Positions 1 to 64,000 of a DNA stretch of 64,000 nt are shown here, in pieces. This DNA comes from Leisingera thetidis (GTDB lineage Bacteria > Pseudomonadota > Alphaproteobacteria > Rhodobacterales > Rhodobacteraceae), in NCBI RefSeq assembly GCF_025857195.1, contig NZ_CP109787.1:1677501-1741500 (forward strand). Reading direction: 5' to 3'. How positions within the stretch are numbered: the stretch's first letter is position 1; the number at the start of each line of letters is the position of its first letter. Position numbers and translations under genes: made by a program. Below the pieces are notes generated by a model. It did no database searches, was not told the origin of the DNA, and saw only the letters and a program-made list of their open reading frames with translations.

Positions 1-2054
1 TTGGTGCCTTCGGAGAACCACGCGATTATTGGGTCCGGTCATCGCGTGAGCGCGAAAATCGCGTCTATCCCACCAAACCGGTGATTGGCTTCATTCTGGG
101 CAAGACAGAACTAAACGGTGGTTGGGGACAGAAGGCAGATGCTGCTGCGCGTCTTCACAACGCCGGATTTATCATTGTCGACCAAAACGATCAGCCCATC
201 GAGCCCCCAAAACGCTACGAACACCTGATTGAAGGTGCCGACCGGACCAGGCTTTGCGCCCTGAATTATTACATAGAACCTGCCCGGGAAAAGGCGGCCA
301 GCGAGGTCTCCATCCGCGCAGGAGACTTGGCTACGGCGATCGGGCTGAAAGACGCATTCCCGAACATCTGCCAGGCCCTTGGCGGTGAGAAGTTCCAGAA
401 TCTTGCGCAAGTACCGCCGCCCACGAGCACCGAACCGAATCCAAGCAGCTCGACCGTTTTCACATATACGCTCAATTCCCAACCGGAGGCGGACACCGTG
501 ACCGACACAAGAAAAGCGCCCTCGCCATCCGCCGTAAACTTGATCCTCTATGGCCCGCCTGGCACGGGCAAGACGTATCAGACGGCATGGGAAGCAGTAC
601 GGCTGTGCTTGGGAGACGAGGCTGCCGCTTTCTTAAATGGACAGGATAGCCGAGCAGAGCTCATGAGCACGTACCGCAGCCTCGTGAGCGAGGGGCGCAT
701 CGAATTCGTGACCTTCCACCAGTCGATGTCCTACGAGGAGTTCATCGAGGGGCTGCGACCGACCACGGATCAGTCCGAAGACAGCTCGGCGGGCACCGGG
801 TTCCGGCTGGAGCCGGCACCCGGGATATTCAGGCGCATCTCGGAGCGTGCGGAGAAGGGCGTGGCAACTGTACCGCGAGAGAACGTCGTTTCCCTCGAAG
901 GGCGGCAGGTCTTCAAGATGTCGATCCCGCGCGCCAACGTGGCCGCGGAGGACTACCTGTTCGAGGAGGCCATCTCCGAGGGGCACACGCTCCTCGGCTG
1001 GGAGGACATCGACTTCTCCGACGACAGGTTTTCCGATGTCGAGGAAATACTGGAGACTTGTCGTACCCAGGGCGAGCGCGAAGGCGAGGTCACTCTCCAG
1101 TCGGGCCAAGTGAGCCAAGTGGACGTTTTCCGCAACCAGTTGGACGTCGGAGACATCATCGTCGTCACCAAGGGCAACCGACTATTCCGGGCCATCGGCG
1201 AGGTCACGGGCGAGTACGAATACCGGCAGCGGGACAACCGGAAGTACTGCCACCGGCGGTCCGTGCGGTGGCTCTGGGTCGACAGAGATGGGGTTTCTGC
1301 CTCCGAGATCTACGATGGCAACTTCACCATGAGGTCGATCTATGCTCTCGATCGGGCCCGCCTCGATACCGTTGCCCTCGAAAGCTACATGAATAGCGGC
1401 GGCGATCCGGTGCATCGCGAGGCAAGACCGCATGTCCTTATCATCGACGAGATCAACCGGGCGAATATCTCCAAGGTCTTCGGCGAATTGATCACGCTTC
1501 TCGAGCCCGATAAGCGGCTCGGGATGGCCAACGAAATCCGCCTCACGCTTCCCTATTCCAAGAAGTCTTTTGGGGTACCTCAAAACCTCCATGTCATCGG
1601 TACGATGAACACAGCCGATCGCTCCATCGCGCTCTTGGATACAGCACTACGCCGCCGGTTCTCTTTCAAGGAACTGATGCCCGACCCTTCAGTTCTGTCG
1701 GACAACGTTGAGGGGGTCGATCTGCAAAAGCTGCTGTCTACGATCAACGAGCGGATCGAGTATCTGTTCGACCGGGAGCATCAAGTCGGGCACGCCTACT
1801 TCACAGGCTGCCAGACGCGGTCGGATATCGAGAGCGTCATGCGAGACAAGGTGATCCCTCTTCTGGCTGAGTATTTCTATGAGGATTGGTCCAAGGTCGC
1901 AGCTGTTCTTGGCGACTCTGCTCACGGTCCCGCCCGTTTCCTCGATGCCAATCGAATTGCTGTACCCGGAGGCATGACTGAAGACGACTTTTCTAGCGAA
2001 AAACTGCGGTGGACGGTCAAAGACAAATTCGACTTCTCAGAGTTTGCGGCCTGA
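1..2054 (+). CDS. mcrB: McrB-like modification-dependent restriction NTPase (5'-partial)
   Basis: This is the motor subunit of a McrBC-type system that cleaves DNA containing modified cytosine. The reading frame is open to the first base of the window, so the true start and part of the N-terminal DNA-recognition region lie outside; the GTG at 81 is only the first start-like codon. Numbering from 81, the Walker A motif GPPGTGKT is at about residues 158-165, the Walker B motif (LIIDEINRAN) at about 453-462 and the McrB hallmark MNTADRSI at about 509. Walker A and B are about 300 residues apart, far more than in a plain AAA+ domain. The insert (about residues 269-420) holds a GDIIVVTKGN...IGEVTG pattern that I read as an EVE/PUA-like fold. 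The stop overlaps the mcrC start (TGATG). Base composition is less G+C-rich than the neighbouring core genes. Confidence 0.9.
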   Translation, partial: GAFGEPRDYWVRSSRERENRVYPTKPVIGFILGKTELNGGWGQKADAAARLHNAGFIIVDQNDQPIEPPKRYEHLIEGADRTRLCALNYYIEPAREKAASEVSIRAGDLATAIGLKDAFPNICQALGGEKFQNLAQVPPPTSTEPNPSSSTVFTYTLNSQPEADTVTDTRKAPSPSAVNLILYGPPGTGKTYQTAWEAVRLCLGDEAAAFLNGQDSRAELMSTYRSLVSEGRIEFVTFHQSMSYEEFIEGLRPTTDQSEDSSAGTGFRLEPAPGIFRRISERAEKGVATVPRENVVSLEGRQVFKMSIPRANVAAEDYLFEEAISEGHTLLGWEDIDFSDDRFSDVEEILETCRTQGEREGEVTLQSGQVSQVDVFRNQLDVGDIIVVTKGNRLFRAIGEVTGEYEYRQRDNRKYCHRRSVRWLWVDRDGVSASEIYDGNFTMRSIYALDRARLDTVALESYMNSGGDPVHREARPHVLIIDEINRANISKVFGELITLLEPDKRLGMANEIRLTLPYSKKSFGVPQNLHVIGTMNTADRSIALLDTALRRRFSFKELMPDPSVLSDNVEGVDLQKLLSTINERIEYLFDREHQVGHAYFTGCQTRSDIESVMRDKVIPLLAEYFYEDWSKVAAVLGDSAHGPARFLDANRIAVPGGMTEDDFSSEKLRWTVKDKFDFSEFAA

Positions 2055-3367
2055 TGTCGGCCTTCACCCTGCGCGAATGGGAAACGTTGCCCCACGGCGA
2101 AGGGGACGGCTGCATTCCCGAACACTTTGCCGAGCGTCTCGCGGCGCTCGCCAAGAAATCTACCTTTGTCGGCAGCAGCGGCGGCGGAGTGCTTGAGGAT
2201 CGGCGCCATGACCTGCGAGCGCGTGGTGTCGTCGGCGTCTTGGCGACCGACGAGTGCAGTCTCGAGATCCTTCCTAAGATCGACGTCGAGGTGCAGGGTG
2301 GTGAAGCAATGCAAAACGCTGCCATTCGCAAACGCCTTGTTCACATGCTTGCTGTCGCGCTCGACCTAAAGATAGAGACAGGCCAAATCACAGAGCTTGA
2401 CTGGCAGCGCGAAACGCTTCTCGAAATTCTCATCCGAATTTTCTGCAGTAAGCTGATCGATGCCGTTCGTCGCGGCATGCCGAGACGATACATGGTCCAA
2501 GAGGATGACCTTGCGGCTTTGCGCGGGACGCTCGACCTTCCACGTCAATTCACACGCCACGCCGCGACCCCCTCACGGCTTGCCTGCAAGTTCGATGAGC
2601 TCTCTGAGGACATCGCTCTGAACCGCATCATGAAAGCCACGGTCGCACATCTCTTCAGAATGTCCCGTAGCCCGTCCAACCAACAGCGCTTGCGCGAATT
2701 GGCTTTCGTCTACGCTGATATTGCCGAAGTCGCTGTGTCTTCGCTGAAATGGGACGAGGTCGTTATCGACCGGACCAACCGAGCTTGGCAGGAATTGTTC
2801 GGGATGGCGCAACTTTTTCTGCGTAGTCGCTACCAAACGACGAGTGCCGGGGCGGGGCGAGGTACTGCGCTTCTCTTTGAGATGAATACACTTTTCGAGG
2901 AATATGTCGGCCGGCTGATCACACGCGCTTTGGCACGCACGGAGTATCGGGTCTCTCTACAGGGCGGGAGACTGTTCTGCCTGAAATCGCTCGATGATGA
3001 ACGCGCTGTGTTCCAGACGAAGCCCGATATCCTGATCTGGCGTGATGGGCGGGTTGTCCATGTGATCGACACGAAGTGGAAGCGAATTTCGTCGCGTATC
3101 GACAATCGAAAACAAGGGGTTGCTCAAGGCGACGTCTATCAGATGATGGCCTATGCACAGCTTTATCGCGCACCTCGGCTTACGCTTCTTTATCCACATC
3201 ATTCAGGGCTGGGTGCAACAGAGCTTATCCACGCTAGACATCGAATAACCGGTCACGCGACAATCTTGGAGATCGCCAGCATCGATGTAGCGAATGGTGG
3301 AAACATAATTGATCGGCTTCAAAGTCTGCTTCTCTCCAGCGAGTTGACAGCAGAACTGTCAGTTTAA
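2054..3367 (+). CDS. mcrC: McrC-like nuclease subunit of the McrBC system
   Basis: McrC is the endonuclease partner that stimulates McrB NTP hydrolysis and cuts the DNA. I chose the ATG at 2054 because it overlaps the mcrB stop codon, which is typical of this pair; the frame stays open upstream to 2009 but that part lies inside mcrB. The product is 437 residues. The C-terminal part carries a PD-(D/E)xK-type core: KPDILIW (Asp about residue 325) followed by VIDTKWK (Asp about 339, Lys about 341), matching the McrC nuclease domain. The N-terminal part begins FTLREWE and should contact McrB. The two genes form a complete operon apart from the missing mcrB 5' end. Confidence 0.9.
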   Translation: MSAFTLREWETLPHGEGDGCIPEHFAERLAALAKKSTFVGSSGGGVLEDRRHDLRARGVVGVLATDECSLEILPKIDVEVQGGEAMQNAAIRKRLVHMLAVALDLKIETGQITELDWQRETLLEILIRIFCSKLIDAVRRGMPRRYMVQEDDLAALRGTLDLPRQFTRHAATPSRLACKFDELSEDIALNRIMKATVAHLFRMSRSPSNQQRLRELAFVYADIAEVAVSSLKWDEVVIDRTNRAWQELFGMAQLFLRSRYQTTSAGAGRGTALLFEMNTLFEEYVGRLITRALARTEYRVSLQGGRLFCLKSLDDERAVFQTKPDILIWRDGRVVHVIDTKWKRISSRIDNRKQGVAQGDVYQMMAYAQLYRAPRLTLLYPHHSGLGATELIHARHRITGHATILEIASIDVANGGNIIDRLQSLLLSSELTAELSV

Positions 3368-3421
3368 CGGGGCCGCCGATCATCTTCGAAGGCGCGCAAG
3401 ATGGAGAAGGTTCGACGGGTG

Positions 3422-3438
3422 TCCCATTCCCTCCGCCA
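3422..3438 (+). other. Candidate attachment site: tRNA-Ser 3'-end remnant
   Basis: The 17 bases TCCCATTCCCTCCGCCA match what the 3' end of a bacterial tRNA-Ser looks like: end of T-stem, acceptor strand TCCCTCC, discriminator G and CCA. No matching 5' acceptor strand (GGAGGGA) or cloverleaf precedes it, so it is not an intact tRNA. A rho-independent terminator follows 25 bases later, as expected behind a tRNA gene. It lies directly after mcrC, where the less G+C-rich island DNA gives way to core-like DNA. I infer an att site left by integration into a tRNA-Ser gene. Confidence 0.55.
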
Positions 3439-3462
3439 CAAACCAGTCGCGACCCCCGGACG

Positions 3463-3486
3463 AGGCCCCATTGCGGGCCTTTTTTC
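3463..3486 (+). terminator. Rho-independent terminator after the tRNA-Ser remnant
   Basis: Stem AGGCCC (3463-3468) pairs with GGGCCT (3475-3480) across a 6-base loop and is followed at once by a T-rich run. It would end either mcrBC transcripts or the original tRNA-Ser transcript. Confidence 0.75.
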
Positions 3487-3490
3487 TTTT

Positions 3491-4462
3491 CGGTTCAACG
3501 GGGTTGGCGGAGCGATCCGATTTTCAAGGACTGGCCGTGGGCCCGAAATCGGTCTCTGAACGCCCCGCGGCTGCTTTCCCCCGGCCTTCACTCTATTCAA
3601 GACACATTCAAATGGGTCCGTATTTTCACACGCTCGCCAGAATGGATTGCGCCGCTCTTGAGGCAGCTGCGGCCGGTTCTGATGCGGCCAGGGGGTGCCC
3701 GCCACGGGCATCAAGCCCGCCGCCCGCACGCTGCGGCCTGGGTGCGGCCGGTTTGAATAAACTCTTCAGCGTTATTTACTTTCCGGTCAGCCTGCGATGA
3801 CCTTCCGGTCAGGTGCTCTGATTCGAAAGTTTTCCGGCGCTTGCTGGTTTTCCGGGAAACAAACTCTGAAAAATGTAAGGATTGGAAGCATATTCAGCCT
3901 ATTTCCCGGCGGACAAGCCAGGCGCGGTGGCTGAAACGCGCGGCAAGGCCACAAAGTTTCCATGTTTCGAAATCGGAAACTATTCCAGTGCAAAACCTGT
4001 GTTTTCACATGGCAATGGGCATGTTTCATCCGTCTGTGCGGTGAATTGCGCCGTTTTTCGGAAACAATAGGCGGGCGGCCAGGCTCCAGGAAGGCTGCGT
4101 TTGGGTGCCGCGCCGGCTCAATGCGGGGAATTTTAGGCAATTTTTTGGCTTTGTGGCCGGAAGCGCCTAAAGTATGCATGGATTAGCCCATTTGGGGGGG
4201 CGAGTTCTGCGAGCTGCTGGACTGTGGTGGACTGCCAATTTCTGAAACAGGTCCCGGTGCCGAGTTTACGGGCACACCACTGATCCGAATGCTTCTGCTA
4301 TCCGGCTGCGCGCTGCATTTGCGCGCAAACCAGGACGCGTGCGTGTTCTGGCCCCCGTCCCGCTTGGGCTGGTGTTTTTGACTGTGGCAGACCGCATGGC
4401 TGTGCGGCTGCCCGGCTGACCCGGCAGATGGGGCTTATCGCCTGACCGGTGAGGAGAGGGTA
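3491..4462. other. Long stretch without a convincing gene
   Basis: Nearly one kilobase upstream of the RTX gene holds only short frames without a recognisable protein, ribosome site or codon signature. The visible structure is a cluster of TTCCGG direct repeats (3781-3853, listed separately) and a weak promoter-like pair, TTGGCT (4145-4150) and TAAAGT (4168-4173), spaced by 17 bases and pointing to the RTX gene. The gene at 4463 has its own Shine-Dalgarno (GAGGAGAG). The region may be a long regulatory leader or island-edge debris. Confidence 0.5.
3781..3853 (+). repeat. Four TTCCGG-containing direct repeats
   Basis: TTCCGGTCAG occurs at 3781-3790 and again at 3803-3812, a 22-base period equal to two helical turns. 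Two further copies in the form GTTTTCCGG follow between about 3829 and 3853. The phasing resembles a binding-site array for a dimeric regulator, but I do not recognise the protein. Confidence 0.4.
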
Positions 4463-6697
4463 ATGACAAAGAGTTACGAAAAGCCGAACCCGGCGCTGGA
4501 CGGAATCGTTGAAGGCACCGCGGGCGATGACCTGATCGACGCCGCTTACACCGGCGACCCGGAAGGCGACAGGGTCGACAACGCGGATGCCATCGACCCG
4601 GCGGCAGGGCCGGATGATGACGTCATTGTTGCGGGCGCGGGGAATGACAGCATCTTTGCCGGCGCGGGCGACGACACCGTGGATGGCGGCAGCGGCGACG
4701 ACCTGATCCTGGGCGACGGCGTGTCCGGCGCCTCCAAACCGGTGACCATTACCATCGACTCGACCAGTGCCGCCTTCAAGAACCAGGTCTTTGCCTACAC
4801 GATCAACCCGGACACCGGCGAAATCAGCAATGTTGTCGTGCTGACCGAAAACGCCAAGGACAGCGTCGGCGACAGTTTCACCTATGACGCGCCGGCAGGC
4901 GCCGTGGTCGGGGTGGGCATCATCAGCCCGCAAGGCACCTTCTTCTCCTCCGGCCATGGCAGCAACGTTGGCCTGAACCCTGACGGGCTGGTCCACACCA
5001 AGGGCTTCGGCCAGAACCCGGACGGCTCTGTGAAGCTTGGCTTCGAGGATCTGCGGAATCTGGGTGACCGGGACTTCAACGACGTCAAGCTGACCGTGGA
5101 TCTCGGCACCTCGGGCGCTTCCTTCGACAACGCGCATTTCGACTACCACTCCAGCTCTCCGGACCCGGTTGTGCCGGGTGATGACCTGCTGATCGGCGGT
5201 GAGGGCGATGACACCATTCTCGGCGGCGGCGGCGATGACACCATCGATGGCGGCGACGGCGCGGACGCGGTCGACGGCGGCGACGGTGACGATTTGATCG
5301 ATACCTCCAAGGACAGCGGCGTGCCGCTGCCGGACCGCGGTTTCCCCGGCTATACCGGCACCGATCCGGACATTCCGTTCATTCCGGCCGACCCGGATCC
5401 CTTTGACGACATGGACACCGTCCTGGGCGGTGCGGGCAATGACACCATCTCGACCGGCGACGACGCCGACCTGATCGAGGGCGGCGCCGGCATGGATGTG
5501 ATCGATGGCGGCATCGACGATGACACCATTGACGGCGGCGACGACGCGGATGTGCTGGTCGGCGGCGAAGGCTCCGACATCCTTTTGGGCGGCGGCGGCG
5601 ATGACACCATTTTCGGCGGGCTGAACCCGGCCTTCCCGGACGGGCTGAACATCACCGATGATGGAAGCGACGGCCGCCCGGCGGACCCGGATCCCACCAA
5701 CGGGATGGACACCATTGACGGCGGCGCCGGCAATGACCTGATATTCGGCCAGGATGACGACGACGTCATCAGCGGCGGCGATGGCGATGACACCATCGAT
5801 GCGGGCATCGACGACGATCTGGTCGATGGCGGCGCCGGCAACGACGTGATCACCGGCGGCCACGGCGCCGACACCCTGTCGGGCGGCGACGACCGCGACA
5901 TCTTCCTGGGAGCCACGGCGGGCGATGTTGTCGACGGCGGCTCCGGCGGCGATGACTTCGACACCCTGGACCTGACCGGCACCGGGCCGTTCGAGCTGAG
6001 CGGCGTCACCGTGGATGCGGACGGCAACAGCATCTCGGGCACCGTCAACTTCCTGGACGGCGATGGCACGGTAACCGGCTCCATGAGTTTTGGCGAGATT
6101 GAGCAGATCATTCCCTGCTTCACGCCGGGCACGCTGATTGCGACCCCGCTGGGCGAATGCCGGGTCGAGGATCTGAAGGCCGGCGACCGGGTGATCACCC
6201 GAGACAACGGCATCCAGGAAATCCGCTGGATCGGCATGCGGACGCTGGAAGGCCGGGATCTGGCCGGGGCCTCGCATCTGCAGCCGGTGCTGATCCGCCA
6301 GGGCGCCCTGGGCAATGGCTTGCCCGAGCGCGACATGATGGTCAGTCCCAACCACCGGGTGCTGGTCGCCAACGACAAGACCGCGCTTTATTTCGAGGAC
6401 CGTGAGGTTCTGGTGGCGGCCAAGCATCTGACCGGGCTGGCGGGCGTTGACGTGGTGGAGACCTCCCGGGTCACCTACATCCACTTCATGTTCGACCAGC
6501 ACGAGGTTGTTCTGTCGGACGGCGCTTGGACAGAAAGCTTCCAGCCCGGTGACCAGAGCCTGCGGGGCCTGGACAACGCGCAGCGCAACGAGCTGTTCGA
6601 ACTGTTCCCGGAACTGAAGTCGCAGCAGGGCCGCGCGGCCTATACCGCGGCCCGCCGTTCGCTGCGCAAACACGAGGCGCATCTGCTTGTGCACTGA
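4463..6697 (+). CDS. Secreted RTX calcium-binding protein with DUF4114 and C-terminal Hint domain
   Basis: The 744-residue acidic protein starts at an ATG with a good Shine-Dalgarno. A first RTX block (GAGNDSIFAG...GGSGDD) is at about residues 53-83. A DUF4114-like domain ending GFEDLRNLGDRDFND spans about 100-216. A long array of GGxGxDxxx calcium-binding nonapeptides covers about 236-505. A Hint domain begins at Cys552 (CFTPGTLIATPLGE), has the NHRV motif near residue 632 and ends with the RRSLRKHEAHLL tail seen in Rhodobacteraceae Hint proteins. RTX repeats fold on calcium outside the cell and such proteins normally leave by type I secretion; there is no Sec signal peptide. No secretion genes lie next to it. 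Function is unknown; adhesion, S-layer-like or matrix roles are possible. A self-processing role for Hint is inference. Confidence 0.85.
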   Translation: MTKSYEKPNPALDGIVEGTAGDDLIDAAYTGDPEGDRVDNADAIDPAAGPDDDVIVAGAGNDSIFAGAGDDTVDGGSGDDLILGDGVSGASKPVTITIDSTSAAFKNQVFAYTINPDTGEISNVVVLTENAKDSVGDSFTYDAPAGAVVGVGIISPQGTFFSSGHGSNVGLNPDGLVHTKGFGQNPDGSVKLGFEDLRNLGDRDFNDVKLTVDLGTSGASFDNAHFDYHSSSPDPVVPGDDLLIGGEGDDTILGGGGDDTIDGGDGADAVDGGDGDDLIDTSKDSGVPLPDRGFPGYTGTDPDIPFIPADPDPFDDMDTVLGGAGNDTISTGDDADLIEGGAGMDVIDGGIDDDTIDGGDDADVLVGGEGSDILLGGGGDDTIFGGLNPAFPDGLNITDDGSDGRPADPDPTNGMDTIDGGAGNDLIFGQDDDDVISGGDGDDTIDAGIDDDLVDGGAGNDVITGGHGADTLSGGDDRDIFLGATAGDVVDGGSGGDDFDTLDLTGTGPFELSGVTVDADGNSISGTVNFLDGDGTVTGSMSFGEIEQIIPCFTPGTLIATPLGECRVEDLKAGDRVITRDNGIQEIRWIGMRTLEGRDLAGASHLQPVLIRQGALGNGLPERDMMVSPNHRVLVANDKTALYFEDREVLVAAKHLTGLAGVDVVETSRVTYIHFMFDQHEVVLSDGAWTESFQPGDQSLRGLDNAQRNELFELFPELKSQQGRAAYTAARRSLRKHEAHLLVH

Positions 6698-6747
6698 CTG
6701 ATGCAGTTGCCGTTTTGGGGGAGGCGGCAGCAGCGGGCAATGCGCAG

Positions 6748-6780
6748 GAAGGCAGGACCTTGTGTCCTGCCTTCTCTGTT
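6748..6780 (+). terminator. Terminator of the RTX-Hint gene
   Basis: A perfect 11-bp stem, GAAGGCAGGAC (6748-6758) with GTCCTGCCTTC (6764-6774), has a 5-base loop and is followed by a short T-rich tail. It sits between two converging genes and can act in both directions. Confidence 0.75.
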
Positions 6781-6790
6781 TCGGGGGCTG

Positions 6791-7372
6791 TCAGCGGCGG
6801 CTGCGCCAAGCGGCCCAGTCGGCGGGCGTGTCCAGGTCTGTCAGGGCGCGGCGCCCCGGCAATGCCACCGCCTGGACGGTCTCGGATCTGAGGATGCTGC
6901 GCGCGCCCTGGTCGCCGGAAAGCGTTTTCAGGGCTTCAAAGCAGCGGCTTGGGAAGATCACCGGATGGCCGGGGGTGCCGTCCTCAGCCGTGGCGCGCAG
7001 GATTGGCCCCTCTTTTCCATGATAATGCGCGGCAAGATGCAGCATGTCCTGAGCTTCAACATCGGGCATGTCAGCCGGCAGGATCATCACCGCTTCGGTT
7101 TCTGCCGGCAAGGCCATCACTCCGCGGCGGATCGACGCCGCCATCCCCTCAGCGGCATCAGGAACCGGCACCAGGGCCGCAGCGCCGGTGGCAGTGGCGC
7201 GCGGGTGGGTTGTGCCGGGCAGGGTCACGTAGACCGGAAGCCCGGTCAGCGCAGCGCGGCGGCACATGAGAGCCAGCAGGGGCTGGCCGCCCGCATCCTC
7301 CATCAGCTTGTCGCGGCCCTGCATCCGGGACGACGCGCCGGCGGCGAGCAGCAGAATGGCTATGGCGGTCAT
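6791..7372 (-). CDS. MobA-like nucleotidyltransferase (molybdenum cofactor cytidylyl/guanylyltransferase family)
   Basis: The 193-residue protein opens with the NTP-transferase signature LLLAAGASSRMQGRDK (about residues 7-22). It continues with VMILPADMPD (about 96-105), the metal-binding acidic motif of this fold, and GTPGHPVIFP, typical of the MocA/MobA-like branch. Members add CMP or GMP to molybdopterin during cofactor maturation for xanthine-dehydrogenase-type or related enzymes. No molybdoenzyme or moa/moe genes lie nearby, so the exact substrate cannot be told. It is convergent with the RTX gene, and its upstream side carries a strong palindrome that might control it. Confidence 0.75.
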   Translation of the reverse strand: MTAIAILLLAAGASSRMQGRDKLMEDAGGQPLLALMCRRAALTGLPVYVTLPGTTHPRATATGAAALVPVPDAAEGMAASIRRGVMALPAETEAVMILPADMPDVEAQDMLHLAAHYHGKEGPILRATAEDGTPGHPVIFPSRCFEALKTLSGDQGARSILRSETVQAVALPGRRALTDLDTPADWAAWRSRR

Positions 7373-7410
7373 GGAAATCCGGTCTCCTGCTCTGGGCCGC
7401 GAGGCCGGAT

Positions 7411-7443
7411 GCCTCCGGCGGGAGTATTTTTACAAAGAAGAAG
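7411..7443 (+). repeat. Dispersed intergenic repeat, copy A
   Basis: The segment starts GCCTCCGGCGGGAGTATTTT and ends in AAAGAAGAAG. Near-identical segments occur at 53710-53742 and, on the other strand, around 25981-26003. The shared pattern is CCTCCGGCGGG, a TAT(T) core and an AAGAAG end. All copies lie in short gaps at gene 3' ends or between operon genes. I recall this type of element from other Roseobacter genomes, but that is memory and not a search. Confidence 0.5.
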
Positions 7444-7507
7444 ATCAAGAGTCTGAAAAAAATGCGGGGCCGGTGGATCTGGGGCCGCAATGGGTCATTA
7501 ATGCTGA

Positions 7508-7634
7508 CCAAATGTTTCGCGCGCGAAACATTTGGCGGGAGAGGCTGACCTATATGTTGCGCGGCTTCCCCGGCGGCAGCGTGCGCTGCCGGGGCAACGG
7601 GGCGGTTTCAGGTCAGGGATGCTGACCTGAAACC
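7508..7634. repeat. Cluster of three inverted repeats including a perfect 28-bp palindrome
   Basis: Positions 7508-7535 are a perfect palindrome: the left half CCAAATGTTTCGCG is the exact reverse complement of the right half. At about 7568-7594 a GGCAGC/GCTGCC stem flanked by CCCC/GGGG forms a second hairpin. At 7604-7634 a perfect 12-bp stem (GGTTTCAGGTCA with TGACCTGAAACC) has a 7-base loop. None has a clear T tract on the minus strand, where the dehydrogenase gene ends at 7649. The third may be a terminator or processing site; the first looks more like an operator. Confidence 0.7.
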
Positions 7635-7648
7635 TGGCCTGTTCAGGC

Positions 7649-10066
7649 TCACCCGCGCATCCGGGCGCTGTCGGCGTCAAAGAGCGGTTCCGTGATCAGG
7701 CGGGCCTTGTACATCCTGCCGAGGATTTCGATCTCAACTTCCAGGCCTTCGCTGGCGCGGTCCGTGGGGACAAAGCCCAGGGCGATGGATTTCTGCGAGT
7801 GGTGCGAATAGCCGCCGGAGGTGCAGAAGCCCGCCACGGCGCCGTCCAGCCAGATCGGCTCATAGGCGACCACATCGGCGTCGTCTGCATCGACCTCAAA
7901 GGCGCAGAGCCGGCGGGCGGGACCTGCGTCGCGTTCGGTCTCGGCGGCGGCGCGGCCAATGAAATCAACGGGTTTCTTGAAGGAGATGAAGCGGTCCAGC
8001 CCGGTTTCGGCGGCCGTGTAGTCGGGCGAGAACTCGCGCAGCCAGGAGCCGAAGAACTTGTCCAGCCGCAGCGACATCATCGCCCGCATGCCAAAAGGCT
8101 TCATACCCAGCGGCTGGCCGGCCGTCCAGAGCGCATCCCACAGGGCGCGCTGGGAGAGCAGGTCGCAGTAGATTTCATAGCCGAGGTCGCCGGTATAGCT
8201 GACGCGCTGCACGATGCAGTCGGCCATGCCCACTGTCAGGCGTCGCACATCCATGAAGCGCATGTCCGAGATGTCGGTCCTGGTGCAGGCTTGCAGCACC
8301 TCGCGGGCCTTGGGGCCTGCGATCTGGAAGCCGTTGCGGGTGTCGGAAATGTTCTCGAGGCTGACACCGTCATCGAGGTTCTGCAGGAACCAGCGCATGT
8401 GGTAGGCCTGCGAGCCATAAGACGCGGTGAGTTGGAATTCTTCCTCAGACAGGCAGGAGATGGTGAAATCGCCGATCAGGCGGCCCTTGGGCGACAGCAT
8501 CGGGGTCAGCGACAGGCGGCCAGGCTGGGGCACCCGGCCGGCCATGATGCGGTCGAGCCAGGCGCGGGCGTCGGCGCCTTTGACCAGGTATTTGCCGAAG
8601 TTGTGGACCTCGTTGATGCCCGCGTTTTCGCGCACGGCTTTGACCTCGCGCGCGGTCGCCTCGAAGGCGTTGGAGCGGCGGAAGGACGGGGTTTCGAAAC
8701 GCGGCTCGGTCCCTTCGGCGAAGTAGTTCGGGACCTCAAGCCCGTATTGCGCGCCCCAGACCGCGCCCATGCCATCGAAGACGTCGTACATCGGGGTGGT
8801 GCGGAACGGACGGGCCGCGGGCAGCTCCTCGTTCGGGTAGGCGATGGAGAAGCGTTTCTGATAGTTTTCAATGACTTTCGGGCGGGTGTAGCCCGGGGTG
8901 ATCCAGCCGCCGAAGCGGGCGCAGTCCATCGCGAAAGTGTCGCGTTCGCATTCGCCTTCGACCATCCACTGGGCCAGCATCAGGCCGACGCCGCCGCCTT
9001 GGGAGAAGCCGGCCATCACGGCGCAGGCCGACCAGTAGTTGCGCATCCCCGGCACCGGGCCGACCAGCGGGTTGCCGTCGGGGGCAAAGGTGAAGGGGCC
9101 GTGGATCACCGATTTGACGCCCGCGGCCTCCAGCGCCGGGAAGCGTTTGTAGGCGAAGGCAATTGAGTCCTCGATCTTGTCGAAGTCATCGGGAAGCAGT
9201 TCGTGGCCGAAATTCCACGGCGTGCCGTCCACCGCCCAGGGTTTGCAGGGCTGTTCGTAGAATCCGATGCAGAGGCCGCGGCCCTCTTGCCTGAGGTAGC
9301 TTTCGCCGGCCGGGTCCATCACATGCGGGTGCTCGCCGCCGCCGTCGATGATTTCGGCGATCATCGGCACCTCGTCGGTGACGATGTACTGGTGCTCCAT
9401 CGGGTGCAGGGGCATGTAGACGCCGGCCATGGCGCCGACTTCGCGCGCCCAGAGGCCGCCAGCGTTGACGACATGTTCGGCGTGAATGGTGCCTTTTTCC
9501 GTTACCACGTCCCAGGTGCCGTCGGGGCGCTGGTTGGTTTCGATCACCTTGCAGTGGGTCTCGATCGTGGCGCCGCCCATGCGCGCGGCCTTGGCGTAGG
9601 CGTGGGTGGTGCCGGAGGGGTCGAGGTGGCCGTCCAGCGGGTCGTACAACCCGCCGATGATGCCGTCCACGTTGGTGACCGGGGCGATTTTCTTGATCTC
9701 TTCGGGGGAGACGATTTCGGTCTCCAGTCCCATGAAGCGATGCTTGGCGCGCTCGGCCTTCAGCATGTCGAAGCGTTCCTGGGTTTCGGCCAGGGTGACG
9801 CCGCCGACGTGGTGCAGGCCGCAGGACATGCCGGTGATCTCTTCCAGCTCCCGGTAAAGCTTGATGGTGTAGCCCTGCAGAGCGGCCATATTGGTGTCGC
9901 CGTTGAGCGTATGGAAGCCGCCCGCGGCATGCCAGGTGGAGCCGGAAGTGAGTTCCGAGCGTTCGATCAGCATGACGTCGGACCAGCCGAGCTTGGTCAG
10001 GTGGTAGAGGACAGAGCAGCCGACGACGCCGCCGCCGATCACTGCCACGCGGGTGGTGGTTTTCAT
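7649..10066 (-). CDS. FAD-dependent dimethylglycine/sarcosine dehydrogenase-like protein with GcvT domain
   Basis: The 805-residue enzyme probably demethylates an N-methylated amino acid and passes the one-carbon unit to tetrahydrofolate. The start ATG at 10066 follows an AGGGAGG ribosome site; the longer frame to 10138 lacks one. Residues 4-30 hold the FAD-binding dinucleotide fold (VAVIGGGVVGC). The GSTWHAAGG motif near residue 45 contains the histidine that is covalently flavinylated in mammalian dimethylglycine and sarcosine dehydrogenases. A FAO central domain follows, and from about residue 430 the aminomethyltransferase-like GcvT N and C domains. The natural substrate (dimethylglycine, sarcosine or another methylamine) cannot be told. 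A transporter-like gene lies directly upstream on the same strand. Confidence 0.85.
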   Translation of the reverse strand: MKTTTRVAVIGGGVVGCSVLYHLTKLGWSDVMLIERSELTSGSTWHAAGGFHTLNGDTNMAALQGYTIKLYRELEEITGMSCGLHHVGGVTLAETQERFDMLKAERAKHRFMGLETEIVSPEEIKKIAPVTNVDGIIGGLYDPLDGHLDPSGTTHAYAKAARMGGATIETHCKVIETNQRPDGTWDVVTEKGTIHAEHVVNAGGLWAREVGAMAGVYMPLHPMEHQYIVTDEVPMIAEIIDGGGEHPHVMDPAGESYLRQEGRGLCIGFYEQPCKPWAVDGTPWNFGHELLPDDFDKIEDSIAFAYKRFPALEAAGVKSVIHGPFTFAPDGNPLVGPVPGMRNYWSACAVMAGFSQGGGVGLMLAQWMVEGECERDTFAMDCARFGGWITPGYTRPKVIENYQKRFSIAYPNEELPAARPFRTTPMYDVFDGMGAVWGAQYGLEVPNYFAEGTEPRFETPSFRRSNAFEATAREVKAVRENAGINEVHNFGKYLVKGADARAWLDRIMAGRVPQPGRLSLTPMLSPKGRLIGDFTISCLSEEEFQLTASYGSQAYHMRWFLQNLDDGVSLENISDTRNGFQIAGPKAREVLQACTRTDISDMRFMDVRRLTVGMADCIVQRVSYTGDLGYEIYCDLLSQRALWDALWTAGQPLGMKPFGMRAMMSLRLDKFFGSWLREFSPDYTAAETGLDRFISFKKPVDFIGRAAAETERDAGPARRLCAFEVDADDADVVAYEPIWLDGAVAGFCTSGGYSHHSQKSIALGFVPTDRASEGLEVEIEILGRMYKARLITEPLFDADSARMRG

Positions 10067-10174
10067 GAGGGCCTCCCTGAATTGGTGTTGCCTGCATTCT
10101 GTACAGAAGTGAACAGTAGTCCAGCAGAAAAACGGCAAGGCGTGCCGTATTCAGGGCGTCAGGGCAGGGGAACT

Positions 10175-11809
10175 TTATTCAGATGTGCGGAATCGGCTGT
10201 TCTGGATGATGAAAATCGCTGTCAGCGGGGCGGCCAGGAGGATCACGCCGACGGTGATCAGCAGCATGCCGAGCTGGGAGTAGTCGGCAGGGGTGGTGAT
10301 ATTGCCGGCCGAATCTGTCACTTCGCGCGTCACCACGAAGATTTCGTTCAGGTATTTGGTGCCGAGGCTGGAGGCCGACAGTGCCAGATTCGTGAAGGAG
10401 GCCATGACGGCAAAGAAAGTGGCCTTGAGCCCCGAGGGCGCGTTGCGGGCGATCCAGGCGAGCATCGGGATCATCGCGACCTGGCCCAGCGGCGATTCGA
10501 CGGCGGTGTCGACCATGGCGATGAAGCGGGCGTCGACGACGCCGCCGGTCATTGCCGCGGTCCAGTGGTGGGCGCCGTAGTAAAGCGCGATGTTGGGCAG
10601 GCTGAGGACGGCTTCGGTGATCGCCAGGAAGGCGACGATCCAGGCAATCGGGCGGCTGGCCATCATCGGGCGGAAGACCAGCATGCCGGCCAGCGTCAGC
10701 AGCGAGGTGATGAGCGAGAGGACCGACAGGAACTGCTGATCAAACCCCAGCACGTCGATTTCGAACCAGGTGGCTCCGGGGCCGCGCAGGGGCGTCGCGC
10801 GGTAGACAAAGATGATGATGGCGGTGCCGATCAGGGCGCGGGCCTGGTCCGTGGGCAGCACCGACACCAGCTGGCGCATCAGAAACAGCACGATGGCCAT
10901 GGATCCGGCGAAGACGATCTCCTGCGAGTAGGGCATATCGCCCAGGCCCACGGCCAGCGACAGGGCGACAAAGGCGCCGCCGCCGATGAAGTACCAGTGG
11001 TTCGGGGCCACCGGCTCGCGGGGGAGTTCAATGCGGCTGCGGATCTCTGCCTCGGACACGCCGGCCCAGCGCAGCCGGGCGGCCTTGCGCCATTTCTGCC
11101 AGATCGCCAGCGCCACGCCGGAGAGCGAGATTGCCGGGATCAGCAGGGCAAGGGTGAAGACCAAGCCGTAGAGCGCGCCTTTGTCCGGCTGCGGCAGCGC
11201 ACCGGCGCCGTCAAACAGGGCGACGTTGAGGGCCGCGGCGGCACTGGAGCCGCCGATCAGCGCGATGCGGCCGAAGGTCTGCATGGTGGTGTGCAGCGAT
11301 TTGGTCTCGGATTCGGGCAGCGGGTTCCCCTGGCCGTCGGTGTGCGGCACGGCCTCTACCGACATGGCGTCGGCAACCACGTCCTGCAGGACATACCCGC
11401 ATGGCGCCAGCAGTGCGGCGGTGACATACCAGGCGCCCAGCGGCATTGCCGCGCTCATCATGGCAGGCTCCAGCACGATGGCCGCGAGGATGCCATAGCT
11501 GCCGGCCATCAGACCGGCGCCCAAAAGGATCAGCAGGTATTTCCAGCGCCAGATCAGGTCGACCAAATGTCCCAGCGGCATTTTCAGCGCCCAGGGCAGA
11601 CCCACCCAGAACGCCAGCCCGGCCAGAAAGGCGGCGGAGAGGTCCAGGTATTCCTTGACGAAAAACGACGCTGCAACGGTGGTGATGCCCTGCGTGCCAT
11701 AAGCAAAATAGATCAGCAGCGGCGGCAGGAAGGTCCAGCGCAGCTGGCGGAACAGCTCAAGGATGGTGTTGTCGAACCAGCTCCAGGCCAGCACCGCCGC
11801 ACGGCTCAT
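10175..11809 (-). CDS. MFS transporter, possibly folate-biopterin (BT1)-like
   Basis: The protein is 544 residues with about 12 hydrophobic segments and a charged central loop near residues 265-285, as in the major facilitator superfamily. The motif GYVLQDVVADAMSVE near residue 140 resembles the acidic 'DxxxDa' signature of BT1 folate/biopterin carriers; this is a tentative family call. I took the ATG at 11809 (MSRAAVLAWSW) because the frame upstream of it overlaps the preceding gene. It follows the CNNM/CorC gene by 13 bases and precedes the dehydrogenase by about 108 bases, all on the minus strand. A folate-type carrier beside a tetrahydrofolate-dependent enzyme would make sense, but the substrate is unproven. 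Confidence 0.6.
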   Translation of the reverse strand: MSRAAVLAWSWFDNTILELFRQLRWTFLPPLLIYFAYGTQGITTVAASFFVKEYLDLSAAFLAGLAFWVGLPWALKMPLGHLVDLIWRWKYLLILLGAGLMAGSYGILAAIVLEPAMMSAAMPLGAWYVTAALLAPCGYVLQDVVADAMSVEAVPHTDGQGNPLPESETKSLHTTMQTFGRIALIGGSSAAAALNVALFDGAGALPQPDKGALYGLVFTLALLIPAISLSGVALAIWQKWRKAARLRWAGVSEAEIRSRIELPREPVAPNHWYFIGGGAFVALSLAVGLGDMPYSQEIVFAGSMAIVLFLMRQLVSVLPTDQARALIGTAIIIFVYRATPLRGPGATWFEIDVLGFDQQFLSVLSLITSLLTLAGMLVFRPMMASRPIAWIVAFLAITEAVLSLPNIALYYGAHHWTAAMTGGVVDARFIAMVDTAVESPLGQVAMIPMLAWIARNAPSGLKATFFAVMASFTNLALSASSLGTKYLNEIFVVTREVTDSAGNITTPADYSQLGMLLITVGVILLAAPLTAIFIIQNSRFRTSE

Positions 11810-11822
11810 GACCGGTTTCCAG

Positions 11823-13133
11823 TCATGCCAATGGCCGGATCTTGAGCCCGGTGACGCGGTTGCCTTCGCGTTCGGTGACCTCAAACCGGAAGCCGTGGAA
11901 CGAAAACACCTGGCCTTTGGTGGGGATCATCTGCGCCTCGTGGATCACCAGGCCGGCAATTGTATTGGCCTCGTCGTCCGGCAGGTTCCAATCGGTGGCG
12001 CGGTTCAGATCGCGGATGGTGGTGGCGCCTTCGACCAGGAAAGAGCCGTCCGCCGTCTTCTTGACGATGTGTTCCTCGTCCGGATCGAATTCGTCGGTGA
12101 TCTCGCCAACGATCTCTTCCAGGATGTCTTCCAGCGTGATCAGGCCCTGCAGCGCGCCGTATTCATCCACCACCAGCGCAAAATGCGACCGCATCCGCAG
12201 GAACTGGCGCATCTGCTCGTCCAGGGTGGTGGTTTCCGGCACAAAATAGGGGGCGTTGGCGATTTCCGAGATGTCGAAGGACTTGAGCTTTCTGGCGTCG
12301 CCTCCGGCGCCTCCGGCCTGTTTGTACATCGACCGGAACAGGTCCTTGGCATGCACAACGCCGATGATGTTCTCCTGCTCGCCGCGGAATACGGGCAGGC
12401 GTGTGTGCGGGCTTTGCAGGCACTGCTCGAGGATGACTTCGGGATCCGCGTCCGCGTCGATCATCGCGATGTTCGAACGGTGCAGCATAATCTCCTCGAC
12501 AAACCGGTCGGACAGGTCGAGCGCGCCAAGGATACGGTCGCGGTCTTCCTTTTCCACCACGCCTTCGGAATGGCCGAGGTGCAGCGCGCCGGCGATTTCC
12601 TCGCGCACCGCCATGATGTGGCTGTCCGGGTCGATCCGGACGCCGAAGACGCGCAGCACGCCGCGCACCAGCAGCCGCACGGTATCGACGACCGGGGACA
12701 GCAGCCTGACCAGCAGCGTGATCAATGGTGCCACGGCAGATGCGGCCTTTTCGGCGTTGGAGATGGCATAGGTCTTGGGCAGCACCTCGGCGAAGATCAG
12801 CACCAGCAGGGTCATCACCAGGGTCGCCATCGCCACGCCGCCCTCGCCGAGCGCCCGGGTGAACAGCGCGGTCGCCAGCGAGGTGCCGAGGATGTTGACC
12901 AGGTTGTTGCCCAAGAGCACCGAGCCGATCAGCCGTTCGCTGTCCTCGGTCAGGGCCAGCGCCTTTTGCGCCCCGTGCGAGCCCTTGTCGGCCTGGCTGC
13001 GCAGCTTGCCGCGCGAAGCAGCGGTCAGGGCGGTTTCGGAGCCGGAGAAGAAGGCTGACAGGACCAGCAGCAGAACGATGGCCCCGGCAGTGATCCAGAA
13101 GGCGCTGTCGAGTACGGTGGAGGCAGTGTCCAT
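11823..13133 (-). CDS. CNNM/CBS/CorC (HlyC) family transporter or efflux protein
   Basis: This 436-residue membrane protein has the standard three-part layout. An N-terminal CNNM domain (about residues 12-190) includes FSGSETALTAAS and the FAEVLPKTYAI motif. A CBS-domain pair follows at about 205-335, and a C-terminal CorC/HlyC transporter-associated domain at about 345-430. Family members export or sense Mg2+ or Co2+, and the old name hemolysin C is not a functional guide. It stands between xerD and the BT1-like carrier in one minus-strand run, with about 80 bases to xerD. Confidence 0.88.
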   Translation of the reverse strand: MDTASTVLDSAFWITAGAIVLLLVLSAFFSGSETALTAASRGKLRSQADKGSHGAQKALALTEDSERLIGSVLLGNNLVNILGTSLATALFTRALGEGGVAMATLVMTLLVLIFAEVLPKTYAISNAEKAASAVAPLITLLVRLLSPVVDTVRLLVRGVLRVFGVRIDPDSHIMAVREEIAGALHLGHSEGVVEKEDRDRILGALDLSDRFVEEIMLHRSNIAMIDADADPEVILEQCLQSPHTRLPVFRGEQENIIGVVHAKDLFRSMYKQAGGAGGDARKLKSFDISEIANAPYFVPETTTLDEQMRQFLRMRSHFALVVDEYGALQGLITLEDILEEIVGEITDEFDPDEEHIVKKTADGSFLVEGATTIRDLNRATDWNLPDDEANTIAGLVIHEAQMIPTKGQVFSFHGFRFEVTEREGNRVTGLKIRPLA

Positions 13134-13214
13134 GAGGGGTCCAGAGATCCGGTCTGTTGAATGTTCGCCGTATTTATGGGGGTTTGGCCGCCGCGCTTCA
13201 AGTTCCAGCGGCGT

Positions 13215-14159
13215 TCAGCGCATATCCTTTGCCAGCGGGTGGTGCTCCAGCACCAGTTCCTGCAGGCGGGCGTCCAGCACATGGGTGTAGATCTCGGTGG
13301 TGGCGATGTCGGCGTGGCCCAGAAGCGCCTGAATCGCCCGCAGATCGGCGCCATTGGCCAGCAGGTGGGTGGCAAAGGCGTGGCGCAGGGTGTGCGGGGT
13401 GACCTTGTCCGGCGAGATGCCGCCGGTGACCGCCAGCTCCTTGATCAGCAGATAGAAGCGGTGGCGGGTCAGGTGGCCGGATTTGCCGCGCGAAGGAAAC
13501 AGGAAGCGGGAGGGCGGATGGCCCTCTGCTTCGCGTGCGGCGTCGGTATCGTCGCGGGCGATCAAATAGGCGGCCAGCGCTTCGCGGGCGGGAGGCGACA
13601 GCGGCACCAGGCGTTCCTTGCCGCCCTTGCCCAGGATCAGCAGCATCCTCGGATCGCCGCGCGCGGCGGAAACCGGCAGCGAGACCAGTTCGGTCACCCG
13701 CATGCCGGTGGCATAGAGCAGCTCCATCAGGCAGGTGTTGCGCAGCCGGTCGGACAGGCTGCGGCCGGTCTTGCGGGCGGCGTCCAGCAGGCGGTCGACC
13801 TCGATCACCTCCAGCGTTTTCGGCAGCCGTTTGTCGCGTCCGGGGCCGCGGATCTGGATTGCGGGATTGTCCTGGCGCCAGCCTTCTTCGAAGGCGAAAC
13901 GGTAGATCTGCTTGACCGCAGACAGCCGCCGCGCCCGGGTCGAGCGGGCCAGCCCCTGGGCGTCGCAATTGATCAGGTAAGCCTCGATGTCGTCCTGTTC
14001 GGCCGTCAGGAAACCCTGGCCGCGGTGCTCCAGCCAGGCGGTCAGGTCCTTGAGATCGCGGCCGTAGGCGAGCAGCGTGTTCTGCGAGGCGCCGGTTTCG
14101 GCCGCCTGGGCGTCCAGGAAGGTGGAGATCCACTGAAAATTGTCGCGGGGTGCCATCAT
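13215..14159 (-). CDS. xerD: Tyrosine recombinase XerD
   Basis: XerD works with XerC and FtsK at dif to resolve chromosome dimers. The 314-residue protein has the N-terminal SAM-like core-binding domain (about 8-90) and the C-terminal catalytic domain. The catalytic residues are visible: Arg in ATGMRVTELVSL, the pair in HTLRHAFATHLL, His in LLGHADIATT and the nucleophile Tyr in TEIYTHV. XerD is preferred over XerC because of the chromosomal setting next to aroK-aroB, which is usual in this family; the sequence alone separates the two only weakly. Two ATGs (14159 and 14156) follow the stop of the upstream gene by one base, suggesting co-translation. The position is core, not island. Confidence 0.88.
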   Translation of the reverse strand: MMAPRDNFQWISTFLDAQAAETGASQNTLLAYGRDLKDLTAWLEHRGQGFLTAEQDDIEAYLINCDAQGLARSTRARRLSAVKQIYRFAFEEGWRQDNPAIQIRGPGRDKRLPKTLEVIEVDRLLDAARKTGRSLSDRLRNTCLMELLYATGMRVTELVSLPVSAARGDPRMLLILGKGGKERLVPLSPPAREALAAYLIARDDTDAAREAEGHPPSRFLFPSRGKSGHLTRHRFYLLIKELAVTGGISPDKVTPHTLRHAFATHLLANGADLRAIQALLGHADIATTEIYTHVLDARLQELVLEHHPLAKDMR

Positions 14160-14160
14160 G

Positions 14161-15678
14161 TCACTGGTGCTCCAGCAGCATCAGCTGCAGCGAGGCCCGG
14201 CGCGCGGTGTCCTCCAGCCCGACGGCGCGGAAGGCCGCCAGCGCTGCGGTCAGGTCGCCCAGGTTGCCGTCGGCGCCCTGGGCAAACAGCACCATGCTGC
14301 GCAGAATCGCCTCGCCGAGCTGGCCGTCGTCCAGCATCTGCCGGATCGCCTGCGGCACCTGCGCGTCCGCGGCAAAGCCCAGGGCAATGGCTTCGGCCAC
14401 CGGCGACGGCGCGGTGCTGCTGCCGGGGCGGCCCTGGGCCAGTTCTGCCAGGAAATGAACCCCGGCGCCGGCCTCCGGGGCGTCATGCGCGGCAAGCTCG
14501 TACAGCGGCGACAGCAGGCGGATGCGCCAGGCCAGTGCGGCGGCCGGACCGGTCAGCTTGGCCTGGGCCAGCGGTTCGGCAAAGAGATCGGCAAAGACGG
14601 TTTCGGTGCCTGCCTGCTGCATCGCGTCCCACGCGCGGGGCAGGGAGCGGGCCAGCGCATCCGGATCGCCGGCAGCGAGGTCGCTTTCCAGCTGCTGCAC
14701 CGCCGCGACCCGGTCCCAGATGCCGCCCGAAGCCGCGGGTTTGCGGGCGCTGAACAGGCCGAGGTACTGGTTGGGATTGAGCGCACCGCCGCGGGCCAGC
14801 CGCTCCGCCGCTTCGAGCTGCGCCTTCCAGCCGGAAATGTCGCGCAGATCCGCAGCCGCAAAGGCGGGCGGCAGCGATGCGGTGGGCATCGGCTCGCCGA
14901 TGGTTTCGAACAGGCGGAAGGTCAGCGGATCGGGGTCCTGCGGGCGGCGCAGCGGCGGCGCCAGTTCGAACAGGTCGGGGTTCAGGAACCGGTCGAGCAG
15001 CTCCATCTGGTTCTTTGGCAGCAGTTCCAGCGCGTGGGCGGTTTCCAGCATCAGCGCCGCGGTCGGCCAGTCGCTGCGCCGTGCGGCGCAGAAGATTCTG
15101 GCGGCGTAGCTGTCCGACAGATGCGGCGAGGCGGTCAGCGCCGCGCAGGAGGCGTCCTCGCTGCCGGTGAGCAGGGTGGCGTCGAGCCAGCGGGCAAAGC
15201 GCGCCTTGCTGTCCGTGGGGCCTGCGTGCTCTGCCAGAGCCTGGGAGGGATCCGTGGCCCCCAGAGCCAGCAGCCGGTCAAGGCGTGCCAGCAGGATCCG
15301 GTCGCCGGTTGCGGCGGGCGGGCGGGATTCTGACAACAGCAGGGTGAACAGCAGCGCCTGCATGGCGGGATTGCCGCGCACCGGCACCGATTCGATCAGG
15401 CGCGCGACGTCATCCGCGCTGCTGCCGCGCCACAGATCGGCGGGCAGGCCGGTGGCCGCGGCGGGCACCAGCCCGACCGGTGGCAGCAGGGTTTCCAGCG
15501 GGGTGACCGAGATCGGCGGCAGGGCCGCCGTGCCGGTGACCGGCGGCTCCAGCAGCACGGTGCCGGGCAGCCCGCTGCGCGGCTGCGGTTGGTTCAGCCA
15601 GTCGATTGCCGCGAGGGGTTCATTGGCAAATGCACTGCCTGCCAGCATCACCCCGGCGGCAGCCGCCTTAATCCGCAT
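14161..15678 (-). CDS. Conserved exported helical-repeat protein of unknown function
   Basis: The 505-residue protein begins with a cleavable signal peptide (hydrophobic stretch, then AFA-NEP). The remainder is alanine- and leucine-rich, predicted almost wholly helical, and reads like a TPR/Sel1-like solenoid without a catalytic motif. It is placed between a tiny membrane protein (overlap 11 bases at its start) and xerD (gap one base), so the three are probably translated together. I do not recognise a named family. A periplasmic scaffold or binding role is a guess from shape only. Confidence 0.65.
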   Translation of the reverse strand: MRIKAAAAGVMLAGSAFANEPLAAIDWLNQPQPRSGLPGTVLLEPPVTGTAALPPISVTPLETLLPPVGLVPAAATGLPADLWRGSSADDVARLIESVPVRGNPAMQALLFTLLLSESRPPAATGDRILLARLDRLLALGATDPSQALAEHAGPTDSKARFARWLDATLLTGSEDASCAALTASPHLSDSYAARIFCAARRSDWPTAALMLETAHALELLPKNQMELLDRFLNPDLFELAPPLRRPQDPDPLTFRLFETIGEPMPTASLPPAFAAADLRDISGWKAQLEAAERLARGGALNPNQYLGLFSARKPAASGGIWDRVAAVQQLESDLAAGDPDALARSLPRAWDAMQQAGTETVFADLFAEPLAQAKLTGPAAALAWRIRLLSPLYELAAHDAPEAGAGVHFLAELAQGRPGSSTAPSPVAEAIALGFAADAQVPQAIRQMLDDGQLGEAILRSMVLFAQGADGNLGDLTAALAAFRAVGLEDTARRASLQLMLLEHQ

Positions 15679-15817
15679 TCAGCACCACCGGCTTGCGCAC
15701 CTCGGTGCTGGGCGCCCGGAAATCAGCGCCGAACCACGGCCCCACATAGGCATAACAGACAAGTCCGATCCCGGCGAGAACCGCTAAATAGACCAAATAC
15801 TTAATCAATCGCCCCAT
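15668..15817 (-). CDS. 49-residue single-span membrane protein
   Basis: The ORF starts with MGRLIKYLVYLAVLAGIG and has one strong N-terminal transmembrane helix (about residues 4-26), then a short polar tail ending KPVVLNAD. It begins at the ATG at 15817. The frame is open far upstream, but that part is antisense to aroK. Its stop lies 11 bases inside the next gene, so translational coupling is likely. It is divergent from aroK with 81 bases between. Function unknown. Confidence 0.7.
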   Translation of the reverse strand: MGRLIKYLVYLAVLAGIGLVCYAYVGPWFGADFRAPSTEVRKPVVLNAD

Positions 15818-15898
15818 GGTGTATCCAATGCCTGTTTCCTGCTCTTTTGCCCAAGTTATATATTCCCTTTTCCGCAAGATCACGTCATTCACTGAAGA

Positions 15899-16489
15899 AT
15901 GAGCGAAAAAGAGCAAAGCAGCGGCCAGGAGGCCGCAGGCCCGGTGCCGGGGAAACTGAAGAAGACCATCGTGATGGTGGGCATGATGGGGGCAGGCAAG
16001 ACTGCCGTGGGCCGCGCCCTGGCGGCCCGGCTGGATGTGCCCTTTCTGGACAGCGACCACGAGATCGAGGCCGCTGCCAACATGACGATTCCGGAGATTT
16101 TCGCGCGCGACGGCGAGCCGTTCTTCCGCCAGAAGGAGCGGCAGGTGATTGCGCGGCTGCTGGAGGAGGAGCGCGGCGTGCTGTCGACCGGCGGCGGCGC
16201 TTTTCTGGCGCCGGAAAACCGCGCCGTGATCACCGCTATGGGGGTGTCGGTCTGGCTGGATGCCGATCTCGAGGTGCTGTGGAACCGGGTGCGCCACCGC
16301 GACACCCGGCCGCTGCTGCGCACGGCGGACCCGCGTGCGACGCTCCGCGACCTGTACCGCGCCCGGGTGCCGCTGTATGCCAAGGCCGATCTGGCGGTTG
16401 CCTCCGACGGGCAGGCGGCGATTGAGACGATGGTGGACCGCGTGCTGGAAGCGCTGAAGGCACGCCCCGATGTATTGGAGTGGAAATGA
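15899..16489 (+). CDS. aroK: Shikimate kinase AroK
   Basis: The enzyme phosphorylates shikimate with ATP in the common aromatic amino acid pathway. The 196-residue product has Walker A GMMGAGKTAVG (about 28-38), the shikimate-binding DSDHEIE (about 51-57), the STGGGAF loop (about 95-101) and the RPLL lid motif near 136. A roughly 20-residue hydrophilic N-terminal extension precedes the core. The stop codon overlaps the start of aroB, which performs an earlier step of the same pathway. Confidence 0.95.
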   Translation: MSEKEQSSGQEAAGPVPGKLKKTIVMVGMMGAGKTAVGRALAARLDVPFLDSDHEIEAAANMTIPEIFARDGEPFFRQKERQVIARLLEEERGVLSTGGGAFLAPENRAVITAMGVSVWLDADLEVLWNRVRHRDTRPLLRTADPRATLRDLYRARVPLYAKADLAVASDGQAAIETMVDRVLEALKARPDVLEWK

Positions 16490-17595
16490 TGGAACGCACG
16501 GTTCACGTGCCTCTGGGCAGCCGGGCCTATGACGTTTTGATCGGCCCCGGCCTGCTGGCGCAGGCAGGCAGCCGGATCAGGCCGTTGCTGAAGCGGCCGA
16601 AGGTGGCAGTGCTGACCGACGAGACCGTGGCGGAGAAGCACCTGGAGGGCCTGCGGGCCGGGCTGGCCGCCGCGGGAATCGAGATGACGGCACTGGCGCT
16701 GCCGCCGGGCGAAGCGACCAAGGGCTGGCCGCAGTTCAGCCGCGCGGTGGAGTGGCTGCTGGAGCAGAAGGTCGAGCGCAATGATGTCGTCGTTGCCTTC
16801 GGCGGCGGGGTGATCGGCGACCTGGCAGGCTTTGCCGCCGCGGTGCTGCGCCGCGGGGTGCGGTTTGTGCAGATCCCGACCTCGCTTTTGGCGCAGGTCG
16901 ACAGTTCGGTCGGCGGCAAGACCGGCATCAACGCGCCGCAGGGCAAGAACCTGATCGGCGCCTTCCATCAGCCGTCGCTGGTGCTGGCCGATACCACGGT
17001 GCTGGAAACGCTGCAGCCGCGCGATTTCCTGTCCGGCTATGGCGAGGTGGTGAAATACGGTCTGCTGGGCGATGCAGAGTTCTTTGCCTGGCTCGAAGAG
17101 AACGGCCCGGCGCTGGCTGCAGGCGACGTGGCCGCGCGGGTCGAGGCGGTGGCGCGATCGGTGCAGATGAAGGCGGATATCGTGGTGCGCGACGAGACCG
17201 AGCAGGGCGACCGGGCGCTGCTGAACCTGGGCCATACCTTCTGCCATGCGCTGGAGGCGGCGACCGGCTATTCTGACCGGCTGCTGCACGGCGAAGGGGT
17301 GGCCATCGGCTGCGCACTGGCGTTTGAGCTGTCGGCGAGGCTGGGATTGTGCGCCCAGGAGGAGCCGAGCCGGGTGCGGGCGCACCTGAAGGCGATGGGC
17401 ATGAAGACCGATCTGGCGGACATCCCGGGCGATCTGCCCGGTGCGGAGGCGCTGCTGGAGCTGATGGGCCAGGACAAGAAGGTTGTGGCCGGCCAGCTGC
17501 GGTTCATCCTGGCGCGCGGCATCGGCGAGGCATTTGTGACCGCGGACGTGCCTCCGGAAGCTGTTCTGTCGGTCCTGCGCGGCGGCGGGGCGTAG
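16486..17595 (+). CDS. aroB: 3-dehydroquinate synthase AroB
   Basis: AroB converts DAHP to 3-dehydroquinate using NAD+ and a divalent metal, the second step of the shikimate pathway. Seen motifs are FGGGVIGDLAGF (NAD-binding, about 105-116), PTSLLAQVDSSVGGKTGIN (about 133-151), KYGLLGD, NLGHTFCHALE and the zinc-site HGE. Start candidates are ATG 16486 and ATG 16489; both overlap the aroK stop, with GGAG at 16477-16480 upstream. The product is about 369 residues, normal for the family. Confidence 0.95.
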   Translation: MMERTVHVPLGSRAYDVLIGPGLLAQAGSRIRPLLKRPKVAVLTDETVAEKHLEGLRAGLAAAGIEMTALALPPGEATKGWPQFSRAVEWLLEQKVERNDVVVAFGGGVIGDLAGFAAAVLRRGVRFVQIPTSLLAQVDSSVGGKTGINAPQGKNLIGAFHQPSLVLADTTVLETLQPRDFLSGYGEVVKYGLLGDAEFFAWLEENGPALAAGDVAARVEAVARSVQMKADIVVRDETEQGDRALLNLGHTFCHALEAATGYSDRLLHGEGVAIGCALAFELSARLGLCAQEEPSRVRAHLKAMGMKTDLADIPGDLPGAEALLELMGQDKKVVAGQLRFILARGIGEAFVTADVPPEAVLSVLRGGGA

Positions 17596-17610
17596 GGCCG
17601 GAAATCAGGG

Positions 17611-17640
17611 AGGGCAGCCGCTGAGGCTGCCCTGTCCTTG
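17611..17640. terminator. Terminator between aroB and the chemoreceptor gene
   Basis: A perfect 9-bp stem, AGGGCAGCC (17611-17619) with GGCTGCCCT (17625-17633), has a 5-base loop. The genes converge here, so it may act in both directions; the T run is weak. Confidence 0.65.
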
Positions 17641-17667
17641 AGTTTTCCGGTGAGAAATGCCGCTGGC

Positions 17668-19884
17668 TCAGGCTGCCGCGCTGCCGGAGCCGAACGCCTG
17701 CGGGTCCGGCGCCTCGTCGTCGAAGCTTATTGCAAGTGGTTCCGCCGCCGCGGCAACCGGCGCAGGCCGGCCCGGGCCGACTTCGGAAAACTCACCGACG
17801 CTGAATTTCTGCACCTGTGCCCGCAGTTCCTGCGCCTGCTCCGACAAGGAGGTGGTTGCGGCGGTGGTTTGTTCCGCCATGGCGGCATTCTGCTGCGCCA
17901 TCATTTCCAGTTCGCCGATAGCCGTGTTGACGTCGCTCATCTGCACGGATTGCTCCTTGATGTTGCCGGCAATCTCCACCACCAGAGTGGAGATCTCACC
18001 GACCTGCTCATTCACGCGGGCCATGGCCTGGCCTGCCTGGTCAACCAGCGTGGCGCCGTTCTTGACCTGTTCGGAGCTGCGGGCCGTCAGTTCGTCGATC
18101 TGCTGAACCGCATCGGCACACCGCTGGGCCAGCATGCGCACCTCGCTGGCGACCACCGCAAAGCCGCGGCCCGCCTCGCCGGCCCGGGCGGCCTCGACCC
18201 CGGCATTCAACGCCAGAAGGTTGGTCTGGAAGGCGATGTCCTGGATCACCTTGGTGATCTGGGAGATCTCCTGGGAGGATTCCTGCAGCTTGTCCATGGC
18301 GACAATGGTGTTCTTCACCACCTGGTCGCAGGATTTGACTTCGTCCTGGGCGCTGTCCGCCAGGCGTTCGGCGCGGCCGGCATTTTCAGCCGACCTTTGG
18401 ACATTGCCGGTCAGCACATTGATCGACTGGGTTGTCTTTTCCAGCGTCGCCGATTCCGCTTCGGTGCGGTGGGCCAGATCCATTGATGCCTCGGCAATCG
18501 ACTTGGTGCTTTCATCGACGCTGCTGGTCAGCTCGCCGATGGAGGACACCGAATTGCTCAACGCCTTCAAGGAGTCGTTGAAGTCCATCCGGATCGATTT
18601 GAACTCTTCCGGGAAGTACTCGACGATGGGGTTGTTCAGGCGCATGTTCTGCAGGTCCAGCAGCGCGCTGCCGATCCGGCGGGCGATCGAGACGATTTCT
18701 TCGCGGCGCTCTTCCTCGATCCGGGTTTCCTCTTCCTGCTTCTGCTGGGTCACGGTGCGCAGATCGACGACATTGCGGGCAACTGAGCCGATCTCGTCAC
18801 GGCGGTCCGAGCCGGGCACCTCGGCGCTGGTGTCGCCGCTGGCGAGCTGCTTCAGGGCGTTGTTCAGCACCGACAGGCCCTTGGTCATGTCGCGCGCAAT
18901 CACCAGGCTCAGGATCAGGACGCCGGCCATCAGTACAGCCGTAAAGATTGCCATCTCGGTGAGCAGTAGTTTGTTGCTGGCATCATAGGCAGCCATGTCC
19001 GCCTTCAACGCCGCAGTCAGCTGGGTCTCCTGGCTGCGCAGGACCTTGAGAAGGCCGGTCGCCTTGGCAAAGAAGGATTTGGAATCCTCTCCGGATGTAT
19101 CGCCGCCGCTCAGAACCGCTTCCTGCAGCGTGTTGAAACGCTTGACTTCGGGCAGCGCGTTCAGTGCGGTGACGGCATTGCGTTCTTCGGTGGTGGCGAA
19201 ATCCAGGTAGCGGCGCATGCGCTCCTTGTAGCGTTCGTTGGCCGCAACATAGGTCTGGAAGCTGGCCGGATCCCAATTGTTGGCAAAGCCAACCGCACCG
19301 GCGGCCCTCTCCAGCCCTGCGGCGTCCTTGGTGCGCAGGAATATCGACAGGGCAATGGCCTTCTGGGCGATCCCGGGATTGTCGATCGTCTGGGCAACGG
19401 ACAGCCCCGTCTGGATCAGTGCTGTGTTGAGGTCGGTGTAGTAGCCGACGGCAGCGCCCACCGGCAGGGAGCGGCTGGCAATCTGCTGGCGGATTTCGGT
19501 TTTCCGGGCCAGCTCGGCCTGCGCGACGCGGATGGCCTGCGCGGCTTCGCCGCTCAACCGGTCGCGGTCAACTCCCTCAAGCCGGGAAAGGAAGTCTGTC
19601 ATGGCGGCGTCATTCTGCTGACGGATCTTGACCAGCGCCTCCGGCATCACCGTGGCCCCGCTGCCCAGGAAGCCCGCGCTCATCCCGCGCTCCACCTGCA
19701 ATGAGTGCACCAGGCTACTGGTGCTTTCCAGCAGTTCCCCGGCCAGCACGGTATTCACCTGTGCCCGCTGATACAGCTCGATCAGCTTTGCGCCCATGAA
19801 CCAGAGGCTGAGAAGCAGTGGAGCCGCCAGAAGCATGGTTATCTTCACCTTGATCGAGAGATGCTGCATAACTCGCATACCCAT
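17668..19884 (-). CDS. Methyl-accepting chemotaxis protein with NIT sensor domain
   Basis: The 738-residue chemoreceptor has a short cytoplasmic start, a first membrane span at about 10-30, a large periplasmic NIT-type (nitrate/nitrite-sensing-like) helical domain with the [13 protein letters not shown] motif, and a second span near residues 315-335. A HAMP region and a long coiled-coil methyl-accepting signalling domain follow, with the conserved hairpin tip around [29 protein letters not shown] split over about 20 residues on each side. I chose the ATG at 19884 because an AAGGG site precedes it; later ATGs (19878, 19869) are possible. No other che genes lie in the window. The C-terminus lacks an obvious CheR-tethering pentapeptide. 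Confidence 0.9.
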
Positions 19885-20194
19885 ATTATGAACCCTTGCT
19901 GTACTGATACCGTTTTGGTTGTATTGCAGCTTGCACAAGGTCTCTTAATATTCGCCTACCCCGGCCATACCCCGGCCCGCGCCCGGATGCGGCGATTCCC
20001 CGTGCACAGGAGGGCGGCCGGCCGGAGGTGAGGATTTCTTCTTAACTAGTTGAAATAGTTTGTGAATTTATAATTCTGGGTGAGTATTCCCGGTAGCGGA
20101 ACCCCAAGAGTCCAGTCGCGGGCAAGCTTCCTTGAGGGCTGCTTTCCAGTGCAGGGCGAACCGTGAAATCAGCAGCAAATATGGCGGCAGAACG
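19885..20194. other. Intergenic region upstream of the chemoreceptor
   Basis: This gap separates the chemoreceptor start from the ssb terminator. It is AT-richer than its surroundings around 20040-20080, with a TATAAT hexamer at 20069-20074, but no partner -35 at proper spacing on either strand. No gene is seen. Confidence 0.4.
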
Positions 20195-20225
20195 GAAAAT
20201 CCCCCAAGGTTTCGAACCTTGGGGG
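20195..20225 (-). terminator. Terminator of ssb
   Basis: A perfect 11-bp stem (20201-20211 with 20215-20225, arms CCCCCAAGGTT / AACCTTGGGGG) has a 3-base loop. On the minus strand it is followed by ATTTT, as expected downstream of ssb. Confidence 0.8.
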
Positions 20226-20268
20226 CTTGCCTTTAAGGCTATCAGGAGAACGGGCCGGACCAGGTGGC

Positions 20269-20784
20269 TCAGAACGGGATTTCGTCGTCGTCGATATTGT
20301 GCGATGCGCCGCCGCCGAAGTTTCCGCCGCCGCCTTGCGAGCCGCTGTCATAGCCGCCGCCGTAACCGCCGCCCTGGCCGGCACCGCCATAGCCGCCGCC
20401 CTGGCCGCCGCCGCTCCCGCCGCCGCCTTCGCCGCGGCCGTCAAGCATGGTCAGGGTGGAGCCGAAGCCCTGCAGCACGATTTCGGTCGAATAACGGTCC
20501 TGGCCGCTCTGGTCCTGCCATTTGCGGGTCTGCAACTGGCCTTCGACATAGACCTTTGAGCCCTTGCGCAGATATTGCTCCGCCACGCGCACCAGGCCTT
20601 CGCTGAAGATGGCGACCGAATGCCATTCGGTGCGTTCCTTGCGTTCGCCGGTGTTGCGGTCCTTCCAGGTTTCCGAGGTGGCGATGCGCAGGTTGCACAC
20701 CTTGCCGCCATTCTGGAAGCTGCGTACCTCGGGGTCGCGGCCCAGATTGCCGATGAGCATGACTTTGTTGAGTGAGCCGGCCAT
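20269..20784 (-). CDS. ssb: Single-stranded DNA-binding protein
   Basis: SSB coats single-stranded DNA in replication, repair and recombination. The 171-residue product starts [19 protein letters not shown] at 20784, behind an AGGACGG ribosome site. It has the OB-fold through about residue 110 (with TEWHSVAIF and YVEGQL), then a glycine-rich disordered linker with GGGYGG-type repeats, and the acidic DDDEIPF tip that binds partner proteins. The frame continues upstream to 20919 but without a ribosome site. No LexA box is visible in front of it. Confidence 0.96.
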
Positions 20785-21017
20785 GGGGTCCGTCCTTTTT
20801 TCCTGTGATTTTCTTGTCCAGCAGCGGAAGGGCGCGAATCCGGCCGCGCCGCGTTTCAGGCACAGTATCGTCCTGCGACTAGCGTGAAAAGCAGGCATCT
20901 GTGGATGCTTTCGGCGCATTTTCGGCGGCCGGCACGGCTGGTCATGCCTGTGTTGCTTTAATTTTGTTCCGCATTAGGTATATTTGCGCGGAGTGGGACA
21001 GTGTCAGGACAGCGGAA

Positions 21018-21602
21018 ATGCGCAATGCCGTTGCGGGGTTGGTGATTGCGGTTGTGGGGGCTGGTCAGCCTGCCGCAGCCGATGTGTTCAGTACAAAGAA
21101 CCGGCGGGATCTGTTTGCCGCCCATACCAGGGTGCTGGATGGGCGTGCGGCGGCCCAGTACAAGAACTCTGCCCGGCTTCAGCCAAAGACCTATCAGATC
21201 CCTTCCGCTGCGGGCGCGCTGCCCTACAGCGGCAAATACCGGGGCCAGTACCTGCAGATGGCGCGGGACGCGGCGCGCCAGCACGGTGTGCCCGAGGAAC
21301 TGTTTCTGCGCCTGGTGCAGCAGGAGAGCAACTGGAACCCGAAAGCCAAATCGCACAAGGGGGCTTTGGGGCTTGCGCAGCTGATGCCTGCCACTGCGCG
21401 GGCGCTGGGGGTCAACCCGGATGTGCCGCGGCAGAATCTGGAGGGCGGCGCGCGCTACCTGGCGCGGCAGTTCCGGAAGTTCGGGTCCTGGCGGCTGGCG
21501 CTGGCAGCCTATAACGCCGGGCCGGAAGCGGTGGTGAAGTACGGCGGGGTGCCGCCCTACAAGGAAACCCAGAACTATGTGAAGAAGATCTGGGGCAGCT
21601 GA
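21018..21602 (+). CDS. Lytic transglycosylase (SLT, GH23-type)
   Basis: The 194-residue exported enzyme cleaves peptidoglycan strands to 1,6-anhydro products. From ATG 21018 there is a signal peptide ([18 protein letters not shown]). The SLT core is at about residues 80-190, with the catalytic glutamate in [10 protein letters not shown], the [13 protein letters not shown] motif, GGARYLA and [13 protein letters not shown]. The frame is open to 20901, but the upstream part has no ribosome site and would bury the signal peptide. It is a stand-alone gene between ssb and the CtrA-box gene. Confidence 0.9.
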
Positions 21603-21683
21603 CGCGGGCCTCTTGGCTGTGCCGGCCGGATCGCGGCCTGCCGCGGCAGCACGCCGGGCCTGTCAATCTCCAGGTAACCTTCC

Positions 21684-21698
21684 TTAATGCCCCGTTAA
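21684..21698 (+). promoter_or_regulatory. Perfect CtrA-type binding site (TTAA-N7-TTAA)
   Basis: TTAA at 21684-21687 and TTAA at 21695-21698 are separated by exactly 7 bases, followed by C, which is the full CtrA consensus of alphaproteobacteria. It is 70 bases in front of the TTG start at 21768. CtrA is itself encoded at 47004 in this window. Confidence 0.65.
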
Positions 21699-21767
21699 CT
21701 CCGCCAAGGTGTCACGTATTTGCCTTAATTTTTCGTGAATCTGGATCCGAATTCAGGAGGGCACGCC

Positions 21768-22142
21768 TTGTTTATCAACAGCTTCGACGAGCGCATTGAC
21801 CGGCTTCACTGGCAGCCGAGCGAGGTGCCGACCCGGCAGATGATCGACAGCGTGCTGGGCAGCCGCCTGCAGCGGCAGCCGCGTAGTGCGGCGCTGAGCC
21901 TGGCGGGCGCGGTGACGGGTATTCTGATCGGCTTCGGTCTCAAGGGAATGGTTCTGCCCGGCTCTCCCTGGGGTCCGGAAACCGGGCTGGCGGGTGCCAT
22001 TGGCGGCAGCCTGGCGCTGGCCGGGCTTGCGGCTTCGGTGCCCGCGGCCCTGATGGCCGCGGCCAAGGGAAATCAGGCCCCGCGGCTGATGCAGTTTGCC
22101 TCGATGAACCTTTTGATGATCGTTGTTGTGCTGCTGAGCTGA
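21768..22142 (+). CDS. Small membrane protein of unknown function, putative CtrA target
   Basis: The start is TTG at 21768: a perfect AGGAGG lies at 21755-21760 with 7-base spacing, while the earlier GTG at 21735 has none. The 124-residue product opens with a polar region (FINSFDERIDRLHWQPSEV), then has a first membrane span near residues 42-62, a glycine-rich second hydrophobic region at about 75-95, and a third at the C-terminus (MNLLMIVVVLLS). No family is recognised. The CtrA site upstream suggests cell-cycle or motility-linked expression. Confidence 0.7.
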   Translation: MFINSFDERIDRLHWQPSEVPTRQMIDSVLGSRLQRQPRSAALSLAGAVTGILIGFGLKGMVLPGSPWGPETGLAGAIGGSLALAGLAASVPAALMAAAKGNQAPRLMQFASMNLLMIVVVLLS

Positions 22143-22179
22143 GATCGGCTGCCCCCGTGGGAGTGGGGGACTGGCGTGG

Positions 22180-22218
22180 AGCCCCATGTGCTGCGGACGC
22201 GCGGCGCATGGGGCTTTT
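22180..22218 (+). terminator. Terminator after the small membrane protein
   Basis: The stem AGCCCCATG (22180-22188) with CATGGGGCT (22207-22215) has an 18-base GC-rich loop and is followed by TTTT. Confidence 0.65.
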
Positions 22219-22305
22219 GCGTTCCCCGGCGGAGGTCCCCATTTACCGGATTTTCAGCCCGGTTTCTTATGGTCTGCCGTGAAACGAGGGAACCGTGGAG
22301 AAACC

Positions 22306-23760
22306 ATGCAACACTCCCAGTTACGGGAAGAACCGGGGCAGCCGCCCGCTGATGCGGCCGCAGCTGCAGGGGAGTTTGTCAAGGCAGGCAAGTTCGGCAA
22401 AGCGCTGAGGCTGCTTTTGCCCTTGCTGCGGCAGGACCCCTCCGACATCCCGGTGCTCGATCTGACGGCAACCTGCCTTGTGCAGGTGGGAGACAGCAGG
22501 TCGGCGGCCAAGATTCTGGAAATGCTGCTGGAACACGACCCCGGCTTGCCGAAGGCCTGGGGAAAGCTGGCAGCTGTGCGGGCCACATCCGGCGACATCG
22601 AGGGGGCTGCGCAGGCCTACCGGCAGGCGCTTTGTCTGCAACCGGATGATGTCGGGCTGCTGGCAGCGTTCAACCACCTGGAGCCTTTTGGCCAAGACAG
22701 CGCCAACGCGGATTTCCTGCGGGCGGCTGCGCAGGAAGACGGCACACCCAAACCGCAAAAGATACAGGCGCTTTTTGCCTTGGGCAAAATCGAGGGCAAG
22801 GCTGGAGATGCCGCCACGGCTTTTGATTATTTTGCGCTGGCCAACAAATTGAAGGCGGATGGGTATGATCCGGCGTTCCAGGAGGCGAAGGTGCGTGCGC
22901 AACTGGAGGCCGACTGGCCGGAAACCCGGGGCGGTGAGGTGCCGGGCAGCCCGCGCCTGCTGTTTGTGACCGGTCTGCCGCGGAGCGGAACGACATTGGT
23001 GGAAACCTGTCTGACGCAGCACCCGGATGTTGCCAGCATCGGCGAAAGCGAAGCGCTGTCCAAAACCGCGGCTGCGGTCCGCCGCCATGCCGCCGCCATG
23101 CATGGGGACACCGGCTGGTGGAACTGGCTGGGGCGGCTGGAACCCGAGGAACTGCAGCAGTTCCGCAGGCTGTTCTGGCAGTGTGCCTTTGGCCAGGCTC
23201 GGCCGCAGGCGCCGGTTGTCATCGACAAGATGCCGCTCAATTGTTTCGAGATGGGGCTGGCGCATCTGCTGCTGCCCAACGCAAGGTTCCTGTTTCTGTC
23301 ACGGCATCCGCTGGATACGGGGCTGTCCAATTTCACGACGAATTTTGCAGCCGGCAACAGGTTTTCCTGCCAGCTGGACTGGATCGGTCACATGACCCGC
23401 TGCGTGTACAGGTCGGCGCGGGATTACCAGGCGAAGCTGGGGGAGGCGATGCGGGTGCAATCCTATGAGGCTCTGGTGACTGCACCGGAGGAGCAGATCC
23501 GGGGGATGCTGACGCATGCCGGTCTGTCATGGGACAAAGGCTGCCTCAGCCCGGAGAAGAATGCGCGCAGCGTCAGGACGGCCTCGCTGATGCAAGTGCG
23601 GGAGAGCATCAATACCGGGGCTCTGGGGAAATGGCAGCGCTACGAGGCGCAGCTGGCACCGCTCAAGGCGGCTCTGGGCGGGGACGAGTGGATTGCGCAA
23701 TGGCAGCACTGGGACCGCCATGCCGCGGAAACCGGCCGGTTCGCCCCGGATCCGCGCTGA
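22306..23760 (+). CDS. TPR-repeat sulfotransferase
   Basis: The 484-residue protein starts at ATG 22306 (GGAG at 22297-22300). Residues about 15-200 are helical TPR-like repeats (for example AYRQALCLQPDD). Residues about 220-480 form a sulfotransferase fold that moves sulfate from PAPS to an acceptor. The 5'-phosphosulfate loop FVTGLPRSGTTLVE and the 3'-phosphate motif FLFLSRHPLDTGLSNF are both present. Such TPR-sulfotransferases are common in marine alphaproteobacteria, but the acceptor (glycan, lipid or protein) is unknown. It is a single gene with its own terminators on both sides. Confidence 0.82.
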   Translation: MQHSQLREEPGQPPADAAAAAGEFVKAGKFGKALRLLLPLLRQDPSDIPVLDLTATCLVQVGDSRSAAKILEMLLEHDPGLPKAWGKLAAVRATSGDIEGAAQAYRQALCLQPDDVGLLAAFNHLEPFGQDSANADFLRAAAQEDGTPKPQKIQALFALGKIEGKAGDAATAFDYFALANKLKADGYDPAFQEAKVRAQLEADWPETRGGEVPGSPRLLFVTGLPRSGTTLVETCLTQHPDVASIGESEALSKTAAAVRRHAAAMHGDTGWWNWLGRLEPEELQQFRRLFWQCAFGQARPQAPVVIDKMPLNCFEMGLAHLLLPNARFLFLSRHPLDTGLSNFTTNFAAGNRFSCQLDWIGHMTRCVYRSARDYQAKLGEAMRVQSYEALVTAPEEQIRGMLTHAGLSWDKGCLSPEKNARSVRTASLMQVRESINTGALGKWQRYEAQLAPLKAALGGDEWIAQWQHWDRHAAETGRFAPDPR

Positions 23761-23796
23761 GGGAACCGCGGGCCGCTGCCTGGCCGCAAATGAAAT

Positions 23797-23825
23797 ACGC
23801 CGCCGCCTGTGACAGGCGGCGGCGT
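23797..23825. terminator. Bidirectional terminator, sulfotransferase / ABC importer
   Basis: A perfect 13-bp stem (23797-23809 with 23813-23825, arm ACGCCGCCGCCTG) has a 3-base loop and AT-rich flanks on both sides. It separates two converging units. Confidence 0.8.
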
Positions 23826-23856
23826 CATTTCGTGTGTCTTGCCAGACCGGCAGGGG

Positions 23857-25947
23857 TTATTCCGCGGCGATCTTGATCACCGGGGTCATCCGGGCCAGGA
23901 TCTCGTCGCTGAGGTGGCATTTCACCTGATGGCCATCGCCCAGCTGGCGCTGCGGCGGCACCTCGCGCTCGCAGAGGTTGCCCGGCACTTCGGACTTCCA
24001 GCGGCAGCGGGTCTGAAACGGGCAGCCCGGCGGCGGGTTCATCGCCGAAGGGATGTCGCCCTCCAGCACGATGTGTTCCTTTTGGACCGAAGTATCGGCA
24101 ATCGGCACCGCCGACAGCAGCGCCTCGGTATAGGGGTGGTAGGGCGGCGCGAACACCTGGTCGGTGGTGCCCAGTTCCACCACATGGCCGAGATACATCA
24201 CCATCACCCGGTCAGAGAGGTAACGCACGATGCTGAGGTCGTGGGAGATGAACAGCAGGGTGGTCTTTTCCTTGCGCTGGATCTCCATCAGCAGGTCGGT
24301 CACTGCCGCCTGCACCGACACGTCCAGCGCCGAGACCGGCTCGTCCGCCACCACGATGCGGGCGCCGCCGGCAAAGGCGCGGGCGATGCCGACACGCTGT
24401 TTCTGGCCGCCCGACAACTGCCGCGGCATCCGGTCGGCAAAGGCACGCGGCAGCTTCACCAGATCCAGAAGCTCCAGCATCCGCTTTCTGCGCTCGGCCT
24501 CGGAATTGCCGACCTTGAAAATCTCCAGCGCCCGAATGATCTGGCGGCCGACTGTCATCGACGGGTTCAGCGTGTCGAACGGGTTCTGGAACACCATCTG
24601 CACGTCGGAGATGGTTTTGGTGTCGCGCTCCTCGATCGGGATCTGCTCGATGTTGCGGTTGTCGAGCAGGATCTGGCCCTCGGTCGCGGTTTCCAGACCC
24701 ATCAGCACCTTGGCAAAGGTGGATTTGCCGCAGCCGGATTCGCCGACGATGGCGAGGGTTTCGGATTCGCGCGCCTCGAAGCTCAGCGTCTCGTTGGCCT
24801 TCACCACCTTCTTGTCGCCGCCGCCGAACAGCGCATTGGCGGCCACCTCATAGTATTTCTTGAGGTTCTCCATCTTCAGGATCACCTTGCCGGGGGCGGT
24901 CTTTTCCTTCTTTTCGGCCAGCGTCAGCGGTGCGTTCCAGTCGATTTCCTGGAACCTGAGGCAGCGGGTTTCATGCCGGTCATCGCCATGCACCGGGCTC
25001 ATCGGGATGACCCGGTCCTCGTCGCAGCGCCCGGCCTCGAAATAATCGCAGCGGGGGCCGAAGTTGCAGCCGGGCGGGCGCTCGTGGGGCAGGGGGAAGT
25101 TGCCCGGGATCGCCACCAGCGGCCGGGCGTTCTTGTCAGCGCCCGGCAGCGGGATCGAGCGGAACAGCGCCTGGGTATAGGGGTGCTGCATCTCGTCGAA
25201 CACGTCGTGGATCGAGCCGCGCTCCACCGCCTCGCCGGAATACATCACGCAGAGCCGGTCGCAGGTTTCCAGCACCAGGCCCAGGTTGTGGCTGATGAAC
25301 AGCATCGAGGTGCCGTATTTCTTGCCCAGGTCCTTGACCAGCTCGACCACCGCGGCCTCCACCGTCACGTCCAGCGCGGTGGTGGGCTCGTCGAGGATCA
25401 GCAGCGATGGTTTCGACATCAGCGCCATCGCGATCACGATGCGCTGCTGCTGGCCGCCCGACAGCTGGTGCGGGAAGGAATTCAGCATCCGCTCCGGGTC
25501 GGGCAGGCGCACGTCGGTGACCACTTCCAGCGCGCGGGCAAACGCTTCCTTTTCGCTCACGCCCTCGTGGATCATCGGCACTTCCATCAGCTGCTTGCCG
25601 ATCTTCATCGCCGGGTTCAGCGAGGCCATCGGCTCCTGATAGATCATCGCGATCTCATTGCCGCGGATGTCGCGCAGTTCTTCCCTGCTCATTTCGGCCA
25701 GATCGCGGCCCTTGAACTTGATGGTGCCGCCGACAACGCGGCCGTTCTTGCCAAGGTCCTGCATCACACCCAGCGCCACGGTGGATTTGCCGCAGCCCGA
25801 TTCACCGACCAGGCCGACCGCCTCGCCCGGCTGCACGGTGACCGAGAAATCCATCACCGCGGGAATTTCGCGCAGGCGGGTGAAGAAGGAGATCGACAGC
25901 TTGTTAATCTCCAGGATCGGGCCGTCGTATTCTGCCACTTTGTTCAT
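23857..25947 (-). CDS. Fused DppD-DppF-type ABC transporter ATPase
   Basis: One 696-residue chain carries both nucleotide-binding domains of a family-5 peptide/opine/nickel importer. Domain 1 (about 10-330) and domain 2 (about 350-690) each have a Walker A GESGCGKST, a signature (LSGGQQQR and LSGGQKQR), a Walker B and the cysteine-containing C-terminal oligopeptide/dipeptide motif (CNFGPRC; CPFQTRC) that can hold an iron-sulfur cluster in relatives. A good ribosome site (GGGAGAG) precedes the ATG at 25947. It is the last gene of the operon 30370 to 23857. Confidence 0.92.
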   Translation of the reverse strand: MNKVAEYDGPILEINKLSISFFTRLREIPAVMDFSVTVQPGEAVGLVGESGCGKSTVALGVMQDLGKNGRVVGGTIKFKGRDLAEMSREELRDIRGNEIAMIYQEPMASLNPAMKIGKQLMEVPMIHEGVSEKEAFARALEVVTDVRLPDPERMLNSFPHQLSGGQQQRIVIAMALMSKPSLLILDEPTTALDVTVEAAVVELVKDLGKKYGTSMLFISHNLGLVLETCDRLCVMYSGEAVERGSIHDVFDEMQHPYTQALFRSIPLPGADKNARPLVAIPGNFPLPHERPPGCNFGPRCDYFEAGRCDEDRVIPMSPVHGDDRHETRCLRFQEIDWNAPLTLAEKKEKTAPGKVILKMENLKKYYEVAANALFGGGDKKVVKANETLSFEARESETLAIVGESGCGKSTFAKVLMGLETATEGQILLDNRNIEQIPIEERDTKTISDVQMVFQNPFDTLNPSMTVGRQIIRALEIFKVGNSEAERRKRMLELLDLVKLPRAFADRMPRQLSGGQKQRVGIARAFAGGARIVVADEPVSALDVSVQAAVTDLLMEIQRKEKTTLLFISHDLSIVRYLSDRVMVMYLGHVVELGTTDQVFAPPYHPYTEALLSAVPIADTSVQKEHIVLEGDIPSAMNPPPGCPFQTRCRWKSEVPGNLCEREVPPQRQLGDGHQVKCHLSDEILARMTPVIKIAAE

Positions 25948-25980
25948 AGTTTACTCTCCCTGCTGGAGCGGAAAGCCTTG

Positions 25981-26028
25981 CTTCCTCTTGCTCCAAATAT
26001 CCCGGGGGGCCGGGGGCTGGCCCCCCGG
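25981..26028 (-). repeat. Dispersed repeat copy C with adjoining 10-bp hairpin
   Basis: Read on the minus strand, the segment holds GGGATATTTGGAGCAAGAGG, matching the repeat at 7411 and 53710. It abuts a perfect 10-bp stem, CCGGGGGGCC (26002-26011) with GGCCCCCCGG (26019-26028). It lies between the second permease and the ATPase gene and may adjust mRNA stability or partial termination. Confidence 0.5.
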
Positions 26029-26043
26029 TCCCGCCGGTTCGGA

Positions 26044-27513
26044 TCAATCCTTCAGGCTCTCTTCGCGCAGGCCGTCGGCCAGCAGGTTCAGACCCAGAAC
26101 CAGCGTCAGGAGGGCAAAGGCAGGCGGCAGCGCCGGGTGCAGATAGATCGACAACAGCTTGCGCCCGTCATTGATGGTCGATCCCCAGTCCGGGCTTTCC
26201 GGCGGCAGGCCGAGGCCGAAGAAGCCCAGCGTACCCAGGAGGATGGTGGTATAGCCGATGCGCAGGCAGAAATCGACGATCAGCGGCCCGCGTGCGTTGG
26301 GCAGGATCTCCCACAGCATGATGTACCAGGGGCCTTCGCCGCGGGTCTGGGCGGCAGCCACATAGTCGCGGGTCTTGATGTCGAGGGTCAGGCCGCGCAC
26401 GATCCGGAACACCGTCGGCGAGTTGACGAACACCACCGAGACGAACACCACCAGGATACCGCCGGGAATGTCGAACATATCCATTGCCCTGGGCAGGCCC
26501 GGGATCTTGAAGCCGGTATTGGTGTTGATCAGGTAGCCGCCGTTGGAGACCAGCTGCAGGTAGAACCAGATGATGGTTCCCAGCACAACCGGCAGCAGCC
26601 AGTTGCGCAGCTTGGGGCGGGTGTAGTAGCGCGAGTTCAGCAGCACCCCGACAAAGATGATCGGGAACACGAACAGCACGATCGCCATGTAGTTCGGCAC
26701 GCCGGTGGCGACGATTTCCGGGGTGACCAGCAGGTAGAACAGCAGGATCACCGGGAAAGCGAGGATCAGGTTCGCCGCAAAGGACAGCACGGTGTCCAGC
26801 TTGCCGCCGTAATAGCCCGCGGGCAGGCCCAGGGTGATGCCGACCATGAAGGCGAACACCGCGGCCATCGGAGCAATCTTGATGACTTCCCAGGCGCCCT
26901 TGACCAGGCGGCTGAAGACGTCGCGCGCCAGGTTGTCGCCGCCCAGAAGGTAATAGGGGTAGTCCGCTTCGGCGGCACCGCGCACCGGGGTTCCGGGGAT
27001 CTTGTTCTTCATGCCCGAGATCTGGGCCAGCGGGTCATGGGTGATGATCATGTCCATGGCGCCGTAGATGCCGGTGAACACCCAGAACATCACCAGGCCG
27101 AAGCCGATCATGCCGATGGGGCTGTCAAACAGCTTGCCATAAAGGCCAAGCCGCCGTTTGAAGCCGATGGAGAAGGCGTAGAGGATCACCAGCGAGATCC
27201 AGACCGGAGACAGCTGATGCGACACGCCGCCGACAATGCCTGCCCTTGTCCCCAAAAAGAGGCCCAGGACAGCATAGGCCAGGACAACGGCGACAAGCGC
27301 GTAGAAAATGTACACGACCGCTGATTTTATTATTGCGTTAAAGGCAGCAGGGCCGGACATCGAGGCGGTATCGCCTTCGACGTTGATCGCTGACACCATT
27401 TCCAGCAGGCCAATCAAGATCCAGATTGCGATTGCGACGGCCAGCAGGCCTGCAACGATCATCAGAACGGGATTCAGAAAGCTGATTGATCCAGTCCAAG
27501 CAAGGGGTTCCAT
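26044..27513 (-). CDS. ABC importer permease (DppC-type) with N-terminal membrane extension
   Basis: The product is about 489 residues, well above the usual 280-320 of DppC-type permeases. The core (about residue 205 to the end) contains the EAA-type loop, PNARGPLIVDFCLRIG, and typical GLGLPPESPDWG near the C-terminus. About 150 extra N-terminal residues hold several additional membrane spans. ATG 27513 has GGGAG about 10 bases upstream; ATG 27522 is too close to that site. The gene starts 15 bases after the DppB-type gene stop. Confidence 0.88.
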   Translation of the reverse strand: MEPLAWTGSISFLNPVLMIVAGLLAVAIAIWILIGLLEMVSAINVEGDTASMSGPAAFNAIIKSAVVYIFYALVAVVLAYAVLGLFLGTRAGIVGGVSHQLSPVWISLVILYAFSIGFKRRLGLYGKLFDSPIGMIGFGLVMFWVFTGIYGAMDMIITHDPLAQISGMKNKIPGTPVRGAAEADYPYYLLGGDNLARDVFSRLVKGAWEVIKIAPMAAVFAFMVGITLGLPAGYYGGKLDTVLSFAANLILAFPVILLFYLLVTPEIVATGVPNYMAIVLFVFPIIFVGVLLNSRYYTRPKLRNWLLPVVLGTIIWFYLQLVSNGGYLINTNTGFKIPGLPRAMDMFDIPGGILVVFVSVVFVNSPTVFRIVRGLTLDIKTRDYVAAAQTRGEGPWYIMLWEILPNARGPLIVDFCLRIGYTTILLGTLGFFGLGLPPESPDWGSTINDGRKLLSIYLHPALPPAFALLTLVLGLNLLADGLREESLKD

Positions 27514-27528
27514 TGTTATCATTCTCCC

Positions 27529-28581
27529 TTACGAAATGCGGATACGCGGGTTCAGGTACACATAGCCGATATCCGAGATCAGCTGGGTGACCAGCACCAC
27601 AACAACTGAGACCACAGAGACGGCCAGCAGCAGTTCAATGTCATTATTGCCGGCAGCTTCCACCAGGATCCAGCCGAAGCCCTTGTAGTTGAACAGGGTC
27701 TCGACGATCACCACACCGTTCAGCAGCCAGGGGAACTGCAGCATGATGACGGTGAAAGGCGCAATCAGCGCATTCCTGAGCGCATGCTTCAGAACGATGT
27801 TGTGAAAGCTCACCCCCTTGAGGCGCGCGGTGCGGATGTATTGCGCCGTCATCACCTCGGTCATCGAGGCGCGAGTCATCCGGGCGATATAGCCCATGCC
27901 GTAGAGCGCAATGGTCAGCACCGGCAGGAAGAAGTTCTCGAAGTTCGGGTTGTCCATCGCCGATGTGGCGGTGCCCTTGAACCATTTCAGCCCGACGGTG
28001 GAGGAGGTGAAAACCGCGATGAAGATAACACCGGACACATATTCGGGCGTTGCCGTGGTCAGGATTGAGGCTGTCGACAGGCTTCGGTCCGTCACCGAGC
28101 CTTCGCGCATCCCCGCCAGGACACCGATCAGCAGCGCCGATGGGATCATCAGCACCAGCACCCAGAACATCAGGCGGCCGGTATTGCCCAGACGCTCTGC
28201 GACGATGGTGGAAACGTCGTCCTTGAAGCGGGTGGAATAGCCCCAGTCGCCCTGCAGAATGCCGCAGAAGGTGGCGGCCTCAGCCGCCGTTTCGGGCGAA
28301 ACGGTGCCGGTCATGCAGCGGCCGGAAACGCCGTCATCGGTCTCGCGGGTCCAGCCGGGCAGGACACCCAGCCATTGGCCGTATTTCGAAACCATGGATC
28401 CGCCATAGCCATTGGCATCCAGCCAGCTGGCCACGGCTTCGTCCGACATCCGGAAGTTGCCTTGGGTTTTGGCGAGTTTCTCAAGGTTTGGGTAGAGGTT
28501 CGTCAGGAAGAACACGATGAACGTCAGGCACAGGGCCGTCAGCAGCATCACGCCCGAGCGTCGGAGAATGAAAAGTCCCAT
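27529..28581 (-). CDS. ABC importer permease (DppB-type)
   Basis: This 350-residue inner-membrane permease is the first transmembrane subunit of the family-5 importer. It has an N-terminal span (MGLFILRRSGVMLLTALCLTF), a periplasmic insert near residues 40-115 with two cysteines (GRCMTG and TFCGILQ) that might pair, the usual WGYS motif, and the cytoplasmic EAA loop (YIRTARLKGVSFHNIVLKHALRNAL, residues about 245-270). It is translated just before the second permease. Confidence 0.92.
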   Translation of the reverse strand: MGLFILRRSGVMLLTALCLTFIVFFLTNLYPNLEKLAKTQGNFRMSDEAVASWLDANGYGGSMVSKYGQWLGVLPGWTRETDDGVSGRCMTGTVSPETAAEAATFCGILQGDWGYSTRFKDDVSTIVAERLGNTGRLMFWVLVLMIPSALLIGVLAGMREGSVTDRSLSTASILTTATPEYVSGVIFIAVFTSSTVGLKWFKGTATSAMDNPNFENFFLPVLTIALYGMGYIARMTRASMTEVMTAQYIRTARLKGVSFHNIVLKHALRNALIAPFTVIMLQFPWLLNGVVIVETLFNYKGFGWILVEAAGNNDIELLLAVSVVSVVVVLVTQLISDIGYVYLNPRIRIS

Positions 28582-28651
28582 GGGGTCCCCTGTCAGTCTG
28601 GCGGAACGGACCCGGTTGCAGCTGCGGGTCTCTTATCGTCGGTGCTGGAGT

Positions 28652-28676
28652 GCACCGCCCCGGACGGGGGCGGTGC
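28652..28676 (-). terminator. Intercistronic hairpin between substrate-binding protein and permease genes
   Basis: A perfect 10-bp stem, GCACCGCCCC (28652-28661) with GGGGCGGTGC (28667-28676), lies 29 bases after the stop of the substrate-binding protein gene and has no T run. Such hairpins usually protect the upstream mRNA or cause partial termination, so that binding protein is made in excess of permease. Confidence 0.7.
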
Positions 28677-28705
28677 GTATGCCGGGAGCCTGAAAACGCC
28701 GCTGC

Positions 28706-30370
28706 TCAGGCGGCCCAGCCCCATTTGTAGTGGTGGTGCTCGAAGGAGACGTGCATGTCCGCACCAACAACGCCCTCGCGCATGTGGCGGTACAGCGAAC
28801 GCCAGTAGGGCTGAATGGTTACGCCTTCTTCCTGGATCAGTGCCTGGCCCTTGGCGGAAATCTCCCGGCGCTTGTCGGCGTCAGCGATCGACAGGGCCTC
28901 TTCCAGAAGGGCGTCGAACTCCGGGTTCGACCAGCCGAATTCGTTCCAGGCCTCGCCCGACTTGTAGGCCAGCGCCCAGATCTGCACGCCCAGCGGGCGG
29001 TGGTTCCAGTTGGTCGAGGAGAACGGATATTTCGCCCAGTCGTTCCAGAAGGTGGAGCCGGGCAGAACGGTCCGCTTCACCTTGAAGCCCGCGTCCCGCA
29101 TCTGCGCCGCGACAGCGTCGGTGGTGTTGCGGCGCCAGTCGTCGTCGATCGACAGGATCTCATGCTCGAAATCCATCATGCCGGCTTCTTCCATCAGCGC
29201 GCGGGCGCCTTCGGGATCGACCTTCTGCGGCGGCAGTTCGGCGTATTCCGGGTGGATCGGGCCGACATGGTGGTTTTCAGCCGGTTCGCCGCGGCCGCCA
29301 TAGCCGAGCTCCAGGCAGACCGAGTTGTCGACGGCCATCTGGATCGCCTTGCGGACACGTTTGTCGGCATAGGGCTGCTTGCCGTCGATTTCCGCCAGCT
29401 GGTTGGTGCGGATGACGATCGAGGACATGGTCACAACTTCGGATTTCTTGTAGCCGAGCCCGTCCATCACATCGATGAATTCGCCAACCGATTCATACAG
29501 CATGTCGACTTCATCGGATTCCAGCGCTGCCAGCCAGGACGACGGGTCGGTGCCGAAATCGACATATTCGATGCGGTCCAGCGCGGGCTTGCCGTAAATC
29601 GCCTCACCCCACCAGGTGTGGTCGTCATTGCGTTCGAGCACAGACCGCACGCCGACTTCCAGTTCCGTCAGCAGGAAGGGGCCGGTGCCGACGTTCTGGG
29701 TGAAGTCGTTGGTCTGGAAGGAGGAATGAACGATGGCCGCCGGGTAGTCCGACATGCCTGCGATCAGCGAGATGTCGGAGACCGGCAGGTTCAGTTTCAC
29801 GGTGTGGCTGTCGACAACTTCGATGCCGCCTTCCACAGCCTGGCCGGTTTCGGTATCAATCAGCGTTGCGAAACGGCCGGCCATGGAATTGCCTTCCAGG
29901 CTTTTGTCGCACCAGCCCGCGATGTTGCGGGCCACGTCTTCAGCGGTGAAATCGTCGCCGTTGTTCCATTTCACGCCCTGGCGGACATTCAGGGTGTAAA
30001 CGGTGGCGTCTTCGTTGATTTCCCAGCTTTCCAGCAGCATCCCGGTGAAGGAGCCGTCGTTGTTGTATTCCACCAAGTATTCGATGGTGCCGCGGGTCTT
30101 GTTGGCCATCTGCGACCAGTCAAAGGTGCGCGGGTCCTTCAGCGGGCGGACTTCGGTCTGAACACGCAGGGTGCCGCCCTGCTTCTTTTCCTCAGCGGCC
30201 TTTGCGGGGGCAGCCATGCCGATCATGCCATAGGCGGCTGCGGCGGTGACACCGAGTGAGGTGGCGCGGGTCAGGAACTCCCGGCGGTCGAGCTTGCCGT
30301 CCAGCACTTCCTTGGCGTGCATCTTGGCGGCCCAGTGTACCGGTGCTCCATTGATGGTGTCTTTGGTCAT
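28706..30370 (-). CDS. Family-5 ABC importer substrate-binding protein (Tat-exported)
   Basis: The 554-residue periplasmic binding protein starts at ATG 30370 after a GGGAGA site. It has a long N-region and then a twin-arginine signal (DRREFLTRA at about 29-37 plus hydrophobic stretch, APAKA cleavage). The mature part matches SBP_bac_5: [37 protein letters not shown] and FTAEDV. It belongs to the peptide/opine/nickel group, and the ligand cannot be read from sequence. It heads a four-gene importer operon with two permeases and a fused ATPase. Confidence 0.9.
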
Positions 30371-30671
30371 GTAGGTCTCCCTGTTGTACCGTTCGGTATT
30401 ATTGTCTTGCGAAACGGGTATTGGCCCAGCGGCTGGCCGGGCGCTTGTCATTGGTGTTTCGGATTAAAGTTTCCCCATGCCCTCATTCGGGCAGAGATAA
30501 AGCATTTCGTCAATGCACAGTTTCGGCGTTTGGAGGTAAAAATACGACATTTTCACGCTCGATTTTTCAAATCAAAATGGAATGCAGCGGCATACTGTTC
30601 AAAACTGCCCAGTAATCGGGCGGATTCGTGCGGCGCACCGGGTGACGGCAAGAAACTGCTGGCGGATCAAT
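30371..30671. other. Promoter region of the ABC importer operon
   Basis: About 300 bases separate the importer operon from the AraC-type gene; both are on the minus strand. The part near 30530-30600 is distinctly AT-rich for this genome. I find no unambiguous -35/-10 pair, terminator or small ORF. Operators for the neighbouring regulator could lie here. Confidence 0.4.
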
Positions 30672-31484
30672 CTATTGCGATCTGGACCGAGCCATCTTGC
30701 GCAGTCCGCTCGGGGTCAGCCCGGTGTGCTGGCTGATGAACCGGGTGAAATAGGCGGCACTGCCGAACCCCAACTGGGCGGCGATGTCGCGAATGGGCAG
30801 CTCGGACGAGATCAGCAGCGTGCGCGCGGCATGCAGCTGGCGCTCGGTCAGCAGGGATGCGGCGGTCTTGCCGGTCTCGGCCTTGCAGACCCGCGTCAGA
30901 TGGGTCGGCGTCACCTTCAGGGCGGCGGCATGATCGGCCATGCTGGACTGGGGGCTGTGCAATTCGGCGATGCGCAGGCAGTAGGCCTGGCACAAACGCC
31001 GCGCGGCAGTCGGCCGGCCAGTCCGGACGGGTGTTTCAGATTGCCGGTGCAACGCGATGGCGGCCAGCTCGCAATGGGCTTGAACGGAGCGGCGCCAGAG
31101 CGGCGCCTGCGCATTCTGCTCGCGGCTGATGGCTTCAAACAAAGCGGTCAGGGCAGCCTGGTCCTGCAGGCTGGCAAACCGTTTCTGAACGGGCGCGCCG
31201 GGAAAGGGCTGCGGCAGGGGGCCAGTCATCGTCAGCACCTGGCCCAGGCACTGGCGGGTGAAATCAGCGGACCACAGCGTTCCGGCCGGAATGAAGATCG
31301 CACTGTGCAGGCCAAAGCCGCGCTGTTCGCCATTGAGGCTGATGCGGCCCTGGCCGCGCGTGATCCAGATCAGCAGATGTTCGCGGCGAGTATGCGCCAG
31401 CCTGGTCTGCCAGACGCCGTCGGGGGCAAGCCTGGACAATGGGGCGGCTTGTATTTCGACGGCAAGGTTTTGGTCAAATGGCAT
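30672..31484 (-). CDS. AraC-family transcriptional regulator
   Basis: The product is about 270 residues: an N-terminal cupin-like sensing domain (HTRREHLLIWITRGQG) and a C-terminal pair of helix-turn-helix motifs (SSMADHAAALKVTPTHLTRV and LPIRDIAAQLGFGSAAYFTR...TGLTPSGLRK). The frame continues to 31661, into miaA. I prefer ATG 31484 (MPFDQN) for domain length, but no clear ribosome site decides between it and 31532. It lies directly upstream of the ABC importer on the same strand and is a plausible regulator of it. Confidence 0.82.
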   Translation of the reverse strand: MPFDQNLAVEIQAAPLSRLAPDGVWQTRLAHTRREHLLIWITRGQGRISLNGEQRGFGLHSAIFIPAGTLWSADFTRQCLGQVLTMTGPLPQPFPGAPVQKRFASLQDQAALTALFEAISREQNAQAPLWRRSVQAHCELAAIALHRQSETPVRTGRPTAARRLCQAYCLRIAELHSPQSSMADHAAALKVTPTHLTRVCKAETGKTAASLLTERQLHAARTLLISSELPIRDIAAQLGFGSAAYFTRFISQHTGLTPSGLRKMARSRSQ

Positions 31485-31636
31485 CAGCTGACTTGGGCCG
31501 CAGGGAACAAAAATATTGCCGCACCAGCGCATGAAACGCTGATTCTGGCAAGTTTTTGCCGAGCAAAGCGGAAAAGGCTTAAACTTTTCCAGATGTATCC
31601 CGGACCAGATGTATCCCGGAATGGCGGCGCGGGTTC

Positions 31637-32497
31637 TCAGGCCAGGTCCACCTGGTGCCAATCCTTCATGCGGGCGCGGAACCAGCTGCGCTGCCGTTTG
31701 GCAAACTGCCGGGTGGCGATGGCGGCGCGTTCTTCCGCCTCCTCCAGCGTCGACCGGCCGGTGGCATAGTCCATCAGTTCCGGCACGCCGATCGCCTTGC
31801 AGGAGGGCAGGGCGGGGTCGTAGCGGTCCCGCATCGCCTCGATCTCGGCCATGGCGCCCAGGTCCAGCATCAGGCCGAAGCGTTTGCGGATGCGGGCCTC
31901 GAGCCAGGATTTCTCCGAATTCAGAACCATAGCGGTACAGTTTTTCAGCGGCAGTGCCGGTGCTGGCGTGCCATCCTGCCAGCCGGCCAGCGGGCGGCCG
32001 GTGGCTTTCAGCACTTCCCAGGCCCGCTGCACCCTGGCACGGTTCCGCAAGTCGATACGGGCGGCGGTTTCCGGATCGAGCCCGGCCTTGAGCGCTTCAA
32101 GCGAAAGCCGGTCTCCCTCGGCCCGGACCGCAGGCGGGGTGGGCGGGATTTCGGCCATGCCTTCGGTCAGCGCGGTAAAATAGAGGCCGGTGCCGCCAAC
32201 GATGATCACCCGCTCCGGTCCGTTCAGCAGCGGCAGCACCTCGCGCAGCCAATGGCCGGCGGAGTATTCGGCGTCAAAAGCAACATGGCCATAGAGCGCA
32301 TGCGGCGCCCGGGCCTCTTCCTCGGCCGAGGGGCGGGCGGTGATCACCCGCCAGCAGCTGTAGACCTGGCTGGCATCGGCATTGACGATGATCCCGCCCT
32401 GGCGCTCGGCTATCTCCAGCGCCAGCGCCGATTTTCCCGAGGCGGTGGGGCCTGCAATCAGCACAGGCAGATCCGGGTCGATGTCAGGCAGGTTCAT
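31637..32497 (-). CDS. miaA: tRNA dimethylallyltransferase MiaA
   Basis: MiaA adds a dimethylallyl group to A37 of tRNAs reading codons that start with U. The 286-residue protein has the P-loop [13 protein letters not shown] (about 17-29), [21 protein letters not shown] and the RRRF-like [14 protein letters not shown] segment. ATG 32497 is preferred over a TTG at 32518. Dimethylallyl diphosphate comes from the MEP pathway, whose dxr gene is also in this window. Confidence 0.93.
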
Positions 32498-32625
32498 GCG
32501 GGTTTGATCCGTCTCCAAGGCCAGTTCCGCAAATCTCGGCGGAAACCGCGCTGCGCGGATTGAAACCGGCAGCGAATTGCTTCATTTTGCGCGCAAACTA
32601 ACCCTCACATCTTCTGGAGCGCAAC

Positions 32626-33375
32626 ATGCCTCAACCGCAAGACAAGCCGGAGCTGCATCCGGCCGCCGCCTATAAACGCGTCATGCTGAAAATTTCCGGC
32701 GAGGCGCTGATGGGGGATCAGGGGTACGGCCTGCATCCGCCGACCGTGCAGCGCATCGCCCGCGAAGTGAAGTCCGTGCAGGAAATGGGTGTCGAGATCT
32801 GCATGGTGATCGGCGGCGGCAACATCTTCCGCGGGCTCTCGGGCTCGGCGCAGGGGATGGAGCGCACCACCGCAGACTACATGGGGATGCTGGCAACAGT
32901 GATGAATGCGCTGGCGATGCAGTCGGCGCTGGAAGGGCTGGGCGTGTTCACCCGGGTGATTTCCGCGATCCGCATGGATGAGGTGGCAGAGCCCTACATC
33001 CGCCGCCGCGCCGTGCGCCACCTGGAGAAGAAGCGGGTCTGCATCTTTGCGGCCGGCACCGGCAACCCCTATTTCACCACCGACACCGCGGCGACCCTGC
33101 GGGCCAATGAGATGGCCTGCGAGGCGATCTTCATGGGCAAGAACGGCGTCGACGGCGTCTATGACAAGGACCCGAAGGTCCACGCCGATGCGGTCCGCTA
33201 TGACGAGATCAGCTATGACGATGTCTTTGCCAAGCGGCTGAAGGTGATGGATGCCTCCGCCATTGCCCTGGCACGCGACAACAACCTGCCGCTGATCGTC
33301 TTTCCGCTGGATGAGCCGGGCGGCTTCCGCGGCATCCTGTCTGGCAAGGGGACCTACACCAAGGTTCAGGGATGA
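32626..33375 (+). CDS. pyrH: UMP kinase PyrH
   Basis: PyrH phosphorylates UMP to UDP. The 249-residue amino-acid-kinase fold shows [14 protein letters not shown] (about 17-30), [10 protein letters not shown] (about 61-70), [13 protein letters not shown] and [13 protein letters not shown] ribosome site (CTGGAG) precedes the ATG. A strong terminator follows, so frr is probably expressed from its own promoter although the two are usually neighbours. Confidence 0.96.
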
Positions 33376-33400
33376 GCGCCGGCCAGGCATGCGGAATGCG

Positions 33401-33430
33401 CGCGGGCCTGATCCGGGGCCCGCGGTTTTT
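33401..33430 (+). terminator. Terminator of pyrH
   Basis: CGCGGGCC (33401-33408) pairs with GGCCCGCG (33417-33424) and is followed by GTTTTT. The remaining 240 bases up to frr hold no gene that I can support and presumably contain the frr promoter. Confidence 0.8.
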
Positions 33431-33671
33431 GCGCGGCCGTCGGAGACTGCCTGTCCGCCGGCTTGCGCAGGCCGCTTTCTGTTTCCGCGCCGCCGCAGCA
33501 ATTGCAGGAAAACCGCGGCGGGCGGACTAAGTTCTTGAATGCGGGAGCAGGAACCCGTGCGCCGCTGTGCACAGGGCGCCGCGGTAAATCCTCCCCATGA
33601 TCGCTATACATCAGCCTTCCAATGGCTTATGAGCCAGAAGAAGACCGCCTCAGATAAGGGGAGAGAGCAGC

Positions 33672-34235
33672 ATGTCTGATGAATTTGAACTGGATACCGA
33701 TGATCTGAAACGCCGCATGGACGGCGCGATGGCCAATCTGCGCACCGAATTTGCCTCCTTGCGCACCGGCCGCGCCTCCGCCTCGATGCTGGAGCCGGTG
33801 ATGGTCGATGCCTATGGATCGCCGACTCCGATCAACCAGGTCGGCACCGTGAACGTGCCGGAACCGCGCATGGTCACCATCAACGTCTGGGACAAGGGCC
33901 TGGTCGGAAAGGTCGAGAAGGCAATCCGCGAATCCGGCCTCGGCATCAACCCGCAGCTCAACGGCACCATCATCATGCTGCCGATCCCGGAGCTGAACGA
34001 GGAACGCCGCCGCGAGCTGACCAAGGTGGCCGGCCAGTATGCCGAGCACGCCCGTGTGTCGATCCGCAACGTGCGCCGCGACGGCATGGACCAGATCAAG
34101 AAGGCCAAGGCCGACGGCATGTCGGAAGACGATCAGAAGTTCTGGGAAGCCGAGGTGCAGGAGCTGACCGACAAGATGATCAAGGTTGTGGATGACGCGC
34201 TTGAGCACAAGCAAGCCGAAATCATGCAGGTCTGA
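33672..34235 (+). CDS. frr: Ribosome recycling factor
   Basis: Frr splits the post-termination ribosome together with EF-G. The 187-residue length is typical. Motifs include [20 protein letters not shown], the conserved TINVWDKG and IRNVRRDG near residues 132-139, with a long C-terminal helix ([17 protein letters not shown]). It is followed 9 bases later by uppS, so the two probably share a transcript. Confidence 0.96.
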
Positions 34236-34244
34236 CGGCGCATC

Positions 34245-34999
<755 letters not shown>

Positions 35000-35003
<4 letters not shown>

Positions 35004-35782
35004 GCGCTGCCAGGGGCCGCTGGGCCGATCTGCTGCCGCGGGTGCTGTCCGCCGTGGTCATGGTGGCGGTCGGCGGCTATGCGGTCTGGACCGGCGGGCT
35101 GGTCTTTGACGTGATGATCGCGCTGTGCTGCGGCGGCATGGTCTGGGAACTGGTGCGGATGCTGGAACCTGCGCGCAGCGGCACCGCGCTGCAGCTGGGC
35201 GCGGTCTCGGGCGCGGCGGTGCTGCTGGCGTCGCTCTTGCCGGTTTTCTGGGTGCTGCCGGTGCTGGCGGCGCCTGTGGCGGCCGGGTTCGGCCAGATCA
35301 GTGATCGGCGGCAGTATTTCACCGGCTTTGCCCTGTGGGTGCTGCTGGCCGGCTTTGGCTTCATCTGGCTGCGCGGCCAGCCTGAAATGGGCCTGCCGTG
35401 GATGCTGTGGCTGATCGGCATTGTGGTGGTGACCGATGTGGCGGGCTATTTTGCGGGCAAGATCATCGGCGGGCCGAAGTTCTGGCCGCGGGTCAGCCCC
35501 AAGAAGACCTGGAGCGGCACTGCTTCCGGCTGGCTGGCGGCCGCCTTTCTGGGCGCGGTCTTTGCCTCCCAGATGGGGCTGGGTTTCGGCATCGTGGTGC
35601 TGTCGGTGCTGTTGTCGATGGCCAGCCAGGCGGGCGACGTGGCGGAAAGCGCGCTGAAGCGGATGACGGGCGTCAAGGATTCCAGTGCGCTCATTCCCGG
35701 CCATGGCGGGCTGTTCGACCGCTTTGACGGGATGCTGGGTGCGGCGGCCATGTTCCTGGCCGTGACCGCCATCTGGGGATAA
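35000..35782 (+). CDS. cdsA: Phosphatidate cytidylyltransferase CdsA
   Basis: CdsA makes CDP-diacylglycerol, the precursor of phosphatidylserine, phosphatidylglycerol and cardiolipin. The 260-residue inner-membrane protein has about seven hydrophobic spans and the C-terminal CDS signature around VSPKKTWSG, with ESALKRMTGVKDSSALIPGHGG split across about residues 215-236. ATG 35000 overlaps the uppS stop. The phospholipid gene psd lies at 58216. Confidence 0.94.
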
Positions 35783-35798
35783 CCAGTCAGGAAGTACC

Positions 35799-36971
35799 AT
35801 GCGGAAAGTTTCGATCTTCGGCGCCACCGGGTCGATCGGCCAGAACACCATCGACCTGATCCGGCGCGTGCCGGAGGCTTATGGCGTGGTGGCCCTGACC
35901 GGCGGCGCCAATATCGCGCGGCTGGCGGAAGATGCGATTGCGCTGCGGGCAGAGGTGGCGGTCACCGCCTATGAGGACCGCTTGCCGGAGCTGCGCGCGG
36001 CGCTGGCGGGGTCGGGCGTGGAAGCCGCGGCCGGGCAGGCAGCCCTGACCGAAGCCGCGGCGCGGCCTGCCGACTGGATCATGTCGGCGATTGTCGGCGC
36101 GGCGGGGCTGGCGCCCGGTCTGGAAGCGCTGAAGCACGGCAGCACCCTGGCGCTGGCCAACAAGGAATCGCTGGTCTGCGCGGGCAAGCTGCTGTTGCAG
36201 ACGGCTGAGAAGCATGGCGCCCGGCTGCTGCCGGTGGACAGCGAGCATTCGGCGGTGTTCCAGGGCCTGGCGGGCGAGGACATCAACGCGGTCGAGCGGA
36301 TCATCATCACCGCCTCGGGCGGGGCGTTCCGCGACTGGCCGCTGGAAGACTTGCCCAATGCCTCATTGGCGCAGGCGTCGTCGCACCCCAACTGGGACAT
36401 GGGGCAGCGGATTACCATCGATAGCGCGTCCATGTTCAACAAGGCGCTGGAAGTCATTGAAACCCGGGAATACTTTGGTGTCCGTCCGGACCAGATCGAG
36501 GTGCTGGTGCATCCCGAGTCGCTGGTTCATGCGCTGGTCGGCTTCAACGACGGCGCACTGATGGCGCATCTGGGGGCCGCGGACATGCGGCACGCCATCG
36601 GCTACGCGCTGCACTGGCCGGACCGCCAGCATCTGCCGGTGGAACGGCTGGATCTGGCCCGCATCGGCCAGCTGAATTTCCGGGCTCCGGACCCCGCCCG
36701 CTATCCGGCGCTGCGGCTGGCCTATGAGGTGATGGAGCGCGGCGGAATGATGGGGGCGGCCTTCAACGCCGCCAAGGAACAGGCGCTGGATGACTTCATC
36801 GCCGGCCGCATCCGGTTCACCGATATGGCGGCAGTCACCGAGACCGTGCTGGAGCGCCTTGCGGCGGAGAGCGGCCTTATTGATGCTGCAATGACACTTG
36901 ATAACGTGACCCGGGTTGACCATCTCGCCCGGCAACAGGCGGCACAAGCCGCCGAAGAACGCATAGGGTAG
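35799..36971 (+). CDS. dxr: 1-deoxy-D-xylulose 5-phosphate reductoisomerase Dxr
   Basis: Dxr catalyses the first committed step of the MEP isoprenoid pathway, feeding UppS and MiaA. The 390-residue protein has the NADPH motif FGATGSIGQNT (about 6-16), LANKESLVCAG, the metal-site segment LLPVDSEHSAVFQ, and HPNWDMGQRITIDSA. An AGGAAG site precedes the ATG. The gene is tightly packed between cdsA and rseP. Confidence 0.96.
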   Translation: MRKVSIFGATGSIGQNTIDLIRRVPEAYGVVALTGGANIARLAEDAIALRAEVAVTAYEDRLPELRAALAGSGVEAAAGQAALTEAAARPADWIMSAIVGAAGLAPGLEALKHGSTLALANKESLVCAGKLLLQTAEKHGARLLPVDSEHSAVFQGLAGEDINAVERIIITASGGAFRDWPLEDLPNASLAQASSHPNWDMGQRITIDSASMFNKALEVIETREYFGVRPDQIEVLVHPESLVHALVGFNDGALMAHLGAADMRHAIGYALHWPDRQHLPVERLDLARIGQLNFRAPDPARYPALRLAYEVMERGGMMGAAFNAAKEQALDDFIAGRIRFTDMAAVTETVLERLAAESGLIDAAMTLDNVTRVDHLARQQAAQAAEERIG

Positions 36972-36975
36972 ATCT

Positions 36976-38325
36976 TTGGACATTTTTGCTTTTGTCCCGC
37001 AGTTCGGCGGTTTCCTTTACATAATCGCCAGCTTTGTCATCGCGCTGTCGGTGATCGTGGCCGTGCATGAATACGGCCATTACATCGTCGGCCGCTGGTC
37101 GGGCATTCACGCAGAGGTGTTCTCGATCGGCTTCGGTCCGGTGCTGTGGAGCCGGGTGGACCGGCGCGGCACCCGCTGGCAGGTCGCGGCACTGCCCTTT
37201 GGCGGTTACGTGAAGTTCCTTGGCGACGCTGATGCGGCCTCGGGCAAGGATGCGCAGGCGATGCATGCAGCCGCGGACGATCCGGCGGCCCTGCGCCGCA
37301 CCATGCATGGCGCCCCCCTGTGGGCCCGCTCTGCAACCGTTGCGGCCGGGCCTGTCTTCAACTTCGTGATGTCGGCCATCATTTTTGCCGCCGTGGCGAT
37401 GTCGCAAGGGGTGATGCGCGATCCGCTGACGGTCGGGGAGCTGGCGCCGCTGCCCGGTGTCGAGAACGGCCTGCAGCAGGGCGATGAGCTGATCACCGCG
37501 GGCGGCCTTGCGGTGCCGGACTATCTGGACGCCGAGGCCTGGGAACGCTTCCGCACGGAACTGCCGCAGCAGCAGCCGCTGGAATACCGGGTGCGCCGCG
37601 ACGGGGCCGAGGTCAGTGTCAGCGGGCCGTATCTGTACCCGCCTTATGTGCGCGGTGTGGTGCCGCGCAGCGCCGCTTCGGATGCCGGGCTGCAGCCGGA
37701 AGACGTGATTGTCGCGGTCGATGGCGCGCCGCTGGTGTCCTTTGATCAGTTGAAGGCGCATGTCGAATCCGCGGACGGCAAGGTGCTTGTGCTGGAGGTC
37801 TGGCGCGGCGGTGAAAAGGTTGAGATGGCGCTGGCGCCCCGGCGCACGGATGAGCCGCAGCCGGACGGCAGCTTTGCCACCCGCTGGCGGATCGGCATCA
37901 TCGGCGGGCTGGCGTTCGAGCCGGCCACCGACGCGGCCGGAATCGGCGAGTCTCTGGCGGCGGGTGCCTATCAGGTCTGGGCGGTGGTCGACACCTCTCT
38001 GTCGGGGCTGAAACATATGATCACCGGCGCCATCAGCACCTGCAACCTGTCCGGTCCGATCGGCATTGCCGAGACCTCCGGCGCGATGGCCAGCCAGGGC
38101 GCCGAAAGCTTCATCCGCTTCATTGCGGTGCTGTCCACGGCGGTGGGGCTCTTGAACCTGTTCCCGGTGCCCGCGCTGGATGGCGGCCATCTGATGTTTT
38201 ACGCCTATGAGGCGGTGGCAGGCCGCCCGCCCAGCGACCGGGCGGTGCGGGTGCTGATGTCGCTTGGCATAGCCATAGTGCTGTCGCTGATGGTGTTTGC
38301 GCTTGGCAATGACCTGTTCTGCTGA
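36976..38325 (+). CDS. rseP: Site-2 intramembrane protease RseP
   Basis: RseP cuts membrane-embedded anti-sigma factors and remnant signal peptides. The start codon is TTG at 36976, four bases after the dxr stop, with AGGGT upstream. The 449-residue protein has the zinc motif HEYGH in the first membrane span (about residues 31-35), PDZ domains in the periplasmic part (about 150-320) and the C-terminal NLFPVPALDGGHL motif with the third zinc ligand. Confidence 0.94.
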   Translation: MDIFAFVPQFGGFLYIIASFVIALSVIVAVHEYGHYIVGRWSGIHAEVFSIGFGPVLWSRVDRRGTRWQVAALPFGGYVKFLGDADAASGKDAQAMHAAADDPAALRRTMHGAPLWARSATVAAGPVFNFVMSAIIFAAVAMSQGVMRDPLTVGELAPLPGVENGLQQGDELITAGGLAVPDYLDAEAWERFRTELPQQQPLEYRVRRDGAEVSVSGPYLYPPYVRGVVPRSAASDAGLQPEDVIVAVDGAPLVSFDQLKAHVESADGKVLVLEVWRGGEKVEMALAPRRTDEPQPDGSFATRWRIGIIGGLAFEPATDAAGIGESLAAGAYQVWAVVDTSLSGLKHMITGAISTCNLSGPIGIAETSGAMASQGAESFIRFIAVLSTAVGLLNLFPVPALDGGHLMFYAYEAVAGRPPSDRAVRVLMSLGIAIVLSLMVFALGNDLFC

Positions 38326-38392
38326 CAACTCCGGACAGATGTGACGGCTTAGGGCGGCCATAGTGCCGCCCAACTGCTGCCACAATCCCTTG

Positions 38393-38407
38393 TTAACTTT
38401 TTATCAA
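38393..38407 (+). promoter_or_regulatory. Degenerate CtrA-like site
   Basis: TTAA (38393-38396), 7 bases, TCAA (38404-38407): one mismatch from the TTAA-N7-TTAA CtrA consensus, 62 bases before the start of the 41-codon ORF. One mismatch makes chance occurrence quite possible. Confidence 0.3.
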
Positions 38408-38468
38408 TCCGCGGAATGCGCCGTGCAGCGCATCCGCGGACGGGTGGACGAACACTGGGGAACGACCG

Positions 38469-38594
38469 ATGCAGACACTCTCGCAATCTTACCGTGGCCT
38501 CGGGCTGCTGGTCCGGCTGAACTGGGACCGGGCTCTGACCGGGTTTGCCGTCCTGGGCGCGCTGACCGCTGGGACCTGGCTGGCCACCTTGTGA
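38469..38594 (+). CDS. 41-residue single-span membrane peptide
   Basis: The ORF begins MQTLSQSYRGLGLLVRL and has one hydrophobic segment at about residues 22-41, ending WLATL just before TGA. A CTGGGGA ribosome site stands 7 bases before the ATG. It fills the gap between rseP and bamA. Similar tiny TM proteins are frequent in Rhodobacteraceae. Function unknown; a role tied to envelope biogenesis is only suggested by place. Confidence 0.6.
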   Translation: MQTLSQSYRGLGLLVRLNWDRALTGFAVLGALTAGTWLATL

Positions 38595-38695
38595 TTCCCG
38601 CAACCGGTGCGCAATCCCGTCGCGCCGGTTGCTGCCAGAATGCGCTTTGTTGGTTTTGACAAGCGCTTTCAAACCCGCTACGCACATGCCAAAGC

Positions 38696-38704
38696 TGCTA
38701 TAAT
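38696..38704 (+). promoter_or_regulatory. Extended -10 promoter of bamA
   Basis: TGCTATAAT is a perfect extended -10 element. A transcript would start near 38711, only about 11 bases before the bamA ATG, so the leader would be very short; the absence of a Shine-Dalgarno at 38722 fits this. Confidence 0.5.
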
Positions 38705-38721
38705 AATCGGGTTCTGAAAAA

Positions 38722-41130
38722 ATGGTTTGGGGGAAAGTCGCAGGCAAGTCCTGTGGTGAGCGCACGTCGGGCATCAATATCTTGTATCGGAAAGTTTCGG
38801 CTATATCTCTGGCAGTTGCGCTGGGATATGCATTGTTGCCGCTGCCCGCAGAGGCGCAGAGCTACCGCTTCAATTCAGTCCAGGTCGAGGGCAACCAGCG
38901 GATTCAGACATCCACTGTTGTGGCCTATACCGGCATCGAACGCGGCCAGGCGGTCAGCGCGGGCGAGCTGAACGACGCCTATCAGCGCATTCTTGACAGT
39001 GGCGTATTTGAGACAGTCGAACTGGTGCCGCGCGGCAATACGCTGGTGATCAAGGTCACCGAGTTCCCGACCATCAATCAGATCAGTTTCGAGGGCAACC
39101 GCCGGATCAAGGATGACACCTTGGGCGAGGTGATCGAATCCGCCCCGCGCCGGGTGTTCAGCCCGTCGCAGGCGGAGCGGGACGCCGCGCTGATTGCAGA
39201 TGCCTACAGCGTGCAAGGGCGTCTGGCATCGCGCGTGACCCCGCGTATCATCCGGCGCAGCAACAACCGCGTCGATCTGGTGTTCGAGATTTCCGAAGGC
39301 GACACCATCGAGGTGGAGCGGGTCTCGTTCACCGGCAACCGGGTTTACTCAGACCGCCGTCTGCGCCGGGTGCTGGAAACCAAGCAGGCCGGGTTCCTGC
39401 GTGCCTTCATCAATGCCGACACGCTGATCGAGGACCGGCTGGAATTCGACAAGCAGGTGCTGCGCGATTTCTACCTGTCGCGCGGCTATGTGGATTTCCG
39501 GGTCAACAGCTCCAATGCGGAAGTGACCCAGGAACGCGATGCGGTCTTTCTGGTCGTCGATGTGACCGAAGGCCGGCAGTTCAGGTTCGGCAGCATTTCT
39601 GTCACCAGCGAAATGCCCGAGGCGGACGCCGACCTGTTCCGCTCGGTGCTGAAAATCAAGCCCGGAGTGGTTTATTCTCCGACCCTGGTGGAGAATTCGA
39701 TCGACCGTTTGGAGGGCCTTGCGGTCAAGAACGAGATCGACTTTCTGCGGGTCGAGCCGCGGGTGACCCGCAACGACCGGGACCTGACACTGGATCTCGA
39801 GTTTGTGCTCCGCCGCGGGCCGCGGGTCTTTGTCGAGCGCATCGACATCGAAGGCAACACCACAACCCTGGACCGGGTGATCCGCCAGCAGTTCCGCTCG
39901 GTGGAAGGCGACCCGTTCAACCCGCGCTCGATCCGCAACAGCGCCGAGCGGATCCGGGCGCTGGGGTATTTCGCCACCGCGGATGTCGACACCCGCGAAG
40001 GCAGCTCCTCCGACCAGGTGGTTGTTGATGTCGATGTCGAAGAGCAGCCGACCGGTTCCTTGAACCTTGGCGGTGCCTATTCCGTTGAAGACGGTTTCGG
40101 GGTCAGTATCGGCCTTTCGGAGAACAACTTCCTGGGCCGCGGCCAGCGGCTGTCGTTCCAGGTCGCCACGGCGACGGAATCCGATTCCTATGTTCTGGGC
40201 TTTACCGAGCCGTTTCTGCTGGGCCGGGATCTGAAGTTCGATTTGGATCTGGGGCTGAATGAAACCGACTCCAGCTTTTCCGAGTACCGCACCAAACGCA
40301 TCTTCTTCCGCCCGGCACTGACCTTCAATACCGGCGAAGATACCACGCTGCAGGTCCGTTACACGTGGGATTCGGACGAGATGCTCTTCGATGAAAACGA
40401 AGATGACGATCCGACCACGTTCCTGGCTGGCCCCGTTATCCGGAACGAAATTGCACAAGGGGAACGCACGGCCAGCGCTGTCGGCTTCACCTACCGTTAC
40501 GACAGCCGTCTGACCGGACTTGACCCGAATGCAGGCTTCCTGGTGGAAGTGGGGGCTGACTATGCGGGCCTGGGCGGCGATTCCGAGTACATCAAGACCA
40601 CGACGAAAGTTGTCGCGCAGAAGAAGATCCTGAACGAGGAAGTGACATTGCGCGCCACAGTCGAAGCCGGCGCGTTCCAGTGGGAAGGCAGCGGTTCCAG
40701 CCGTTCGATTGACCGTTTTGTCCTGGCGCCGTCGATCATGCGCGGCTTTGAACCCGGGGGCATTGGCCCGCGGGACCAGTCCAACGGCGCGCCCGGCAAC
40801 GGCACCTACAATGACTTCCTCGGCGGCAACTACTATGCTGTGGCCCGCTTTGACGCGGAATTCCCGCTTGGCCTGCCTGAAGAACTGGGGATGCGCGGCG
40901 CCCTGTTCTATGATGTCGGCAGCCTATGGGGGCTGCAGAATGCAGATACGTCCGGGACCAGCGGTAACGGCGTTGTTGGCCGGGACCGGTCCTTCCGGCA
41001 CGTCGTTGGTGTCTCGCTGCTGTGGACCACGGGCATCGGCCCGCTGCGGTTCAACTTCTCCAAAGCCCTCAAGAAAGAGGACTTTGACCAGGAGCAGAGC
41101 TTTGACCTGACCTTGCAGGCGAGGTTCTGA
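38722..41130 (+). CDS. bamA: Outer-membrane protein assembly factor BamA
   Basis: BamA inserts beta-barrel proteins into the outer membrane. The 802-residue protein has a signal peptide ending LPAEA, five POTRA domains (about residues 45-440, starting YRFNSVQVEGNQRI) and a 16-strand barrel to the terminal ARF, whose last Phe is the usual OMP signature. The barrel holds the VxGF-like MRGFEPGG motif. The start is ATG 38722, but no ribosome site is seen and a TTG at 38782 is an alternative. It is followed by the skp-like gene, a standard order. Confidence 0.95.
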   Translation: MVWGKVAGKSCGERTSGINILYRKVSAISLAVALGYALLPLPAEAQSYRFNSVQVEGNQRIQTSTVVAYTGIERGQAVSAGELNDAYQRILDSGVFETVELVPRGNTLVIKVTEFPTINQISFEGNRRIKDDTLGEVIESAPRRVFSPSQAERDAALIADAYSVQGRLASRVTPRIIRRSNNRVDLVFEISEGDTIEVERVSFTGNRVYSDRRLRRVLETKQAGFLRAFINADTLIEDRLEFDKQVLRDFYLSRGYVDFRVNSSNAEVTQERDAVFLVVDVTEGRQFRFGSISVTSEMPEADADLFRSVLKIKPGVVYSPTLVENSIDRLEGLAVKNEIDFLRVEPRVTRNDRDLTLDLEFVLRRGPRVFVERIDIEGNTTTLDRVIRQQFRSVEGDPFNPRSIRNSAERIRALGYFATADVDTREGSSSDQVVVDVDVEEQPTGSLNLGGAYSVEDGFGVSIGLSENNFLGRGQRLSFQVATATESDSYVLGFTEPFLLGRDLKFDLDLGLNETDSSFSEYRTKRIFFRPALTFNTGEDTTLQVRYTWDSDEMLFDENEDDDPTTFLAGPVIRNEIAQGERTASAVGFTYRYDSRLTGLDPNAGFLVEVGADYAGLGGDSEYIKTTTKVVAQKKILNEEVTLRATVEAGAFQWEGSGSSRSIDRFVLAPSIMRGFEPGGIGPRDQSNGAPGNGTYNDFLGGNYYAVARFDAEFPLGLPEELGMRGALFYDVGSLWGLQNADTSGTSGNGVVGRDRSFRHVVGVSLLWTTGIGPLRFNFSKALKKEDFDQEQSFDLTLQARF

Positions 41131-41134
41131 TCTG

Positions 41135-41749
41135 GTGCTGCGGGCGGCGCTTTGCAAACGGGCATTAAGCGGCGTTGCAGTTGCGCTGGCCTGCTTTGCG
41201 GCCGCTCCTGGCTCTGCCCAGGAGGCGGCTCCGCAGGCGCCGAATACCGGTGCTGAATTCCAGTTGGGGCTGCCGCAGAGCGGCATCCTCACCATCCAGC
41301 CCGACCGGTTGTTCTCCGAAAGCGCATTTGGCCAGCGGGCCGAACGCGAAATCGAGGCCGAAGGCGCGGTGCTGACCGCGGAGAACCGCCGCATCGAGGC
41401 CGAACTGCGTGCCGAAGAGCTGGAACTGACCGGGCGCCGCAGCGGGATGGAGCCGGAAGCGTTCCGGGCCCTGGCCAATGCTTTTGACCAGAAGGTTCAG
41501 GAAACCCGCAGGCGGCAGGATCAGAAACTGCGTGAAATCAACCTGATGGGCGAAGAAGCCCGGCGGGAATTCATTGCCGCCTCGCTGCCGGTGCTGCAGC
41601 AGATCATGCGGGAAACCGGGGCGGGGGCGATCCTGGATCATGCATCGGTATTTCTGAGCGCGGATGCGGCCGATATCACCAGCCTGGCGATCACCCGGAT
41701 CGACGAGGTTCTGGGCGACGGCACGGCGGATGAATACGGCGAGCCTTAG
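41135..41749 (+). CDS. Skp/OmpH-family periplasmic chaperone
   Basis: The 204-residue protein starts with GTG 41135, four bases after bamA. A signal peptide (VAVALACFAAAPGSAQ) leads into the OmpH fold: ILTIQPDRLFSESAFGQRAE, then a long charged coiled coil (about 60-135) rich in EAR and RRRQDQ segments. Skp holds unfolded outer-membrane proteins for BamA. The C-terminal portion (AITRIDEVLGDG) is typical of alphaproteobacterial members. Confidence 0.87.
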   Translation: MLRAALCKRALSGVAVALACFAAAPGSAQEAAPQAPNTGAEFQLGLPQSGILTIQPDRLFSESAFGQRAEREIEAEGAVLTAENRRIEAELRAEELELTGRRSGMEPEAFRALANAFDQKVQETRRRQDQKLREINLMGEEARREFIAASLPVLQQIMRETGAGAILDHASVFLSADAADITSLAITRIDEVLGDGTADEYGEP

Positions 41750-41825
41750 GCCGCGCCAGCTTGCCCAATCGCCGCCTGCTTGCTAGGGACGGCGCAGCAC
41801 ATTTGACGAATATGGGAAACCAAGC

Positions 41826-42293
41826 ATGACCACCGAGCTGCAAAGCGCTGACATTCAACTGATCCAGCGGATTCTGCCGCACCGCTACCCGTTCCTGCTG
41901 GTCGACAAGGTGGTTGACATCGACAGCTACAAATCGGCGCGCGGCATCAAGAATGTCACCATGAACGAGCCGCATTTCCAGGGCCATTTCCCGGGCACGC
42001 CGATCATGCCCGGCGTCACCATCATCGAGGCGATGGCGCAGACCGCGGGCGTGATGCTGGGGGTTGGCATGGATATGGTCGACACCGATCTGCTGATCTA
42101 TTTCATGAACATCGACAAGTGCAAGTTCCGCCGCAAGGTGGTGCCGGGCGATGTGCTGGAGATGCATGTGGAGACCCTGCGCGGCAAGCCCGGCGGCAAG
42201 ATCTTCAAGTTCTCCGGCCGGGCGACCGTCGATGGCGAAGTGGCGGCAGAAGCTGAATTTTCGGCGATGGTCGACGTGCAGAAGGACGGATGA
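41826..42293 (+). CDS. fabZ: 3-hydroxyacyl-ACP dehydratase FabZ
   Basis: FabZ dehydrates 3-hydroxyacyl-ACP in fatty acid elongation and competes with LpxA for the same substrate. The 155-residue hotdog protein has [12 protein letters not shown] and the active-site [14 protein letters not shown] motif (His about 58). Its stop overlaps the lpxA start. Confidence 0.96.
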
Positions 42294-43081
42294 AGATGAG
42301 CCGGATTCACCCCAGTGCCCTGATCGAAAAGGGCGCCAGGCTTGGAAAGGACTGTGAAATCGGCCCGTTCTGCGTGGTTGGCCCCGATGCGGTGCTGGGG
42401 GATCGGGTTGTTCTGAAGTCCCATGTGGTTGTCACCGGCGATACCGAAATCGGTGACGAGACGGTTGTCTTCCCCTTTGCGGTGCTGGGCGAGATCCCGC
42501 AGGACCTCAAGTTCAAGGGCGAGAAATGCCGCACCGTGATCGGCAAGCGCAACCGCATCCGCGAGCATGTGACAGTGAATGCCGGCACCGAAGGCGGCGG
42601 CGGCGTTACCCGCATCGGCGATGACGGGCTGTTCATGGCGGGCTGCCACATCGCCCATGATGCGCAGGTCGGCGACCGGGTGATCGTGGTGAATTCTGCT
42701 GCTGTGGCAGGCCATTGCGTGCTGGAGGATGAGGTGATCATCGGCGGGTTGTCCGGCATCCACCAGTGGGTCCGCATCGGCAGGGGCGCGATCATTGGTG
42801 CCGTCACCATGGTGACCAACGATGTGATCCCCTACGGCCTGGTGCAGGCGCAGCGCGGGGAGCTGGACGGGTTGAACCTGGTCGGCCTCAAGCGCCGCGG
42901 CGTGGCCCGCAGCGACATCACCGCCTTGCGGGCGGCGTTCCAGATGCTGGCGCAGGGCGAGGGCACCTTTCAGGAACGCGCCAAGCGGCTGGGGGATGAG
43001 GCCGACAGCGAATATGTGCAGCGGATCGTCGCCTTCATCACCGGCGGCAGCGACCGGTCCTTCCTGACGCCGGGAGGCTGA
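42290..43081 (+). CDS. lpxA: UDP-GlcNAc acyltransferase LpxA
   Basis: LpxA attaches the first 3-hydroxyacyl chain to UDP-GlcNAc, starting lipid A synthesis. The 263-residue protein shows the left-handed beta-helix hexapeptide pattern from residue 6 on, the catalytic His in the [12 protein letters not shown] segment, and the C-terminal helical domain ([16 protein letters not shown]). The ATG at 42290 overlaps the fabZ stop (ATGA). Confidence 0.96.
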
Positions 43082-43085
43082 AGCC

Positions 43086-43874
43086 ATGCTGGCGATTATT
43101 GCAGGCAGCGGAGCGCTGCCGGCCGAAGTGGCGGCCCGTGCGGCAGGCCGTCCGCTGATCTGCGCGATGGCAGGGTCCGAGCCGGATGCAGTGGATCCCG
43201 AGATCACGTTCCGTTTCGAACAGCTCGGCACCTTCCTGGAGCGGCTGAAAGCGGCTGAGGTGACCGAGATCTGCATGGCAGGCGCGGTGCGCCGCCCGAA
43301 TATCGACCCTTCTGCCATTGATACGGCCACGATGCCGCTGGTGCCGGTTCTGCAGGGGGCGCTGGCGGCGGGCGATGATGGCGCTCTGCGGGCCATCATC
43401 GGTATATTCGAACAGGCCGGTTTTGCCGTGCGTGCGGCTCATGAGGTGGCTCCGGACCTGCTGATGGCTGAAGGTGTGCCGACCAAGGTGCAGCCGGGTG
43501 AATTGGACAAATCGGATGCTGCCCGCGGGGCTGAGATCGTTGCCGCGATGTCTGCTGCCGACGTTGGCCAGTCCTGCGCGGTGCGCGGGCGGCAGGCGAT
43601 TGCGGTCGAGAACCTGTTTGGCACCGACTGGATGCTGGCCTCGCTGCTGCAGCGGCCGGACGGGCAGGGGGGGCTCTTGTTCAAGGCGCCCAAGCCTGCT
43701 CAGGACCGGCGGGCTGACCTGCCCGCGATCGGTGTCGAAACCGTCGAGGCCGCCGCCAAGGCCGGCCTTTCCGGCATCGTGCTGGAGGCGGGCGGGGTGA
43801 TCGTGCTGGACCAGGACGCGGTGATCGCGGCCTGTGACCGGCTGGGCCTGTTCCTGTGGCTGCGTGAGGCATGA
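43086..43874 (+). CDS. lpxI: UDP-2,3-diacylglucosamine pyrophosphatase LpxI
   Basis: LpxI hydrolyses UDP-2,3-diacylglucosamine to lipid X and is the alphaproteobacterial replacement for LpxH. The 262-residue product has the typical N-terminus LAIIAGSGALPAEVA and the central GAVRRPN motif. GVETVEAAAKAGLSGIVLEA and DQDAVIAACDRLGLFLW follow near the end, with the catalytic Asp/Glu region around RADLPAIG. It overlaps lpxB by four bases. Confidence 0.93.
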   Translation: MLAIIAGSGALPAEVAARAAGRPLICAMAGSEPDAVDPEITFRFEQLGTFLERLKAAEVTEICMAGAVRRPNIDPSAIDTATMPLVPVLQGALAAGDDGALRAIIGIFEQAGFAVRAAHEVAPDLLMAEGVPTKVQPGELDKSDAARGAEIVAAMSAADVGQSCAVRGRQAIAVENLFGTDWMLASLLQRPDGQGGLLFKAPKPAQDRRADLPAIGVETVEAAAKAGLSGIVLEAGGVIVLDQDAVIAACDRLGLFLWLREA

Positions 43875-45037
43875 GCCTGCGGGTGTTCATCCTGGCCGGC
43901 GAGCCTTCGGGCGACCGGCTGGGCGGGGCGCTGATGGCGGGGCTGAAACAGCTGCAGCCAGGTGTCACCTTTGACGGCATTGGCGGCGCGCTGATGGCGG
44001 AGCAGGGGCTGGTCTCGCGGTTTCCGATGGACGAGCTGTCGGTGATGGGGCTGGCCGAGGTGCTGCCCAAGTACCGCCACCTGAAGCGCCGCATCCGGGA
44101 AACGGCAGATGCCGTGCTGGACACCCGCCCGGATGTGCTGATCACCATCGACAGCCCGGATTTCAGCTTGCGCGTTGCGCGGCTGGTCAAGGCGCAAAGC
44201 AGCATCCGCACGGTGCATTATGTGGCGCCCTCGGTCTGGGCCTGGCGGCCGAAGCGGGCGGTTAGGATGGCCGAAGTGATCGACCATGTGCTGGCGCTCT
44301 TGCCGTTTGAGCCGCCCTATATGGAATCGGCAGGAATGGCCTGCGATTTCGTTGGCCACCCGGTGGTGGCCGAGCCGCGGGCCACGGATGCCGAAGTCGC
44401 TGCCTTCAGGGCCGAATTCGGCCTGGGAGCGGCGCCTTTCGTTCTGGCACTGCCCGGCTCGCGGCGCTCCGAAGTAGCACGGCTGGCGCCGGATTTCGGT
44501 GCTGCGCTGCACCGGTTCACGGCGGCGCACCCGGATTTCCGGATTGTGGTGCCGGCCGCCGCACCGGTGGCCGGGCTGGTCCAGGAGGCCCTGCAAAGCT
44601 GGCCTGCGGGCACTGTGCTGGTCGACCCGAACAAAATTGAGGCTGCGGCGGCCAAAGCCCATAAGCGCGCCGCCTTTGCCGCGGCGGATCTGGCACTGGC
44701 CGCCTCCGGCACCGTCTCGCTGGAGCTGGCAGCAGCGGCCACGCCGATGGTGATAGCCTATAAGTTCCAATGGCTGACCTGGCAGATCATGAAGCGGATG
44801 GCGCTGATCGACACCGTCACGCTGGTCAACCTGGTGAGCGATACCCGGGTGGTGCCGGAGTGCCTGGGACCGGAGTGCACGCCGGAAAACATTGCCGGGC
44901 AACTCGCGGCGTTGGCCGCAGACCCCGGCGCGCAGCTGGCGGCCATGCAGCTGACCATGCAGCGCCTGGGCCAGGGCGGCGAGGCGCCCGGGCTGCGGGC
45001 GGCCCGCGCTGTTCTTGAACGTTTGCCGGGGAAGTGA
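43871..45037 (+). CDS. lpxB: Lipid-A-disaccharide synthase LpxB
   Basis: LpxB couples lipid X with UDP-2,3-diacylglucosamine to form the lipid A disaccharide. The 388-residue GT19 protein starts with ILAGEPSGDRLGGAL and contains FDGIGG and YVAPSVWAWRPKR, with LPGSRRSEVARL in the middle. AASGTVSLELA appears towards the C-terminus. It closes the fabZ-lpxA-lpxI-lpxB block and is followed by several hairpins. Confidence 0.95.
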   Translation: MSLRVFILAGEPSGDRLGGALMAGLKQLQPGVTFDGIGGALMAEQGLVSRFPMDELSVMGLAEVLPKYRHLKRRIRETADAVLDTRPDVLITIDSPDFSLRVARLVKAQSSIRTVHYVAPSVWAWRPKRAVRMAEVIDHVLALLPFEPPYMESAGMACDFVGHPVVAEPRATDAEVAAFRAEFGLGAAPFVLALPGSRRSEVARLAPDFGAALHRFTAAHPDFRIVVPAAAPVAGLVQEALQSWPAGTVLVDPNKIEAAAAKAHKRAAFAAADLALAASGTVSLELAAAATPMVIAYKFQWLTWQIMKRMALIDTVTLVNLVSDTRVVPECLGPECTPENIAGQLAALAADPGAQLAAMQLTMQRLGQGGEAPGLRAARAVLERLPGK

Positions 45038-45044
45038 CGCCGGA

Positions 45045-45109
45045 GCGCGCCGGATGCCAAAGCCTCCGGCGCGCGGCTGCTGGTGGCGCGGGCGCTTGCG
45101 CACCCGCGC
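45045..45109. repeat. Two hairpins directly downstream of lpxB
   Basis: GCGCGCCGGA (45045-45054) pairs perfectly with TCCGGCGCGC (45065-45074). GCGCGGG (45086-45092) pairs with CCCGCGC (45103-45109). Neither has a T run. They precede the true terminator at 45183. Confidence 0.6.
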
Positions 45110-45182
45110 GGGGCAAGCCGCGGCGGAGGCGCAGAACGCTTGTGTTCAGGTCAAGACGATATGCCCGAGGCTATTTGCTGAG

Positions 45183-45220
45183 AAGCGCCTAAGGGCAGGT
45201 CTGCCCTTAGGCGCTTTTTC
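45183..45220 (+). terminator. Strong terminator of the lpx block
   Basis: Sixteen bases (45183-45198, AAGCGCCTAAGGGCAG) are perfectly complementary to 45201-45216 and followed by TTTTTC in total. It is among the strongest terminators in the window. Confidence 0.85.
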
Positions 45221-45242
45221 GATTCTGATGCAAGGCTGCCGC

Positions 45243-45289
45243 GTCAAGGACAAGCCGCGCTGGCGCGCGGAGGCTGCGCCTTCCTTGAC
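45243..45289. repeat. Nested inverted repeat near the mnmA 3' end
   Basis: GTCAAGGA (45243-45250) is mirrored by TCCTTGAC (45282-45289), and inside it CCGCGC pairs with GCGCGG across four bases. It lies 15 bases past the mnmA stop and may serve as its terminator. Confidence 0.5.
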
Positions 45290-45304
45290 CCGGCGGGCAG
45301 GAGA

Positions 45305-46450
45305 TCAGCAGCCGCGCCAGATCCAGCCGCCGCCGAAGATGCGGCTGCCTTCACCGGCATAGAAAACACAGGCCTGGCCGGGGGAGACGCCTTCCTCCGG
45401 TGTCAGCAGCTCCACCTCGGCGGTGGTGCCGCTGAGCGGGCGGATGATCGCCTCGCGCGGCGGGCGGGTGGAGCGGACCTTGACCTTCAGATGCCATTCG
45501 TCCCGGCTGGTAAAGGGCGCATCGCCCAGCCAGTTGATCTCGCGCACGGGAATGGTGCGTGTGGCCAGCAGCTCCTTGGGGCCGACCACCACCTGTTTCT
45601 TGTCCACGTCCAGTTTCACCACATAGAGAGGCTCGCTGAGGCCGCCGATGCCGAGGCCCCGTCGCTGGCCGATGGTGTAGTGGATGACCCCTTCGTGGCT
45701 GCCCAGCACCCGGCCGTCCGCATGCACGATCTCGCCCGGCTCGGCGGCGCCCGGACGCAGCTTCTCGATCACGCTGGCGTAGTCGCCATTGGGCACAAAG
45801 CAGATGTCCTGGCTGTCGGGCTTGTCCGCCACCGCCAGTCCGTATTGCGCCGCCATCTCGCGGGTGGCGTCCTTGGACGGCAGATGCCCCAGCGGGAAGC
45901 GCAGGTAATCCAGCTGCTCCGGCGTGGTGGAGAACAGGAAATAGCTCTGGTCGCGGTTGGCGTCCTCGGCTGAGTGCAATTCCGGCCCCTGGTCCCCCAT
46001 CTTGCGCTGGATGTAATGGCCGGTGGCCATGCAGTCGGCCTCCAGGTCGCGGGCGGTTTCCAGCAGGTCCTTGAACTTCACCCGCTCGTTGCAGCGGATG
46101 CAGGGCACCGGGGTTGCGCCGGCCAGATAGCTGTCGGCGAACTCGTCAATCACCGCATCCTTAAAAATGTTCTCATAATCCAGGACGTAGTGCGGGAAGC
46201 CGCGCTCCTCCGCCACCCGGCGCGCATCATGGATATCGATGCCCGCGCAGCAGGCGCCCTTCTTGGCCAGCGCCGCGCCGTGATCATAGAGCTGCAGCGT
46301 CACCCCGACCACGTCATAGCCCTGATCGGCCAAGTATGCAGCCACAACAGAGCTGTCGACGCCGCCGGACATGGCCACCACCACCCGGGTCTCCGAGGGC
46401 GGTTTGGCAAAGCCGAGCGAGTTCAAAGTGGTGGGGTGGTCCAGCGCCAT
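45305..46450 (-). CDS. mnmA: tRNA-specific 2-thiouridylase MnmA
   Basis: MnmA thiolates U34 of tRNA Lys, Glu and Gln. The 381-residue protein has the PP-loop [18 protein letters not shown] (about 23-40), the catalytic Cys in PVPCIRCNE (about 115-123), the second Cys in [10 protein letters not shown], and the C-terminal beta-barrel RNA-binding part. It converges with the lpx block and diverges from sciP. Confidence 0.95.
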
Positions 46451-46598
46451 GGGGCAGCTCCTGAAGGCAAGGGGGCAGGCGCCGCAGAATATAGGAAAAT
46501 CCTACAGACTCTCAAGGGGCGTGGTTCACGTGCCGTTAAGCCTGATCGGAAATTCTTTTGCCAGACCTCAACGAACAAGATCTTCAGAGGGAAGAAAG

Positions 46599-46886
46599 AT
46601 GTTTTTGAAGAAAGTCGACGGGCCGCGGGCAGTCACCCTGCCGGATGGCACCATCATGACCCGCGCGGATCTGCCGCCGGAAACCACCAAGCGCTGGGTG
46701 GCCTCGCGCAAAGCGGCGGTGGTGCGCGGGGTGCTCTACGGCCTTCTGCCGCAGAAAGAGGCGATGCGCCGCTATGGCCTCAGCGAGGAGGAGTTCCGCA
46801 GCTGGGTTGCCGCCGTGGCCGACCATGGCGAAGAGGCGCTGAAAACCACACGGCTCAAGAAATTCCGCGTCCCGGATGGAAAATAA
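46599..46886 (+). CDS. sciP: SciP-like DUF1153 inhibitor of CtrA
   Basis: SciP is a small helix-turn-helix protein that blocks CtrA-activated transcription in Caulobacter. The 95-residue product starts at ATG 46599 after a GAGGGAAG site. It shows KKVDGPRAVTLPDGTIMTRADLPP split near residue 20, the helical core TTKRWVASRKAAVVRGVL and the YGLSEEEFRSW recognition region. The frame runs upstream to 46371 but overlaps mnmA in antisense and has no ribosome site. It stands immediately upstream of ctrA on the same strand, which supports the functional pairing. Confidence 0.87.
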   Translation: MFLKKVDGPRAVTLPDGTIMTRADLPPETTKRWVASRKAAVVRGVLYGLLPQKEAMRRYGLSEEEFRSWVAAVADHGEEALKTTRLKKFRVPDGK

Positions 46887-46916
46887 CCTGGGCCGCCCTT
46901 GAGTTGCATTTCTAAA

Positions 46917-46963
46917 TTAACCATCATGGTAACGAGGCATTAACTTTTTTCCACCAAGGTTAA
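46917..46963 (+). promoter_or_regulatory. Three TTAA(C) half-sites upstream of ctrA, putative autoregulation region
   Basis: TTAACCAT at 46917-46924 is followed by an inverted partner ATGGTAA at 46926-46932, forming a near-palindrome. Further TTAAC copies start at 46940 and 46960. TTAACCAT is a recognised CtrA-type half-site in alphaproteobacteria. All lie within 90 bases of the ctrA start. Confidence 0.55.
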
Positions 46964-47003
46964 CGCGACCTGAGGGAAACAGTGTACAGGCGGAGAAAAA
47001 AAT

Positions 47004-47723
47004 ATGCGCATTCTTTTGGTTGAGGATGATCCGACCACAGCAAAAAGCATTGAGCTGATGCTCACCCATGCGAACCTGAACGTCTACACGACGGATTTGG
47101 GTGAGGAAGGGATCGATCTGGCCAAACTCTATGACTACGACCTGATCCTGCTGGATCTGGGGCTGCCGGATATGAACGGCCATGAGGTGCTGCGCCAGCT
47201 GCGCATGTCCCGCATCGAAACCCCCATTCTGATCCTGTCCGGTGCCGATGATACCGACAATAAAATCAAGGGCTTCGGCTTTGGCGCGGATGATTACCTG
47301 ACCAAGCCTTTCCACCGCGAGGAACTGGTGGCGCGGATCCATGCCATTATCCGCCGTTCCAAAGGCCATTCGCAGTCGATCATCAAGACCGGCAAGATTT
47401 CGGTCAACCTGGATGCCAAGACAGTCGAGGCGGAAGGCAAGGCGGTGCATCTGACCGGGAAGGAATACCAGATGCTGGAGCTTCTGTCCCTGCGCAAGGG
47501 CACCACGCTTACCAAGGAGATGTTCCTCAATCATCTTTACGGCGGCATGGACGAACCGGAACTGAAGATCATCGACGTCTTCATCTGCAAGTTGCGAAAG
47601 AAGCTCAGCAACGCGACAGGCGGCGAGAATTACATCGAGACCGTCTGGGGCCGCGGCTATGTGCTGCGCGATCCGCAGGAGGATCATCTGGCTGGCGGCC
47701 AGCGGCTGGCGGTCGGCGCCTGA
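47004..47723 (+). CDS. ctrA: Cell-cycle response regulator CtrA
   Basis: CtrA is the OmpR-type master regulator of cell cycle, motility and gene-transfer-agent production in alphaproteobacteria. The 239-residue protein has the receiver with acidic pocket E7-D8-D9, phospho-acceptor Asp51 ([13 protein letters not shown]) and Lys about 102 (TKPF). Its winged-helix DNA-binding domain contains [17 protein letters not shown] and ends with [10 protein letters not shown]...WGRGYVL. A GGAG site precedes the ATG. The C-terminus ends VGA, unlike the AA degron of Caulobacter CtrA. Confidence 0.96.
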
Positions 47724-47771
47724 AAGACCAATGACCTGGGCGGCACGCGTACACGTGCCGCCGGTTGCAAG

Positions 47772-47796
47772 GACCTGCTTGATGGCGGGTCTTTTT
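47772..47796 (+). terminator. Terminator of ctrA
   Basis: GACCTGC (47772-47778) pairs with GCGGGTC (47785-47791), one G-T wobble, followed by TTTTT. A second hairpin without T run (GGCGGCACG 47739-47747 with CGTGCCGCC 47754-47762) precedes it. Confidence 0.7.
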
Positions 47797-47826
47797 GCCA
47801 TTCGGCGGACCGGACAGCCCTGCTGA

Positions 47827-52232
<4,406 letters not shown>

Positions 52233-52262
52233 CCCGCGTTCCGGCGGGTATCCCCCGGTGAT

Positions 52263-52297
52263 GTTCCACTCTGTTCGCAAATGTTCTCAAAAAGTTC
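52263..52297 (+). promoter_or_regulatory. LexA-type operator: four phased GTTC half-sites
   Basis: GTTC occurs at 52263, 52273, 52283 and 52294. The last pair (52283-52297) is GTTC-N7-GTTC, the alphaproteobacterial LexA box. The other spacings are N6, so the half-sites are on one face of the helix. TGTTCTCA (52282-52289) also has an exact inverted copy TGAGAACA at 52318-52325. Confidence 0.7.
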
Positions 52298-52380
52298 TTT
52301 ACAGGGCGGTCTGAAAATGAGAACAAAGGGGCAACAAAATTGCCAGAGAGCAACAAGACAGACTGGAGGAGGCCCGAGCC

Positions 52381-52503
52381 ATGATTGCACAGATCAAAAC
52401 CACCATTCAGAATGCCCATTCGACACTGCTGCAGGACGCCATTGGTGCGGCCTCTCTGATGGTGATGCTGGTGGCGGCGCTGCATCTTCCAGGGCTCCTG
52501 TAA
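52381..52503 (+). CDS. 40-residue membrane peptide, putative SOS-induced
   Basis: The ORF begins MIAQIKTTIQNAHSTLLQ and continues with a single hydrophobic helix (about residues 18-40) ending HLPGLL. A very strong GGAGGAGG site (52365-52372) lies 8 bases before the ATG. The LexA-type array starts about 118 bases upstream and a strong terminator stands at 52655, so it forms its own transcription unit. By analogy, Caulobacter makes tiny SOS-induced inner-membrane division inhibitors (SidA, DidA); no sequence homology is claimed. Confidence 0.65.
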   Translation: MIAQIKTTIQNAHSTLLQDAIGAASLMVMLVAALHLPGLL

Positions 52504-52654
52504 GCCGTTCCTTTTCCTGATTGCACTGCTGTGCCGGGCCGGCCCTTTCCTGTCCCGGACTGCTCAAGGGATCAACCGCCTGTCCCGATCCCCGAATGGA
52601 TTGCCTCAAGATCCAGCCTGGCCCGCCCGGGTCCCGCACAGCAGAGCATGCCTG

Positions 52655-52690
52655 CCGCCGCCATCCTGCCCGGATGCGCGGCGGTTTTTT
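52655..52690 (+). terminator. Strong terminator of the micropeptide unit
   Basis: CCGCCGC (52655-52661) pairs with GCGGCGG (52678-52684), with an inner ATCC/GGAT stem, followed by TTTTTT. It ends a transcript with about 150 bases of 3' untranslated RNA; the stretch 52504-52787 holds no further gene. Confidence 0.8.
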
Positions 52691-52787
52691 AGGTTCTGGG
52701 GCGCGGTGAGCGTCATCAGGCCGTGCAGAAGTGCAGGGCAGCTTAGGTTCGGCTAGGGAAGGGGGTGCGGAAACGCAACGCGCGCTG

Positions 52788-53240
52788 TCAGGCGCATTGC
52801 TCCTTGGCGGCGGTCTGCATCGCCTCCAGCGTTGCCTCCAGCGCCAGCATGATCGAGGCGTGGCGGTTCTTGAAGTCCCGTGCGGGCTGCAGCACTTCCA
52901 ACCCGTCAAAGGGAGCGTCTGGCACCGGGCCGCCCTGGGTCAGCATGGCCTTCAGCTGGTCGCGGGCGGTTTCAACCTCCGCCAGTGTGCGCCCGACCAC
53001 ATTGGCCCCGACGATCGCTGCCGAGGCTTGTCCCAGCGCACAGGCCTTCACGTCCTGGCCGAACCCGGTGATCCGGCCGTCCGCAGCGTTGATATCGACG
53101 GTGACTGTGGAGCCGCAGAGCGGCGAGCGCTTCTTGACGGTGGCATCCGGATCCGCAAGCCGCTCCAGATGCGGGATATCCGCAGCCAGCGCCAGAATGC
53201 GCGAGGAATACAGCTTGATCAGATCACTATCGCCAGACAT
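52788..53240 (-). CDS. NifU/IscU-like iron-sulfur scaffold protein
   Basis: The 150-residue protein has the NifU N-terminal fold with cysteines in RSPLCGSTVTVD and VKACALGQASAAI; a third Cys is the penultimate residue and not in the usual place. It may assemble or carry Fe-S clusters, possibly for the SUF pathway. The ATG at 53240 follows GGGAAAG; the frame to 53318 has no such site. It is divergent from hisI with 76 bases between. Confidence 0.8.
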   Translation of the reverse strand: MSGDSDLIKLYSSRILALAADIPHLERLADPDATVKKRSPLCGSTVTVDINAADGRITGFGQDVKACALGQASAAIVGANVVGRTLAEVETARDQLKAMLTQGGPVPDAPFDGLEVLQPARDFKNRHASIMLALEATLEAMQTAAKEQCA

Positions 53241-53316
53241 CGCTTTCCCGGTCTTTCCCATTTTGCTGGTTCCCCATACATAGGGAGCCGAACAGCAGAT
53301 GCAAAAGGTTTTTCCC

Positions 53317-53676
53317 ATGTCCTTTGATCCCGCCAGCCTGACCTATAATGACGCCGGGCTGATCCCCTGCATTGCGCAGGACGAAACCTCCGGCGAGGTG
53401 CTGATGATGGCCTGGATGAATGCCGATGCCGTCGCCCGTACGCTGGAGACCGGCCGGGTCACCTATTGGTCGCGCTCGCGCCAGGCGTTCTGGGTGAAGG
53501 GAGAGACCTCGGGCCATGTGCAGGAGCTGGCGGACCTGCGGGTCGATTGCGACCGCGACTGCCTGCTGGCGCTGGTGCGCCAGACCGGTGCGGCCTGCCA
53601 CACCAACCGTCGGACCTGTTTCTACACCGCGGTACGGGAGGAAGGCGAGGTCGAGCTGATGCAGCCGATGGGGTGA
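53317..53676 (+). CDS. hisI: Phosphoribosyl-AMP cyclohydrolase HisI
   Basis: HisI opens the purine ring of PR-AMP in histidine synthesis. The 119-residue product (from ATG 53317; ATG 53299 is also possible) shows MMAWMNADAV, YWSRSRQAFWVKGETSGH, and the metal-binding DCDRDCLL with the zinc cysteines in GAACHTNRRTCFY. No other his genes are adjacent. Confidence 0.94.
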   Translation: MSFDPASLTYNDAGLIPCIAQDETSGEVLMMAWMNADAVARTLETGRVTYWSRSRQAFWVKGETSGHVQELADLRVDCDRDCLLALVRQTGAACHTNRRTCFYTAVREEGEVELMQPMG

Positions 53677-53709
53677 TCGGATGACGGGGAGACGGCCCTG
53701 GCGGGCCGT

Positions 53710-53742
53710 GCCTCCGGCGGGGATATGTTCAGCCAGAAGAAG
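53710..53742 (+). repeat. Dispersed intergenic repeat, copy B
   Basis: GCCTCCGGCGGGGATATGTT through CCAGAAGAAG matches copy A (7411) and copy C (25981). It sits between hisI and gluQ and runs into the last codons of gluQ, so the repeat supplies the C-terminus of that protein. Confidence 0.5.
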
Positions 53743-54589
53743 CGGGCAAGCCCACGATTTTGCGGATGTCCCGCGGGGTGGCGCCCTCGGTGCGGTACTT
53801 GGCAATGGCGCGGGCGTCGTCGCGTTTGGCGAGGCGTTTGCCCGCATCGTCCCGGATCAGCCGGTGATGGTGGTAGACGGGCGTCGGCAGGTCCAGCAGG
53901 CTTTGCAGCAGCACGTGGATCTGCGTCGCCTCGAACAGGTCGGCGCCGCGCACCGCATGGCTGATGCCCTGGTCCGCGTCATCCACCACCACCGACAGGT
54001 GGTAGGAGCTGCCCATGCTGCGGCGCACCAGGATGATGTCGCCGACAGTTGAGATCAGCTGCTCCGGGTCCAGCTGGCGGGTGCCTGCGAAGCCCGGTCC
54101 GGTCTCGGTGAAACTGCGCAGCCGCGCGGCTTGGACGGCTTTCTCCATGTTCAGCCGGATCACGTCTTTGTCCGTTGCATCGGATGGCAGGCGGCCGCGG
54201 CAGATGCCGGGGTAGATGCGCCCGTCGGGGCCGAATTGCGGCACCCCTTCCTGCGGCGCGCCGGCGGCGGCCTCGATATCGGCGCGGTTGCAGCGGCAGG
54301 GGTAGGTGAGGCCCATTGCCGAAAGCTGACGCAGCGCGGCGCGGTAGCGGGGCATCCGGTCCGATTGGCGCATCACCGGCTGCGGCCAGGCGAGGCCCAG
54401 CCATTGCAGATCCTCATAGATCTGCACCTCCCAGGCGGGCCGGGCGCGGGACTGGTCGATATCCTCGATGCGCAGCAGGAAGCGGCCGTCCTTGGCCATG
54501 GCCATATCATGCGCCAGCAGTGCGGAATAGGCGTGGCCAAGGTGCAGCGGTCCGGTTGGCGAGGGCGCGAAACGTGTGGTGAATGTCAC
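53729..54589 (-). CDS. gluQ: Glutamyl-Q tRNA(Asp) synthetase GluQ-RS
   Basis: GluQ-RS attaches glutamate to queuosine 34 of tRNA-Asp. The 286-residue enzyme is a GluRS catalytic core without anticodon domain: FAPSPTGPLHLGHAYSAL (HIGH-like), LRIEDIDQSRARP, zinc cysteines in YPCRCNRAD and YPGICRGR, and the KRLAKR (KMSKS-like) motif. It overlaps the upstream methyltransferase gene by four bases. Confidence 0.94.
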   Translation of the reverse strand: MTFTTRFAPSPTGPLHLGHAYSALLAHDMAMAKDGRFLLRIEDIDQSRARPAWEVQIYEDLQWLGLAWPQPVMRQSDRMPRYRAALRQLSAMGLTYPCRCNRADIEAAAGAPQEGVPQFGPDGRIYPGICRGRLPSDATDKDVIRLNMEKAVQAARLRSFTETGPGFAGTRQLDPEQLISTVGDIILVRRSMGSSYHLSVVVDDADQGISHAVRGADLFEATQIHVLLQSLLDLPTPVYHHHRLIRDDAGKRLAKRDDARAIAKYRTEGATPRDIRKIVGLPASSG

Positions 54590-55200
54590 GCTTTCTCAAT
54601 TACATAGACGGTGGACTTGAGGTTGATGCCGGGCAGGTGGTCGCCGTATTCCCTGAACAGCAGCCGTGCGGCCGAACAGTCCAGCCAGTCATTGAGCTTG
54701 CCGGTATAGGCGCGGTCCTCCAGCGCGTGGTCGTTGTAGGAGAAGGCAAACAGACCTTTGCGGTCCAAGGCGCGCATGATCACGTCGAAAGTCGCGGGCG
54801 GTGCCGCGCCCTTGGTCAGCAGCCCGCAGCCGACGATGGCGCGGTAGCTGCCAGGTTTCACCGGGGCCTTGTCGGCGACATCCAGCTGCGTCAGCTGCCG
54901 GTAGGCGCCCTTGGCGCGGGCTTGGGCCAGCATCTCGGGCGAAGGTTCCAGCCCGTCCACCACGTTGAATCCGGCGGCCCGCAGCGCCAGGCCGGAGAGG
55001 CCGGTGCCGCAGCCGAAGTCGAGGACGGGCGTTTCGGCTTCCGGCAGGTATTTCCACAGCGCCGCAGCAATCCGCCCCGGCGTTGCATAGCCGTTTTCCG
55101 CAATTTCCGCGTCATAGGTGGCGGCCCAGCTGTCATAGTGCTTGCGGGTCGCCTCCGGGCCTTCAATCCCGTAGGATTTATCGAGAAATTTGTTGCTCAT
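54586..55200 (-). CDS. Class I SAM-dependent methyltransferase
   Basis: The 204-residue protein has the SAM-binding motif VLDFGCGTGLSGLAL (about 59-73) and motif II acidic residue region VVDGLEPSPEMLAQA. The N-terminal HYDSWAATYD pattern is seen in the METTL27-like group. Substrate unknown. The start ATG at 55200 is 33 bases after trmFO ends and its 3' end overlaps gluQ, so a tRNA-linked operon trmFO-methyltransferase-gluQ is likely. Confidence 0.85.
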   Translation of the reverse strand: MSNKFLDKSYGIEGPEATRKHYDSWAATYDAEIAENGYATPGRIAAALWKYLPEAETPVLDFGCGTGLSGLALRAAGFNVVDGLEPSPEMLAQARAKGAYRQLTQLDVADKAPVKPGSYRAIVGCGLLTKGAAPPATFDVIMRALDRKGLFAFSYNDHALEDRAYTGKLNDWLDCSAARLLFREYGDHLPGINLKSTVYVIEKA

Positions 55201-55233
55201 GGGATAATCCTAGACCCGCGGTTTGCGCAGCGT

Positions 55234-56589
55234 CTAGGGAAATTTGCTGAGCCACTCCTGCCAGGCTTCCTTGGCGCGGTCTGTGTAGGCCTTGTAGCGG
55301 TCCTTGCGGCCGCGGCGGCCGCCCTTGAGGCCATCCACAGGGCGGAACAGGCCGAAGTTCACGTTCATCGGCTGGAAGGTCTTGGCCTCGGCGCCGCCGG
55401 TGATGTGGTGGATCAGCGCGCCCATGGCGCTGTCCTGCGGCACCGGGGCGAGGTCCTGCCCGAGGATTTCCGCCGCCGCCAGACGCCCTGCCAGCAGGCC
55501 CATGGCGGCGCTTTCGACATAGCCCTCGACGCCGGTGATCTGGCCGGCAAAGCGGATGTTAGGCTTTGATTTCAGCCGCATCTGCGCATCCAGAAGGGTG
55601 GGTGAATTGATGAATGTGTTGCGGTGGATGCCGCCAAGCCGGGCAAAGCTGGCGTTCTCCAGCCCCGGAATCATCCGGAACACCTCTGTCTGGGCGCCGT
55701 ATTTCATCTTGGTCTGGAAACCGACAATGTTGAACAGCGTTCCCAGCGCGTTGTCGCGGCGCAACTGCACCACCGCATGGGCCTTGACCTCAGGCTGATG
55801 CGGATTGGTGAGGCCCACCGGCTTCATCGGCCCGTGGCGCAGGGTTTCGCGGCCGCGCTCGGCCATCACCTCGATCGGCAGGCAGCCGTCGAAATAACCG
55901 GCGGTTTCGCCCTCGTGAAACTCGGTTTTGTCAGCAGACAATAACGCGTCGATGAAGGCCTCGTACTGGTCCTTGTCCATCGGGCAGTTGAGGTAGGCGG
56001 TGCGCTCTTCCTCGGTTTCGCCCTTGTCATAGCGTGACTGCATCCAGGCCTGCGACATGTCGATGCTTTCCGCATAAACAATCGGCGCGATGGCATCGAA
56101 AAACGCCAGCGCCTCGGCGCCGGTTTCGGCTTGGATCGCCTTGCCCAGCTCCGGCGACGTCAGCGGGCCGGTGGCAAAGATCCAGTGGCCGTCCGCGGGC
56201 AGTTGGGTGATTTCCTCATATGAGACCGTGACATTCGGATGCGCCTTCAGCTTGGCGGTCACGGTTTCGGCAAAGGGCTCGCGGTCCACCGCCAGGGCGC
56301 CGCCGGCGGGCAGCCGGTGCTCATCCGCAGTCGCCATGATCAGCCCGTTTGCGGCGCGCATTTCCCAGTGCAGCAGGCCGACGGCGTTCTGCTCGTCATC
56401 ATCCGAGCGGAAGGAATTGGAGCAGACCATCTCGCCCAGGTTGCCGGTCTGATGGGCAAAGGTCTCCACCTTGGGGCGCATTTCGTGGATCACCACCGAT
56501 ACGCCCATGTTTGCCGCTTGCCAGGCCGCTTCGGACCCGGCCATGCCGCCGCCCACGATATGCAATGTCTGTGCCGAATGATCTGTCAT
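55234..56589 (-). CDS. trmFO: Folate-dependent tRNA m5U54 methyltransferase TrmFO
   Basis: TrmFO makes ribothymidine 54 in the T-loop using methylene-THF and FADH2. The 451-residue protein starts at ATG 56589 and shows the FAD motif [25 protein letters not shown] (catalytic Cys), and the C-terminal [17 protein letters not shown]. TrmFO replaces TrmA in alphaproteobacteria and Firmicutes. The long frame to 56829 lacks coding character upstream. Confidence 0.95.
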
Positions 56590-56949
56590 GCCCGCCACAT
56601 AGGGCAGGGGGAGAGCCGGTGCAACAGGCTTGGCGGTCCAAGGCCGGCCGCAGAGCTGCCGCAATTCCGACGGCGCTGGCCAGGTCGGTGCGGTCTGTCC
56701 GGGGAGGAGGGGAATTTGGGGCCGCCGCTGCGGGAATGATCGACCGGTGAGAGAGAACCGGTTGGAGGGACCCTTCCGCAGCCGCGGCCCAAATTGTGCA
56801 GGCTCTCGGCCTTGCCCAATCTTTGCCATCTTTCCGCCCTTATTGAAAGGCGTTTGACCGGCGTCTTAAGGAAACAATAAATCCCGATTGGTAAACAAAG
56901 CCTAAAATTTTCGGAAAATTCCGGCGGCAGCCGGAAATTTTCTGCCGTC
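56590..56949. other. Intergenic region between trmFO and enoyl-CoA hydratase
   Basis: No gene is supported in these 360 bases. The part next to trmFO is GC-rich and includes its promoter; the part near 56870-56945 is AT-rich and ends in the terminator at 56913. Confidence 0.45.
56913..56942 (-). terminator. Terminator of the enoyl-CoA hydratase gene
   Basis: TTCCGGC pairs with GCCGGAA across four bases. Flanking AAAA/TTTT extends the stem, and on the minus strand a T-rich tail follows. Confidence 0.7.
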
Positions 56950-57738
56950 TCAGCTTTCCTGCCAATCGGGGGCGCGTTTTTCGATGAAAGCGGCCATGCC
57001 TTCGATGGTGTCGCGGTACATCAGATTCTCGACGATCACCCCGCTGGTGTAGGCATAGGCCTGATCCAGCGACATTTGCAGCTGCTCATAAAACGCCTGT
57101 TTGCCGATCTTCACCGCGGACCCCAGTTTCGACGCGATGGTTTCGGCCAGCCGGTTGGTTTCCGGCTCCAGTTGGTCCAGCGGCACGGCGCGGTTGGCCA
57201 GCCCCAGCTCCACCGCGCGGGCGGCGTCGATGAACTCGCCGGTGGTCAGCAGCTCAAACGCCTGTTTGCGCGGGATGTTGCGCGACAGCGCCACCATCGG
57301 GGTGGAGCAAAAGAGGCCGATATTGACGCCATTGACGCCAAACTTGGTGCCCTCTGCCGCCACCGCCAGATCGCAGGAGGCCACCAGCTGGCAGCCCGCC
57401 GCCGTGGCGATGCCGTGGACCTGGGCAATCACCGGCTGGGGCAGGGACTGCAGCCCCGTCATCACGCTGGTGCAGCGGGCAAAGAGATCCTGGAAATAGG
57501 CCTTGCCGCCGTCCTCCGCGTTGCGGCCCGCAGTCATCTGTTTGATGTCATGACCGGCACAGAAGCCTTTGCCGGTGCCGGACAGGATCACCACCTTTAT
57601 GCTGCTGTCTTCGCGCAAGGATTCGATCTGTTCCTGCAGCGCCGCCAGCATTTCGTCCGACAGGGCGTTCAGCTTTTCCGGCGTGTTCATGGTCAGCCGG
57701 GCAATTGCCCCCGTGTCGCAACGTTCCAGAATTGCCAT
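56950..57738 (-). CDS. Enoyl-CoA hydratase/isomerase family protein (ECHDC3-like)
   Basis: The 262-residue crotonase-fold protein has the oxyanion-hole segments FCAGHDIKQM (about 59-68) and HGIATAAGCQLVASCDLAVA (about 108-127). The second catalytic glutamate position of true hydratases is not obvious (FGVNGVNIGLFCSTP). This suggests the ECHDC3/PhaA-like subgroup with uncertain reaction. It is divergent from a hotdog thioesterase (58-base gap). Confidence 0.82.
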   Translation of the reverse strand: MAILERCDTGAIARLTMNTPEKLNALSDEMLAALQEQIESLREDSSIKVVILSGTGKGFCAGHDIKQMTAGRNAEDGGKAYFQDLFARCTSVMTGLQSLPQPVIAQVHGIATAAGCQLVASCDLAVAAEGTKFGVNGVNIGLFCSTPMVALSRNIPRKQAFELLTTGEFIDAARAVELGLANRAVPLDQLEPETNRLAETIASKLGSAVKIGKQAFYEQLQMSLDQAYAYTSGVIVENLMYRDTIEGMAAFIEKRAPDWQES

Positions 57739-57796
57739 CTTGCTCTCCTATCAAGGGTTGCGGCAACTCTAGTCAGCGCGAAGGGAAAGGAAAAGC

Positions 57797-58219
57797 ATGG
57801 CACTGGCATTTGATGTCGCAGGTCTGACGGACTATCTGCACGAGATCTTTCCGCAGGTGAAGGATGATTTTGCCATCGACGCGATGGATGAGCAGGGCCT
57901 GCGGATGCGCCTGCTGACGGCGGAACGGCACCTGCGGCCGGGTGGAACGGTATCGGGGCCGTCGATGTTCGCGCTGGCCGACTGCGCGATCTATGCGCTG
58001 ATCCTGTCACGGCTGGGGCGCGAGGCGCTGGCGGTGACCACAAATTGCTCGCTCGACTTCATGCGAAAACCCGTGGCGGGGGCGGATGTGATCGCCGAGG
58101 CGCGGCTGCTGAAGCTGGGCCGGGTTCTGGCGGTGGCCGATGTGCTGATGTATTCCGAGGGGCAGGACGCGCCGGTGGCGCGGGCCTCGATGACCTATTC
58201 CATTCCGCCCGGGCGTTAA
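57797..58219 (+). CDS. PaaI-type hotdog thioesterase
   Basis: The 140-residue protein carries the 4HBT fold: RPGGTVSGPSMFALADCAIYAL, with the acidic Asp in the helix, TTNCSLDFMRKP, and LGRVLAVADVLMYSEG. It probably hydrolyses acyl- or aryl-CoA. The stop codon shares bases with the psd stop on the other strand. Confidence 0.82.
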   Translation: MALAFDVAGLTDYLHEIFPQVKDDFAIDAMDEQGLRMRLLTAERHLRPGGTVSGPSMFALADCAIYALILSRLGREALAVTTNCSLDFMRKPVAGADVIAEARLLKLGRVLAVADVLMYSEGQDAPVARASMTYSIPPGR

Positions 58220-59118
58220 AGCGCGGTGGCCAGCGGCTGGCCAACCTTCACCAGTGTTTCCCGGCCCTTGGCGCTGTTTTCCATGAGATCATCGGCAAAG
58301 CGGATCTTACCCGGCTCGAACACCACCACCACGGTGGAGCCGCCGAACTTGAAGTAGCCCTTTTCGTCCATTTTCTGCACCGCGCCTGTCGTGCGGGTGT
58401 TGATGATGCTGCCGACGCCAAAGGCCCCGACTTCGACAAAACAATAGGTGCCTAGCGTTTCGGTCTCAACCAGCGTCCAGCTGCGTTTGTTTTCCCCGAA
58501 AACGTCCGGCCCGGCCCCCAGCGCAATCGGGTTGACCGAATGCAGCGCACCGGGAATGTCCTGCGCCGCGATGATCCGGCCGGCGGCAGGGAAGTGGTAG
58601 CGGTGGTAGTCCGCCGGACACAGCCGCGCGATGGCCAGCGCGCCGCCAACGAACCGCTCCGCAATCCCCGGCAGCATGGTGCACACCGACATCGGATGCC
58701 CTTTGACCGGCACAAAAGTGTCTTCTGCAAGCTCCGGGAACACCAGCACCCGGCCATCGGCAGGGGAGACGATCTCATGCGGATCGGCGCTGAAGGGGCG
58801 CACTTCGGGTTTCAGATGGCGGACAAAGAAGTCATTGAAACAGGAGAAACTCTCAGTGTCGGCAGACGCTTCGGACATGTCGATGGACAGGTCTTCGATC
58901 ACTGCCTTGATCTTGCCCTTGGACAGCCGCGAGTCGAACCAGGCGCCCATCAGCCGGCTGATCAGGGAAGAGTGGAACAGCAGTTTCTCGATGGGCCGCG
59001 CGCTGGCGTTCTGATAGGCCCAGCGGATCCACTTTTCGCCCAGCACCGCCTCTTCGAAAGTCTTGCCGGTGTCGCGGTCAACAACAAGGATGGGGTCGCG
59101 CTGCATCAGTTCCGCCAT
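58216..59118 (-). CDS. psd: Phosphatidylserine decarboxylase (GGST-type)
   Basis: Psd decarboxylates phosphatidylserine to phosphatidylethanolamine. The 300-residue proenzyme shows CFNDFFVRHLKP, SPADGRVLVFP, LCPADYHRYHFP and the autocatalytic pyruvoyl site FKFGGSTVVVVFE near the C-terminus; the Ser in GGST becomes the cofactor. The GGST form and length place it with the Clostridium/type II group, not the short rhizobial type. ATG 59118 (MAELMQRD) is preferred over the longer frame to 59205. No pss gene is adjacent. Confidence 0.92.
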   Translation of the reverse strand: MAELMQRDPILVVDRDTGKTFEEAVLGEKWIRWAYQNASARPIEKLLFHSSLISRLMGAWFDSRLSKGKIKAVIEDLSIDMSEASADTESFSCFNDFFVRHLKPEVRPFSADPHEIVSPADGRVLVFPELAEDTFVPVKGHPMSVCTMLPGIAERFVGGALAIARLCPADYHRYHFPAAGRIIAAQDIPGALHSVNPIALGAGPDVFGENKRSWTLVETETLGTYCFVEVGAFGVGSIINTRTTGAVQKMDEKGYFKFGGSTVVVVFEPGKIRFADDLMENSAKGRETLVKVGQPLATAL

Positions 59119-59254
59119 GTCTGATTTCGTCCCGCTGCGCCTAGCAAAGCGCGGAGCCCGCGCCAAGAGCGGAAATGACCTGCAACAGCGGGGGTGGCCT
59201 TGCACACCTGGAAGCGCACACAGTGCTGCCCGGCGGGAAGCAGATTGCAGACAT

Positions 59255-59277
59255 GAAAAAGGGGGCCGCGGCCCCCT
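59255..59277 (-). terminator. Terminator of speE
   Basis: GGGGGC (59261-59266) pairs with GCCCCC (59271-59276) across CGCG, followed by TTTTT on the minus strand. Confidence 0.8.
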
Positions 59278-59291
59278 GTCCCGGCTGTTCC

Positions 59292-60139
<848 letters not shown>

Positions 60140-60143
<4 letters not shown>

Positions 60144-60646
60144 GCCGCCACCTCTTTGGCGATCAGCTCCTCCCCGCGCAGCAGTTCACGCACTTCCACC
60201 ATGTCGGTGGAGAAAGCCTCTTTCAGCACGTCGACGGCTTTCCACGGCTCGGCGTCGCCGCACATGAACACGTCAAAAGCGCCATAGCCGATTTCCGGCC
60301 AGGTGTGGACCGAGATGTGGCTTTCTGCCAGCACAGCCACGCCGGAGACGCCCTGGGGCGAAAACTTGTGGGTGTGGATGTGCAGCAAGGTGGCGCCGCA
60401 GACGTCCACGCATTTGCGGAAGGCGTTCTGGATGCGCTCTTCGCAGTCCAGGCCGGTGCCTTTCATGACTTCGATAATCAAGTGGGTGCCGGCAAACACC
60501 TTTCCATCCTTGCGGATGAAATGGTCTTCGCGGTCCGAATCCACAATGGAGTCAATGTTCGCGGCAGTTACACCGCGGGCGGTATCTTCCTCATGGGCGC
60601 CTGTCTCCAGACCGATCCCCAGTTGGAAGAGGTTGGCGTCTTTCAT
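60140..60646 (-). CDS. speD: S-adenosylmethionine decarboxylase SpeD
   Basis: SpeD is a pyruvoyl enzyme that makes decarboxylated SAM. The 168-residue proenzyme starts at ATG 60646 after a GGGGAG site. Self-cleavage before the Ser in AESHISVHTWPE generates the pyruvoyl group, and HIHTHKFSPQGVSGVAV and DVFMCGDAEP are also typical. It heads the speD-speE operon. Confidence 0.95.
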
Positions 60647-60823
60647 GGCGCTCCCCTTCGTTCCAGTAGATGACAATCCAGACGGCCCTTAGCGCCCCCC
60701 CGGATAAGAGTCCGGGGTTGGGATCGGTGCCGAAAGTCAGGCGCATCTAGGCGGGCTGAGAGATTCGTTCAACCTTTAATTTCTGCATAGCCGGTAACAC
60801 AGCAGCCGCTGCGGCCTGCGGGC

Positions 60824-60851
60824 AAAAAAAAGGCCGGGGCGAACCCCGGCC
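60824..60851 (-). terminator. Terminator of the DUF1127 gene
   Basis: GGCCGGGG (60832-60839) pairs with CCCCGGCC (60844-60851) across four bases. Eight A on the plus side give a T8 tract on the minus strand. Confidence 0.85.
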
Positions 60852-60877
60852 GTCAGGTTGTTCTATTGCCCTGGGGA

Positions 60878-61111
60878 TCATGGGCGCCAGAACGGAAGAG
60901 TGGCTTCATAATGGGCGTCGGCACGGCTCAGCCCGATGTCTTTCAGCTGTGCCTCGCTCAGGTGTTTCAGATGGCTGCGGGTGCGGCGGCGCAGGCTCCA
61001 CTTGGTCACCAGCACGGCAAAGAGGACGGCCCATTGCGCCAGCACCGGAAGGCCCGGGCGGCTGATCAGATAGGACATGTTCGTTTGTGCCGTTTGAGAG
61101 TGCTGTACCAT
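60878..61111 (-). CDS. DUF1127 family small protein
   Basis: The 77-residue protein has a hydrophobic segment (LPVLAQWAVLFAVLVTKW) and the C-terminal arginine-rich DUF1127 motif SHLKHLSEAQLKDIGLSRAD. The start could be ATG 61111 or 61078; neither has a strong ribosome site. In other alphaproteobacteria, DUF1127 proteins act in phosphate and C-metabolism or RNA turnover. It is divergent from a MocR-type regulator and may be its target. Confidence 0.82.
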   Translation of the reverse strand: MVQHSQTAQTNMSYLISRPGLPVLAQWAVLFAVLVTKWSLRRRTRSHLKHLSEAQLKDIGLSRADAHYEATLPFWRP

Positions 61112-61122
61112 GGGAGATATCC

Positions 61123-61173
61123 TGTATTGTGTTGATACAATCCTGTTGATTTGTCGTAGTGTTCTGATACAAA
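61123..61173 (+). promoter_or_regulatory. Putative MocR operator region between divergent genes
   Basis: TGATACAA occurs at 61133-61140 and 61165-61172, a 32-base spacing near three helical turns, as expected for a MocR dimer. TGTATTGT (61123-61130) gives an inverted partner. The repeats lie between the DUF1127 and MocR starts. Confidence 0.5.
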
Positions 61174-61205
61174 GGGGCGGGCATATTGTCCAAGGATGGA
61201 TTGTA

Positions 61206-62609
61206 ATGGGTACAATTTGGCCGCAGAGCCTGGATGAGGCCAAGGGTCCGAAGTACAAAAAAGTGGCGGATACAATCCGCTCTGCTGTCGAAACGGGCAG
61301 TTTGAAAACTGGTACAAAGCTGCCGCCGGTGCGCGATCTCGCGTACCAGTTGAGCATCACGCCCGGCACCGTTGCCCGTGCCTACAGCATTCTGACCGAT
61401 GAGGGGGTGCTGGAGGCCGAGGTCGGGCGCGGCACCTTTGTAGCCGAAAAGAAAACCCCGGTGCCCGATGACGTATGGTCGCGGCAGCTGCATCTTCTGG
61501 AGGCGCGCGATCCCGGCCATGTCAGCCTGTTCAGCCCGCGGATTGCCGACATGGGGCAGGTGGCTGCAGTGCGCGAGGCGCTGCGCAAAGTGGCTGAGGG
61601 CGACGCGCGCAAGTTCCTGAATTACCCGACCCGCGATGCCTATCTGCCTGTGCGCCAGGCCGCTGCCGCCTGGCTGGCGCAATCCCCGGTCGGCACTGTC
61701 ACCGAAAATGACGTTGTGCTGACGCATGGCGGCCAGAACGGGCTGATGGTGGTGCTGCAGGCGATCCTGGAGGGGGCCCAGCCCGTGATCATGGTCGAGG
61801 ATCTCACCTATGCCGGTTTCCGCCGCGCGGCGGAACTGCTGAGGGCGCAAGTGGTCGAGGTGGCGATGGACGCGCATGGCATCCGGCCGGATTCGATGGA
61901 GCTTGCGATCCGCAAAACCGGTGCAACCGTTCTATGCACCAGTCCGGAGGTGCATAACCCGACCGGGCAATACACGCCGCTGGAGCGCCGCAAGCAGATC
62001 GTTGCAATTGCCCGCCGCCACGGGGTGCAGATCGTCGAGGACGACTGCTACCGCCTGGGAGAGTCCCGGGCGCCCAGCTACCGGGCACTGGCGCCGGAAC
62101 TGGCGTGGCATGTGTCGTCGATCTCCAAGATCCTGACACCGGCCCTGCGGGTCGGCTTTGCGCTGGCGCCTGAAGGCCGCGCCGCGGATCTGCGGCGGGT
62201 GGCGGAATACGGCTACTTCGGGCTGGCGCAGCCGCTGGCGGAACTGGTCCGCATCCTGCTGAGCGACCCCCGGCTGCCGGAACTGGTCGAAAACGTGCGT
62301 GCCGAAATGGCGCGCTATGTGCGGGTGGCGGTCAATGCGCTCGGCGGATTTGACCTGACCTGGAATCCGGATGTGCCCTTTGTCTGGCTGCGGCTTCCCT
62401 CCGGCTGGCGGGCGGCGGCCTTTACCCGGGCGGCGGAGGCAAACGGGGTGCAGATCCGTTCGGCCGATGAATTCGCGCTGCGTGACGGCCGCGCGCCGCA
62501 CGCTGTGCGCATTGCCATCAATGCGCATGTGTCTCTGAAGCAGTTTGAGGAGGCGATGCTGCGGCTGCGCGCGCTGCTGGACAACCCGCCGGAGCAGATC
62601 AGCGTATGA
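61206..62609 (+). CDS. MocR/PdxR-family regulator (GntR helix-turn-helix fused to aminotransferase fold)
   Basis: The 467-residue chimeric regulator has a winged helix (about 15-80: KYKKVADTIRSAVETGSLK, KLPPVRDLAYQLSITPGTVARAYS) followed by a fold-type I aminotransferase domain (about 110-465). The latter has the PLP lysine in SSISKILTPALRVGF and VHNPTGQY. MocR proteins use PLP as effector, often for pyridoxine, GABA or taurine genes. No such pathway gene is adjacent; the divergent DUF1127 gene is the immediate neighbour. ATG 61206 follows AAGGATGG. Confidence 0.9.
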   Translation: MGTIWPQSLDEAKGPKYKKVADTIRSAVETGSLKTGTKLPPVRDLAYQLSITPGTVARAYSILTDEGVLEAEVGRGTFVAEKKTPVPDDVWSRQLHLLEARDPGHVSLFSPRIADMGQVAAVREALRKVAEGDARKFLNYPTRDAYLPVRQAAAAWLAQSPVGTVTENDVVLTHGGQNGLMVVLQAILEGAQPVIMVEDLTYAGFRRAAELLRAQVVEVAMDAHGIRPDSMELAIRKTGATVLCTSPEVHNPTGQYTPLERRKQIVAIARRHGVQIVEDDCYRLGESRAPSYRALAPELAWHVSSISKILTPALRVGFALAPEGRAADLRRVAEYGYFGLAQPLAELVRILLSDPRLPELVENVRAEMARYVRVAVNALGGFDLTWNPDVPFVWLRLPSGWRAAAFTRAAEANGVQIRSADEFALRDGRAPHAVRIAINAHVSLKQFEEAMLRLRALLDNPPEQISV

Positions 62610-62618
62610 CCAAAGGAA

Positions 62619-62639
62619 GGCCCCCCGCTGCGGGGGGCC
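62619..62639. terminator. Bidirectional hairpin between MocR gene and lipoprotein gene
   Basis: GGCCCCCCG (62619-62627) pairs with CGGGGGGCC (62631-62639) across three bases; the genes converge here. The T run is absent on both sides. Confidence 0.65.
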
Positions 62640-62664
62640 GTCTGCGCGGACCGCGGGCGGATAG

Positions 62665-63207
62665 TTACTGGTCTTCCAGCGGGATCCAGACCGGGACTTC
62701 ATTGACGCCATAGGACCAGTTGTCCTTGCTGGCGGCAATGCCTGCGGTGACTGCGGCCGCGACCAGCCCGGCAACAGAACCGCCGCCGACGACCACGCCA
62801 TCCAGCGACGGGCCAAATTTGAACTCCGCTTTCTGGTCAGGGGTTCTGCAGGTGACCCGCAGAGGCGTCGGCCGGCCCTTGAACTTCGGCAGCCGGACGA
62901 TGGCCGGAGTTGTGAAGGAGGCCGAGACTTCGGCGGAATCCAGGGTGCAGGCCGCGCCCGTCACTTCCTTGCGCTCGACACCGGCGGTGGCCCGGTTGAC
63001 GCTGGCATGATCGGCCCGTTTTTTGGCCTCTTCGTCAATGACGTTGATGAACGTGCGCATGACCGGCTCGGAATAGCCGGTAACGCGGCTGGCCGTATGG
63101 GCTGCCTTGAAGGCTACGGTGACCGGCGGCTGTTCGACCGGCGCATACTGCATGCAGCCGCCAGCCAGCAGGGCCAGGGGCAGCAGGGTGAAATTGGACA
63201 GTTTCAA
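62665..63207 (-). CDS. Putative outer-membrane lipoprotein of unknown function
   Basis: The start is probably TTG 63207, because it gives MKLSNFTLLPLALLAGGC: a lipoprotein signal with lipobox LAGG/C at residue 18, and a GGGA site stands 8 bases upstream. The mature part is about 160 residues and includes two cysteines (GAACTLD, RVTCRTP) and a glycine-rich hydrophobic segment (VVVGGGSVAGLVAAAVTAGI) near the C-terminus. No family is recognised. Confidence 0.65.
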   Translation of the reverse strand: MKLSNFTLLPLALLAGGCMQYAPVEQPPVTVAFKAAHTASRVTGYSEPVMRTFINVIDEEAKKRADHASVNRATAGVERKEVTGAACTLDSAEVSASFTTPAIVRLPKFKGRPTPLRVTCRTPDQKAEFKFGPSLDGVVVGGGSVAGLVAAAVTAGIAASKDNWSYGVNEVPVWIPLEDQ

Positions 63208-63404
63208 TTGAGTGTTCCCGTGGTTGAATTTCTGCCGCGGGACTAGCGGAGGCGGCTGTGCCGGTGCAAGATGGCGGCGCAGAGCAATGGAAAGTGTTGC
63301 CAATTCAGCCCGCCGCTTGGCCGGGGGCATGAGAATTTCTGAGGTATTATAATACCTAATTTTTAAGCATTTGTTTTCACTGTATTTATTGTTGTTTGCA
63401 CGTG

Positions 63405-63433
63405 TTGACGTGGCTATGTGATCCCCGTAAACC
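63405..63433 (+). promoter_or_regulatory. Promoter-like pair upstream of rplM
   Basis: TTGACG (63405-63410) and TAAACC (63428-63433) are spaced by 17 bases and lie about 70 bases before the rplM start. The -10 is weak. The gap 63208-63499 shows no gene. Confidence 0.4.
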
Positions 63434-63499
63434 CCCTCCATCGCATTCAGGCAGCGTTCATTGGGATTCTGCCTTCACGACAAACAGGATTGACCTGCC

Positions 63500-63958
63500 A
63501 TGAAAACCTTCTCTGCTACTCCGGCAGATATCGAGAAGAAGTGGATCCTGATCGACGCCGAGGGCGTTGTTCTGGGCCGCCTGGCCTCGATTGTTGCCAT
63601 GCGCCTGCGTGGCAAGCACAAAGCGTCCTTCACTCCGCATATGGACATGGGCGACAACGTCATCATCATCAACGCCGACAAGGTGCAGATGACCGGCAAG
63701 AAGCGCGACGAGCACTTCTACTGGCACACCGGCCACCCGGGCGGCATCAAGTCGCGCACCAAACAGGAAATCCTGGAAGGTGCACACCCGGAGCGCGTTG
63801 TGTTCCAGGCCGTCAAGCGCATGCTGCCGGGCAACCGCCTATCGCGCCAGCAGATGACCAACCTGCGTATCTATGCCGGTGCCGAGCACCCGCATGAAGC
63901 CCAGGCACCTGAAGTTCTGGATGTTGCATCCATGAACAAGAAAAACACCCGGAGCTGA
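63500..63958 (+). CDS. rplM: 50S ribosomal protein L13
   Basis: L13 is an early-assembly protein of the large subunit. The 152-residue product shows [50 protein letters not shown] and [15 protein letters not shown], all typical. It is followed five bases later by rpsI, the standard L13-S9 operon. Confidence 0.97.
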
Positions 63959-63963
63959 TATCG

Positions 63964-64000
63964 ATGGCTGATCAGATCAACACTCTCGAAGAGCTCGCAG
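63964..64000 (+). CDS. rpsI: 30S ribosomal protein S9 (start only, cut by window end)
   Basis: Only the first 12 codons are present (MADQINTLEELA). The fixed place behind rplM and this N-terminus, usual for Rhodobacteraceae S9, identify it. Confidence 0.85.
   Translation, partial: MADQINTLEELA

Follow-up and report, generated by a model that had tools for sequence, protein, structure and literature searches.

Directly downstream of recG, the window (the whole 64,000-nucleotide stretch of Leisingera thetidis DNA analyzed here) carries a compact unit that we read, with a probability of about 0.6, as an SOS-induced transcript of Rhodobacteraceae with two functions, encoding a membrane micropeptide and forming a small RNA with C-rich loops. 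An initial annotation, made from the sequence alone, had proposed an SOS-controlled unit for a 40-residue membrane peptide. The four GTTC sites, the GGAGGAGG ribosome site, the 40-codon ORF and the T6 terminator that it listed were all found again on re-reading the sequence (Table 1). The promoter and peptide parts of this description stand, while the 3' part, positions 52504-52690, is a conserved structured RNA and not just a terminator tail. The interpretation in terms of SOS control and a micropeptide was likely right, and the unit is larger than described.

Genomic location of the unit

The unit adjoins the repair genes ligA and recG, as initially noted, both of which lie upstream. On the downstream side it is followed, on the opposite strand, by a SufU/NifU-like gene (48.7 bits, under its curated cut-off), beyond which lies a phosphoribosyl-AMP cyclohydrolase gene. 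The location behind recG is shared by 114 of the 115 loci with 200 nt of upstream sequence in a pooled set of 116, some of which are the same place twice. The RecG C-terminus was recognized upstream by a script in 113 of these 115 and by eye in L306; it was not seen in the last one, L130.

Table 1. Features of the unit and its upstream neighbor (positions in the window).
Feature	Position	Strand	Remarks
recG, upstream neighbor	50142-52232	+	NCBIfam NF008164 RecG, 1123.6 bits
Outer GTTC half-sites 1 and 2	52263-52266, 52273-52276	+	site 2 98-99% kept, site 1 less
Putative LexA operator O1, GTTCTCAAAAAGTTC	52283-52297	+	GTTC-N7-GTTC; box in 79/79 and 27/27 loci
TTTACA	52298-52303	+	possible -35 element (proposed role)
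Reversed near-box O2, GAACAAAGGGGCAAC	52321-52335	+	GAAC-N7-CAAC; resembles GAACAAGAGGTGAAC of recA
Ribosome site GGAGGAGG	52365-52372	+	sequence; 8 nt before ATG 52381
Micropeptide ORF	52381-52503	+	40 aa, one predicted helix, hydrophobic C-terminal half
Conserved structured RNA	52508-52691	+	model R1 match, 76.3 bits
Arm 1 motif CCUGUCCC	52549-52556	+	weak in the window
Arm 2, GGGAUC/GAUCCC	52568-52592	+	loop AACCGCCUGUCCC
Arm 3, UGGAUU/GAUCCA	52597-52615	+	loop GCCUCAA
Intrinsic terminator CCGCCGC...GCGGCGG-U6	52655-52690	+	stem 52655-52684, one bulge; T6 52685-52690

A conserved single-helix micropeptide

A search of 61 genomes with the peptide (E up to 1) gave matches in 34. These comprise all 21 members of the genus (with L. 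thetidis itself), 12 of the 16 further genomes of the family and a single one of the 24 from outside it, the latter at an E value of 0.41 that is probably due to chance. A profile built from 12 peptides matched 255 of the 295 Rhodobacteraceae genomes at E up to 0.01. Scanning GTDB contigs with the peptide confirmed 107 stretches, of which 80 were kept. These loci, which we take to be from roseobacters, are all labelled as Rhodobacteraceae except L095, labelled Nocardioides marinus, a label that is probably wrong.

The initial annotation named a lack of conservation of the ORF with synonymous bias as one observation that would count against it. The median dN/dS among 88 distinct ORFs of 40 codons is instead 0.23, from 2,535 of 3,828 pairs with usable pS that are not independent of one another, and mismatches amount to 0.33, 0.20 and 0.54 at the three codon positions. 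Ten residues are invariant in 24 aligned peptides (M1, K6, T15, L16, D19, G22, A23, L26, L34 and P37). AlphaFold2 predicts a single helix spanning residues 2-39 (mean pLDDT 84.1, pTM 0.41), and the best 17-residue Kyte-Doolittle mean is at least 1.75 in the loci scored. The claim of a 40-codon ORF with one membrane helix thus holds in that the ORF is conserved and, by comparison, coding; the helix is predicted, and membrane placement is suggested by hydrophobicity. No family in Pfam or NCBIfam matches the peptide, no PDB sequence does so at E up to 1, and the only matches in PHROGs are to single members, at E 0.042 or worse. The comparisons support the view that the micropeptide gene behind recG is conserved in Rhodobacteraceae, is coding and specifies a single helix.

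A structured RNA fills the 3' half of the unit

The stretch of about 185 bases from the stop codon to the terminator is organized as an outer stem, mostly three enclosed arms with C-rich CUGYCY motifs, and the terminator. Relatives repeat CUGCCUG, CCUGUCCC and GCCUC between the stop codon and the terminator. In the window this stretch folds with -80.7 kcal/mol (z -2.93), which none of 200 shuffled sequences equals. The terminator with its T6 is present as initially stated, and it appears in the folds of all 47 diverse relatives examined; a simple terminator scan did not list 52655-52690, probably because of the bulge.

We built a covariance model, R1, from 19 RNAs of the Ruegeria group. R1 finds this place in all 58 sources that it was given (the window and 57 loci), with scores from 19.6 to 229.2 bits. 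Base pairs were counted in 45 of these sources, leaving out 13 that are in part weaker (L053, L058-L060, L086, L096, L105, L106, L124, L134, L140, L145 and L151). In the 45 RNAs, 90.8% of cells are paired as opposed to 37-48% in slid controls, both sides change in 40 of the 47 pairs (392 such cells), and none of 500 shuffles reaches any of five measures. RNAalifold, given this alignment, arrives at 31 pairs, of which 24 show changes on both sides. Its structure contains the outer stem, the terminator and arm 3 but lacks arm 2. The pair counts rest on an alignment fitted to R1, which leans towards the structure of its own model, and we therefore added tests that are free of any alignment.

For these tests, 47 RNAs less than 80% alike were taken out of 81. 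When folded without constraint, 46 of the 47 form the outer stem and every one forms the terminator; exactly three hairpins are enclosed in 34. The expected number of outer-stem pairs is 17.4 versus 7.2 in shuffled sequences, with 45 of the 47 above their shuffle mean. With the terminator excluded, CUGYCY occurs 2.98 times per RNA versus 0.49 times after shuffling, and 3 of the 47 have none; the motif is unpaired at a fraction of 0.69, as compared with 0.42 for the body and 0.48 for C residues of the body. A plain MAFFT alignment of 39 of the 47 diverse RNAs was set aside as a source of structure, its consensus being the terminator only, and the arms vary in length. The 3' half is thus filled by a covarying RNA, and its description as a terminator only did not hold.

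About three equal motifs per RNA, unpaired more often than the rest, might also be expected of a protein sponge that titrates an RNA-binding protein. CsrB-type RNAs, the model for such a role, bind their protein through GGA loops. We know of no alphaproteobacterial protein with a preference for CUGYCY, and we consider a sponge improbable here. A small RNA that pairs with mRNAs is the reading that we prefer.

The RNA does not correspond to a described family among the sources consulted. Rfam 15 gives three matches in 52100-52800, at E values of 7-10 and all far under their gathering scores. Elsewhere in the window, positions 27774-27953 of the plus strand match the Rfam family Cis52_sRNA (RF02647), a Ruegeria sRNA, with 165.5 bits. 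The main text of papers on the sRNAs of Ruegeria pomeroyi and of Paracoccus, as far as it was available, does not name recG, and in the available text of a paper on 104 structured RNAs recG occurs in a reference only.

The RNA and the peptide occur together

Under strict filters, R1 matches 182 of the 295 family genomes and misses 113. The peptide was matched in 180 of the 182, and 75 genomes have a peptide match without an R1 match. Places were listed for 150 genomes each for the RNA and for the peptide; in all 105 genomes present in both listings the RNA lies directly behind the ORF on the same strand, with a gap of -5 to 128 nt (median 4). Among 240 genomes of the class, R1 matches 8, of which three are family members and five are others at 22-25 bits. 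The latter five were rejected as instances of the same unit, since they lie at unrelated places where no recG end, box or peptide was seen by eye. Sequence comparison establishes the ORF, the RNA, the box described below and their coupling.

The two genomes with an R1 match and no peptide match, G121 and G169, could have diverged peptides or the RNA alone. They agree with the idea that the ORF is untranslated and that the RNA alone matters. We regard this as highly improbable in view of the synonymous bias, of the conservation of start, length and hydrophobic half, and of the ribosome site present in the window.

The same coupling, in 180 of 182 genomes and in 105 of 105 by adjacency, bears on a different possibility, namely that the peptide is the sole product and that the RNA acts in cis only, as a 3' UTR that stabilizes the mRNA or hides its start in the manner of type I membrane toxin mRNAs. 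SOS-linked single-helix toxins are described in the literature available to us, and by eye the UGCCUC loop of arm 3 could pair with leaders that have GAGGCA or GGGGCA, as in the window. Against this, no such leader match is seen by eye in several genera of a 27-locus set, which have GGTCA leaders, and the repeated unpaired CUGYCY motifs exceed what a stabilizer needs. We thus rate a role in cis only as rather unlikely, and retain a small RNA acting in trans as the preferred reading.

The upstream GTTC array and putative LexA operators

GTTC recurs at positions 52263, 52273, 52283 and 52294, in steps of 10, 10 and 11 bases. The last two copies form exactly GTTC-N7-GTTC, as initially pointed out, and are the sole pair of the array with the LexA spacing N7. 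We take GTTC-N7-GTTC, or GAAC-N7-GAAC, to be the LexA box of Rhodobacteraceae, as did the initial annotation. The GTTC array of the proposed promoter was confirmed, and the second, reversed near-box O2 had been overlooked. A sigma-70 promoter scan found no promoter and no recognizable or standard -10 element; a minus-strand promoter and another sigma factor were weighed by eye and brought no improvement.

A lone GTTC-N7-GTTC is not rare, with 3 in the window versus 1.19 expected (at least 3 in 11 of 100 shuffles) and 153 in the L. thetidis genome versus 79 for the reversed control, and its weight rests on place and conservation. As the 80 kept loci were found by the peptide alone, their upstream DNA provides an independent test. 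One of them (L156) is cut at the ORF; in the 79 scored, GTTC-N7-GTTC is present within 210 nt upstream of the ORF in every one and the triple GTTC-N6-GTTC-N7-GTTC in 75. In a second set of 27 loci, from genomes mostly one per genus and with organisms partly shared with the first set, the box is found in all 27, the triple in 25 and GAAC-N7-CAAC of O2 in 26. The L. thetidis genome has the triple twice, at the present locus and on contig C3. The check suggested in the initial annotation, conservation of both peptide and GTTC box across relatives, thus came out in favor of both (255/295 genomes for the peptide, 79/79 and 27/27 loci for the box).

Conservation was also counted by column in 84 of 89 loci (82 distinct), chosen for carrying GTTC-N7-GTTCTTTAC, whose letters are therefore fixed by selection in this count; four loci with GTTCTTG instead of GTTCTTTAC and one that is cut were left out. 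In the unselected columns, the GTTC ten bases upstream is kept at 98-99%, and CAAAT, which follows it after one variable base, at 82-100%. The first GTTC of the array is kept in just 68-83% of the 82 distinct loci. ATGAGAACAAA is kept at 89-100%, as is CAAC, eleven bases after its GAAC, at 95-100%. The near-fixed GAAC and CAAC columns define a reversed near-box GAAC-N7-CAAC at a fixed distance.

Comparison with the boxes of recA, lexA and other SOS genes

Reading of recA and lexA loci of family members, in the same genomes, showed GAAC-N7-GAAC in front of recA in 18 of 18 and of lexA in 23 of 23, and GTTC-N7-GNTC additionally upstream in 16 of the 18 recA loci; the reading covered loci within the family. 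The recA promoter of Rhodobacteraceae thus resembles the present one in its pair of a forward GTTC-type and a reversed GAAC-type site, like O1 and O2. In L. thetidis the two sites are 22 bases apart from start to start at recA and 38 in the micropeptide unit, and it is the reversed site that is perfect at recA whereas the forward one is perfect here. R. sphaeroides LexA is said to both help and repress recA from such sites. Genes recognized by eye from translated starts as uvrA, uvrD and an imuA-like gene also lie behind such boxes in the L. thetidis genome. Most of the 25 box loci read in this genome (one place twice) had no recognized SOS gene, as expected for a motif at just twice its control count. 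The base before the second GTTC is A in the present box and T in the recA, lexA, uvrA, uvrD and imuA-like boxes of this genome.

That A in place of T, together with steps of 10 besides 11, the lack of a standard promoter in the scan and the extension of the array into TTTACA, could point to another regulator on the GTTC array, for example an OmpR-type activator with 10-11-base steps beside a weak -35 element. We find this unlikely, as O1 and O2 have counterparts of similar sequence, GTTCTCTTTTTGATC and GAACAAGAGGTGAAC, at recA in the same genomes, and the triple has a single further place in the L. thetidis genome. From its sequence, the unit is likely under LexA control. In a Dinoroseobacter LexA paper, the available text names lexA, recA, dprA and other sites, and recG is not among them.

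Three observations were made on other boxes. Two GAAC-N7-GAAC boxes overlap at the lexA gene of G021 (L222), a genome of the family in which the peptide was not matched. In L. thetidis, GTTCTCTTAATGTTC (L063, box 1001-1015; G000:C1:1456228) precedes by about 65 bases an ORF of 135 residues that has hydrophobic stretches, possibly a further SOS membrane gene, and GTTCTTTATTTGTTC (L065, box 1001-1015; G000:C1:1593857) lies directly before an ORF that by eye resembles a radical-SAM protein.

Candidate targets of the RNA

The RNA, with its equal C-rich loops, resembles small RNAs that base-pair to G-rich ribosome sites. In the L. thetidis genome, GGGACAG-N2-10-ATG has 82 occurrences versus 29 for the reversed control; this excess may say little, as the two patterns are unequal in their start-codon content. 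Of 30 GGGACAG loci read, 11 open an ORF of at least 100 codons (two being the same place). A sequence complementary to the loop GCCUGUCCC spans the start of the gene that precedes zapA in this genome, zapA being recognized by eye. At the start of this gene (L332, L339-L359), GGGACAGGCATG is kept in 17 of the 21 members of the genus. Its flanks are kept too, and the site is lost in the most diverged member. Such conservation is not selective; the site was set aside as evidence for a target, and the gene before zapA is a lead. On a small contig, GGGACAGGCAG, which is complementary to the loop consensus CUGCCUGUCCC over 11 bases, precedes a capsule-export-like gene (L338:1041-1057; G000:C8:5340).

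Discussion

In the mechanism that we propose, LexA bound to O1 would repress the promoter, probably assisted by the neighboring GTTC sites and by the reversed near-box O2. DNA damage would remove LexA and give rise to one transcript of about 350-370 nt that stops at the conserved terminator. The 5' half of this transcript would encode the 40-residue inner-membrane peptide, and its 3' half would fold into a closed multi-arm RNA that presents CUGYCY-type motifs (CCUGUCCC, CUGCCUG and GCCUC) in loops. The likeliest role of the peptide is to slow an envelope process, division foremost, in the manner of other SOS membrane peptides. For the RNA, the likeliest role is that of a small RNA with C-rich loops, acting within the mRNA or cut out of it, which would pair with G-rich ribosome sites of its targets. 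In this scheme we infer that LexA binds, that damage induces the unit, that there is one transcript with these ends, and what both the peptide and the RNA do. More tentative, at somewhat short of even odds, is the fuller reading in which most Rhodobacteraceae have one such LexA-controlled transcript. It would yield both a membrane micropeptide and an RNA that acts in trans and has several equal C-rich loops; damage would thereby halt division at the protein and at the mRNA level together.

Division-stopping SOS effectors are known in Caulobacter and in E. coli. We know of none in Rhodobacteraceae, and our searches of the open-licence literature showed none. The tisB gene of E. coli is under LexA control, and IstR is an antisense RNA. 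According to the descriptions available, TisB/IstR and DinQ/Agr resemble the present unit as short membrane peptides from SOS-linked genes; DinQ, too, has an antisense RNA, whereas the Rhodobacteraceae RNA lies 3' of the ORF and on its strand. In Caulobacter, SidA and DidA are tiny single-helix inner-membrane peptides that are made after DNA damage and block division, sidA being induced by LexA cleavage, as far as the text available describes them (PMC4211646). Since SidA and DidA block division and other SOS-linked short membrane peptides are toxic, a division block is our first guess for the peptide. The likeness is one of description, and there are differences: SidA has 29 residues and DidA 71, versus 40 for the Rhodobacteraceae peptide, and the available text mentions no RNA partner for either, unlike the peptide described here with its attached RNA (PMC4211646). 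EcpR1 of Rhizobiales is, like the RNA reported here, an alphaproteobacterial RNA with a conserved C-rich loop; it is stress-induced and represses cell-cycle mRNAs by way of a conserved loop. It differs in lying behind divK-pleD, in its link to the stringent response, in its dominant form of 101 nt and in being described, in the text available, as non-coding (PMC4414408).

SOS membrane micropeptides are already known as a kind, and the novelty lies in the attached RNA. The unit is widespread in Rhodobacteraceae and has a single location there, and one transcript appears to combine effectors of two kinds. A 40-codon ORF without a match in Pfam, NCBIfam or Rfam is easily overlooked in annotation. 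In model roseobacters, the promoter, the peptide and the RNA family of this unit are all accessible to experiment at once.
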